DNA of 41,710 nt from a virus, in the IMG/VR virus record IMGVR_UViG_3300035193_000072, positions 1 to 41,710 of that record; one strand, written 5' to 3'. Below the pieces are notes generated by a model. The model saw only the letters and a program-made list of their open reading frames with translations, made no database searches and was not told the DNA's origin. The position numbers and the translations under genes were made by a program. Of the stretch, positions 1 through 41,710 are shown piece after piece (position 1 is the stretch's first letter; each line of letters opens with the position of its first letter).

Positions 1-239
1 TTAAAAATAATAGTTTCAGTAATTTCATCTTCTATTTCTTCTACAAAATTAATATTTCCATTTGTATTAAAAACACATGGGTCTAAATCATCTGGAGACT
101 TATATAATCTTATAAAATAAGGCTGTCCTATTAAATAACATTCTGGATCATTATTATCCTCATCTACTAAATCCCATTCTAATGAAGATTCTTCTCCTAT
201 CCCTTCAGAAATTATAACTGATACATTTGAAGTCGCCAT
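1..239 (-). CDS. Partial small tail-region protein (C-terminus outside window)
   Basis: Reading starts at the ATG at 239-237 and stays open to the window edge (79 codons seen). The ATG overlaps the stop of the upstream gene as TGATG, which suggests translational coupling. The visible residues include a GQPYFIRLYKSPDDL segment that closely resembles GIDYYVRLYKSSRDL in the protein encoded at 830-1330, so the two are probably paralogues on either side of two unrelated small genes. No catalytic motif is visible. The position at the distal end of the tail operon suggests a small virion or tail-tip protein, but the function is unknown. Confidence 0.75.
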   Translation of the reverse strand, partial: MATSNVSVIISEGIGEESSLEWDLVDEDNNDPECYLIGQPYFIRLYKSPDDLDPCVFNTNGNINFVEEIEDEITETIIF

Positions 240-502
240 CACACTTTAACCTTTTTGATATTATTTGCTGAGCCTAATTTTTTACCTGATCCAATTATTT
301 TAGCAGTTTTTTTATCATTAGATAAAACTATAGAAACATAATCTCCTACTGCAAAATTTGACGAAGTTATGTTTTGAACAAATTTAATTATTTCATTATT
401 AGCAGTTCTTATATCAAAACTATTTTCATGAGCTTTTATTATTTGAACATTTTCATAATTGTCTGTAGACTTTTTCCCTATTGTAATAGATACATTTTTC
501 AT
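239..502 (-). CDS. Small basic beta-rich protein, unknown function
   Basis: An 87-residue protein. The ATG is preceded by GAGGAGATATT, a good ribosome binding site, and it overlaps the upstream stop as ATGA. The chain alternates short hydrophobic strands with glycines and lysines (for example FAVGDYVSIVLSNDKKTAKI), consistent with a small beta-barrel or OB-like fold, and it ends in a basic patch (IKKVKV). No family is recognised. It sits among short tail-end genes, so a minor virion role is possible. A nucleic-acid binding role cannot be excluded from the charge. Confidence 0.7.
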   Translation of the reverse strand: MKNVSITIGKKSTDNYENVQIIKAHENSFDIRTANNEIIKFVQNITSSNFAVGDYVSIVLSNDKKTAKIIGSGKKLGSANNIKKVKV

Positions 503-828
503 AATATCTCCTCTTCAAAATTAACCAAGTCAATTCTATTAAAAATATTATCAGGAGTTATTATAATAAATATTTTTTTAATCAATCTATTTCCAGATAC
601 TCCAAAATTTTTATCTGAAATATTTATAAGATCCCCATCCATTAAAGCTTCTGAATTATCTGTTTTTTTATGAGGAACTTCTATTAATTGTTCATGAACA
701 AAAAAATATTGATTATCTATTTCGTAAGTTCCTCTCCTTACTGCCATAGCATCAGAAACTATTAAAGGATCTTCAATAGAATCCATTTCTTTATCTCCAG
801 ATCCTCTATAACATTTAACTTCTATCAT
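499..828 (-). CDS. Small distal-tail protein, unknown function
   Basis: A 109-residue protein with an AGGAG site seven bases before its ATG. The first half (MIEVKCYRGSGDKEMDSIED, then AVRRGTYEID) reads like small accessory proteins found beside hub or fibre genes in siphovirus tail operons, in which a short strand pair introduces a D/E-rich loop. This is a remembered resemblance, not a search result. There is no signal peptide, membrane segment or catalytic motif. It overlaps the next gene by four bases (ATGA), so the two are likely co-translated. Confidence 0.7.
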   Translation of the reverse strand: MIEVKCYRGSGDKEMDSIEDPLIVSDAMAVRRGTYEIDNQYFFVHEQLIEVPHKKTDNSEALMDGDLINISDKNFGVSGNRLIKKIFIIITPDNIFNRIDLVNFEEEIL

Positions 829-829
829 A

Positions 830-1330
830 TTATTCTCCTAAGAATGTTATAAGCATATGCCCAGTTCTTTCAGCTCTAAATCTGTATAAAGAATATTCTG
901 TATAATAAGAAACATTGTATATCCCAAATATATCTTGAGAAGATCTTATATTTTTTGACCCCTTTGTGAAAGATAAAGCCATATTTATTTTTTCTAAATT
1001 TTCATCAAAGACAATTCCTTCTGGAACAGCTTGAAAATTTTCGTGAATTATTTTTTCAGATGAAGAAGAATTTCCTGCTAAAGTAATCCATTCATCGGAA
1101 ATATTTTCAGGAACTAATTGAGTATTTATATCTATTATTCCAAAATTAACTTTTGCTGTAATTGTCAAATCTCTGCTAGATTTATATAGCCTGACATAAT
1201 AATCTATTCCAGGAACATATTTACTATTGTTATTATTATCATCTTGATCTATTATTGCATCTAAAAAAATTTCATCATCATACGTTAATGCTATTGTAAC
1301 ATCTTCATATGCTTTCGTTACAGAAGCCAT
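830..1330 (-). CDS. Tail-region protein, paralogue of the partial gene at 1-239
   Basis: A 166-residue protein with a clear AGGAG site (ATAGGAGATAAGAA then ATG). The N-terminal half contains GIDYYVRLYKSSRDL, nearly matching the partial protein at 1-239. The C-terminal half has aromatic-rich strands (YNVSYYTEYSLYRFRAE) suggesting a beta-sandwich. A related segment, YTSYYDLYRLVV, closes the large protein encoded just upstream in transcription, so the domain may be a recurring tail module. No enzymatic residues are evident. The likely role is a structural or adhesion component at the tail tip. Confidence 0.7.
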   Translation of the reverse strand: MASVTKAYEDVTIALTYDDEIFLDAIIDQDDNNNNSKYVPGIDYYVRLYKSSRDLTITAKVNFGIIDINTQLVPENISDEWITLAGNSSSSEKIIHENFQAVPEGIVFDENLEKINMALSFTKGSKNIRSSQDIFGIYNVSYYTEYSLYRFRAERTGHMLITFLGE

Positions 1331-1340
1331 TTCTTATCTC

Positions 1341-2960
1341 CTATGTTTCTTCTACAATCACTCTTGAAATCACTTCACTAAATGTCAAAGGATCACAAGG
1401 CTGATTAACAACTAATCTATATAAATCATAATAGGAAGTATACGATATTTCTACAGGCTCATTATATGTTCCTGACAAAATATTAATAACTTTATATCCA
1501 TATTTAAATTCTATTTCTGAAAATTCAAACTCACTACAGTCATATTTATCTATAGAAGAAATAGTCCTAATGGGCTTATTTGTTTTCAATGCAGATTCTT
1601 GAATATCAGTTTTTTCATCAGAAATTACCTCCAGAACATTTTCATTAATTAAAAAAATACTTCCTAATGAAGTTGAAATATCATAGTTTAAATTAAACGG
1701 AGATCTGTATACTCTTATCCAGATATAATCCCCAAATTTAAATGTGCTGGCTTGATTGTTAAGATCATCATCCAATTCTACCTGGAGGCCTACAGACTGA
1801 TCTGTTAAAGGGTCTTGAGGCCCTCTTATTAAAATAGAATTATATCCTTCAGGATTAACAACATTTTCATTAATTAAAAATAAATTTTCTAAATCTGTAT
1901 ATGCGCTAACTGGATCTCCTAAAGTATTAAATCTTTTATATCTAATAATAACATCTCCATTTAAATTAGTTCTAATTTGAGAAACAGGAGAAATAAGCCT
2001 ATTTATTATCTCTATAGGTGTTTCGTTATTTACTGTAAAATTATCCTTCTTTATAACAAAATCATCTATGTCCATTTGCAATGTGAAATCTGAACCTATA
2101 AGATTTTCTATTATCTGACTGGCCATTCTATCCGAAGTTTGCCAAATATGAGGAACATAAGTTTCATCCTCTGGACAGCTCCACTCAAGAGTATCTTGGT
2201 CTTGAACTATTACTTTATCATTTATTGTTGAAGCATAAGGAGCTCCTAATGTACAAATTATAGATCTTCCCCATACACTGAATTGCTTCATATTTGAATC
2301 ACTAGAAAAGCTTCTTTTTTCTAACAAAAATTTATATTGAATATCATCAATAGTAATAATTATTCTTTCTTCTCCTCTTCTTTTCAAAACAGAACATTGG
2401 GTGAAATAAGTGTTATCTGCAAAAGCTAATGAGCAAGAATTAACAAAACTTTCTCCATCTATTTCTATTTCACAAGAAATTATTGAATCTGTGACATTTA
2501 TATTATCAATAGTTATTGTTAAATTATAACTTATTTCTGTTACAGGATATACAGAATCTAAAGATTCTAATCTATTCAATCCAATCACTTCATTAAAATA
2601 TGGACCTTCAAATTCTTGAATATCATTAACAGAAATTATTTCAGGCAATATTTCTGAAGCCAAAATATTTATAGAAATTATTTCAGAAGAATAGGCATCT
2701 TTCATGTTATTTAGAGAAATGATTACATTGGCTAATTCTAAAATATTTTTAGAAACAATTTTTCTTATTATTTGAGAAGTTATATCATTAATAGAAACCA
2801 TTTCAACTTGATTAGGGTCTTTCATATTATTCAATGAAATAATTTCTGAAATAACTTCAAAAGAATTTTTACTTTTAATAACAATTTCATATGATCTCCA
2901 TCCTAAAGGATAAAGTTTATCTCCTGCTGGATAAGGTGATCTTATAATTAAATCTGTCAT
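1341..2960 (-). CDS. Large distal tail protein, possibly tail hub, with a 14-residue N-terminal repeat
   Basis: The chosen start is the ATG at 2960, which overlaps the preceding stop as TAATG and follows GAAGGA. This gives 539 residues; an upstream TTG at 3005 has no ribosome binding site. Residues 35-131 hold a repeat with consensus [E/K/V]IIS-x-N-x-hydrophobic. The middle (about 180-330) has short strands and a segment VWGRSIICTLGAP. Residues 310-420 carry the pattern seen in tail hub or gpD-like late-control proteins (ETPIEIINRLISP, then NGDVIIRYK), where the hub ring docks on the tube. The C-terminus resembles the small YDLYRL-type proteins downstream. Hub assignment is inferred from size, position and this pattern. 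Confidence 0.7.
   Translation of the reverse strand: MTDLIIRSPYPAGDKLYPLGWRSYEIVIKSKNSFEVISEIISLNNMKDPNQVEMVSINDITSQIIRKIVSKNILELANVIISLNNMKDAYSSEIISINILASEILPEIISVNDIQEFEGPYFNEVIGLNRLESLDSVYPVTEISYNLTITIDNINVTDSIISCEIEIDGESFVNSCSLAFADNTYFTQCSVLKRRGEERIIITIDDIQYKFLLEKRSFSSDSNMKQFSVWGRSIICTLGAPYASTINDKVIVQDQDTLEWSCPEDETYVPHIWQTSDRMASQIIENLIGSDFTLQMDIDDFVIKKDNFTVNNETPIEIINRLISPVSQIRTNLNGDVIIRYKRFNTLGDPVSAYTDLENLFLINENVVNPEGYNSILIRGPQDPLTDQSVGLQVELDDDLNNQASTFKFGDYIWIRVYRSPFNLNYDISTSLGSIFLINENVLEVISDEKTDIQESALKTNKPIRTISSIDKYDCSEFEFSEIEFKYGYKVINILSGTYNEPVEISYTSYYDLYRLVVNQPCDPLTFSEVISRVIVEET
2568..2846 (-). repeat. Protein-level 14-residue (42 bp) tandem repeat inside the hub-like gene
   Basis: Seven copies of an eight-residue core occur at residues 39, 53, 67, 79, 93, 107 and 124 of the gene at 1341-2960: EIISLNNM, EMVSINDI, KIVSKNIL, VIISLNNM, EIISINIL, EIISVNDI and EVIGLNRL. 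The intervals are 14, 14, 12, 14, 14 and 17 residues. IISLNNMKD recurs exactly at 40-48 and 80-88. At DNA level this is a degenerate 42-base periodicity. It suggests stacked short strands or a beta-solenoid. Confidence 0.75.
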
Positions 2961-3898
2961 TATGTTGCATCCTTCGAAAGAGTTGTCATTATTTCTGAGC
3001 CGCAAATTTGATCTGATTCATTAAGAAAAGAAACTATCACAGGATCATTTTTCTTAGACACTGTATTTATTAAATATTCTCCAGTAGATGAATTAGAAAG
3101 ACCTGTTCCTACTATTTTATATTCATCCATGTCAAAAACTATAATTCTACATTGCTTACCAGTGATTAAAACTCCATTTTTATCAACACACTTTCCTTTA
3201 ATTTTGCCTTCAATAGCTATCTCTAAGTCCAAAATAGCATGGCAATGTTTTCTTGCTGGAACAACTTGTGTTATATTTATTTTTGGCCTTAAGAAAAACA
3301 TGCTATATGTTGGTCCATATAAAGAGCAATACCCTCCAGTTGCGCTTAAGGTAAAGCCTATGGATTTTTCTTTTAAGAGTTTCCAACACACATTTTCAAG
3401 GTCTTCAAATAATATATTTTTTTCAGAAATATTAACATTTACTATTTTTTCAAATAAATTTTTATTATCATTATAATCATTTTGAGATAAATCAAAAGGC
3501 ACATAATAATCCTTAATATCATAATATGATATGCTGGATTCAGAATTCCACCCTACGCCTGAAGAATTAGCAAAAGGCTTTATTTTCATTTTTATTGAAG
3601 TTTCATTTAGATTAAGCAAACAATTTAAAAATTGCAATTCTAATGAAGAATATGTAGGAACCCCTTGCCCAAACATTCTTTTAAGATTTGGTTTCAGTGC
3701 AACCAGATATCTTTCAATTAATTCTTCATTAGAATTTATAGAACTAATTTTAGTTCCAACTCTTAATACTCCAGAATTTGTAGAATTATATTTTCCTTGT
3801 TCTAAAAAAGATTCAGATCCAGTAAGCTTATTTCTTTTGGATCTTTCAAAATAGCACCAAAATTCCCATGATGAATAAATATTTTCTTGAACTGTCAT
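2960..3898 (-). CDS. Tail-associated protein with C-terminal regulatory-like beta-sandwich
   Basis: A 312-residue protein whose ATG overlaps the previous stop as ATGA. The first two thirds (aromatic-rich, WEFWCYFERSKRN near the N-terminus) match no family I recognise. From about residue 228 there is a domain of the carboxypeptidase-regulatory or Ig-like type: LEIAIEGKIKGKCVDKNG, then ITGKQCRIIVFDMD, then SSSTGEY-like turns. The same layout (strand, short loop, C/K-x-I-I strand, TG-x-Y or TG-x-F turn) occurs in the gene at 4460-4882 and in the middle of the poly-serine protein, so this is probably a repeated tail module. It has no export signal, consistent with a virion component. Confidence 0.65.
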   Translation of the reverse strand: MTVQENIYSSWEFWCYFERSKRNKLTGSESFLEQGKYNSTNSGVLRVGTKISSINSNEELIERYLVALKPNLKRMFGQGVPTYSSLELQFLNCLLNLNETSIKMKIKPFANSSGVGWNSESSISYYDIKDYYVPFDLSQNDYNDNKNLFEKIVNVNISEKNILFEDLENVCWKLLKEKSIGFTLSATGGYCSLYGPTYSMFFLRPKINITQVVPARKHCHAILDLEIAIEGKIKGKCVDKNGVLITGKQCRIIVFDMDEYKIVGTGLSNSSTGEYLINTVSKKNDPVIVSFLNESDQICGSEIMTTLSKDAT

Positions 3899-4449
3899 GA
3901 TGATTCATCCCTAATTTCAGTTTGAACAAATTCATTAAATGCATATGATTCTTTTTTTATAGATTCACCTTGAAAAACCCCATTTATTGTAAAATATAAA
4001 CTTTCTGAATAATTATAATATCCATTACCAAATCTGGACTTCAACATTGGCAATAAATATTTTCCTTTATGAGTTCCTAAATTTATATCTAGCCCTCTTG
4101 TTCTTTCTTGAGGATTTAAAGAAAAATAATATATTCCTCCAGAAAATATTTCTCCTGCAAAACTAAATACTTGAATTCCAGCTCCTATAGTGGAATGAGC
4201 TACCCAAGAAGTATATGTTGATGGATTATTATTAATTGGTAAAAGATTATCCGGGCCAAAAGCTTTTCTGATTTCACATCTAAACCCAAAATCATTTCCA
4301 GAAAAAACGTCACAATCATTGAACCATAATTCTATAGAATCTAAAGAAAATGATTGAGGTAAGTAAAAAGCCTGATAAAAAGCTTCTCCTTCAACATTAC
4401 TAAATCCCATTTCATTTTCTTTATAATTTTGAGATAATAAAACGGCCAT
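3895..4449 (-). CDS. Putative tail or fibre beta-sandwich protein
   Basis: A 184-residue protein with TAGGAGAAACAAT directly before the ATG. The sequence (AFYLPQSFSLDSIELWFND, then GIQVFSFAGEIFSGGIYYF) has the rhythm of jelly-roll carbohydrate-binding or choice-of-anchor domains, in which the fold packs conserved aromatic residues against alternating strands. No signal peptide or catalytic site is present. It lies between two genes encoding the repeated regulatory-like domain, which supports a role in a composite tail-tip or fibre assembly. The fold is inferred by eye only. Confidence 0.65.
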   Translation of the reverse strand: MAVLLSQNYKENEMGFSNVEGEAFYQAFYLPQSFSLDSIELWFNDCDVFSGNDFGFRCEIRKAFGPDNLLPINNNPSTYTSWVAHSTIGAGIQVFSFAGEIFSGGIYYFSLNPQERTRGLDINLGTHKGKYLLPMLKSRFGNGYYNYSESLYFTINGVFQGESIKKESYAFNEFVQTEIRDESS

Positions 4450-4459
4450 ATTGTTTCTC

Positions 4460-4882
4460 CTAAAAGCTACAACTACTGCTAGAACTGCTGGAGCTTCCTG
4501 TAGTTATGATGTAACTTCCACTTAATCCCATTTGTCCCTTATAATATCCACCATAAAAACATGTTAATAATATCTCAGTACCTAAATCGACTGGGACTTT
4601 AACTTCAAAATACCCTGTAATTGGATCAGATTCAATTGATTCATAAATTTCTAATCCATCTAATGAAGATAATATAATTTTACATCTTTTTTTTACTATT
4701 CTTCCATACCAATCTTTAATATAGCCCCATACTGAACTTGAAGAAATTATTTCTATGTCTAAAAAAACATCTTTTATTTTCTTAATTTCTATTCCTGAAT
4801 CTAAACAAATATCTAATTCATACTTCTGAACAGAACTTGATGAACTACTTGATGAACTTGAACATGACGAAGAACTGGACAT
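4460..4882 (-). CDS. Small beta-domain protein with poly-serine ends
   Basis: A 140-residue protein with an AGGAAT site before the ATG. Residues 2-17 are almost all serine, and the last dozen are again serine plus two cysteines. The central domain (VFLDIEIISSSSVWGYIKDW, then GTEILLTCFYGGYYKGQMG) is a clear paralogue of the middle domain of the next gene (FLDIEIESSSMIWGKTRDW, then STEVLLTCFNEGDYKGQYN). The serine tails look like linkers that join such domains in the larger protein, here left free. It is probably a tail or fibre module. Its cysteines could allow disulfide or metal cross-linking. Confidence 0.75.
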   Translation of the reverse strand: MSSSSSCSSSSSSSSSSVQKYELDICLDSGIEIKKIKDVFLDIEIISSSSVWGYIKDWYGRIVKKRCKIILSSLDGLEIYESIESDPITGYFEVKVPVDLGTEILLTCFYGGYYKGQMGLSGSYIITTGSSSSSSSSCSF

Positions 4883-4886
4883 ATTC

Positions 4887-6992
4887 CTATTCCTCGTAAA
4901 ATTCTATATTTGTTACACTATACGGTCCAGGATTTTTATATAAACTAAGAGACTTAATGTCATAACTTGTAAAGCTAATAACAGCTTCATCTAACGATTC
5001 ATATCCTGGATAATTACAAATATTAGCCCATCCTGTATCTATTATTTGAAGAGTTACATCTGGCACTCCTGTAATCGTTACTCTGACTTTAGATGGTCTG
5101 TACCCTGTAACCCAAGATCCATTAGGAATAAGAACTATTTGAGAATCATTAGTTCCTGCACTTTCCCAATGGTCACTGGACCATGCCCCGGTTGTTGCGG
5201 TCCATTCAGTATTATCAAAATGCTGAACCCAAACAGGAACCATGCTACTGCTTGAACTAGAAATACTCATACTTGATGAACTTCTTGAACTACTAGAGCT
5301 AGATCTACTTGAACTAGATGAACTTCTTGAACTACTAGATGAAGATAACGAAGAAGATGAGCTAGATGAAGAAGAACTTTTTGAAGAACTACTACTTGAA
5401 CTTCCTGTTGTATATATCAAACTTCCTGATAAATTATATTGGCCTTTATAATCTCCTTCATTGAAACAAGTCAGCAACACTTCTGTACTATTAGAGACAG
5501 GAACTCTAGTAAAAAATTCTCCTGATTCAGGATCTACTTGAGTAACTCCATATATTTCAGATCCATCTAAATCTGAAACGATAATGACAAATGGTTGCTT
5601 TATTAATCTTTTTTTCCAATCTCTTGTTTTCCCCCAAATCATACTAGATGATTCAATTTCTATATCTAAAAAAATATCTTGTCTATGTTTTATTTCAATA
5701 AAAGTATCTGTTCTTATTAATTTTCTTAGAATTTTTAATAATTCTACATCTAAAACAATATCTTCTTTAATATTTTTAGCTGAACTTGAACTACTGCTCG
5801 ATTCAGAAGAAGATGAAGAAGATCTTGAACTACTTGAGCTTGAAGAACTTGATAAACTTCTTGAAGAACTAGAAGAACTAGAACTTCTTGAAGAACTAGA
5901 AGAACTCGATGAACTCAAAGATGAACTAGAAGAACTAGAACTTCTTGATGAACTTGAAGATGAACTACTTAAACTTGAAGAGCTAGATGAACTTCTTGAT
6001 AAACTTGAAGAACTTGATGAACTTCTCGATAAACTTGAAGAACTAGAATTAGACATAGAACTAACAGATCTACTTGAAGAACTTGATGAGCTCCTTGAGC
6101 TACTTGATGAACTACTTGAAGAACTTGACAAGCTTGAAGAAGATGAACTACTGCTAGAGCTACTCTTAGAACTCGAAGATCTACTGCTAGAACTAGACAA
6201 ACTACTGCTCGAAGATCTTGAAGAAGAAGATGATGATGAGCTAGATGAACTACTACTAGATCTTGAAGAAGAAGATGATGATGAACTAGATGAACTGCTA
6301 CTAGATCTTGAAGAAGATGAAGAACTTGATGAACTACTGCTAGATGAACTGCTACTAGATCTTGAAGAAGAAGATGATGATGAACTAGATGAACTACTAC
6401 TAGATCTTGAAGAACTGCTACTAGATCTTGAAGAAGATGAAGATGATGAAGATCCACTGAAACTTAAAGATGAGCTTGAAGAACTAGATGAGCTTCTTGA
6501 AGAAGATGAACTAGATGAACTACTACTTGATCTTGATGATGAAGATGATGATGAACTTGAAGAAGAAGATCTTGAAGAACTTGAAGAGCTTCTTGATGAT
6601 GAACTTGAAGAACTAGATGAACTAGTTTCTTCATTTAGCTCAATAGCTGTCAAATTACATGGAGACCCATTAGCTGGAGTTAAAACTATTCTCCCAATTC
6701 CCTTACTTCCATCAAAACTATATTCTTGACCTGAAGTATAAGGATAAACTGTTCCTATTGGGTTCCCTTCTGAGTCTTCAATAGCAAGAGTATCTGCTGC
6801 AGAATAATTAGTATATGTTAATCTTATTTTAGTAAAATAATGATTTTCAGAATAATACCAAGACCCTATAGCATCTAATTGAAAATAACCTCCTCCTCCT
6901 AATTCCCAATGATCAGTATTCCAAGTTCCTGTATATGGATCAGAAGTTGGCTCCCAATAACTGTCACTAAAATAGGTTGAAGTCCAAGTCAT
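4887..6992 (-). CDS. Multi-domain poly-serine fibre-like protein
   Basis: A 701-residue protein whose ATG overlaps the previous stop as TAATG. Order: N-terminal beta domain (1-123, WTSTYFSDSYWEP, then WNTDHWELGGGGYFQLD); a serine tract of about 280 residues broken mainly by single Arg and Leu (124-404); a beta domain matching the gene at 4460-4882 (about 405-530); a second serine tract (about 530-583); and a C-terminal domain (584-701) that repeats the N-terminal theme (WTATTGAWSSDHWESAG, then NGSWVTGYRPSKVRV). The serine codons are mixed (TCA, TCT, AGT, AGC), which breaks up pure DNA repeats. It is probably a flexible tail fibre or adhesin with domains on unstructured stalks. No enzymatic motif is visible. 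Confidence 0.8.
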   Translation of the reverse strand: MTWTSTYFSDSYWEPTSDPYTGTWNTDHWELGGGGYFQLDAIGSWYYSENHYFTKIRLTYTNYSAADTLAIEDSEGNPIGTVYPYTSGQEYSFDGSKGIGRIVLTPANGSPCNLTAIELNEETSSSSSSSSSSRSSSSSSRSSSSSSSSSSSSRSSSSSSSSSSSRSSSSSSSSSLSFSGSSSSSSSSRSSSSSSRSSSSSSSSSSSSSSRSSSSSSSSSSSSSSSSSRSSSSSSSSSSSSSSRSSSSSSSSSSSSSSRSSSSSLSSSSSRSSSSKSSSSSSSSSSSLSSSSSSSSSSSRSSSSSSSRSVSSMSNSSSSSLSRSSSSSSSLSRSSSSSSSLSSSSSSSSRSSSSSSSSLSSSSSSSSSRSSSSSSSSRSLSSSSSSSSSRSSSSSSESSSSSSSAKNIKEDIVLDVELLKILRKLIRTDTFIEIKHRQDIFLDIEIESSSMIWGKTRDWKKRLIKQPFVIIVSDLDGSEIYGVTQVDPESGEFFTRVPVSNSTEVLLTCFNEGDYKGQYNLSGSLIYTTGSSSSSSSKSSSSSSSSSSLSSSSSSRSSSSSSRSSSSSSRSSSSMSISSSSSSMVPVWVQHFDNTEWTATTGAWSSDHWESAGTNDSQIVLIPNGSWVTGYRPSKVRVTITGVPDVTLQIIDTGWANICNYPGYESLDEAVISFTSYDIKSLSLYKNPGPYSVTNIEFYEE
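5245..5405 (-). repeat. Second poly-serine tract (about 54 codons)
   Basis: This is a shorter tract of the same Ser-rich composition, joining the middle and C-terminal domains of the protein at 4887-6992. It has the same interleaved serine codon use and occasional Arg, Lys, Leu and Met interruptions. Confidence 0.85.
5781..6623 (-). repeat. First poly-serine tract (about 280 codons)
   Basis: Nearly every codon encodes Ser, with isolated Arg, Leu, Lys, Met, Gly or Glu roughly every 5-15 residues. Synonymous codons are interleaved, so the DNA is a degenerate trinucleotide-scale repeat, not a perfect microsatellite. The opposite strand therefore reads as a long Glu/Leu/Asp ORF, which is an artefact. 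Confidence 0.9.
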
Positions 6993-7387
6993 TACTCAAT
7001 TATTCCTTCCTTCCACCCAGACGTAGGAGTTCTTCCAACCCCTTCTTTCCCAAAAGGAAAAATCCTTGTAGTAATATCTCCAATTTTATATTTATTACCT
7101 TCAAAACTAACAAGAGTTACTCTGTAAGAAACTACATGGTTTTTTCTTTTTCCTAAAGCATAAACATGATTTATTACAGTTTTCCCATCTTTAAAACTTT
7201 TACTTGCTCCTATAAAAAAATTATATTCATCATATCCTGATAAACAAATATAATCTCCATGAGGCAACCTCACAGAAAGAGATTTAATTTTCTTTTTACA
7301 CTTAGACCATGCTGGAAATTCTAAATCGCCTCCTATGAACTCTTCTCCTGTTTCAGTTACTGCTTTAAATATTTTGGCATATTTCAT
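6992..7387 (-). CDS. Tail-region protein, unknown function
   Basis: A 131-residue basic protein preceded by GGAG (TGGAGAATTGAA then ATG). It opens with MKYAKIFKAVTETGEEFIGG and has several strand-like segments with regular glycines (LPHGDYICLSGYDEYNFFIG). No known domain, signal peptide or membrane segment is recognised. Its stop overlaps the poly-serine gene start, so the two products are probably made together. It could be a chaperone or an attachment base for that fibre. This is inference from position only. Confidence 0.65.
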   Translation of the reverse strand: MKYAKIFKAVTETGEEFIGGDLEFPAWSKCKKKIKSLSVRLPHGDYICLSGYDEYNFFIGASKSFKDGKTVINHVYALGKRKNHVVSYRVTLVSFEGNKYKIGDITTRIFPFGKEGVGRTPTSGWKEGIIE

Positions 7388-7412
7388 TTCAATTCTCCAA
7401 TTGAATATTAAC

Positions 7413-8051
7413 TTAACTATACGTCACATATATTGACAATACTGGATTAGCAGTAAAAGGTCCAGAATCAACAGGAACTAATAATCTCATATTCCAATAG
7501 ACCATTTTAGAAGATCCTATAGGCCCTGCGTCAAGTTCTACAGTATTAGATTCTCCATCTCCAGCCAAAGGAGTTCCAGCCCATGATGCTCCAGGAGATC
7601 CATTTGTAGTGGCCACAGCTCTAAGCATAGAGTTTCCTGGAGTTCCTGAACCTAATACTTCTAAATTATAAGTGCTATGAGCAGTAGAATCCCAACATTG
7701 AAGAATTGGCACGCTTGCTGTAGTTCCGTCTATGTAGGCTCCATATGGGTATCTATAATTTCCTCCTCCTCCATTGTCAGCATCAGATCCAGATAGCCAT
7801 ACTCTGTCCCAAACTCCTTGATCATAATCATTAACAAATTGCCTAGGAATTTCTTGAGCAGCAGATTCAGGAACAGTAAAAACACTCTTTGACGAATTAG
7901 GATCTTGGTCAGAAGTCCCTTCTCCAAGAAAAGCTATTCTGTCATTCAGTTGATCTAAAACTTTAAAATTAGAATCGCCAGAAGCTCCTCCAGTATTAGG
8001 AGTGTCATTCTGAGAACTATTCCATAAAATTGTTATATTTGGAGCCGGCAT
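7413..8051 (-). CDS. Tail-associated structural protein
   Basis: A 212-residue protein with TGGAGGAATAAT before the ATG. It is rich in Gly, Ser, Thr, Asp and aromatic residues, acidic, and lacks an export signal. It starts MPAPNITILWNSSQNDTPNT and ends in a strand-rich segment (MVYWNMRLLVPVDSGPF, then LSIYVTY), typical of phage tail surface proteins with a C-terminal beta-sandwich. It sits immediately downstream of the 328-residue protein at 8091-9077, an adjacency common for paired tail proteins. The exact role is not determinable. Confidence 0.65.
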   Translation of the reverse strand: MPAPNITILWNSSQNDTPNTGGASGDSNFKVLDQLNDRIAFLGEGTSDQDPNSSKSVFTVPESAAQEIPRQFVNDYDQGVWDRVWLSGSDADNGGGGNYRYPYGAYIDGTTASVPILQCWDSTAHSTYNLEVLGSGTPGNSMLRAVATTNGSPGASWAGTPLAGDGESNTVELDAGPIGSSKMVYWNMRLLVPVDSGPFTANPVLSIYVTYS

Positions 8052-8090
8052 ATTATTCCTCCATATTTTTTCTTGTTTTCACTTTCAAGG

Positions 8091-9077
8091 TTATGCTCCT
8101 TCTGAGTATAATTTCAAATTAAATTGATTGTTAGTCTTAGCAGAAGTTCCCGCAGGGACAACTTCCTTTACCCATATAGATTTAGCTGAATGATGAGTAG
8201 AAAATATTACAGTTTCTCCAACAGCCCATGTTCCTCCCCACCCTGCGGCTCTTAATTTAAAATAATAATCTCCTGTTCCTACATTAGGATTAACTGGAGC
8301 GTAATCTGAACCTATTGCTCCTAACCCTGAAAGAGCTCCTGTGTTTGTTCCTGCTACTGTAAATGTAGTCGCGCTTGTGAATGTTAATGTCCATGTGTCC
8401 TCGACGGTCCCTACATTACTCAAAAGTAATGGATAGGTACTTTCATCATATGTGCCAGAAACAGACGTCTCCACCCAGTCTCCAGATGAAGATATTAAAT
8501 CGCTCAAATCAATAACTCCTGATACTAATATATTTTGTCCTGTAGGATATGTGTTTCTCGCAGGAGTAGTTGTATGAATTGTTGCTGTATTTCCAACCCA
8601 AGAAACTCCCCCTGATGCTTTTACTGTTAAAAACTCTTCTCCTCCACTATTATCTGACATTCTAATTAATGAACTATTATATACTCCATCATTATTATCA
8701 AAATCAGCAGCAAATGAAGTTGTTCCTACTGCAAAAACAGAAGTTACATGTCCTACTCCTAACCAATTTGTATAGTCATCAGCATCAGATTGCTCATCTG
8801 TATTTGTTCCAGCTTTTAATCTATAATAATCTCCACCTGTAGAGTTTAAAGAAATCCAAACTCTAGAATTAGAAGCTGTTTCTCCTGCTGAATTCTTATT
8901 TTTGTAAAAGAATTTTCTATATCTAGTCAGGCCATCTTCTCTTTCTGACTGCATTACATTCGGGAACATGTTGTTCAAAATATTAGATGTAACTTCAGTA
9001 AAACTTGCTCTTCCTCCATTATTATCATTGTCGCTAATATTTAAACTTTTTAAAAGGATAAGGTCTGTATTTTCCAT
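8091..9077 (-). CDS. Tail structural protein, beta-rich
   Basis: A 328-residue protein with AGGAGAAAATC before the ATG. The N-terminus (LKSLNISDNDNNGGRASFTE, then NILNNMFPNVMQSERE, then TRYRKFFYKN) follows a pattern I recognise from a widespread tail-protein family in Mu-like and siphovirus tail operons: a GGR motif, a PxV-x-QxER segment, then YRKxF. The remainder is beta-rich, with WTLTFTSATTFTV and GDYYFKLRAAGW segments. No signal peptide is present. It is likely part of the distal tail. The exact position in the virion is unknown. Confidence 0.7.
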   Translation of the reverse strand: MENTDLILLKSLNISDNDNNGGRASFTEVTSNILNNMFPNVMQSEREDGLTRYRKFFYKNKNSAGETASNSRVWISLNSTGGDYYRLKAGTNTDEQSDADDYTNWLGVGHVTSVFAVGTTSFAADFDNNDGVYNSSLIRMSDNSGGEEFLTVKASGGVSWVGNTATIHTTTPARNTYPTGQNILVSGVIDLSDLISSSGDWVETSVSGTYDESTYPLLLSNVGTVEDTWTLTFTSATTFTVAGTNTGALSGLGAIGSDYAPVNPNVGTGDYYFKLRAAGWGGTWAVGETVIFSTHHSAKSIWVKEVVPAGTSAKTNNQFNLKLYSEGA

Positions 9078-9093
9078 GATTTTCTCCTATATA

Positions 9094-9309
9094 TTAATTA
9101 GGGGCTTTAAGAGGCCAAAGCAAATAACTATCTTTATCTAATGAATTCATTATATCTACAGCAGACATGCTTTTTGGAAAAGTTTTATGATGCCATCCTT
9201 GAACTCCAGAAGGGCAATCTCCTAAAGCATTTGTTAAAATATAAGTTTGAGTTAATTCATCTTCAAAAACAAATCTCACTTCTTTAATAATTGTTTCACA
9301 TTTTCCCAT
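9094..9309 (-). CDS. Small conserved-type tail-region protein
   Basis: A 71-residue protein with a strong AGGAGG site seven bases before the ATG. It contains GVQGWHHKTFPKSMSAVDIM, a pattern I associate with small proteins next to tail structural genes (GxxGWHxKxFP), and two cysteines (C4 and C32). It is too short for fold assignment. It lies directly downstream of the interrupted zinc-ribbon ORF and carries its own ribosome binding site, so it is not obviously dependent on it. Confidence 0.65.
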   Translation of the reverse strand: MGKCETIIKEVRFVFEDELTQTYILTNALGDCPSGVQGWHHKTFPKSMSAVDIMNSLDKDSYLLWPLKAPN

Positions 9310-9314
9310 TTTTT

Positions 9315-9440
9315 TTACCTCCTAATTATTTTCCCACATTTTTTACATAAATATATAAACTTATATTTTCTACGATTTTTAATTCAATTAGGAACTTTTT
9401 TTACCATTATTGAATTACATCCTAATTCAGGACATCTCAT
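9315..9440 (-). pseudogene. Tiny zinc-ribbon ORF interrupted by an in-frame TGA
   Basis: The ATG at 9440 overlaps the upstream stop as ATGA and follows GGAG at seven bases, so initiation looks genuine. Eighteen codons (MRCPELGCNSIM...) lead to a TGA at 9384-9386. The same frame then continues for 22 codons, containing YKFIYLCKKCGKIIRR, to TAA at 9315-9317. Together the halves hold C-x4-C and C-x2-C pairs, the four ligands of a small zinc ribbon. Neither half alone could form the site. Options are a TGG-to-TGA decay mutation, UGA readthrough, or a sequencing error. TGA is an ordinary stop elsewhere in the window, so global recoding is unlikely. Confidence 0.55.
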
Positions 9441-9853
9441 AATTCTTCTCCAGATATAACATAGCTCATAATGTTCCTACTATATTCTGGCACAAAATCA
9501 AATATCATTATATAATAAGTAGGAACATATGTATAAATTGTTTCATTATCAATTGTCTCAGATCCAAGATCTTCATAAACTGCTCTTGTTTGTTGATTTT
9601 TTTCTGAAATAGGAACATAATCAATAAAAGAAATCCTTTTATTTAAAGCACATCTTTTCTTTATTTCTTCAACTTGAGCCTGAGCAACTCCGTTAATATT
9701 TATCACTAATTTTTTGCCATTAACATCCATGTCAACTATTCCCCCGCCAATAGCCCTTCTGAATTCTCCATATTTTTTAAAAGTCTGAGAATATTGGCCT
9801 GGATTAATAGCTAAAGTTAAATCTGCTATTTTGATATTAGCATTATATGGCAT
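9437..9853 (-). CDS. Minor tail protein, unknown family
   Basis: A 138-residue protein that follows the upstream TAG stop with no gap. The sequence (IKIADLTLAINPGQYSQTFK, then KLVININGVAQAQVEEIKKR, then SFIDYVPISEK) resembles small distal-tail or tail-completion proteins that sit after the tape measure: an alpha/beta protein beginning with a surface strand and ending in a domain with YYIMIFDFVPEYS. No catalytic residues are seen. The stop overlaps the start of the interrupted zinc-ribbon ORF. Confidence 0.65.
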   Translation of the reverse strand: MPYNANIKIADLTLAINPGQYSQTFKKYGEFRRAIGGGIVDMDVNGKKLVININGVAQAQVEEIKKRCALNKRISFIDYVPISEKNQQTRAVYEDLGSETIDNETIYTYVPTYYIMIFDFVPEYSRNIMSYVISGEEL

Positions 9854-10105
9854 CTAACACTCCTTCCAAACACCTTTTTTTAGATAGCCGTGCCATCTAA
9901 TTTGTTTTTCTCCATTAAGATTAGTCGAGACTAAAATAGAAGGAGAAACAGTTATAGTTCCATCCTCATTCTCTAAAACTTTATGAGCTTTTAAATTAGC
10001 CAGATATCCATTAGGAGTTTTTCCATACCAAATTCCCCCATACAAAGCATATTCTCCATTATTTAAAACTAAATTATTTTCAGGATAAATTCTTTTACCT
10101 TGCAT
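9854..10105 (-). CDS. DUF6527-like small protein
   Basis: An 83-residue protein with GAGGT upstream of the ATG. The pattern GIWYGKTPNGYLANLKAHKV, then DGTITVSPSILVS, ending IRWHGYLKKGVWKEC, matches my memory of the DUF6527 family: a W/Y-rich start, an SPSI strand, then HGYL-x-x-GVW-x-C at the end. Members occur in phage and bacterial genomes and have no established biochemical role. The family name is recognition from memory and the function is unknown. The gene lies two bases after the tube-like gene and is likely co-expressed with the tail. Confidence 0.6.
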   Translation of the reverse strand: MQGKRIYPENNLVLNNGEYALYGGIWYGKTPNGYLANLKAHKVLENEDGTITVSPSILVSTNLNGEKQIRWHGYLKKGVWKEC

Positions 10106-10107
10106 AA

Positions 10108-11280
10108 TTATACCTCATTTTGAATTAATATATTAAACTCATTTTCTCCAAAACAATAAAAAGGCAAACTGTCATCTATTAATATACTTGAATTTAATGC
10201 GTGAATCATAGTTCCTATCATTGTTTTGTTAAAAGAAAAAATATAAATGTTATTCATTTCTTTATTTTTACAAATAGTAAGACTCAAATTTCTTTCAACA
10301 TTTTCTTTATATTGTCTTAAATAATCAGCATCTGAATCCACAGGAGAAAACTGCCCATATGTTGAAAAATGATTTAATATTAATCCTTGATTAGTGTAAT
10401 CCATAAACTTCGAAGGAGACAAAGAAAGCGTGTTACTGACTTGAAAATAGAAGGTAGATACATCAAAATAATCGCCATCACTAAAACAAATAATTTCGTC
10501 AGTATCCACCATTTGTCCATTATCTTCCTCCAAAGATGGATTTTCTAAAGTTATTACTCTAGAAAACTTACAAACAGATTCAAAAGAAGAAGAGATTCCT
10601 TCTTTTGGACGAGCATTAAATACAAAATCATTAAACTGCATTCCTGGAAATGTAAAATAATCTCCGTCTCTGTAGATTTGAGAAGAAATACTCTTAGTCA
10701 AAAAATAAGAAAAGCCATTAGAATACCTAGAAATTATATCTATATATTTATCTCCAGAAACTACTACCCCATACACAAGGGCATTTTTTAGATGAAGACT
10801 TGCTGTTGTTCCTTCTGACCCCCTTGTAGAGCTACTAACAACCCCGTTAGATATACTGCTTATAGCAATATATTCTCCATTAATTATAATTCCGTCAACA
10901 GTATCAAAATCTCCGACTTTATTTTCAGTAATAGTAAATGAAATATCATCTTCATCAATATTAGCAGAAAGCATTCCTGTTAATACTCTCCAATTTTCTG
11001 AACTATGTGCTAATTCAAAACTAGTTAATCTTATTCTTTGCCCTAATAAAACTTCAAATACTTTATTCCATGCTTCATTATTATATGTAAATTCAAAAGC
11101 TAATCTTCCTTCAGTGGTTTCTAAGGACTTATATCTTCCTTGAGCAGTTGGATGATTAAATTCTTGAGTTTTTTTAAAATTAACATTATCAATAATAGAT
11201 TCACTAACTAAGTCTAATACATAATCTTGACTAGTTGTATCTATTCCATATGATGATTCTTCTGCAAATGTAAAGTACAT
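10108..11280 (-). CDS. Second tail-tube-like protein (distal tail)
   Basis: A 390-residue protein that starts two bases after the tape-measure stop. Its N-terminus follows the same plan as the major tail protein at 17742-19733: a FAEESSYG start (FAEEGIWG in the tube protein), an aspartate/asparagine-rich strand, then a YKSLETTEGRLAFEFTYN block where the tube protein has a GGVEACGGDVGAELGPSGF block, and then a WxKxFEVLLG end (WFKHALG in the tube). The middle and C-terminus (about 130-390) diverge. A tube paralogue directly behind the tape measure fits a distal tail or tube-capping component. No enzymatic signature is present. Confidence 0.7.
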   Translation of the reverse strand: MYFTFAEESSYGIDTTSQDYVLDLVSESIIDNVNFKKTQEFNHPTAQGRYKSLETTEGRLAFEFTYNNEAWNKVFEVLLGQRIRLTSFELAHSSENWRVLTGMLSANIDEDDISFTITENKVGDFDTVDGIIINGEYIAISSISNGVVSSSTRGSEGTTASLHLKNALVYGVVVSGDKYIDIISRYSNGFSYFLTKSISSQIYRDGDYFTFPGMQFNDFVFNARPKEGISSSFESVCKFSRVITLENPSLEEDNGQMVDTDEIICFSDGDYFDVSTFYFQVSNTLSLSPSKFMDYTNQGLILNHFSTYGQFSPVDSDADYLRQYKENVERNLSLTICKNKEMNNIYIFSFNKTMIGTMIHALNSSILIDDSLPFYCFGENEFNILIQNEV

Positions 11281-11281
11281 A

Positions 11282-14200
11282 TTAATCCAATTTAGTTAAT
11301 CGTTCTTTTTCAAGATCTCTTTTAAGCCTCTGAAGGACACTAATATCTCCTTGAACAGGGTAGCTTCTAACTGTTCCTCCTGAATCTAGCCTAATAGTAA
11401 AAGTCCCAATATTAGGAACTTCTGAACCTGTAGTCTCTAACATTAGATCTTCATTAGTCACTTCTCCTCCTGATTGAAACTTTTTAGCTCCCATAGCTTC
11501 AGATTCATAATAAGCTTGCATTCCTCTTTTAGACAAAATATAAGATCCTACAGGCAAAGAAGTATGAATATTATCAGTTCCTCCTGTACCATTAAATTGA
11601 CCAATTCCTCCAGGTATATGAGATACAGCTCTTCCGCCATTAAGAGTGTTTAATAGATTTAAATTTCCTTTTGTTTGCCCCGGAGGAACATATCCTTCTC
11701 CTGCAGAAACTCTTGCAGGAATAACTCCTCCATAAGCTCTTTTAATCACTCCTCCAGCATATAACTTAGCATTAGCTCCAGACACATTATTTGATCTAGC
11801 AATAGAACTTTCTAAGTTAGTTAAATTACTCATTAATGAAGATATTTCAGATTTTATTTCTTTAGCAAAGTCTTTAAATTTATTCTCCATTTTAGAAAGT
11901 AAATCTTCCCACTGATTCTTAAAAACCTCAGAAGGTCTATCAAAATCAATTTTAGGTTCAATAGGATATTGTTCTTTTATAGATTTAGTTATTTCAATCC
12001 ATCCTCTTTCAACAAGTTTAATTTGTTTAAGAATTTCATCTATTTCATTAACATTCTTTTCTCTAATTTCTTGTCCAAGCTTTTCCTGCTTATTGGCCAC
12101 TTCATCAATTCTTTTACTTATTTCTGAAGTCATTCCTCTGTAAGTAATTTCTATCGATTTCCTGTCATTTTCGGCTTGAAGAGCAGTAATTTGACCATTT
12201 TCCTGAAGAACATTAACTCTTTCAATCTCAGCTTTTTTCATTTCATTAACAAGAGACTTTTCTTCATTTAATTTACCAACTACTTTATCTAAAATTTCAA
12301 TTTGTCTTTGTTTTTCTGAAGTTGTTGCCTTTTCAGCAGAAGTTTCTTTTAATTTATCATTAATATATTTTTGCCCAACTTCTATTTGAGCTCTATAACT
12401 ATTAAGAATTTTCATATTTTTAAATTCTATATCTGAAAGAATATTTCTGACTAATAGCAAATTCCTTCTTTGAAGAGTTTCTTGTTCATTAAGTCTTTGC
12501 TGAGCTAGTGATAAATTATATCTTGATATAACAAGTTCTCTTTGTTTATTTTTGTATTCATCAGTTCCTCTCGCCAACAACTTCAATTCTTCTTCTATTT
12601 TTTTAACAGCTAATCCAGCATTTTCTTCAGATTGAGTGAATTGCTCTGTTATTTCCTTCATTTCTTTAACATTTCTTATTCCTTTGCCTACTTCTTTATT
12701 TCTTTCAACTAAAGCTCTATCTAATCTATTTTGAGCAATTATTTGTTCTTCTAAAGCTATTTTATATTCAGAATAAAGTTTTTTTCTGATTTCTGCATTT
12801 TTAGAATCTTTAATCCATGCCTCATTTGTTTTTTTCACAGCAACTTTTGTATTATCTAAAGCTTTATTTAAAGAAATAATTGTAGAATCATGTCGTTGAG
12901 TCTCTGAAGACATTCTTCCTAATGAAGAAGTTAAATAATTTATTTCGGTATTAAGCCCTTTAATTATATTTTTTTGACTATTAAAAAAATTATTTAATTT
13001 ATCATTAACTATTTTATCATTAGCTTCTCTTAGCTGACTAAGTTTATCTTTCATCTTATCTATAAGATTAATTACTTTATTATAAAATCCATCATAAATA
13101 TCTCTGGCTTTTTTTATTTTTTCTGGGCTTAATACTTCTTGAGTTTCTTGCAAGCTTTTATTTAGTTTATCATTTATAAGAGTTAATCTATCAGAAGTAG
13201 TAAGATCTTTTCTTTTAGAATCAACTAATTTGTCATATTTATCTTTATAATTTTGTAATCCAATAATAGCTCTTTCCCAAAAATCAATTTGTTTCTGTCT
13301 TTCTTTGGAAGCCTCTGCAGTGTATACTTCTCTATTTCTAGCTTCTATAAGTCTATCATAAGCTTCTTCTATTTTTTCAGAAGTAATCTGAACTATTTTC
13401 TGATAAGCAAGCATATCTTTTGAATCATTTGTAAATATAGTAGAAAAGGCCACATCTCTAGACATTTTACCTATTTCTTTTCTCCAATTTTGAAATGTTT
13501 CTTTGATTTCTTCAGTTCTTGCAATCATTTCATCAAAATTAATAATAGCAAGCTGTTCTTTTTGAAGTCTCAATTCTTCTTTTGTGGCTGCTATTAATAA
13601 TTTTTTATTTTCAGTCATATTTTTAATTTGGCTATTATTAAGGTTAAGAGCTATTTGTAATTTTGAATATGAAGAATTTATTTGGCTAAGAGTGCTATTT
13701 TCATCCTGAAGAACTCCTAGATTTGTTTCTAAAATAGAAACAATGCCTTCATGAGCTTTTCTTGTGTTTTCTAACTCTCTAGCATAAGATTCTGCGGAAT
13801 GTTTTGCTTCAGTAAGCCAATTATAGAAAAGAATTAATCCTTCAATAACAGCCACAAAAACTATAGATTTCCAAATCCTTCCTAGATAAGCAGCAGCTTT
13901 ACCAAAAGTGATAGTTTGAGCAGTAGCAGCAGCTTCAGCAGAACCTAGCCCTACCACTAAAGTAATTAATCTTCCAATGACTCCTCCTACCCATCCAAGA
14001 ATAGCTCCTGTTTTTGTTAATATAATAGAAAATCCTAAAGTAGAAGCTGCAACTCCTACCATCGTAACAATCCACCCTCCTGCTCCTCCTAATGTATTAT
14101 TTAATTCAGATATAGCCTGAGATGCTTTATTAAATAGTCCTATAAATAATCCAAAAGCTTTAACAAAAGGTACAAGCCCTTTTCTAAGAAGAGCTTCTAT

Positions 14201-16594
14201 ATTAGCATAAGCAATTGCAATCTGAGAGTTTAAGTCAGACAACCTTATATCTTTCATTGCTTCTGCTGATCCTTCAAGCCCATTATTTAGCCTTCCTATA
14301 GTGGCTTCAAGATCATTAACATTTTGAATCATAACATTAAATGCTTCAGCTCCTCTTAACCCCAATCTCTTAAAAATTATTCCAAGTTTTTCTGCACTCA
14401 TTTCTCCTGTAACAAATTGCTCATTTATTTGCCTTAAAATATTAAAAAAATCAATAGGCTTGCTAATATCTATTTCAATGTCAAAAGCCCTAGCAAATGC
14501 CCCTGCATCTTTTGTGATTTTAGACAAAATTACTCTCATTGCCCTTCCAGCCGTTCCTGCTTTAATAAGTCTATTATTTAAAAAAGCAAGAGTTCCTACC
14601 ATTTCTCCTAAAGTAAGATTAGCAGCTCTTCCAGACTGGATCATAAATTTTAATCCGTCTCTCATCTCCATCATTTCAACTTGATTATCTTTAAACGCTT
14701 TAACTAACAAATCATTAATATAAGTAAATTTTTCTGTAAGAGATGCTGACGTTATCAAGCTGTTATTCCACTCCTTACTTGTACTTGATAATGAAGTTAT
14801 GGCTCCATCAACAATAACAATTTGATCTTTAAAATTATTATATAATCCAGCTATTAATTTTGTTATGTCTCTGACCTCTGCCTCAGTGCCTATAATATTA
14901 GACAATGTAGAATTTAAAGCAGCCACAGATTCCTCTGCACTTAATCCAGCAGAACCTAGCTGATACAATATTTCTCCTAAGTCTTCAAAAGAAGCTCCTG
15001 TGGCTATTCTTGCAGAAACAATAGCTTTTTCATATTCTTTCCATATTTCTGAAGTAGAAGAAACTTCACTCCTAGCTGTTCTCATTGCTCTTGTTACAGC
15101 TTGCTGAACTTCAGCTACAGATTTAAAAGCTTCTTTAACTCTTTCAGTTACTCCAAATATTAACATAAATCCAGCCATCCATGCAGCTTGACTGGCTATC
15201 ATATCAGCAAAACCTGCGGCCTGTAATCTAAAAGCAGACCGTGTATCCTCTAACCCTTCTCTAGATAATTTCTGTTGCTGTCTATTAACCTGTTTTAGTT
15301 GTTGTTCATAAAAAGAAAGCTGTTCTGTTAATTGTTTCAATCTCAATTGTTTTTTCCAAAAAGCTTCTCCGCTCTGAATAACTAATCTTCCATTAATAGT
15401 TTCAATTTTTTGAAGCTTGATATATTCTCTAGTAAGTAATTCAATAATATTTCTTAATGAAGTGGATCTTTGAACAAGAATATTTTGAGAACCATTAAGT
15501 TTCTCATTTGCTGAAGCCAATATATTATCTTCTCTAATTAATTCTTTTAATGCTAAGTCTGTCTGCCTATATATAACATCAAGCCTTTCAAGAGCAGGAA
15601 TGCTTTCTCTTGTGGCCTGAGTTGACCTTAATATAGAATTAGCTAAATTATTTTGTATTCCTGAATATTTTTCTGTAATAGATATCGCTTGTTGTTCTAA
15701 GGAATTAAGCTCCTTAATAAACTGAGAAGACTTTCTGAAGGCTTCTCCTCCAACTTGTAATTTACTTCTAAGTAATAGCCAAGCTTCTCCAAGCCTTTGA
15801 GTCTCAGCTACCATCTTCTCATATAATACTGGAGTTCCTTGTAGCGCATTTAATCTTTGAAAATCTGATAAGGTCTGATTGACAAATTGTTTACTGTTTG
15901 TAACCATCTCCTTTACAGAAATAGCTTGCTGTTCTTCAAGAGTTCTAAATGCATCCTTAGCTCTTTCAGTTATAGGGCTTAACTTCTGAAAAGCTTTTTC
16001 AAAATTAGCAATCCAAGTCTCTGGCCTTAATTGCCCAGTCCCTCCAAAAGATGCTCCGAAAACTTTAGCCATAGCTACCATTTCTTCTCTGACCTTATTA
16101 TAATCTTTAACAAGCTTGTTTGCTTCCTTACTGGCAAAAGCTCCATGCCTCTTTTCTTCTCTTGTTAATCCTATAAGAGTTGTAGAAGTGGTCTCTATTT
16201 CTCCTCTTAAAGCTTGATATCTTTCTTCTAATTTTACTAATTGATTAATATGATCTTTAAGACCTACATCCTGGTATTTTATCTTGTCTAACTCTTCACG
16301 AACCGCTGCCAAACTAGCAGCCATTTTTTCAGTGATTCCACCAGCTCTATATTGAACTTTAGGCTTAACAAGATTTATAAGTTCAGCGTATGTTTTCCTT
16401 AATTCTTTTTGATAAACTTTTAAAGATTTGACATTTTGAAAATAGATAGGCTCTTGAGAAAGTTTACCCAATTGTTGAATATTTCTTACTTGACTCTCAA
16501 GAGCCTTTAATGCTGTTTTATATTCTTTTAATGATCTAAGATCTTCAGCTCTTTTCCTCAAACGAAGAATTAATTGTAATTCTCTTTCGTTCAT
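11282..16594 (-). CDS. Tail tape measure protein, TP901-type
   Basis: A 1770-residue protein. The ATG overlaps the stop of the preceding -1-frame ORF as ATGA and follows AAGGAG at eight bases. Residues 1-470 are long coiled coil. A TP901-type core lies at about 480-800 (VAEVQQAVTRAMRTARSE, then IATGASFEDLGEILYQLGSA, then LGEMVGTLAFLNNRLIKAGT). A hydrophobic Gly-rich stretch follows at about 835-925 (membrane-active in such proteins), then coiled coil to about 1600 and a Gly-rich C-terminus (GGVIPARVSAGEGYVPPGQT). At the usual 0.15 nm per residue this would set a tail of roughly 260 nm. It fixes tail length and is injected with DNA in known systems. Confidence 0.95.
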   Translation of the reverse strand: MNERELQLILRLRKRAEDLRSLKEYKTALKALESQVRNIQQLGKLSQEPIYFQNVKSLKVYQKELRKTYAELINLVKPKVQYRAGGITEKMAASLAAVREELDKIKYQDVGLKDHINQLVKLEERYQALRGEIETTSTTLIGLTREEKRHGAFASKEANKLVKDYNKVREEMVAMAKVFGASFGGTGQLRPETWIANFEKAFQKLSPITERAKDAFRTLEEQQAISVKEMVTNSKQFVNQTLSDFQRLNALQGTPVLYEKMVAETQRLGEAWLLLRSKLQVGGEAFRKSSQFIKELNSLEQQAISITEKYSGIQNNLANSILRSTQATRESIPALERLDVIYRQTDLALKELIREDNILASANEKLNGSQNILVQRSTSLRNIIELLTREYIKLQKIETINGRLVIQSGEAFWKKQLRLKQLTEQLSFYEQQLKQVNRQQQKLSREGLEDTRSAFRLQAAGFADMIASQAAWMAGFMLIFGVTERVKEAFKSVAEVQQAVTRAMRTARSEVSSTSEIWKEYEKAIVSARIATGASFEDLGEILYQLGSAGLSAEESVAALNSTLSNIIGTEAEVRDITKLIAGLYNNFKDQIVIVDGAITSLSSTSKEWNNSLITSASLTEKFTYINDLLVKAFKDNQVEMMEMRDGLKFMIQSGRAANLTLGEMVGTLAFLNNRLIKAGTAGRAMRVILSKITKDAGAFARAFDIEIDISKPIDFFNILRQINEQFVTGEMSAEKLGIIFKRLGLRGAEAFNVMIQNVNDLEATIGRLNNGLEGSAEAMKDIRLSDLNSQIAIAYANIEALLRKGLVPFVKAFGLFIGLFNKASQAISELNNTLGGAGGWIVTMVGVAASTLGFSIILTKTGAILGWVGGVIGRLITLVVGLGSAEAAATAQTITFGKAAAYLGRIWKSIVFVAVIEGLILFYNWLTEAKHSAESYARELENTRKAHEGIVSILETNLGVLQDENSTLSQINSSYSKLQIALNLNNSQIKNMTENKKLLIAATKEELRLQKEQLAIINFDEMIARTEEIKETFQNWRKEIGKMSRDVAFSTIFTNDSKDMLAYQKIVQITSEKIEEAYDRLIEARNREVYTAEASKERQKQIDFWERAIIGLQNYKDKYDKLVDSKRKDLTTSDRLTLINDKLNKSLQETQEVLSPEKIKKARDIYDGFYNKVINLIDKMKDKLSQLREANDKIVNDKLNNFFNSQKNIIKGLNTEINYLTSSLGRMSSETQRHDSTIISLNKALDNTKVAVKKTNEAWIKDSKNAEIRKKLYSEYKIALEEQIIAQNRLDRALVERNKEVGKGIRNVKEMKEITEQFTQSEENAGLAVKKIEEELKLLARGTDEYKNKQRELVISRYNLSLAQQRLNEQETLQRRNLLLVRNILSDIEFKNMKILNSYRAQIEVGQKYINDKLKETSAEKATTSEKQRQIEILDKVVGKLNEEKSLVNEMKKAEIERVNVLQENGQITALQAENDRKSIEITYRGMTSEISKRIDEVANKQEKLGQEIREKNVNEIDEILKQIKLVERGWIEITKSIKEQYPIEPKIDFDRPSEVFKNQWEDLLSKMENKFKDFAKEIKSEISSLMSNLTNLESSIARSNNVSGANAKLYAGGVIKRAYGGVIPARVSAGEGYVPPGQTKGNLNLLNTLNGGRAVSHIPGGIGQFNGTGGTDNIHTSLPVGSYILSKRGMQAYYESEAMGAKKFQSGGEVTNEDLMLETTGSEVPNIGTFTIRLDSGGTVRSYPVQGDISVLQRLKRDLEKERLTKLD

Positions 16595-17094
16595 TTGCTT
16601 TTCTCCTTAGGAGCAAGTTCTTCTTCAGACTTAGATTTTTCATATAAAACAAATTTTCTTACTTCAAAGAAGAGCTGACCCTCGTCAAGAAGGTTAGAAG
16701 CTGTCGGAAGGATTCCAACTTCTTCCGACCAAAAAACTAAATCTACCCAAAAATTAGCTCTATGAGAATAAAATGCATTAGGGCATCCTAAAACAGAAAA
16801 ATTTTTACCTAATCTAAATTCACCTTCAATTTTAACTGGAAGATCACACTTATCACAAATAAATTTATTTTTATCTTCATCAAAATGAATTTTATCATAA
16901 GTTAGATCTCCGCATTCTTTACACTGAGCAGGATTATTCCAATTGCAATTTCTTTTCCCTTTAAGTTTTTTATCTTCACAATAATCACAATTCCAAGTAG
17001 CAGGATTTTTGAGATATTTCTGGGCAACATTCCATCTTATTACAAGCTTCAGCTCTTCAATCAGTCCTGGTCTAAAGAACTTGTTCCTCTTATT
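16591..17094 (-). CDS. Start-less -1-frame ORF: frameshift extension of tail chaperone (gpT-like), zinc ribbon
   Basis: This 167-codon open frame runs from just after a TGA at 17095-17097 to the TGA overlapping the tape-measure start. It contains no ATG, GTG or TTG codon, so normal initiation is not possible. It lies in the -1 frame relative to the chaperone at 17061-17471 and overlaps its last ten or so codons, the G/GT layout known from lambda and many siphoviruses. Its residues 36-83 carry CxxC pairs at 36/39, 58/61 and 80/83 plus C50, a zinc-ribbon-like arrangement. A fusion of about 293 residues is predicted. Its acidic tail ends PKEKSK just before the tape measure. Confidence 0.75.
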   Translation of the reverse strand, partial: NKRNKFFRPGLIEELKLVIRWNVAQKYLKNPATWNCDYCEDKKLKGKRNCNWNNPAQCKECGDLTYDKIHFDEDKNKFICDKCDLPVKIEGEFRLGKNFSVLGCPNAFYSHRANFWVDLVFWSEEVGILPTASNLLDEGQLFFEVRKFVLYEKSKSEEELAPKEKSK

Positions 17095-17471
17095 TCATCA
17101 GCAAGTTCATCTCTTATTTTAGCAGGAACTTTATTTAAATTTCTTTCCATTATTTTATGCTTTTCAGTTCTATTTCTTGCTGAAGTGGTTTCTTCAAATT
17201 CAACTTCTGTTCCATCAGGATAAACAAAATTTATCCAGCCCACAAGACCTCTTTTAAGAATCTCAAGCTGTTGAGTTCCAGACTTCAATTGTTCTTCTCT
17301 TTTCTTCCCAAATCCTTTCGCTGAATAAATCATGTCACTTACTTCAGCAGCCTCACTGACATCAAGAGGTTTTAAAAGCCATTTAGTTTGATCCTCTTCA
17401 GGATCTTTTTCTTGTTCTTTAATTACATACTCATACGGGGTCCCTGGCTTGATTCCAAATATCTTTGCCAT
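17061..17471 (-). CDS. Tail assembly chaperone (gpG-like)
   Basis: A 136-residue protein. The ATG at 17471 follows GGAGG at eight bases and gives the typical opening MAKIFGIKPGTPYEYVIKEQ, then TKWLLKPLDVSEAAEVSDMI. This matches small chaperones that lie between the tube and tape-measure genes and hold the tape measure during assembly. The same frame is open upstream to an ATG at 17672, which would add a membrane segment (described separately). Its stop lies inside the -1-frame ORF, so a programmed frameshift is expected. In known systems only a minority of ribosomes shift. Confidence 0.75.
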   Translation of the reverse strand: MAKIFGIKPGTPYEYVIKEQEKDPEEDQTKWLLKPLDVSEAAEVSDMIYSAKGFGKKREEQLKSGTQQLEILKRGLVGWINFVYPDGTEVEFEETTSARNRTEKHKIMERNLNKVPAKIRDELADEIRGTSSLDQD

Positions 17472-17672
17472 TTCATTTTCCTCCACAAAAAAGTTAATAA
17501 TATTTATTATCCAACAAAGAGCCATTCTTTCACTGTTAAATCCTAATCTGAAAGAATAATCTCTAAAATCTTTATCTCTACAAAATTTATATGCAATATA
17601 GCTTATAGAAAATAATACACATATCGCAATAAAGGATGGTATCCAAAATATAAACATAAAAAACAAATACAT
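17472..17672 (-). other. In-frame upstream extension with a transmembrane segment
   Basis: Sixty-seven sense codons run in frame into the chaperone gene, beginning ATG at 17672 after an AGGTG at five to six bases. They encode MYLFFMFIFWIPSFIAICVL, continuing hydrophobic to about residue 28, then RDKDFRDYSFRLGF. Codon use (AGA, GAT, TTA, GGA) is like the neighbouring genes, and 68 stop-free codons would be unusual by chance in DNA this AT-rich. It may be a long, membrane-anchored chaperone form or a relic of a fused gene. The short form at 17471 has the better ribosome binding site. Confidence 0.45.
17602..17629 (-). promoter_or_regulatory. Candidate sigma70-like promoter before the tail chaperone
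   Basis: On the minus strand, TTGCGA and TATAAG are separated by 16 bases, downstream of the terminator at 17683-17717. It would restart transcription for the chaperone and tape-measure genes. AT-rich DNA gives many such matches, so this is only a candidate. Confidence 0.25.
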
Positions 17673-17682
17673 CTGAACACCT

Positions 17683-17717
17683 AAAAAAGAAAAGTAGGGA
17701 GGGAATACCCCTCCCTA
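17683..17717 (-). terminator. Strong rho-independent terminator after the major tail protein
   Basis: On the minus strand, TAGGGAGGG, a five-base loop (GTATT) and CCCTCCCTA form a perfect nine-pair, mostly G-C stem. It is followed directly by a T-rich tail (ACTTTTCTTTTTT). It lies 24 bases past the stop of the tube gene and is by far the most stable hairpin noticed in the window. It probably trims transcription between the highly expressed tube gene and the tape measure. Confidence 0.85.
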
Positions 17718-17741
17718 GTGACCTACATAAAATTACACGAA

Positions 17742-19733
17742 TCAAATATAAGCAGTATCTGAAACTATTGTTATTCTAAAATCAGGAACATCATTTGTAT
17801 CATCATATAGTGAAACAAAAGGCATATCTGTTTGAATGATACCTTCATCAGAAATAGTAGGAGTTTCTCCATTATACTCAATATTAGGAAGCCTAAGAGA
17901 CAGACTATACTGAGAAGCACTATCTCCAAGAACACTGTCTGTGACATATTCACTATGAGTAAATGCTATTACAAGATTTGAATTTGTCCCATTTATAAAT
18001 CTTCGATACAAATCAAGATTATCAAATTCAACAGAGAGTGTTCCTTCTACAGAACGTCTTTGTTCTGGAAGTTTTGCCCTCTGCCTACTTCCAAGATGGT
18101 ATTTATCTCCATAAAGATTATTATTTAAAGTTGAAGAAAATCCCATTATAGGCTGATCTACTCCATCTATAGTAAGAGATCCTTCAAATCCTGAAAATGG
18201 ATCAAGAGAAGAATAGGAAGAAGACGCTGCACTTCTTATAGTCTTGAATGACCAGATATCTCCTGCCTGAAGAGCTGATGCGTCAGGGAAAAATATTGTA
18301 AATCCTGAATCAACATTAGCTCCTGTTCTTACTTCTGTAGGATTAGTGGCCGAAGTAGTGGCTGTATTCCCATAAGATCCATCATTCTTTTTAAATTCAA
18401 GAGTTGCAGTTCCAGGAACTCCTCCTGTAGCTACTCTGACATAAAAAGTGTCTGGATCTCCTTCATCTGACCCTATATAATCCCCCCATATAATAGGAAC
18501 TGCCGGAGAATCTGCAAGAGTAAAAGGAAATTCACTAAATGTCGAACCAGTTATGTCTACAGCAGAAGCTGTTTTTAGATATATTGTTAAATCTTGCTGG
18601 CCAGCATAATCCATCATTTCGCAGTCAAGGAAACTCTGATCATCAAGATAATCTACTAATCCTCCAAGTTTATCCACATTATAAACAATGCCTGTTTCTG
18701 GATCTACAAGAGGACTTGTAAGATTTAAAACTATATCTTCTGAAGTCCCATCAATTGCTACTGTCAAATTCTTATTTGTAGCATCTATAGTAAGAGTTGC
18801 AGTTGATTGCTCTCCAGTATACCTTAATTTAAAAGCATCTCTCTCGTTTCCTGTATTTCCTGAATTAGCAGAAGGATCTCCAGCAGTAGAACCTCCACTT
18901 CCCATTAGATTAAATGTCCCAGTAAGAATTTCTCCAGGAGAAGCATTTATCTCCATAGTATTTATCTTCATTCCTTTATACAGAAATGAAGCGACATCTC
19001 TTCCAATTTCAACAGAAAGTCCAGGAGGCAAAGAAGAAGCTGCATCTATAACATGTTGATAGACTCCCCAACTAGTTCCTACTGTCCACATCCTCTTACC
19101 ATAAGACCCAGTTTTCATGAGATCTACATTAGCAGTTTCTTCCAATATATTACTATTAGCTGTACCTAGATTATAGTCACTAGCATGCATTGTAGTCTGA
19201 TACGTTCCCTGCGTCAATTGGTAAGCACTCCAGGCTGCAAGGTATGGGTTTGCATTAATGGCATCCATGACTTCTTGGAGAGTATCATATGACCCATTTG
19301 TTAAATCAAGACTTAAATCATCTCCTGATTCAACAGTAAAAGCAACTTCTAAAGCTGTAGCTTCTCCTGCTGTATGTGTTATTGTTAAGACTGCTCCTGT
19401 TTCAGCAGGATTCGTACATTCTATAACAAAAGCAGTATCGAGCCTTGTAGTCTGGACAGAGCCAAGAGCATGCTTGAACCAAGTTTCGAACCCGCTCGGT
19501 CCTAATTCTGCCCCTACGTCTCCTCCACAAGCCTCAACCCCTCCAATTCTCTTATGAACAGCTCTGTCAGGCCGTAAGGAATTGGACACCAGAGATCCTA
19601 TTTCTGATATTACAGCTTCATTCAAGATCTCTACAAAATTTGTAGGAGTACTCAAAGACTTCCCCCAGATTCCTTCTTCAGCAAATCCAAGCTGGCCTCT
19701 GGCTCCAACAGCCGGTCCTAAATTTAAGCTCAT
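17742..19733 (-). CDS. Major tail (tube) protein, Phage_tube_2-like
   Basis: A 663-residue protein with AAGGAGGATCAAGAG before the ATG. Its N-terminus (GPAVGARGQLGFAEEGIWGK, then LRPDRAVHKRIGGVEACGGD, then ELGPSGFETWFKHALGS) is the hallmark of the Phage_tube_2 group. Further tube-core segments lie at about 200-290 (MKINTMEINASPGEILTGTF) and at the end (QRRSVEGTLSVEFDNLDLYR). Two long insertions, about 100-190 and 300-515, look like surface beta domains (ATLEFKKNDGSYGNTATTSA). It is larger than many tube proteins, and the inserts probably decorate the tube. GC is higher than in the neighbouring genes, as is its expression signal (strong site, strong terminator). Confidence 0.85.
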   Translation of the reverse strand: MSLNLGPAVGARGQLGFAEEGIWGKSLSTPTNFVEILNEAVISEIGSLVSNSLRPDRAVHKRIGGVEACGGDVGAELGPSGFETWFKHALGSVQTTRLDTAFVIECTNPAETGAVLTITHTAGEATALEVAFTVESGDDLSLDLTNGSYDTLQEVMDAINANPYLAAWSAYQLTQGTYQTTMHASDYNLGTANSNILEETANVDLMKTGSYGKRMWTVGTSWGVYQHVIDAASSLPPGLSVEIGRDVASFLYKGMKINTMEINASPGEILTGTFNLMGSGGSTAGDPSANSGNTGNERDAFKLRYTGEQSTATLTIDATNKNLTVAIDGTSEDIVLNLTSPLVDPETGIVYNVDKLGGLVDYLDDQSFLDCEMMDYAGQQDLTIYLKTASAVDITGSTFSEFPFTLADSPAVPIIWGDYIGSDEGDPDTFYVRVATGGVPGTATLEFKKNDGSYGNTATTSATNPTEVRTGANVDSGFTIFFPDASALQAGDIWSFKTIRSAASSSYSSLDPFSGFEGSLTIDGVDQPIMGFSSTLNNNLYGDKYHLGSRQRAKLPEQRRSVEGTLSVEFDNLDLYRRFINGTNSNLVIAFTHSEYVTDSVLGDSASQYSLSLRLPNIEYNGETPTISDEGIIQTDMPFVSLYDDTNDVPDFRITIVSDTAYI

Positions 19734-19754
19734 CTCTTGATCCTCCTTATTAAA

Positions 19755-20237
19755 TTATATTGAAGGAGCGACAGTATAAAGTTTTTTTGCATACAAAGAT
19801 ATCACTCCTCCTGCTAATACTTTATTATTAAATTGAGACGCCACATATCTAGCCCCTAAAACTTCAGTGCCAAGCTTAGGAGTAAAACCATTTAGAGTGG
19901 GATATTTCTTCATCATTTTACTTATCTCCCACAAAATATAAGTAACTTCATTCCTTTTTGTTTCTTCAGTTAAATCACAATGATAATACCAAATTTCCAT
20001 TCCTATATTAATTGTGTATCTTACAGATCTTAAAGCATTTGATTCTCTTAATATATCTTTAGAATCAACAACCAATAAAGCAATAGATGGAGTGACAGGA
20101 TTTGACACCGTTTCCTCATATATCTCTTTAATTTTTCTTCCTGTCTCTTCAAAAAAATTATCCTTAATTACTTGCTTAACATTAAGGATGGCATTTCTAA
20201 AAAGGTTACCCTCTCCTCTGTCATTAATTACTGCCAT
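19755..20237 (-). CDS. Tail terminator or gp37-like joining protein
   Basis: A 160-residue protein preceded by AGGTGG. It lies directly before the tube gene, where Mu gp37-type or tail-terminator proteins are usually found. The sequence has an N-terminal helix (LFRNAILNVKQVIKDNFFEE), a central strand pair with a VTPSIALLVVDSKDILRES segment, and a C-terminal domain with GFTPKLGTEVLGARYVASQF. Length and secondary-structure rhythm fit a tail-terminator that closes the tube and joins it to the head. The assignment is by position and pattern, not by a diagnostic motif. Confidence 0.65.
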   Translation of the reverse strand: MAVINDRGEGNLFRNAILNVKQVIKDNFFEETGRKIKEIYEETVSNPVTPSIALLVVDSKDILRESNALRSVRYTINIGMEIWYYHCDLTEETKRNEVTYILWEISKMMKKYPTLNGFTPKLGTEVLGARYVASQFNNKVLAGGVISLYAKKLYTVAPSI

Positions 20238-20768
20238 TTACCACCTATTTTCTATAAGTGAAGAAACTTCAAATTCAAGAAGATCTAGAGCATGCATTTT
20301 TTCATTCATGGTGAATCCTATTCCTCCCTCAATATTTTTTTTAGAAATTAAATATGCATTAAATATTTCTGGATAACTATTAACATAAACATCTGAATTT
20401 ATACTAAAATATAGTGTTCCTCCAAATTTATCATGCATAACTTGCCTAGTGACAGTAGGTTCTTCAAAATTTTCCAACTGTCCAATTAGAGTTCCTGTTC
20501 TCATTCCTACATTAGATCTAGGATTAACTCCTGAAAATCTACCATGAATACTTTCAACTTGAAATCCTTTACTAGCAGCCCATCTCCTCCATTTTCTTGT
20601 TTTCACTTTAACTCTTTTTCTTTTAATTATTTTAATCCGTTGACGCAAAACATTTGATAAATACTCCATTGGAGAATGCCATATCACTTCAGATAGTCCA
20701 AATAAAGTATCTTCAGTCAAAATATCTAAAATACCTCTGAAGTCTGTTTTCATTTCAATGTCAAACAT
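20238..20768 (-). CDS. Mu gpG-like or HK97 gp10-like tail completion protein
   Basis: A 176-residue basic protein with a very Lys/Arg-rich middle (QRIKIIKRKRVKVKTRKWRR, then WAASKGFQVE) and a GMRTGTLIGQLENF segment. Small proteins of this type (head-tail joining, virion morphogenesis) carry a basic loop, a helix and a conserved R-x-GxL motif, and lie between the connector and tube genes, as here. It overlaps the next ORF tightly (TGG TAA then ATG) and is probably translated with it. The specific family cannot be fixed from the sequence alone. Confidence 0.65.
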   Translation of the reverse strand: MFDIEMKTDFRGILDILTEDTLFGLSEVIWHSPMEYLSNVLRQRIKIIKRKRVKVKTRKWRRWAASKGFQVESIHGRFSGVNPRSNVGMRTGTLIGQLENFEEPTVTRQVMHDKFGGTLYFSINSDVYVNSYPEIFNAYLISKKNIEGGIGFTMNEKMHALDLLEFEVSSLIENRW

Positions 20769-20770
20769 GG

Positions 20771-21538
20771 CTATCTCTTAAATTCTTTATTACTATTATT
20801 GTCAATAGGATCAATATTTATTTCTCCATCCCCTACTCCAGGAACTCCTATTTTAGTTATCAACCCATTTCTAGAATTCCATCTAGGAGCTACTCCTTTA
20901 CCCTTAAGATAAATCGATACAGCATTATCTGCCATAGTCTTCCATCTTTCCACCGGAGATTCCTCGTCAGAATTTGCTCCTGAAAAAATAGAATTCCATA
21001 TCTCATAAGAAGCATATCTCTGGCAAGCATAAATTATTCCTTCAGGAATATCTTTGCTCTGGTCAGAAATAAATGGCAAATCATCTAAACTACCAAATGC
21101 ATTTTCTAATTGAGCATTAATATATCTTCTAGCATCAGTTATAAATTCTTCTGCATCATCATCACTAATATCTGAATCAGAAGAAATATTTATTTCATCT
21201 CCGGATTCTGCACTTCCTGACCAATTGCCAATAGGAACAGAAAAGGTTCCAGAAATATTTAATAAAGAAATTGTCGATCCATTTGTTAAATAGCCAAATA
21301 TATCACTAGAAACTTCGAAAGAGGTAGAATCAGTAAAAGTAAAAGTAAAATCTTCATGCCCACTATATGAAGAACTAAAAGTTACTCCTGATAACTGTAT
21401 AGAGCCAACATTATTTTCGTTAGCTTTCAATGCCTTGTAAGAAGAAGAAAATTTAACTTTAGATGTTATAGGAGTTTGTGATCTTAAAATTCTTTTTACT
21501 GAATCTAAATCACAATATTCTCTAAAAATTGTAGACAT
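20771..21538 (-). CDS. DUF1320 (Mu gp36)-type head-tail connector with a large insertion
   Basis: A 255-residue protein. The ends fit DUF1320: YCDLDSVKRIL at the N-terminus, then DDAEEFITDARRYINAQLEN, PEGIIYACQRYASYEIWNS and ERWKTMADNAVSIYLKGKG. Such proteins form the connector ring under the portal. Between about residues 25 and 125 a Ser/Thr-rich beta insertion (SGVTFSSSYSGHEDFTFTFT, then TSFEVSSDIFGYLTNGSTIS) splits the usual family plan and roughly doubles its length. The inserted segment resembles beta modules in other structural proteins of this phage. No strong ribosome binding site precedes the ATG. Confidence 0.7.
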   Translation of the reverse strand: MSTIFREYCDLDSVKRILRSQTPITSKVKFSSSYKALKANENNVGSIQLSGVTFSSSYSGHEDFTFTFTDSTSFEVSSDIFGYLTNGSTISLLNISGTFSVPIGNWSGSAESGDEINISSDSDISDDDAEEFITDARRYINAQLENAFGSLDDLPFISDQSKDIPEGIIYACQRYASYEIWNSIFSGANSDEESPVERWKTMADNAVSIYLKGKGVAPRWNSRNGLITKIGVPGVGDGEINIDPIDNNSNKEFKR

Positions 21539-21558
21539 TTATTTATCTCATTATGAAA

Positions 21559-21915
21559 TTATTCAGATGATTTTTTCTTCTTAATAACTTTCTTTTTCTT
21601 TTTTTTCTTACCATTTCCTACTTTATCATCAGAAGATTTTTTATTCACTTTAGTCTTTTTATTCTTTTTCTTTTTATTGTCATTTTCTAATTCATCATCA
21701 GAAATGTCTTCTTCTTCCTTATCAAAAAGCCTTCTAACATTTCCTGTGTTCATTTCCACTTCAACAATTTCTTCAGGCAATTCAATTTGATCACCTATTT
21801 TTGGAGTTAATATATGTTTTTTATGAGGATCATTTGTTGGAAATGAATAAACTAAACTTTCCTCAATGACCACTACCTTGACCGGATTCTCTATTTCAAG
21901 CATTTTTGCTTCCAT
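21559..21915 (-). CDS. Small head-region protein with a lysine-rich tail
   Basis: A 118-residue protein with GAGAGGATAAT before the ATG. The first half is a compact beta-type domain (VKVVVIEESLVYSFPTNDPH, then PKIGDQIELPEEIVEVEMNT). From residue 66 on it is acidic, then almost solid lysine (SDDKVGNGKKKKKKKVIKKK). It lies between the capsid and connector genes, where small joining or decoration proteins are found. The basic tail could bind packaged DNA or neutralise an acidic surface. That is speculation. Confidence 0.7.
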   Translation of the reverse strand: MEAKMLEIENPVKVVVIEESLVYSFPTNDPHKKHILTPKIGDQIELPEEIVEVEMNTGNVRRLFDKEEEDISDDELENDNKKKKNKKTKVNKKSSDDKVGNGKKKKKKKVIKKKKSSE

Positions 21916-21945
21916 ATTATCCTCTCTTTTTTGAGATATATGAAA

Positions 21946-22131
21946 TTATGATGTTGTTACAGTCATAAATGTTGACCCATCATTACCGACCTTAAGATTA
22001 TAATCAGTATCCATATACATACGACCGTTTTTAAATGTAGGGGCGGAAGACTGGCCTCGAAAATCAATATACTTAACAGACACTTGGTCCATCTTTGTCT
22101 TCCCCCATAAATACCTTGCCTCTTTTCCCAT
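21946..22131 (-). CDS. Small head-region protein
   Basis: A 61-residue protein with AAGGAGAAAATT before its ATG, which is the reason for preferring this frame to the one at 21963-22178. It contains GQSSAPTFKNGRMYMDTDYN and a C-terminal FMTVTTS, so it looks like a short beta-strand protein. It follows the major capsid gene by 72 bases. It might be a capsid-associated or joining peptide. The function is unknown. Confidence 0.6.
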   Translation of the reverse strand: MGKEARYLWGKTKMDQVSVKYIDFRGQSSAPTFKNGRMYMDTDYNLKVGNDGSTFMTVTTS

Positions 22132-22177
22132 AATTTTCTCCTTCTAGACAATAGATTTAATTGAAATTCTATATCCA

Positions 22178-22193
22178 AACCGAATAATCGGCT
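22178..22193 (-). terminator. Small hairpin just after the major capsid gene
   Basis: On the minus strand, AGCCGA, loop TTAT and TCGGTT form a six-pair stem with one G-T pair, 10 bases past the capsid stop. It lacks a clear T-run, so it could be a weak attenuator or a 3' stabiliser of the capsid mRNA, not a full terminator. Confidence 0.35.
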
Positions 22194-22203
22194 CTACCTA
22201 GAA

Positions 22204-23148
22204 TTAATCATCAGCAGATGTGCCAGTGCTTACCCTATTATACATATATCCAGCAGACAAGTTTGTTATTTTAGGAGCATATACTTTATTAACTTTAATA
22301 AATTCACCTTCTCGATCATCATCTCTCCATCTAACAACCTTAAATCCCTTACTTACAAATGTTCTTCCAAGAGTTAAAGGATTCCCTGCTTCAACATACC
22401 CAATAGCAACATGATATTTCATGATATATTCATAAACAGCAGTTTGTCCTTCATCTGCAGAATTCCACAGCCCATCTGTAAGAATGACTTTCATCTTCCT
22501 AAGAGTAGACGGAAGAGCATCTCCTCCAACCTGATCAACTGGACGATATTTAAGTAATTCTCTTATTATTGGGTCCTGAGCAATGCCTTCAGACACTTCC
22601 GTAGTAAAAGCTATCTGATTCGGCCTTTTGCCCATTGCTTTTGATATTGCTACTATTGCAGAAGAAAGATTTGCAAGAATATCAGGGTCTGTCCCAGACA
22701 ACCATGCTGTCGTAGCTGTAAGGTTAGAATAATATGTTGCGCTACTTCCAAGCCCTGAAGATCCAAGTATCAAAGCCCACTGGTCAATTTCCTGAGACAG
22801 CATGACTTTTTCTGTAAGAAAATTAGTAACATCAACTTTAGGTCTTACAGGAGCATCAGCATTCTGAACAGCTCTATCTGTTACGATGTCTTTAATAGCT
22901 CTTTCATAAGTAGAGTATGTTCCTTCATCGTAAACAAGAGTTGCTTCTTCAGTGATAGCTCCGTCTGCCTTTTTAGGAGCACCCTTAAAGAATCCATCTT
23001 TCCTGAAAATTCTATATTTATCAGATTCTTTAGTTACTCCGTACTCAGGAAGCCATTGATTTCCGGTAAATTCATTGTTGCTGTATCTCACTGCTAACCC
23101 TGTGAGAAACTTATCAACTTTTATATTTCCTTTCTGTACGTTATACAT
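22204..23148 (-). CDS. Major capsid protein
   Basis: A 314-residue protein with a perfect AGGAGGTGA-type site before its ATG. It begins MYNVQKGNIKVDKFLTGLAV, followed by NQWLPEYGVTKESDKYRIFR, then YRPVDQVGGDALPSTLRKM and later GFKVVRWRDDDREGEFIKV. This is the plan of HK97-fold capsids of the Mu-like and GTA-like type, with an N-terminal arm, an E-loop region and a C-terminal A domain. The size fits, the ribosome site is the strongest here, and the genes on either side are the decoration protein and a small head protein. No separate scaffold domain is fused. That role is probably carried by the nested protein in the protease gene. Confidence 0.85.
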   Translation of the reverse strand: MYNVQKGNIKVDKFLTGLAVRYSNNEFTGNQWLPEYGVTKESDKYRIFRKDGFFKGAPKKADGAITEEATLVYDEGTYSTYERAIKDIVTDRAVQNADAPVRPKVDVTNFLTEKVMLSQEIDQWALILGSSGLGSSATYYSNLTATTAWLSGTDPDILANLSSAIVAISKAMGKRPNQIAFTTEVSEGIAQDPIIRELLKYRPVDQVGGDALPSTLRKMKVILTDGLWNSADEGQTAVYEYIMKYHVAIGYVEAGNPLTLGRTFVSKGFKVVRWRDDDREGEFIKVNKVYAPKITNLSAGYMYNRVSTGTSADD

Positions 23149-23218
23149 TAGCAGATCACCTCCTATTTCAAAATTTATAATTAATAAATACTAAAAATTT
23201 TATCCAGAAAAAATTAAA

Positions 23219-23695
23219 TTATCCTATAAAGGAAAATCCAATCTTCATAAGCACTGGAATTATATCTCCGTCATCACCATCATTAAGAGCAATCCCTATA
23301 GCTCCCTGTATTGTTCCTCCTCCTGTAGGAGTATAAGGTTTAATTAATCCAGCTTCTCCATCATCAGGACCAATTCTGTTACCTCTTGTTATTGACTCAG
23401 CACATTCGCTTTTAACAATAGGCCCACAAGAAATAGGAACCATTTCTCCATCTTTAGCATCAGAAAGAGCAACCCCTATAGGCTCTACTGTCATATCTCC
23501 AGCAGCATAAACTTTAACTTCTCTGAAATTAGTTCCAAGAGCAACTACATCTCCAGTTAATATAGAAAGAGCTCCTTCATTCTCACCTTTGTCGGCTCCT
23601 CCTCTATCATCATCTCCCTCTGCAAGGAAATTTTGAACAAAGTCATTAGGACTCCATCCATAAGTAAATCCTGTTTGTTCATTAGGTAATGCCAT
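23219..23695 (-). CDS. Capsid decoration (cement) protein
   Basis: A 158-residue protein. The ATG at 23695 is preceded by AAGGAGGTGTTAAAG; a GTG nine bases upstream has poorer spacing. The chain begins MALPNEQTGFTYGWSPNDFV, then repeats a beta pattern (EPIGVALSDAKDGEMVPIS, later GAIGIALNDGDDGDIIPVLM), as in DUF2190-type decoration proteins that form trimers on the capsid. It lies between the protease/scaffold gene and the major capsid gene, the usual place for this function. It is acidic and Gly-rich, with no signal peptide. Confidence 0.75.
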   Translation of the reverse strand: MALPNEQTGFTYGWSPNDFVQNFLAEGDDDRGGADKGENEGALSILTGDVVALGTNFREVKVYAAGDMTVEPIGVALSDAKDGEMVPISCGPIVKSECAESITRGNRIGPDDGEAGLIKPYTPTGGGTIQGAIGIALNDGDDGDIIPVLMKIGFSFIG

Positions 23696-23772
23696 CTTTA
23701 ACACCTCCTTAAAATTAAAATTACACTTCCAAAATCTAATAGAATAAAAAAATTATTGTAAATCAAATTTTT

Positions 23773-24498
23773 TTAAACAAGTTTTCCTTCTTTATCAAGA
23801 GCAATTAATGCATCTTCATATGATAACTTATGCTCATCAGCATACTTCTGAACATCATCTTCAGAAAGCTCTTTTCCAGTAGCTCCATTTAGAGTTGTTA
23901 CAGATTCACTTTCTTCCTTATCTGAAAACCTGTTTTCTTCAGGAATAGCCTGAACTATTTCCTTAAAAATAGTTGATAGATCTTTTGTTATATCTTTCTT
24001 ATTCTCTCCTTCTCCTTCAGAAAGATTAATCGTAACAGATCGACCCTGATCAGAAAGAAGAACTGGTTCCATGACAGCAATCATCGAAGGGAAAGCTCCA
24101 GCATCTTTAAGATCTCTGATCGTACTTTTAACACTTTCATTATAGACCCTAATATTTGTTTCTTTCCGTTCATTGAGCAGTTTTGTCACAGAGTCGCTAA
24201 GATCTTTGATCTTTGAAGCATTATCATCATTAGCTGCTTTCTGATCTGATAATTTTTTCTCAAGTTCTTTAGTCTTTTCTTTTTCTGCTTCAAGAGCTGT
24301 TTTTGTTTCAGATAATTCTTTTTCTTTATCTTCTGTAGTTTTTTCCATAGAAGTTATCTGATCATTTAAGCCTTTAACTTTATCAGATAGTTCTTTAACC
24401 TTAGCTTTTGATTCATCATCATCTTTGCCCTTAAGATCTTCTATTTGGTCACTAAGATTTTTCTGTTCAACCTTTAATTCCTCAATTGTTTTCGCCAT
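23773..24498 (-). CDS. Nested in-frame scaffold protein (internal start)
   Basis: Inside the protease gene, GAGGAGGTGA (24507-24516) lies eight bases before an in-frame ATG at 24496-24498. It gives a 241-residue product, MAKTIEELKVEQKNLSDQIE onward, made almost entirely of coiled coil with an acidic C-terminus, as expected of a scaffold. The same trick, a scaffold read from a start inside the protease gene, is known from lambda (C and Nu3) and Mu. The site is among the best in the window and there is no other scaffold gene in sight. Confidence 0.7.
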   Translation of the reverse strand: MAKTIEELKVEQKNLSDQIEDLKGKDDDESKAKVKELSDKVKGLNDQITSMEKTTEDKEKELSETKTALEAEKEKTKELEKKLSDQKAANDDNASKIKDLSDSVTKLLNERKETNIRVYNESVKSTIRDLKDAGAFPSMIAVMEPVLLSDQGRSVTINLSEGEGENKKDITKDLSTIFKEIVQAIPEENRFSDKEESESVTTLNGATGKELSEDDVQKYADEHKLSYEDALIALDKEGKLV

Positions 24499-25338
24499 TT
24501 TATTTGTCACCTCCTCAAAATTTTTGTTTAAGTTACCCCTAGCCTTATTTTCTATATTATCTTCTATCACCTCCTCTAATATAATTGTCTGATCCCCATT
24601 TTCACTTAAAGAAACAGGTTTCATTCCCTTCAGAAAAGGTCGATTTGTTAATCCTCCTCCTAACAAAGTAGGCCCGTGATTCACAGAAACTTCTTCATCA
24701 TAAGAATTTCCTTCATCATCTTGTTTTTCTAAAAAATAAAATTCTTTATAATTATCTGTATATGATGAAGAAAAATATATAAATTCTTTATTTGACACAG
24801 ATTCTTTACCTTTTTTAGTCCATTCTACTTCAGCCATTAAAGCATTATCTTCTTTAAAAAGCTTTTTAACCCAAGCAGAAGCTCCCCAATCTGGAAAATG
24901 ATTAAAATCAAAAGCTATTTGTTCTTGAGGAATATTAGCATTAAAATTGGCAATCATTTTGTCAAAAAAAGCTTCATCAAAAATTATTCTTCCATACCAA
25001 GGGTGCATAAATTTCCCTTGTTTTAAGATTTGAACAGTGCTAGTCTTTTTTGAAGCTAAATCTTTTTCTTCCGGAAAAGTTACTGGAAAAGAAAACTTCC
25101 TGACAGGAGAGATATCTGCAGATAAGATTGATTCTTGATCTTTAAGCCAATCGTTATAATCTTTCATTAATTCTCTATATTCATCAGAATCTTCTGAAAG
25201 ATTAGATAATCTATTTAATTCATCATCATTAAGATCTCCACTTTTTTTAAGAGAAGCCGTACATATAGCATATGCAGAACTCTTACTTTTTCCTTTTTTT
25301 TGTAATTCAGCTACACATTTATCTAAAATTTCAGGCAT
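23773..25338 (-). CDS. Prohead protease, Mu I-like, with scaffold-like C-terminus
   Basis: A 521-residue protein. The ATG at 25338 follows AGGAGG at six bases; a TTG 27 bases upstream has no site. The first 30 residues (PEILDKCVAELQKKGKSKSS, then AYAICTASLKK) match an N-terminal motif I know from some phage head proteases. The protease domain, about 85-250 (YGRIIFDEAFFDKMIANFNA, then IAFDFNHFPDWG, then GPTLLGGGLTNRPF), has the layout of Mu-like I proteins. From residue 281 a long coiled coil follows (scaffold-like), then an Ala/Ser-rich tail. In Mu and lambda this class matures the head, with the scaffold encoded by an internal start, as seems true here. Confidence 0.8.
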   Translation of the reverse strand: MPEILDKCVAELQKKGKSKSSAYAICTASLKKSGDLNDDELNRLSNLSEDSDEYRELMKDYNDWLKDQESILSADISPVRKFSFPVTFPEEKDLASKKTSTVQILKQGKFMHPWYGRIIFDEAFFDKMIANFNANIPQEQIAFDFNHFPDWGASAWVKKLFKEDNALMAEVEWTKKGKESVSNKEFIYFSSSYTDNYKEFYFLEKQDDEGNSYDEEVSVNHGPTLLGGGLTNRPFLKGMKPVSLSENGDQTIILEEVIEDNIENKARGNLNKNFEEVTNKMAKTIEELKVEQKNLSDQIEDLKGKDDDESKAKVKELSDKVKGLNDQITSMEKTTEDKEKELSETKTALEAEKEKTKELEKKLSDQKAANDDNASKIKDLSDSVTKLLNERKETNIRVYNESVKSTIRDLKDAGAFPSMIAVMEPVLLSDQGRSVTINLSEGEGENKKDITKDLSTIFKEIVQAIPEENRFSDKEESESVTTLNGATGKELSEDDVQKYADEHKLSYEDALIALDKEGKLV

Positions 25339-25391
25339 TTTATCCCTCCTGTTAATCTTATCCAATATAAGAATGTATTAATTCAGATATA

Positions 25392-25420
25392 AATATAATA
25401 TAATGACTAAAAATTACCAA
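25392..25420 (-). promoter_or_regulatory. Promoter candidate for the head operon
   Basis: On the minus strand, TTGGTA and TATATT are separated by 17 bases and lie about 50 bases before the protease start, in the 171 bp between the protease gene and the 110-residue protein. It is a good sigma70-type match in an otherwise non-coding gap, at the junction between the sugar genes and the head genes. The surrounding DNA is very AT-rich, so chance matches are common. Confidence 0.4.
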
Positions 25421-25509
25421 GAAAAAATTTCACAATCATAAATCTCTTTTAAAAAAATATCTAATAAAAATTAAATAAAATAATTTATTAAATTCTTATA
25501 ATTTTGACA

Positions 25510-25842
25510 TTATATTTCAAAAACAATCATCAAAATGTCAGCTTCATATACACATTTCTCAGACAGACTAGAATCAAGATCCTCATTAGAAGTGACCCGA
25601 ACAGTTATTTTATAAGTATTTCCAGTCAATCCTCCCTTAACCCCTATTATCACAGACATTTCTGTACTGGATATATTACTTCCTTCAATAACTGCATCAG
25701 TAACATCTGTTCCATTTAAAGTCGCTATAACTTCTTTAGAAGATATTACCGCTGATACTTTATTCAATTCTTTAGAAAAATCTACTTCTATATTATATTG
25801 CTCATTAGGCTGTTTTTTAAAAGAGTTAGGACTAGTCGGCAT
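25510..25842 (-). CDS. Small beta-sandwich structural protein
   Basis: A 110-residue protein with AAGGAGAAAAAA before the ATG. The sequence (NEQYNIEVDFSKELNKVSAV, then STEMSVIIGVKGGLTGNTYK, then ITVRVTSNEDLDSSL) is the rhythm of small Ig-like proteins seen in phage head and tail operons, with an alternating strand pattern and a GNTYKITVRVTS strand. It lacks a signal peptide, in contrast to the secreted group at 32.4-36.7 kb. Position upstream of the protease suggests a head-related role. It cannot be defined further. Confidence 0.6.
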   Translation of the reverse strand: MPTSPNSFKKQPNEQYNIEVDFSKELNKVSAVISSKEVIATLNGTDVTDAVIEGSNISSTEMSVIIGVKGGLTGNTYKITVRVTSNEDLDSSLSEKCVYEADILMIVFEI

Positions 25843-25853
25843 TTTTTTCTCCT

Positions 25854-26354
25854 TTAATAAATTTTATTAAATATCTCATATATAAATGTAATTGCATAAT
25901 CAGGCAAAATAATTTTATCTTTGTTTTTTTCATAATATATTTGAGCAGTATCATTAAACTTAAACCCCATAGCCATCCAGTCAATGATCATATGAACACA
26001 ATTTATTTCCCACTCATAGGGACTTACATATTCTTGTTTTGTCCAATTTTCCCAATGATGAGGATTATTTTCTTTATGATGCTCCCATGCCCTATCTAAA
26101 GACAACGGAGTAAAGGCGGTCGCCCCCTGGAAAAATGCTTCTCTATATTGCACAAATTCAAATTCAGAGAATTTAGATAAATCATGGTTATATATTTCGT
26201 TGTCTAAAGTCTGGTAAACATAATCATCTAAGATAAACCTCATATCCTCACATTTGCTTTTTAAAATCTCCCATGCTTTTTGAACATTAGATAAATGTTC
26301 TTCAAGATAATCAAGATATTCTCTCGTTCTTTTTATATATTCATATCCTTTCAC
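25854..26354 (-). CDS. DUF5662-like protein
   Basis: A 166-residue protein using GTG as start, with AAGGAG at six bases before it. The motifs NHDLSKFSEFEF, RAWEHHKENNPHHWENW and CVHMIIDWMAMGFKFNDTA match my memory of DUF5662, a phage and bacterial family with conserved His and Asp residues that look like an HD-type metal site (H/D pairs in an all-helical fold). The reaction is unknown. It follows the glycosyltransferase pair, so a role in nucleotide or sugar metabolism is possible but unproven. Confidence 0.65.
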   Translation of the reverse strand: MKGYEYIKRTREYLDYLEEHLSNVQKAWEILKSKCEDMRFILDDYVYQTLDNEIYNHDLSKFSEFEFVQYREAFFQGATAFTPLSLDRAWEHHKENNPHHWENWTKQEYVSPYEWEINCVHMIIDWMAMGFKFNDTAQIYYEKNKDKIILPDYAITFIYEIFNKIY

Positions 26355-26366
26355 TTTTTTCTCCTT

Positions 26367-27389
26367 TTATTTCCACCAAGCTTCTAAATATTTTTGATCT
26401 TTAGTTTCCCAATATTTTAAAAGAGTCTGTCTATCATGCCCTGATATAAAAGAAAAATCTGGACCAAATTCATAATACTTTTTCTCTATAGGATTAAGTT
26501 TAAGCTGACGACGAACTTTTGATTCAGCATGTAAATGTCTCAACCCTAATACTTTTCTAAAAGTAGCCTTTGTAGATCCAGGGGGTTTAAAATGAGCTTC
26601 ATCTGGATTAACAACAGGAACAACTTTTAATTTTTTATGATGAATCCATTCCCCCATTCTTCTTTCTGCATTACCTATATTAAAATAATATAATTTTTCT
26701 AAATATTCTTCCCAAATAGCCAAAGCAATATCCATTTTACAGAGCCATGCCATTGTCCCGCAATATTTTTTTTCAGGAATATATTCACAAGCTATTATAT
26801 CATTATCTCCAAGCATTTCTCTTAATTCTTCAAGACCTTTCGGCCTTTCCATTATACAATCTCCATTTAAGTTAAACAAATATTCAAATCCAAAAGATTT
26901 CAATAATTTAAGGCCATAAAACATATTCCAAGCATGAGGAATTCCTACTCCTCCTCCCCATGTCTTATGCTTAACTATCAAAGAATCTGCTAACATCATA
27001 GCTTCAGCAGAAGGCATTCTTTGTTCAACCTTAATATTATTATTATGAAAAGGATTGTCATACGCTAACAAAGTAAAATACCCTGTTTGATGGCAAGACA
27101 AAAGGCTTGCTCTTAAAAACTCTAAATGATTGGAACAAGCTGGAACTATTATAGATAAATCTTTTTGCATCTTTACTATCTTATCATTATCTCTATTATT
27201 ATTTTGATAGACCTTTTCTTCTTCATCCCACCATTTCTGATATTGATGATCTGAGATCTCTAAATTTGGATTTTTATGATGCTGAGAAACTTTCTCTTCT
27301 AGCCAATCTAGCCTCCACTTATACAGAGAGCAAGGGTCAAATGGTTCTTCTTTCTCATTCCAATTCTTAACAAAAATCTTTTTATCCAT
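26367..27389 (-). CDS. GT-A type glycosyltransferase-like protein
   Basis: A 340-residue protein starting two bases after the stop of the large glycosyltransferase. An N-terminal 75-residue extension is followed by LSIIVPACSNHLEFLRASLL (78-97), the nucleotide-sugar-binding strand and helix of family-2-like GT-A enzymes. A WGGGVGIPHAWNMFYG segment (144-159) and FNLNGDCIM (172-180) follow, where NGD sits at the DxD-type metal site. The aromatic C-terminus (LLKYWETKDQKYLEAWW) is unusual. It probably adds a sugar to a surface glycan or a virion protein. Donor and acceptor are unknown. It has no membrane segment. Confidence 0.75.
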   Translation of the reverse strand: MDKKIFVKNWNEKEEPFDPCSLYKWRLDWLEEKVSQHHKNPNLEISDHQYQKWWDEEEKVYQNNNRDNDKIVKMQKDLSIIVPACSNHLEFLRASLLSCHQTGYFTLLAYDNPFHNNNIKVEQRMPSAEAMMLADSLIVKHKTWGGGVGIPHAWNMFYGLKLLKSFGFEYLFNLNGDCIMERPKGLEELREMLGDNDIIACEYIPEKKYCGTMAWLCKMDIALAIWEEYLEKLYYFNIGNAERRMGEWIHHKKLKVVPVVNPDEAHFKPPGSTKATFRKVLGLRHLHAESKVRRQLKLNPIEKKYYEFGPDFSFISGHDRQTLLKYWETKDQKYLEAWWK

Positions 27390-27391
27390 AA

Positions 27392-30271
27392 CTAATCCAA
27401 TATTGCTTTAATCCAGTGTTCAGGAACGAATTTTTCTTTTGCTATAATATGAGCATCTGCCCCCATTCTCATTCTTAAGTCTGGATCTATTAATTTTTCC
27501 ATGGCTATTATATGATCATCAATAGTTCCACACAAAAACCCTCCTGCCTTTACCTTACCAGCCAATCCACTCAATCTATCTTTAGCTCCTGAGTGATTAT
27601 CAGCTATAACTGGCAATCCTGAAGCCATTGCTTCCATTATCACTTTTGGCCCCATGTCTAAATATCCTTTAGGCAAATAATACCAGAAAACATTTCCTAA
27701 TCTAAGAAAATCCCAAACAGCAGGTTGATTTCTCCTATGCTCCCAAACTATTCCTCCATTTTGATGACTAGTTTTTTTATCTAAAAAAGACGGAGAAGGC
27801 ATTAAGTGTAATTGAGCAGAATTAAATCTATTTTGAATTTCTTTAACTATTTCATTAAAATTTCTAGGGTATTTAGTATCTCCTTGACTACTATGCCTTA
27901 TTAATTTTAGATTTCCTGAATAATCTCTATTTTCAAATATTTCAAAAAATTTAGAAAGATCTACAGGAGGAGGAAGAATGTAAGTAGAGGAAGTAGGTAC
28001 TCTTCCTTTAAACTCTGTTCTGAGGCTATTATTTAAGAAAATATAAGCATTCCAACCTTTAGTCCATCCAATGTTGCCTATATCTCCTAATCTATAATTA
28101 ACAGCCATAACCTTTTTTGAAGCCTTCGACGCATCAAATAAGCTTGCTAATGCGTCTAGTTTAAAATCCCACACCCAATCATTAGTATATAACAACATGA
28201 CATCACATGGCTCTTTAATAATATCTAAATCATCATAACATTTAATATCCTTATGCCCCTTTTTTCTAAATGTTCCAGAAGGCCCTTTTGGAGAAACATA
28301 CTCTACGGTCCACCCTAATTCTAAAACCCTATTCATGATCCAAGTTGTAGAACTTTCAGCTCCTCCTTCTCCTCTTCCGTTAAATACCATTCTGAAAATC
28401 TTTTTAGGCTTTCCAGTTATTTCTTTTATTGTATTTTTAAATTCTTTGGAAAAGTCATTTCCTTCATTTTTTACAGATTTTATTCCAAAAATTCTTTTAA
28501 AAGGATCATCTAATTTTTCATCTTCTTTATTAACAAATTTAAGATCTTTATACTGCCATAATCTACATCTATGTCCTCCATCAGCTATTTTTATAAATTT
28601 ATTTAACAAATATTTAGCTTGCCATTTTTCTTCAGCTTTTCTTCCAGCATCATGAATTATAACATAAGCTCCTAATTCTGAAGAAAGTCTTATAGAATGC
28701 TCTCTATTTTCTCCTCCAAAAGGGCCATCCACAAAAACAAGATCAAATCCATCATTTATTAATTTTTCTTTAAGAAAATTTTCATATGTTCCATCCCATT
28801 TAATTATTTCAACGTTATCTCCCATCTGAGATTTAATATGATTGATACTTTCTTTTTGATCATCAACAGTTACTATTTTTTCAACTAAATCAGAAATCAA
28901 TAAAGTTGATAATCCTGAACCAAATTCAAGAACTGTTTCGATATTATTCTTTTTAATAAAATCTTTAATAAATAACCAATCCCTTTCAGTAATACTACTT
29001 CCTCCCCACTCATATCCAAATTTCTTAGGATCTTCTTTAGCTCTTATTTCAATAGGCTGAGGAGCTTCAGATTTAACCGAAATAGGATTAGGAAGTATTG
29101 GAATTCTTGGAACATCTCTAACCAATCTTCCTCCTCTGTAATAAGAATTAATCGCTGAAACTATCTGTTCTGGATCTATTATACCAACACATTTAGGATA
29201 TCTTATTATTTCACTATCAATATTATTAGTAATTATACTTTCACAAGTTTTTTCAAGATCACAATGCCAACAAGCTGTTGGAAATCCTTTTTTATCAACA
29301 GTGCAAGGCAAACACCCATCAGTAGAAAGATATCTATGACCAGGATAGTGCGTGAATCTAGAAGGCTCTCTTGCTCCAGCTACTACCACGCAAGGCAAAT
29401 TAAAAGCAGCGGCCAGATGCATATGAAAACTCACCAATCCAATTGACCCTTCTGCTCTATAAAATAGTTTTATTAAATCTCTTATTCCTGTTTTAGAATC
29501 TTGAGTTTTTCCAAGAAAATCTACAACATTTTCACCTTGCAATTTTTGATGAGAATGCTTGCCTCCAACTTGACCTATTTGAACAAATTTAATTTTTGGC
29601 AACAAATTAACAACTTTCTGCCACCTATAAAAAGGGTAAGTTTTAGCAGTCCAATCTCCTTTCTCTCCAGCATTTATTATCCAATATGGAGAATCTACTA
29701 GAGGAGGTTTATTAATTTCTTCTTTGGCCATATATATATCAGGGCGAATTGGGCCTTGAGGAATATTTATCCCTAATTTATCTTCAATACTTATTCTAAA
29801 AGCATTAGCAAAATGCCTGTCATCTCTATTACTAGCATTTGTAAGATATCCGGGACCTATTTTAATTATTTCAGCATTTTTTTCATTTAAAGATCTATCA
29901 AGAAGAGGATTATTGTCCCAAATATGCATAGCAGTTGTTTGAACATTTATTGGACAATCAGGAAAAGCTTTTTTAAAATCCCTTACTCCTGCAGACATCA
30001 TCAATATATCCCCAATAGCCATTCTGTTACTAAAAACTATTGGTCTTAACTCAAATGGGTCTTTAAGTTTGCCTATCTGCAAATTTTTTAATGAAATCAA
30101 ATCATCAATTATTTCTTCTTCTTCTTTTTCATTAAAAGTAGTATGATGATGAATATGTCCATCATGATATTTTATTGAAATTGAAACATCCTTAGCCGTT
30201 TTTTCTCTAACTTGAGGAATTTTATTAATTTTTTTAGCTTGTTCTTTTAAAATGTTAATTAAATCTGACAT
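27392..30271 (-). CDS. Three-domain GT9-methyltransferase-GT4 fusion
   Basis: A 959-residue protein with AAAGGAGACAATAA before the ATG. Residues about 76-375 look like a GT9 (heptosyltransferase-type) enzyme: SNRMAIGDILMMSAGVRDFK at the start, INAGEKGDWTAKTYPFYRW, then GSIGLVSFHMHLAAAFNLPC. About 415-575 is a class I SAM methyltransferase-like domain (VLEFGSGLSTLLI at 447-459, IVTVDD, LVFVDGPFGG at 511-520). About 625-959 is a GT4-type domain (NGRGEGGAESSTTWIMN, then VIMEAMASGLPVIADNHSGA). Five cysteines (320, 323, 334, 337, 343) cluster at the GT9 end. It likely builds and methylates a glycan chain, on either the virion or the host surface. Confidence 0.8.
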   Translation of the reverse strand: MSDLINILKEQAKKINKIPQVREKTAKDVSISIKYHDGHIHHHTTFNEKEEEEIIDDLISLKNLQIGKLKDPFELRPIVFSNRMAIGDILMMSAGVRDFKKAFPDCPINVQTTAMHIWDNNPLLDRSLNEKNAEIIKIGPGYLTNASNRDDRHFANAFRISIEDKLGINIPQGPIRPDIYMAKEEINKPPLVDSPYWIINAGEKGDWTAKTYPFYRWQKVVNLLPKIKFVQIGQVGGKHSHQKLQGENVVDFLGKTQDSKTGIRDLIKLFYRAEGSIGLVSFHMHLAAAFNLPCVVVAGAREPSRFTHYPGHRYLSTDGCLPCTVDKKGFPTACWHCDLEKTCESIITNNIDSEIIRYPKCVGIIDPEQIVSAINSYYRGGRLVRDVPRIPILPNPISVKSEAPQPIEIRAKEDPKKFGYEWGGSSITERDWLFIKDFIKKNNIETVLEFGSGLSTLLISDLVEKIVTVDDQKESINHIKSQMGDNVEIIKWDGTYENFLKEKLINDGFDLVFVDGPFGGENREHSIRLSSELGAYVIIHDAGRKAEEKWQAKYLLNKFIKIADGGHRCRLWQYKDLKFVNKEDEKLDDPFKRIFGIKSVKNEGNDFSKEFKNTIKEITGKPKKIFRMVFNGRGEGGAESSTTWIMNRVLELGWTVEYVSPKGPSGTFRKKGHKDIKCYDDLDIIKEPCDVMLLYTNDWVWDFKLDALASLFDASKASKKVMAVNYRLGDIGNIGWTKGWNAYIFLNNSLRTEFKGRVPTSSTYILPPPVDLSKFFEIFENRDYSGNLKLIRHSSQGDTKYPRNFNEIVKEIQNRFNSAQLHLMPSPSFLDKKTSHQNGGIVWEHRRNQPAVWDFLRLGNVFWYYLPKGYLDMGPKVIMEAMASGLPVIADNHSGAKDRLSGLAGKVKAGGFLCGTIDDHIIAMEKLIDPDLRMRMGADAHIIAKEKFVPEHWIKAILD

Positions 30272-30408
30272 TTATTGTCTCCTTTATTATTAAAAAATGG
30301 CTAAATTATTATAATTATTTCGTATAAATAAACTTATTTTTTTAAAGCATTTCATTTAAAAAAAAGAGAAGAATCATACATGTTTACTTAATATGCAGAA
30401 TTCTCCCC

Positions 30409-30434
30409 TTAATAAAATATTATTTTTTTATTAA
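30409..30434. repeat. AT-only inverted repeat in the gap after the holin
   Basis: TTAATAAAA and TTTTATTAA are perfect nine-base arms around an eight-base AT loop, 30 bases past the holin stop. The rest of the 192 bp gap (30272-30463) holds a GGGGAGAATTCTGC patch but no clear gene, tRNA or consensus promoter. The hairpin has no G-C pair and is at best a weak terminator. Confidence 0.3.
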
Positions 30435-30463
30435 CTAATCATAAAACAATTTTTATTTTTATA

Positions 30464-30784
30464 TTAAGTTTTATCAGCATTATAATCCACATTAGATATT
30501 ACAGATTTCTTTTTTCCAGGAATAACCTTCTTAAATCCAAGTTCATTAAGTCCCACGGCTGTAGCTCCCACCATAAATCCATTAATTCCATAATCTATAA
30601 TATTCTTTGCAATAAATGGAATGCTAGTATAGACCATTGTTAGGAATGCAAATCCTATACCTAAGATAATAGCAATCCATGGCTTCCATTTATTTGACAC
30701 ATTGAATGATTTATAAATTAACCCCAATACTATAGTAATAAACAAGGATGCGCCTACCGATCCTATTACAAGTTCATTTTCCAT
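30464..30784 (-). CDS. Phage holin-like protein, three membrane segments
   Basis: A 106-residue protein with GAAGGAGGATAT directly before the ATG. Three hydrophobic segments lie at about 5-27 (GSVGASLFITIVLGLIYKSF), 35-57 (KPWIAIILGIGFAFLTMVYT) and 62-84 (DYGINGFMVGATAVGLNEL), followed by a basic C-terminus. The third resembles the GFxVGAxAxGLxEL motif common in small phage holins. It lies near the amidase, which lacks its own export signal and so needs a holin. Length and topology fit class I holins. Family assignment is by pattern. Confidence 0.75.
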   Translation of the reverse strand: MENELVIGSVGASLFITIVLGLIYKSFNVSNKWKPWIAIILGIGFAFLTMVYTSIPFIAKNIIDYGINGFMVGATAVGLNELGFKKVIPGKKKSVISNVDYNADKT

Positions 30785-30806
30785 ATATCCTCCTTCATTT
30801 AAAAAA

Positions 30807-30977
30807 TTAATGAGAATTAATTATATCCATAATTTTGTCTTTACGAATCTCCTCACTATCTATGACCTGATCAACTTCTTCATCAGTCATTCCAGAGATC
30901 TTATTAATAGCTGCTTTTATCAATGAAGACAAAATTATATCAAACAAAATAACTTGTTTTTCAGTTAAATTTGCCAT
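30807..30977 (-). CDS. Small acidic protein in the lysis cassette
   Basis: A 56-residue protein (MANLTEKQVILFDIILSSLI, continuing KAAINKISGMTDEEVDQVI) with AAGGAGAGAATAAT before the ATG. It is shorter than common gene-calling cut-offs, yet its ribosome binding site, codon use and position between the holin and lipoprotein genes support it. It is amphipathic and helical with no strong membrane segment. It could be a lysis regulator or antiholin partner. The function is unknown. Confidence 0.7.
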   Translation of the reverse strand: MANLTEKQVILFDIILSSLIKAAINKISGMTDEEVDQVIDSEEIRKDKIMDIINSH

Positions 30978-31011
30978 ATTATTCTCTCCTTATCTTTAGA
31001 TCTTTATAAAA

Positions 31012-31389
31012 TTATTGTCTAACCACTAATATATCATAATTAATTAAAATCATTAACAATTTATTTCTTATTTCCAACCACACTTTTTCTTTAGAATCAG
31101 CATTACTAGAATTAAGAAAAAGCTTCCAAGCCCTCAAAGACAAGTCTGCTTCTCTAATTATAGGATCTATTTCTTTTTTGAATTCGGCTTTAGTTTTGAC
31201 CGAAGCCATGTCATAAGCATCAATATATTGCTGAGAAGCATCATTAAAAAAGCCCAACGCTTCAAGATATCTTTGCTCAGGAGTAAGATCTTTATCCACC
31301 ATTGAGCACCCCACGCTCATAGATAATAAATAAAAAAACATCATCAATATAACTATTCCAAATCCAAAAATTCCAATTCTTTCTTTCAT
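31012..31389 (-). CDS. Putative lipoprotein of the lysis region
   Basis: A 125-residue protein with TGGAGGATTTAAA before the ATG. A signal segment (MKERIGIFGFGIVILMMFFY, then LLSMSVGC) ends in a lipobox-like SVGC with the lipid-modified cysteine at position 28. The -3 residue is Ser where Leu is usual, so processing is uncertain. The mature part is helical (DLTPEQRYLEALGFFNDASQ). An outer-membrane lipoprotein beside holin and amidase genes suggests an outer spanin (Rz1-like), but it is longer than most. Confidence 0.6.
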   Translation of the reverse strand: MKERIGIFGFGIVILMMFFYLLSMSVGCSMVDKDLTPEQRYLEALGFFNDASQQYIDAYDMASVKTKAEFKKEIDPIIREADLSLRAWKLFLNSSNADSKEKVWLEIRNKLLMILINYDILVVRQ

Positions 31390-31434
31390 TTTAAATCCTC
31401 CATTAAAAATGTTAAGAAAAATCTTCTTCTAACA

Positions 31435-31464
31435 ATAATATATAAGTAAAAATATTTGATGTAA
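31435..31464 (-). promoter_or_regulatory. Promoter candidate for the lipoprotein-holin genes
   Basis: On the minus strand, TTACAT and TATTAT are 18 bases apart, about 45 bases before the lipoprotein ATG, inside the 141 bp gap after the amidase. A hairpin lies directly upstream of the -35 (31466-31493). A separate promoter would let the lysis genes be timed independently. Confidence 0.3.
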
Positions 31465-31465
31465 C

Positions 31466-31493
31466 TTCTCTGGCCCGGATTATCACCACAGAA
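31466..31493. repeat. Imperfect hairpin upstream of the lysis promoter candidate
   Basis: TTCTCTGG and CCACAGAA form an eight-base stem with one mismatch around a 12-base loop containing CCCGG, one of the few G/C-rich spots in this gap. It touches the -35 element of the promoter candidate at 31435-31464, so it could be an operator. It has no T-run and is not a typical terminator. Confidence 0.3.
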
Positions 31494-31530
31494 ATGTATT
31501 CTTAATATTCGTTCTTTATTTTATTTTCTA

Positions 31531-31953
31531 TTATAAAGATTGAATAAATTCATCAAATGGAAATAACTTTCCAGGACAAGTTTTATAATCTGCAAAATCT
31601 GAGTGTCTGAATATTCTTTCCTTCGGAATATTTAGTGTTTCCATTAACGAACGGATTAAATTTTTACCTACCATTAACTGAGATGATTCAGGGCCTTTTT
31701 TATCAAAGTTTCCTACCAAACAAATGCCAACAGATTTATAATTCATTCTTTGTTGTGAACAATGTACTCCAGGAACATTTAACATTCTTCCACATAAAAT
31801 CTCATAATGATCTCCAACCAACTCAATACCAAAATGGTATCCGATAGTGTTCCACCCTAATTCATGAACATGATATCTGCGTATAGCAGACCAAGATAAA
31901 ATATCATTATCTTCAGTCAATGAATGGTGCAATATTATATGAGTCGGAATCAT
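31531..31953 (-). CDS. N-acetylmuramoyl-L-alanine amidase, T7 lysozyme type
   Basis: A 140-residue Amidase_2 enzyme that cuts the bond between muramic acid and the first L-alanine of peptidoglycan. Zinc ligands align with T7 lysozyme: H9 (IILHHSLT), H117 (RHSDFAD) and C126 (KTCPG), with catalytic Y39 (IGYHF) and K124. The chain covers the whole fold and little else. No signal peptide is present, so it depends on the holin to reach the wall. It lies between the coiled-coil membrane protein and the lipoprotein. Family confidence is high. Confidence 0.93.
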   Translation of the reverse strand: MIPTHIILHHSLTEDNDILSWSAIRRYHVHELGWNTIGYHFGIELVGDHYEILCGRMLNVPGVHCSQQRMNYKSVGICLVGNFDKKGPESSQLMVGKNLIRSLMETLNIPKERIFRHSDFADYKTCPGKLFPFDEFIQSL

Positions 31954-31997
31954 TATTTATGCCTCTATTTAAACTTCATTAATGCTACAATTGCAAG

Positions 31998-32375
31998 CTA
32001 TTTCTTTAAACTGGCTTTCAATTCTGCAAGTAATTGTTTGATTTCTTCTACATCATTCCTAACTTCCTTGATATCATTTTTAGATTCTTTGGTATTATCA
32101 AGAATTGTTTCTTGCCTAATTTTTAAAGCAGTCGATTCATTTTGTAATACTTCGACATCTTCTTTAACTTTGGGCACATCCCTTGCATTAGCCCATGTGA
32201 TTAGAGCTCCTGCGCCGAATACCGTTATGATAATTACTATTATTGTACCTAATTTCCCCCATGTGACTTTTTTACCTGAGCATATCCTTATATCTACTAT
32301 ATCAATCTCAGCCTTATCCATTCTAGTCTCAATATCCTTAAGTTCTTTGCAATCTTTATCACAATGTTCTACCAT
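31998..32375 (-). CDS. Membrane-anchored coiled-coil protein, XhlA- or i-spanin-like
   Basis: A 125-residue protein. The ATG at 32375 is preceded by AGAGGG at six to seven bases; an upstream TTG has no site. A polar N-terminus with coiled-coil heptads (CKELKDIETRMDKAEIDIVD) leads to one membrane segment (KLGTIIVIIITVFGAGALIT, about 42-63), then a long coiled coil to the C-terminus (EVLQNESTALKIRQETILDN). XhlA-type and inner-spanin proteins have this layout. Beside an amidase, holin and lipoprotein it fits a spanin pair partner, but sequence motifs do not decide between the two. Confidence 0.65.
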   Translation of the reverse strand: MVEHCDKDCKELKDIETRMDKAEIDIVDIRICSGKKVTWGKLGTIIVIIITVFGAGALITWANARDVPKVKEDVEVLQNESTALKIRQETILDNTKESKNDIKEVRNDVEEIKQLLAELKASLKK

Positions 32376-32417
32376 AAAATTCCCTCTCTTCAACCCTCTT
32401 AGCTAAAGATTTAAAAA

Positions 32418-33917
32418 TTAATTACCTAAATACACTGCACCATACGAGCTATTACTCGTCATAGCAGGATTACTGCTGTTACTTATTATTGCGTTGTCAG
32501 GAAAGACTTCACTTGGAGCTTCGGCAGGGGTGTTATTTGTAACTGAGGCATCTGCAAAAGTCTCAAGAGAGTTACTGGCATCATCTACAACATCTCCCTC
32601 AGAAAGTGTCCAATCAACATTACAGGTTTCCTCGTTTGCAACAGCATCCCCTGAAAACTGCCAATTCGCTGTTCCTGAACCGGAAACATATGCTAAGTTA
32701 TTATCAGCCCCGCTTGCACCGTCACAATCAAAGTTAGCATCCCCTGTAGTGTAGTCAACATTGGTAACGGATTCTGTAAAAGTAAAAGACCATGTTGATC
32801 CATTTACTGCTATTAAGTCTATTTCTGGTGGGGTTGAGTCCGTTAATTCAATAGATCCTTCATTTCCATCAGAATCAATAACTATTAAATATTGTTCATC
32901 TAATGAAGCAAAAGAACCCTGATTAACTGCAGCTATTATTTCATCCGTAGCCCATGCAGTAGGGATTTGAATTTCACAGTGAGTTGATGCTGCTAATGTT
33001 GAGGCATCACATATTTCCACTCTAGCCTGAGTTCCTATCTGAATGAATATATCATCATACCATGAATCTGATGAGTCTCCTGATGGAATATCCAAATATA
33101 AGCCAAAAATAAAATATCTAAAATCAGGGTCTCCTCCTGAACGGGTTTCAAGATTTGTTTGATCAACTGTATCAACATCACCGCCATGTTCAGCTACTAG
33201 ATGAAATTCTCCATCTGCCGTATCATCTGTGGAAACCTCAACAATATACTTCATATGATACCATTCATTCATATCCCAATCAGACCCAACTCTCGTATCT
33301 GCTGCCGATGGCACATAGGCTAAATCATAAGTTCTAAAAGCATTGTTATTAGATTGAGTAGAATAATTTCCCGATGAGTCTATATACATATTATGCAGAA
33401 ATTCACCTCTACCTAAAACACCACCCTCCCCATCTGATAATCTCCATTGTTTCCATTGCCTATTTCCTGTTAATGTGGTCGGACTAAAATATACCCAAAA
33501 ATCAATGTATGCTAGCTTGATACTATTTGTGCCATAGTCATAATGTATCCAACTGTCATAATGGGGTGTTGCAGTTAAATAATCCCAGCTCATGCGTAAT
33601 GATTTAGATCCTGAGTGAGCTTGGGCTGTATCATAGACTACAGTATTTGCATTACTATCAACTCTTACACTCCATCCTGCACCTGCTGAAAAAGTAGCTT
33701 CATCTTCTCCTGCCTCAATATTCGAGATTAGATTAACATTCGCCGATGTCCCAACAGCAGCATTTGTCCCAAAATCTGTACCTGTACTGCTAATTACAAT
33801 ACTTTCGCCGTTATCAATCGTTCCAGCTATACTATCAATTGTAGGCGCTGCCAATGCTATAAACGGATCAAGCAGTATAATAAATAATATAGTAAGTAGT
33901 AATTTATAGTTCATCAT
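32418..33917 (-). CDS. Exported LamG-like protein with C-terminal Ig-like domain
   Basis: A 499-residue protein. The start lies in an ATGATG following GGAG and overlaps the previous stop. A signal peptide (MMNYKLLLTILFIILLDPFI, then ALAAP) precedes a short Ig-like start (APTIDSIAGTIDNGESIVIS), a concanavalin-like/LamG fold at about 70-300 (SGSKSLRMSWDYL, IDFWVYFSPTTLTG, NEWYHMKYIVEVS), then a SwmB-type Ig-like domain near 365-465 (STWSFTFTESVTNVDYTTGD). A polar Ser/Asn-rich tail ends in YGAVYLGN. GC is clearly higher than in flanking genes. It is likely exported and glycan-binding. A virion role with a signal peptide would be unusual. Confidence 0.75.
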   Translation of the reverse strand: MMNYKLLLTILFIILLDPFIALAAPTIDSIAGTIDNGESIVISSTGTDFGTNAAVGTSANVNLISNIEAGEDEATFSAGAGWSVRVDSNANTVVYDTAQAHSGSKSLRMSWDYLTATPHYDSWIHYDYGTNSIKLAYIDFWVYFSPTTLTGNRQWKQWRLSDGEGGVLGRGEFLHNMYIDSSGNYSTQSNNNAFRTYDLAYVPSAADTRVGSDWDMNEWYHMKYIVEVSTDDTADGEFHLVAEHGGDVDTVDQTNLETRSGGDPDFRYFIFGLYLDIPSGDSSDSWYDDIFIQIGTQARVEICDASTLAASTHCEIQIPTAWATDEIIAAVNQGSFASLDEQYLIVIDSDGNEGSIELTDSTPPEIDLIAVNGSTWSFTFTESVTNVDYTTGDANFDCDGASGADNNLAYVSGSGTANWQFSGDAVANEETCNVDWTLSEGDVVDDASNSLETFADASVTNNTPAEAPSEVFPDNAIISNSSNPAMTSNSSYGAVYLGN

Positions 33918-34654
33918 AATGCTCCATCACTCAATGTATCATTGTCAAAATATCCAGTGTTTGATGCTCTAGGCCCGTACCATCTACGTTTTTCAGCGTC
34001 AACTGATCCTGTGACAACATCAGTCTCGTTTATAGTTATGTCACCAGCCTCAAAATCACCATCTGACGTTTTACTCCATATAGTTATTATACCATTTCCA
34101 GCCCCAGTATCTTCCTTGTAATAATATTTAAAATGATACCATGTGTTACTGTTATATGTTTTGCTATCTATTGCCTCTACCCCAGCATTGGAATAGGCTC
34201 TTATATGCCCATCGGTATCATGATATATAAGTAATATTCTAGCATCACCAGATGTTAAAAGCTCGGTAATATACCAAATTTGACTATCAGTAGCATCTGT
34301 TCTATACCAGAATTCCCCAGTAAATTCACTAGTAGCTGATATAGTTTCTTCTGTATAGTAACTGTTGTCACCCCTTATCCCAAATGCCTGAGATCCATTC
34401 TTGTATGTTGTAGTGTCAGATACACAATAATCACCATCCGCATCATATCCATCACAATCTGATGATAAATTGCCTGAGTTAGAATCAAAACTAGGGTCAG
34501 TTTCAAAATCACTACAAAATAATTCTCCCCCAGGGCAGAAAGCTGCACCTTCACCAGCATTATTCCTTGTAATAACATCTACAGTATGCAGTTGTCCTGC
34601 AAAGCATGTTATAGTTATAAAAAGTAAAAAAAGTAATATTATTAATCTTTTCAT
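33914..34654 (-). CDS. Exported LamG-like lectin domain protein
   Basis: A 246-residue protein with AAGGAGATATC before the ATG. A strong signal peptide (MKRLIILLFLLFITITCFAG) is followed by four cysteines (40, 47, 67, 77), consistent with disulfides in an exported protein. A LamG or concanavalin-like domain follows: SQAFGIRGDNSYYTEETISA, then TGEFWYRTDATDSQIWYITE, then NTWYHFKYYYKEDTG. The NTWYHFKYY pattern recurs in the next gene (NEWYHMKYI), so the two are paralogues. The higher GC of this block is shared. It may bind cell-surface sugars after export. Confidence 0.75.
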   Translation of the reverse strand: MKRLIILLFLLFITITCFAGQLHTVDVITRNNAGEGAAFCPGGELFCSDFETDPSFDSNSGNLSSDCDGYDADGDYCVSDTTTYKNGSQAFGIRGDNSYYTEETISATSEFTGEFWYRTDATDSQIWYITELLTSGDARILLIYHDTDGHIRAYSNAGVEAIDSKTYNSNTWYHFKYYYKEDTGAGNGIITIWSKTSDGDFEAGDITINETDVVTGSVDAEKRRWYGPRASNTGYFDNDTLSDGAL

Positions 34655-34663
34655 GATATCTCC

Positions 34664-36088
34664 TTATGGGGCTGTCCATCCATCTGATCTACCTATGAGC
34701 GTGTCTGTATCAAAAGTATGGATAGTTATTGTGTCCCCCAAAGTCGATGTACTTGTCCATGCTACACCATCACCTTTTGCTGTACCGTCAATGATAGTGT
34801 CATCAGCCGCATTTGGATCATATACAACGGCTCCAGCCACATCAGCATATATCGCAAAATCCTGAACAGGACAAGCCGATAAAGCAGGACCAACAATGGT
34901 AGCTGCCGCCGTCACTTGCCAAGTAGTGTTTTGAACCTCAAGGCAGGTCAATGTTTCACCGTCTGCGTCAGTAGCTATCCTCCGCCTTGAAAAATCAATA
35001 GGCTGTGGGTTTACAAATATTTCATCGTCTGACTCTATATAAGCGACAACTTGCGGAGCTTCACTCGCTGAAATAGGTCTTGTCTCTGTTAAATCTCCTG
35101 CGGTTGAGGACAAATAAAGAGGTTGACCCTCATTGTCGTTCCATGTCCATGAGTCAAGCCTCATTTTACCATAAATCAAAATAATGGTCGCTGCATCTTC
35201 ATCAGCACCCAAAACACAAACACCTTTTGCTGTATTTGCTTCAGCGGTGGTTGAGTCATTATCAGCAAGCTCCCATTTACCGTCAGCATCACTCAAGTAA
35301 ATAATATCCCCAACAGCCAATGCTGCCCCTGCTACTCCGGTTTTTACTATTCCCGCATAACCTTCATCACTTAAAGAATCATCAGTTCCGCTTATTGTAA
35401 AAGGCCCTCCATTAAAAGGCTTGAGAATATTAACCCTTTCATTTACTCCATCAAGCTGAATATACCCAGTTCCTTCTCCAGTGCTATCCTCAACCCCAAA
35501 GGTTAAAACTACATCATTTGTGCCGCCTGAAGAATTGGCATTAATAGCGGCTGTTCCTGCGGCATCGTCTGAGTCCTGCAATGTAACAGTAGGGGTAGCA
35601 TCAGTTATTGTGGGATCGCCTGTAAAAGCCGGAGAGTCAAGAGGAGCTTTAGCTGCAAACAATGCAGTAAATTCAGCCTCCGTGTCATATGCTACACCAA
35701 GTCTGGCAGTTAAACCAGCGATATTAAGGTAAGCAGCAGCCGTATTTTCTGCCTCAGTCCAAAGATCGGTTGAGGTAGGCCAGTATGTTTCGCTTATATC
35801 CGGAATATCTCCAGCTTCTAATCCCCACGTGACAGTCGCACTTGACCAGTCCCATGTTCCTGTTGGATTAATTGTTTGTAACTCAAACCAATCAAGAAGA
35901 TATGCCAATGTTGTATAATAATTATTGCTCCCATCATCAAGAGGAAAAGAAAAAGTTGGATCATCATTGAGTTGAGCTCCTGTTCTAGCTCCTTCTGAGG
36001 CATTACGAATAGAAATTGAATAACATGGTAATGACATTAACAAAACAAGCATTACCAATATAACTATTTTATAATTTATATTTTTCAA
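34664..36088 (-). CDS. Exported fibre-like protein with head-fibre type C-terminus
   Basis: A 474-residue protein. The chosen start is TTG at 36088, eight bases after AGGAGG; it gives a clean signal peptide (MKNINYKIVILVMLVLLMSL, then PCYS). An ATG at 36154 would give a long polar start with no site. The mature chain is rich in Asp, Ala, Thr and Gly. Residues 180-340 hold repeated short strands (TPTVTLQDSDDAAGTAAINA, then GYAGIVKTGVAGAALAVGDI) like phage capsid or tail-fibre surface domains. GC reaches about 55 percent over 60-base stretches, unlike the core genes. Role unknown; likely a surface or adhesion component. Confidence 0.7.
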   Translation of the reverse strand: MKNINYKIVILVMLVLLMSLPCYSISIRNASEGARTGAQLNDDPTFSFPLDDGSNNYYTTLAYLLDWFELQTINPTGTWDWSSATVTWGLEAGDIPDISETYWPTSTDLWTEAENTAAAYLNIAGLTARLGVAYDTEAEFTALFAAKAPLDSPAFTGDPTITDATPTVTLQDSDDAAGTAAINANSSGGTNDVVLTFGVEDSTGEGTGYIQLDGVNERVNILKPFNGGPFTISGTDDSLSDEGYAGIVKTGVAGAALAVGDIIYLSDADGKWELADNDSTTAEANTAKGVCVLGADEDAATIILIYGKMRLDSWTWNDNEGQPLYLSSTAGDLTETRPISASEAPQVVAYIESDDEIFVNPQPIDFSRRRIATDADGETLTCLEVQNTTWQVTAAATIVGPALSACPVQDFAIYADVAGAVVYDPNAADDTIIDGTAKGDGVAWTSTSTLGDTITIHTFDTDTLIGRSDGWTAP

Positions 36089-36101
36089 GGTCTTTTCCTC
36101 C

Positions 36102-36314
36102 TTAATTCCATGTAATGTTCTCACCACCATTATATGTAATAATTTCATCACCATTCCATGTCATATCAGAACCTTCAGTTACAATTTCTTCTAAAGGAGT
36201 TATTGTTTTAACATAGTCTTTAACAATATCTTTTGTTATATCATAAGTTTGAGCATTGCCTAATATAAAAAGCCCAACTACAAACAGAATAAGAAATATC
36301 TTTTTTTTAATCAT
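36102..36314 (-). CDS. Small exported protein
   Basis: A 70-residue protein with a signal peptide (MIKKKIFLILFVVGLFILGN, cut near AQT) and a short mature chain with two GD/NGxE-type turns (TWNGDEIITYNGGENITWN). Its ATG overlaps the upstream stop as ATGA. The mature part could be one or two beta-hairpins of a larger assembly. It is the second gene of the exported group and leads directly to the TTG-started fibre gene. It matches no family I recognise. Confidence 0.65.
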   Translation of the reverse strand: MIKKKIFLILFVVGLFILGNAQTYDITKDIVKDYVKTITPLEEIVTEGSDMTWNGDEIITYNGGENITWN

Positions 36315-36730
36315 TTTCTACTAAGCCTCACTGCGACACTTGTTCCCGAAAAGTCTCCAGTTTTAACCCCAATTCTATAAATTACAGCTCTACTTACTTC
36401 TTCAAGATATTCCTCATCATTAGCAGTATAAGTTTTTACATCAAGCCATGCGTCTTCAAACGGACCGCTTTCAACTGCATCCAAATACTGTCTTTGTAGA
36501 GTAACAGTTCCACTAAAAGAATTTCCAACAATTGAAATATTTAATCTTCCAGGAATATTCTCTCTATTCTGTTTGTCTGTGACAGCTCTAATTGGATCAG
36601 TGAAGCTATTTTCAGCAGTTATATTTAATTCAACAGGAGATTCATCATAATCTAAAGCAAAAGAAAATGAAGCATAAAATAACATAATTACCAGCCCTAT
36701 CCATAACTTTTTTTTAAATTTTTTATACAT
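36311..36730 (-). CDS. Exported beta-sandwich protein
   Basis: A 139-residue protein with AAGGAGGCAAA before its ATG. A signal peptide (MYKKFKKKLWIGLVIMLFYA, then SFSFA) is followed by a compact beta domain (SFSGTVTLQRQYLDAVESGP, then AVIYRIGVKTGDFSGTSVAV, then RLSRK). The GTVTLQR ... YRIGVKTG ... GTSVAVRL order is one I know from small virion proteins next to fibre genes in many phages, usually without a signal peptide. Its presence here behind a signal is odd. It is the first gene of the exported block after the portal. Confidence 0.7.
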   Translation of the reverse strand: MYKKFKKKLWIGLVIMLFYASFSFALDYDESPVELNITAENSFTDPIRAVTDKQNRENIPGRLNISIVGNSFSGTVTLQRQYLDAVESGPFEDAWLDVKTYTANDEEYLEEVSRAVIYRIGVKTGDFSGTSVAVRLSRK

Positions 36731-36833
36731 TTTGCCTCCTTGTCTTTATATATCTTTATAATAGTTTCTCATAATTTTAAAATAAATTTTATCCATTATT
36801 TTACTTTTTTAAAAATTTTCAAATATACATTTA

Positions 36834-38543
36834 TTATTTAGTTTTACTTGTATCTACCTTCCTATCACGATCACTTCTTTTGTCTCCTGGCTGTCTTTTA
36901 ACTCTTGAACTTTCTTGAGGGACATTTTCTCTTCGAGTTTTAACTCTACTGTCTCCAGCTCCTGCCCCTGTTTCAACTACAGGAATATCTTCTCTTCCAG
37001 TATAATCTTTCCATGTTTCCATCGGTATTTCAAGATTTTCTGCCATTTTCTCCAAACTAGGAATTATTGTTGGGGCAACTCCCTTTTGAATCATAGTATC
37101 TACATTTCTCAACATTTCTGTAAAAATTTCTTTAAGCATTATTTTTCTATTCCAATCAAGAGGATCAAGTTTAATATGAGCAACTCTTCTTTTATTAGGA
37201 GGATAATTCGCCTGAATGAATGGATTAATTAATTGTTCATCAACAGATTCTTCAAAATCTGCAATTAATCCTTTTTCTGTCATTAAAAATAAATCAGCAT
37301 GAACAGAAACTCCTCCATAAGCACTTCCTCCCTCTTGGATTAGAAGATTTTCTGGAACATAAATAGATCTCAAACACATTGCATCCACGTGCTGCATAGC
37401 TTCTACGAACATAGGCCCTCTGGCATCATCTTTAAGAAATTCAAGTTTCCACATATTTTCCCCAGTATCCTTATTTCCTGTATATGGAATAACTGCTGTA
37501 CTAGACCCTATTAAACTAGACGCCATTCTTAATCCTAATTCCATATTATTTATTTCAGAGCCAGAAGAATCAATAGATTTTCCAGGAGGGACTGTAGCTA
37601 AAGTCGAAGGAGTCCCTCTTCTCTCATAGTATTGCATCATGAATTGATAAAGAAGCTCTTTCCAATACCACACCTTATATGCATTTTTAAGCCTAGAAGT
37701 CCCAAAAGGATTTCCAAATTCTTTTTCATTAGTAAATAAAAATACTTTTCTAATAGGCAGATGAATTTTGTCTTTTCCAATAGTAGATTGCTGAATAATT
37801 TCTATTAAATTTTGTAATTCATCAAATTTCATAGATATAGTTTCAGGATGATTAGATTTTATCTTCTTAAAAAAAACTAAATCTCCATTATGATAAACAA
37901 TTTCTTTCCCTGATTTATCTATTTTGGAAATTTTAACATCATCTCTAGTCCACACTTTTTCATGAGATGAAAAGCCATAATCTACAGCCAAAAGAGAAGA
38001 CTTCACTAAGCTTTTCCAAATTTTAGAAATTGCCCATGTTACTGTTTTAGCGATTTTTTCATCATCACAATTAATCCTCCATGGCAATCCAATAATAGGC
38101 AACTTAATAAGAGCTAATCCTGCTGACAATAAAGGATCTCTTCTCATTAAAGTATACGTAGAAACATCTACATTATCAGGGTTATATTCTTCTGGAGAAA
38201 AAGGACCTCCTGCAGAAAAATCTGGATAATTATGAGAGGAAGTTTCTTTGAAAGATATAAGCTCTTTACCTTCTTTCTTATATTTCTTTTCATCATTTTT
38301 GATTTTTCTTTTTTCAACTTCTATATCGGTAACTTTAGCCAATAAAAATTCATCAAAACTATCTTTTAAATGTTGGTCAAAAAATTCTTTTATAAATCCA
38401 GCTTCTTTTGTTTTAGAAAGACTAGGCCCCTTAGCCGATTTTTTAGATACAGATTTAACTATTCTATTTTCATCTAATATTTTATCCTTATTAATCTTTC
38501 TTTTTTTCTTAATAGTTTTTTTAATTTTCTTATTAGATACCAC
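36834..38543 (-). CDS. Portal protein, Mu gp29/DUF935-like
   Basis: A 569-residue protein. The start is GTG at 38543, five bases after GGGAGGAT in the end of the terminase gene. A Lys-rich N-terminus (NKKIKKTIKKKRKINKDK) precedes the portal core: MRRDPLLSAGLALIKLPIIG (133-152), GNPFGTSRLKNAYKVWYW (278-295), MMQYYERRGTPSTLATVPPG (302-321), then FEESVDEQLINPFIQANYPP (430-449). This is the DUF935-type order. It forms the dodecameric ring at the capsid vertex through which DNA enters and to which the tail attaches. The C-terminus is charged and disordered. Confidence 0.85.
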   Translation of the reverse strand: MVSNKKIKKTIKKKRKINKDKILDENRIVKSVSKKSAKGPSLSKTKEAGFIKEFFDQHLKDSFDEFLLAKVTDIEVEKRKIKNDEKKYKKEGKELISFKETSSHNYPDFSAGGPFSPEEYNPDNVDVSTYTLMRRDPLLSAGLALIKLPIIGLPWRINCDDEKIAKTVTWAISKIWKSLVKSSLLAVDYGFSSHEKVWTRDDVKISKIDKSGKEIVYHNGDLVFFKKIKSNHPETISMKFDELQNLIEIIQQSTIGKDKIHLPIRKVFLFTNEKEFGNPFGTSRLKNAYKVWYWKELLYQFMMQYYERRGTPSTLATVPPGKSIDSSGSEINNMELGLRMASSLIGSSTAVIPYTGNKDTGENMWKLEFLKDDARGPMFVEAMQHVDAMCLRSIYVPENLLIQEGGSAYGGVSVHADLFLMTEKGLIADFEESVDEQLINPFIQANYPPNKRRVAHIKLDPLDWNRKIMLKEIFTEMLRNVDTMIQKGVAPTIIPSLEKMAENLEIPMETWKDYTGREDIPVVETGAGAGDSRVKTRRENVPQESSRVKRQPGDKRSDRDRKVDTSKTK

Positions 38544-38545
38544 AA

Positions 38546-40390
38546 TTATCCTCCCATATTATGAAGCTGAGTGACTATTTCTGGTCTTTTAAGATGACTT
38601 ATGTCTAATATTCCTTTAAAATGAGGTTTGTTAATGCTGCCAAAAGCTCTAGCTTGAGCTATAGGAATAATTCTAAGAGGAATAGGCACTTCTCTCTTAG
38701 ATCCAGGAAGAATTATATGCCTTTTTAACGGTTTCTCTCCAAGAGAAGAAGCCATATTAATTGCCCAAAATAAATCTCCATGATGAAAATTATTTTTCTC
38801 TGCATCAAAAACAAATTTTCCTGATTCAGTAATTTTTCTCTTAATAGAATGAATTTGATTTTTAACATCTTTCCTATTAGGAATAGCTATAGTCTGATTT
38901 TCTAATCTTATTCTAAAATCAGAACAAGATTCTTCTTTCCATTGGTTAGTAAACTCAGCAGCATCTACTCTCCATGAATAATCAGATAAATCCTCCCCAA
39001 GATTAGCCCCTATCCCTCCTGAATCAATTTTCATCCTTAATCCACTAAAAGAATCTAATGCTTTTTTAAGATATTCTTTTTGAAGTCTAAACTTAACATC
39101 TTTAAATGTTTTTAATAGCCTTACCACTTGAAGATATCCATGATCTTCTCCAAATTCTTCAACAATAGCAAATTCTCCAGCATGTTTTTTTCTCCCAACA
39201 TCATATCCTGCTAATAATTTCCCTCTAACTTTTCCAGCTTGAACTGCTAATTGTAAATCTTCTAATTCTTCATATAATTTAAAATCTATATCTCCATATT
39301 TTTCCATTATAGGAAAATTCAGAGCATTTTCAGCATCTTCTTCTTCCATAAGAAAGATATCATCTATAACTATTTCATAAACACATTGGTTAATTAAATC
39401 TATAGGGAAGAAAGAAACAGATTCATCTACATGATATATTTCATATTCTTGCTTAAATTGATCAATATCCATAGAAATGAATATTGCCATAAGTTTTTCT
39501 GAACCAAATTTAAGAACCCTTTCTTGGGTAGTCATCAAAGGAGCTTCTTTTTGAGCTTTCTTAAAAGTTCCTGGCTTAGTAAATTCTATACAATTCCACC
39601 AATAAATTAAATGATATGAATATATTTTTTTATAAACTGAATTGCTAGATATTTCGTAATGAATTCCTTTTTTACCTAAAGGAGTAGATCCTATAGTCAA
39701 AGTTCCAGAACCTCTAGTTATAATAGGAACTGAAGCAACATATATCGAATCTCCCCATGTGTAATGAGCTGCTTCATCTAAATATACATCTACATTACCC
39801 CCTTTTCCACGAGGCTCTCTCTGAGCATAAGACAGAATTCTTGTCCTGCTAGGTTTTGATCCATTTGATGATTCAAATTCTAAGGCATGCTTATTATCAA
39901 CAACAAGTTTTTTTTGTATACTCAAAGGCAATGAGTCATGTAATCCTTTAGCATATACAATTTTTTCATTAGCTTCTTCTTGATTTATTGATATAAAAAT
40001 AGATGTATGGTGAGTAGATAAATGGGATTTAGCTAAAGATCTACAAGCATAAACATAACTGAATCCGGTTTGCCGGCCTTTATCTATATGAATAAAATAG
40101 CTAGGATCTTCAAGATATTTTATTTGATAACGATAAAGTCTTGAAGGATTGTCATAAACATCTGATGTAAATCCTTCTATAAAACCAGCTTCAGTAGCTA
40201 GCCATTTTTTTAAAGCTTCTTCAGCTTCCTCTCCACTTTTTTTAGAAACAATGAGAGGGCCTTTGCTTTTTTTACTAAGCTTAGATTTCTTCTTTTTTTT
40301 AATTTTTTTCTTAGGAACCTTTTTACTAGATAATGTGCCTTTAAATATTTTATCTAAGTCATCAGGTTCCACCACCGTACTCGTACTCAT
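38546..40390 (-). CDS. Terminase large subunit (ATPase and nuclease)
   Basis: A 614-residue protein. The ATG at 40390 is chosen because GAGGAAG lies just upstream; a TTG at 40405 lacks a site. After a Lys-rich leader (VPKKKIKKKKKSKLSKKSKG) comes the packaging ATPase: Walker A-like KGRQTGFS (about 104-111), Walker B with VDVYLDEAAH (about 200-209), and the coupling motif LTIGSTPLGKKG. The RNase H-like nuclease shows its three acidic sites in AGYDVGRKK, MKIDSGGIG and HGDLFWA (about D397, D456 and D538). It translocates DNA into the head and cuts it. The gene overlaps the small terminase end. Confidence 0.95.
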   Translation of the reverse strand: MSTSTVVEPDDLDKIFKGTLSSKKVPKKKIKKKKKSKLSKKSKGPLIVSKKSGEEAEEALKKWLATEAGFIEGFTSDVYDNPSRLYRYQIKYLEDPSYFIHIDKGRQTGFSYVYACRSLAKSHLSTHHTSIFISINQEEANEKIVYAKGLHDSLPLSIQKKLVVDNKHALEFESSNGSKPSRTRILSYAQREPRGKGGNVDVYLDEAAHYTWGDSIYVASVPIITRGSGTLTIGSTPLGKKGIHYEISSNSVYKKIYSYHLIYWWNCIEFTKPGTFKKAQKEAPLMTTQERVLKFGSEKLMAIFISMDIDQFKQEYEIYHVDESVSFFPIDLINQCVYEIVIDDIFLMEEEDAENALNFPIMEKYGDIDFKLYEELEDLQLAVQAGKVRGKLLAGYDVGRKKHAGEFAIVEEFGEDHGYLQVVRLLKTFKDVKFRLQKEYLKKALDSFSGLRMKIDSGGIGANLGEDLSDYSWRVDAAEFTNQWKEESCSDFRIRLENQTIAIPNRKDVKNQIHSIKRKITESGKFVFDAEKNNFHHGDLFWAINMASSLGEKPLKRHIILPGSKREVPIPLRIIPIAQARAFGSINKPHFKGILDISHLKRPEIVTQLHNMGG

Positions 40391-40940
40391 CGGCTTCCTC
40401 GTCAATTTCCTCTTCTGGAATTTCCTTAGATTTAACTGTCTTCTTCATTCTACTCATTTTTCCAGATAAGGATTTATTAAATCTTTCTTGTAAATCATCA
40501 AGATTTCCCACTCCAATTTTGGATGTGAATCCTCCTGGAGTATCAAGCCGTAACTCTTTTTGAGTATTTACTATCATCTTATGCAACTGAGCAGTATCTA
40601 CATCCCCCAATTCTTCAAGAGCTATTCTTTTTTGTAATTCTTCATACATTCCATATAAAGTAATTTTAGAATTTTCTATTCTATAATCTTTATCAATGCC
40701 AAGAATCATCTCTATTCTTTTTTCTATTTTTTCAACGAATTTAGGATCTTCTAAAAACTTATTTAATTTAGCAACTGTAGTTCCTAGATATTTAGCTATT
40801 TGTGTCTTATTCATTCTTCTGTCAACAAAAAGACGAATAGCCTGTTCTTTTAAAATATGGTCTCTTGATGAATTAGATTTTTTAGTAATCTTTTTACTGC
40901 CTGAAGCAATCAAAGATCTTCTTTTTTTTATTATTTTCAT
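40362..40940 (-). CDS. Terminase small subunit (probable)
   Basis: A 192-residue protein. After a basic N-terminus (MKIIKKRRSLIASGSKKITK), residues about 31-63 form a helix-turn-helix (EQAIRLFVDRRMNKTQIAKY, then LGTTVAKLNKFLED) that would bind the packaging site. A helical middle (oligomerisation, LYGMYEELQKRIALEELGDV) and an acidic C-terminus (EEEIDEEADEYEYGGG) follow, as in other small terminases. The position directly before the large subunit, with overlap, supports the call. No strong ribosome binding site is seen; a promoter candidate lies about 34 bases upstream. Confidence 0.75.
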   Translation of the reverse strand: MKIIKKRRSLIASGSKKITKKSNSSRDHILKEQAIRLFVDRRMNKTQIAKYLGTTVAKLNKFLEDPKFVEKIEKRIEMILGIDKDYRIENSKITLYGMYEELQKRIALEELGDVDTAQLHKMIVNTQKELRLDTPGGFTSKIGVGNLDDLQERFNKSLSGKMSRMKKTVKSKEIPEEEIDEEADEYEYGGGT

Positions 40941-40973
40941 TTTGAATTATTTATGTTAATTTCTGTATACGAT

Positions 40974-41002
40974 ATAATACATAATTCTTTATTATATTGC
41001 AA
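40974..41002 (-). promoter_or_regulatory. Promoter candidate before the terminase genes
   Basis: On the minus strand, TTGCAA and TATTAT are separated by 17 bases, about 34 bases from the small terminase ATG, in the 257 bp gap. It is well spaced and would drive the whole packaging-to-tail transcript. The gap is extremely AT-rich, so chance is a real alternative. Confidence 0.4.
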
Positions 41003-41150
41003 ATAAATTTTAGAAAATTTTTTTAATATAAATTAACAAATAATTTAAGAATTTAACCCAAAGATATTATATTAAAGATAAAAACAAAGTAATATTTGGT
41101 ATGTTTTTTAATTTTTGATTGTCCTAGACTGGCATTTTGGCTGTTTTGGA

Positions 41151-41168
41151 TAGGTAAAAATGTACCTA
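41151..41168. repeat. Inverted repeat in the leader before the terminase genes
   Basis: TAGGTA and TACCTA form perfect six-base arms around AAAATG. They sit at the edge of a more G/C-rich island (about 41118-41168) that also has TTTTGG twice, three bases apart. In a region that is otherwise over 85 percent A+T by eye, this cluster may be an operator or packaging-recognition element. No gene is visible in the gap from 40941 to 41197. Confidence 0.35.
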
Positions 41169-41197
41169 AAATAATAAAAAAATTAAAAAATATTATA

Positions 41198-41527
41198 TTA
41201 GAAAGGAATTTCATCAAAATCATCTATAGATAAATCATCTATTTCTTTTTCTTTAATTATAGGCTTTTTCTTTTTAGGAATGGGTTTCAATTTAGGAATA
41301 GATCCTTCTGTTTTATTTCCAACAATTTTAAAAGACTTTTCTTTAGGATTAAATCCTCCAGAATTAAAATCTATTTCTGCATTTTCAGGAATAAATGTTA
41401 TTGTTATCTCAGGACATTTTTCATTGCTTTGATTTATAAGCAAAGAAGTAACTCTTTCTATTCTTTTACCATCTATAAATAATTCTGTTTTATTAAAAGA
41501 TATATCCAATATTGCTTTAAAGAACAT
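41198..41527 (-). CDS. Small protein with an SSB-like acidic C-terminal tip
   Basis: A 109-residue protein whose ATG overlaps the upstream stop as TAATG. The N-terminal 60 residues look like a beta domain (ELFIDGKRIERVTSLLINQS, then CPEITITFIPENAEIDF) and not like a typical SSB OB fold. A Lys/Pro-rich linker (KLKPIPKKKKPIIKEKEIDD) leads to the tip DDLSIDDFDEIPF. The ending DFDEIPF mimics the peptide by which SSB recruits partner proteins. The protein may bind host repair or replication factors, or the tail may be coincidental. The role next to the packaging genes is unknown. Confidence 0.7.
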   Translation of the reverse strand: MFFKAILDISFNKTELFIDGKRIERVTSLLINQSNEKCPEITITFIPENAEIDFNSGGFNPKEKSFKIVGNKTEGSIPKLKPIPKKKKPIIKEKEIDDLSIDDFDEIPF

Positions 41528-41710
41528 TACGTATTTCCTTTAATTTTTTCTTGTTTCTCATTAATTGTTTTAAGAGTCTTTATTTCTGATTTATTCAATA
41601 AAGATTTAAAATTAAGAGTTTTTAATATTCCTAAAAATGAATTAAAGCTATTTTTATTATTTTTTCTTGTTATTACTAATTTTTCAAATCCTGGCTTATT
41701 ACCATATAGA
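41527..41710 (-). CDS. Partial basic protein, N-terminus outside the window
   Basis: An open frame of 60 sense codons runs from the window edge to a TAA at 41527-41529 that overlaps the next ATG. The visible C-terminal part is basic and helical (ILKTLNFKSLLNKSEIKTLK), ending EKQEKIKGNT. No domain is identifiable from this fragment. The overlap indicates it belongs to the same operon as the SSB-tail protein. Confidence 0.6.
   Translation of the reverse strand, partial: LYGNKPGFEKLVITRKNNKNSFNSFLGILKTLNFKSLLNKSEIKTLKTINEKQEKIKGNT

Follow-up and report, generated by a model that had tools for sequence, protein, structure and literature searches.

The closest known system is the gpG/gpGT chaperone pair of phage lambda, in which the tape measure is bound by the G part and the major tail protein by the T part, and the −1 frameshift is conserved in the tail chaperones of long-tailed phages (review, PMC5009743). 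For the SEA-PHAGES genomes, the PRFect paper describes GGGGGAA as a slip motif, “fivetwo”, that occurs in phage tail chaperones, and it also reports 22 genomes with no motif at all in the overlap; annotated chaperone shifts do not always have a heptamer (PMC10885494).

The locus described here lies in the window, by which we mean the whole 41,710-nt stretch of viral DNA that was analysed. Its gene order is tail tube gene, G, T and tape-measure gene, with G and T overlapping:

17742..19733, minus strand: major tail (tube) protein gene (Pfam Phage_tube_2, 1.5e-32; PHROG 290, 3.5e-39)
17695..17717, minus strand: terminator-like hairpin separating G from the tail tube gene (hairpin search, 5 in the region against 0.5 expected)
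17064..17471, minus strand: G, tail assembly chaperone, 136 aa, assigned from its position between the tube and tape-measure genes; start ATG at 17471, stop TGA at 17063-17061
16591..17094, minus strand: T, a −1 frame of 167 codons and a stop codon that has no start of its own
16603..16608, minus strand: tape-measure ribosome binding site AAGGAG, inside T, read from the sequence and serving the ATG at 16594
11282..16594, minus strand: tape measure protein gene, 1770 aa (PhageMin_Tail, 2.5e-11; PHROG 167, 1e-10)

The T frame opens after a TGA at 17097-17095, has its last codon at 16594 and stops at the TGA at 16593-16591, which overlaps the tape-measure ATG as ATGA; it is in frame +2, which is −1 relative to G. 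An earlier note on this DNA had described a 167-codon frame between chaperone and tape measure, devoid of ATG, GTG and TTG, in the −1 frame, overlapping the chaperone end and running into the tape-measure ATG, and the coordinates and a codon scan agree with each of these points. Gene order, a −1 frame for T that lacks a start codon, and the overlap at the end of G are all shared with lambda. Unlike the lambda protein, T is an unrelated Cys-rich domain without a detectable match, and the clade of the window uses GGAC_TGA rather than a tandem-slip heptamer. We consider it very likely that the locus is a G/GT-type tail-assembly-chaperone pair of a long-tailed virus, in which G and T are fused by a −1 shift. 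The layout had been called “classic”, which holds for gene order and offset but not for the slip site of the window's clade, which does not follow X_XXY_YYZ, nor for the window itself, which lacks a stem-loop that most of its relatives have.

That T is open by chance is excluded. At least 166 open codons were found in none of 2000 dinucleotide shuffles of the region (median longest run 44, maximum 127), and each of 492 stretches of the same length, taken from other window genes, contains at least one start codon. Searches with T or G as single proteins brought up no relatives among viral contigs or phage records, and relatives of the locus were reached via the major capsid protein, giving 23 distinct loci (the window itself, one MAG contig and 21 relatives from IMG/VR). 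T is offset by −1 from G in all 23, the conservation of offset that an alignment of homologous loci had been proposed to reveal, and the overlap with the end of G is at least 10 nt in each; an indel joining the two frames was looked for among the relatives and occurs in none. Non-synonymous change is rarer than synonymous change (pN < pS) in 120/120 pairs for T and 91/91 for G, with a T dN/dS of 0.10-0.27 in the closest pairs, and by these measures both frames are under purifying selection. The total absence of starts is peculiar to the window copy, as homologues have internal ATG, GTG or TTG codons; none of the 23 loci has such a codon within the conserved GLIEE block or ahead of it, so the search for an own start of T among homologues came back empty. 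Tedan, Shrooms and Mulvp2, which are relatives by their capsid, carry neither G nor T. The T alignment contains no stretch conserved enough for a pattern search. In four other phages chosen for a similar tail protein (DLP4, PSASB_03, HHTV-1 and ALK), a profile search of the small ORFs between chaperone and tape measure found no T relatives, and these ORFs were dropped as candidates.

The features at the frame junction are as follows:

17061..17067, minus strand: GGACTGA, inferred −1 shift site, identical in 17/17 loci of the window's clade
17083..17090, minus strand: SD-like AGAGGAAC, whose end lies 15 nt ahead of GGAC; a candidate stimulator in the window
17004..17060, minus strand: stem-loop region, beginning 8 nt after GGAC; the stem is formed by 12/17 clade members, the window not among them

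The most conserved stretch is the junction itself, from −9 to +2. In five loci of the sister clade (L028, L030, L032, L037 and L048) it carries G_GGG_GAA, exactly where the frames meet, and in L030 T opens just one codon ahead of it; this heptamer is identical to the SEA-PHAGES site (PMC10885494) and would involve the same G:U re-pairing, with GAA read as GGA. The junction of locus L035 reads A_AAA_AAT and T_TTA_AAG. In the window's clade, there is GAC in place of GAA, no five-G run and no recognisable X_XXY_YYZ heptamer, and the junction reads C_NNG_GAC_TGA. The codons that precede GAC (CAG, TCG and TTG) offer poor P-site re-pairing, and C_NNG_GAC was rejected as a tandem-slip heptamer because its P-site tRNAs would fail to re-pair. 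The Asp just ahead of the UGA is encoded by GAC in 17/17 clade loci, whereas the rest of G has GAT 95 times and GAC 26 times. A silent change from GAC to GAT at this position would create a TTG start for T, and its constant avoidance argues against an own start of T. The −1 fusion of G/GT type that had been proposed is supported by the 23-locus offset, by the purifying selection on T and by the known slip site in the sister clade.

In the mechanism that we favour, the majority of ribosomes would stop at the UGA at 17063-17061 and release G (136 aa), while a minority would slip back by one base where G ends and read on through T to give a G-T protein. The slip would occur at GGAC_UGA while the UGA stop is being read slowly, with the Asp tRNA on GAC re-pairing with GGA (G:C, G:U and a wobble mismatch). 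A fusion joined at this conserved site is computed to be 293 aa long, which equals the size of about 293 residues predicted beforehand.

Downstream of the site, 12/17 members of the window's clade form a stem with z scores of −2 to −9. The window copy forms none (z +0.34), and the stem is also absent in L015 and L023 and largely so in L022. The distance from the 7-nt site to the stem is 8 nt in both the window's clade and the G_GGG_GAA sister clade, and within the former the register is fixed, with 76.2% of cells paired versus 37.5-41.7% in slid registers. Compensatory changes do not exceed those in shuffles, and part of the pairing may therefore reflect conserved protein sequence. In the window, the SD-like AGAGGAAC ranks in the top 1.4% of the 8-mers of G.

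The SD-like sequence upstream speaks for one alternative, in which the window would shift earlier than its relatives, at T_TCT_TTA (17077-17071) rather than at GGAC_TGA, with AGAGGA just upstream as the stimulator. T is already open there in the window (from 17094), and the slip would exchange UCU for UUC and UUA for UUU, both tolerable re-pairings. The heptamer lacks conservation, however; L023 has C_TCT_TTA and the others have neither, and in L002, L006 and L059 a stop closes T just upstream of the common site, so that a family-wide site must lie downstream. We regard an earlier shift confined to the window as improbable.

Somewhat less probable still is termination-reinitiation, by which T would be made as a separate protein, with no fusion, from a CTG that overlaps the UGA of G (CTGA). 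Start-stop overlaps are common in phages, and the CTG is shared by the whole clade of the window (17/17 loci). Translation starts poorly at CTG, however, and the silent change that would improve it to TTG occurs in 0/17 loci even though GAT is the preferred codon. Bases upstream of the CTG (GAC NNG) are conserved that reinitiation would not need, and clade 2 and L035 have neither CTG nor another start at this position, but standard slip sites instead. An assembly or sequencing indel, or gene decay, splitting one continuous frame is refuted by the comparison, since independent contigs give 23 distinct loci that agree in the offset and both frames are under purifying selection, even though the broken G of L023 indicates that errors or decay do occur in the set.

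If G and T are joined by a shift at GGAC_UGA, the protein gains a domain marked by eight ordered cysteines, at residues 36, 39, 50, 58, 61, 80, 83 and 104 of the T frame:

16783..16989, minus strand: T cysteine region (predicted zinc site A, C36, C39, C50 and C104; predicted site B, C58, C61, C80 and C83)

The three CxxC pairs 36/39, 58/61 and 80/83 are those that the earlier note had listed; the two further conserved cysteines, C50 and C104, were not mentioned there. Six of the cysteines are invariant or nearly so across the T alignment. C36, C39 and C50 are invariant, C104 is kept in every row that reaches the position, and C58, C80 and C83, together with C or H at 61, are present in all rows but L035. 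The division into two sites is based on L035, in which C58, C61, C80 and C83 are deleted together as a block and the remaining four cysteines are retained, and on clade 2, which has His in place of C61. T thus carries conserved, correctly spaced Cys/His ligands in fours and, to judge from the ordered cysteines, very probably binds two zinc ions. The suggestion of a zinc domain therefore stands as to type, given the C-to-H exchange and the joint loss of a Cys set, with eight cysteines in two sites in place of a single four-Cys set.

The AlphaFold model of T, a confident one (pLDDT 88.7), suggests initial helices, a beta-rich region with the two predicted zinc sites, and two long C-terminal helices. 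Foldseek comparison of T with the PDB and BFVD gave nothing significant, and searches of Pfam and PHROGs gave no significant match, only scattered sub-threshold matches to zinc ribbons; the best Pfam E-values are about 1e-3, with a family that differs by member and none above its curated cut-off. T shares with zinc ribbons (TFIIB-type and others in Pfam) the CxxC...CxxC knuckles and the sub-threshold matches to many models; it differs in reaching no model cut-off, in having no fold match, and in placing two interleaved predicted sites within a helical domain. T is a new, previously unclassified domain family with eight ordered cysteines. Searches of the open-licence literature turned up no description of a T part that contains zinc; the G/GT frameshift trick is well known, the zinc-domain version is not.

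The earlier note had T bind the tape measure. Because the T part of lambda binds the major tail protein (PMC5009743), the tail tube protein is the likelier partner. If T and G act as in lambda, G would coat the tape measure, and a few G-T molecules would recruit the tail tube protein through T.

For G, the best lead in both sequence and fold is to the XkdN/YqbN-like chaperones, on which two methods agree weakly: Pfam Phage_TAC_5 matches one of 16 members (E 0.053), and the best Foldseek match is 3klu, YqbN (E 0.43, prob 0.38), values that fall short of membership. The open frame of G reaches farther upstream than had been stated, as the ORF begins at 17672:

17472..17672, minus strand: in-frame G extension of 67 aa that includes a transmembrane segment; most loci conserve it
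17480..17484, minus strand: GGAGG, Shine-Dalgarno sequence of the short form of G, from the sequence

The extension has its own ATG at 17672, preceded by AGGTG, and no stop before G. The chaperone thus seems to have two in-frame starts and, in most loci, a form of G fused to a transmembrane segment; searches of open-licence papers turned up no membrane-linked tail chaperone. It is conceivable, though we lean against it, that as many as four proteins come from the one chaperone gene: a chaperone anchored in the membrane and a soluble one, each extendable by the two-zinc domain via a single Asp-tRNA −1 slip at GGAC_UGA in place of a tandem heptamer.

Frameshifting of tail chaperones is widespread, but the T parts are little understood. 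Lacking a start codon, T will be overlooked altogether by annotation pipelines. A T domain organised around metal sites provides a tractable handle, since mutating its cysteines should stop tail initiation and leave G unaffected. The sister lineages, one with the standard G_GGG_GAA and the other with an invariant, non-heptameric GGAC_UGA, with the stem equally distant in both, represent a natural experiment on the evolution of shift sites. If the four-protein reading is true, tail initiation would be tied to both membrane and metal, and a stop-coupled, single-tRNA −1 shift site would be added to phage recoding.

The chaperone G and the start-less frame that follows it, T, are placed in the window as follows:

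17471 to 17063-17061, minus strand: G, from ATG to TGA, 136 aa
17094 to 16594, minus strand: T, 167 open codons, stop TGA at 16593-16591, in the -1 frame relative to G

These coordinates confirm the earlier note, which had described a start-less 167-codon -1 frame meeting the tape-measure ATG. T contains no ATG, GTG or TTG, its stop shares bases with the tape-measure start (ATGA), and the AAGGAG of the tape-measure gene sits within it. An open run as long as T occurred in 0/2000 dinucleotide shuffles, and start-codon-free stretches of T length in 0/492 from other window genes, so we consider the observation real rather than chance.

The 41.7-kb IMG/VR virus record also encodes a portal, a large terminase and a major capsid protein. 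G is flanked upstream by a tail tube protein (Phage_tube_2, 1.5e-32; PHROG 290, 3.5e-39), with a terminator-like hairpin between the two genes, and downstream by the tape measure (PhageMin_Tail, 2.5e-11; PHROG 167, 1e-10). The tail tube protein (17742-19733, minus) is unusually long at 663 aa; its N-terminal half matches one tail-tube profile and its C-terminal part another tail family, which suggests inserted domains. Within the structural cluster, a 959-aa protein (27392-30271, minus) looks by eye like glycosyltransferase and methyltransferase-like parts in a chain. Very long runs of serine mark the products (one of 701 aa) of two adjacent genes (4460-6992, minus) close to the tail end of the structural module.

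Searches with the T or G sequence alone found no relatives; a search with the major capsid protein gave 36 related virus contigs, and later searches a few more. Both G and T are present in 23 distinct loci: the window's clade (hereafter clade 1) contributes 17, its sister clade 2 five, and the divergent L035 is the last. In all 23, T is offset by -1 and shares bases with the end of G, and none has an ATG, GTG or TTG upstream of or within the conserved GLIEE-type block; the T homologue with its own start that the earlier note named as counter-evidence did not appear. Clade-1 locus L088, with the same tail genes and junction, comes from a contig that binning placed in a MAG with the label Thermoproteota archaeon; an archaeal host, indicated by binning alone, is uncertain. 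In L023 (5659-6204) G is divided between two frames beside an intact T, through decay or a sequencing error.

All five clade-2 loci carry G_GGG_GAA at the frame junction, and in one of the loci (L030) T opens just one codon ahead of it. GGGGGAA is described by PRFect (PMC10885494) as a slip motif, "fivetwo", in the genes of phage tail chaperones, with GAA re-pairing as GGA via G:U. The L035 junction has A_AAA_AAT and T_TTA_AAG. At the same alignment position, clade 1 has C_NNG_GAC_TGA, with GGACTGA identical in 17/17 loci. Because a stop closes T immediately upstream of this site in L002, L006 and L059, a clade-wide event must lie within GAC NNG GAC TGA; and since the variable NNG codon (CAG, TCG, TTG) cannot re-pair, the likely event is the slip of one Asp tRNA, which would leave GAC and re-pair with GGA while UGA occupies the A site. 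This is supported by the Asp codon before the stop, always GAC despite a preference for GAT elsewhere in G (95 GAT vs 26 GAC), and by the stop, always TGA. Reinitiation, with T started separately, is argued against by the same codon: GAT would give T a TTG start, yet is never found there. An indel artefact is ruled out by the -1 offset in 23 loci together with pN < pS in both T (120/120 clade-1 pairs; dN/dS 0.10-0.27 for the closest pairs) and G (91/91).

An 8-nt spacer lies between the 7-nt site and a downstream stem in clade 1 and clade 2 alike. The clade-1 stem keeps to a single register (pairing in 76.2% of cells vs 37.5-41.7% for slid registers), reaches z <= -2 in 12/17 loci, and is very stable in several (L006, -32.5 kcal/mol, z -9.3; L002, z -7.1; L053 and L021, z -6.4). 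It is absent in the window (z +0.34), L015 and L023 and largely absent in L022, and compensatory change is no more frequent than in shuffles. A possible alternative stimulator in the window is the SD-like AGAGGA found 15 nt ahead of GGAC.

Two weak leads concur in suggesting that G may be an XkdN/YqbN-type chaperone. Unexpectedly, G's frame extends far upstream: in the window it is joined, with no intervening stop, to a transmembrane segment of 67 aa that starts with an ATG at 17672 (17472-17672, minus). Most loci match a profile of this segment in the frame of G; the conserved part spans about 65-80 aa, includes a transmembrane stretch, has a start codon of its own and shows pN < pS in 131/136 pairs. 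The frame runs on into G without a stop in L002, L006, L011, L012, L015, L016, L021, L022, L024, L027, L028, L037, L051, L059, L061 and L088; L053 has one stop, and the segment is missing in L030, L032, L048 and L035. In nearly all loci a strong Shine-Dalgarno also precedes the ATG of G itself. The simplest reading is that the chaperone may have dual starts, giving putative membrane-anchored and soluble forms; we found no membrane-linked tail chaperone of this kind in the open-licence literature searched.

The window T has cysteines at 36, 39, 50, 58, 61, 80, 83 and 104. C36, C39 and C50 never vary, and C104 occurs in every alignment row reaching that position. L035 lacks exactly the C58/C61/C80/C83 block and His replaces C61 in all clade-2 members, a partition that predicts two zinc sites. 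In the AlphaFold model of T (mean pLDDT 88.7), helices accompany a Cys region rich in beta structure, and the C-terminal part forms two long helices. Lambda uses G to bind the tape measure and T to bind the major tail protein (PMC5009743), so by analogy the tail tube protein would be the expected partner here, in place of the tape measure proposed in the earlier note. Searches of PDB, BFVD, Pfam and PHROGs gave T no significant match, and T is therefore a new family.

From the comparison of loci, we are highly confident that the locus works like a G/GT tail-chaperone frameshift. It belongs to that general kind, but clade 1 lacks a recognisable slip heptamer and T falls in no known family.
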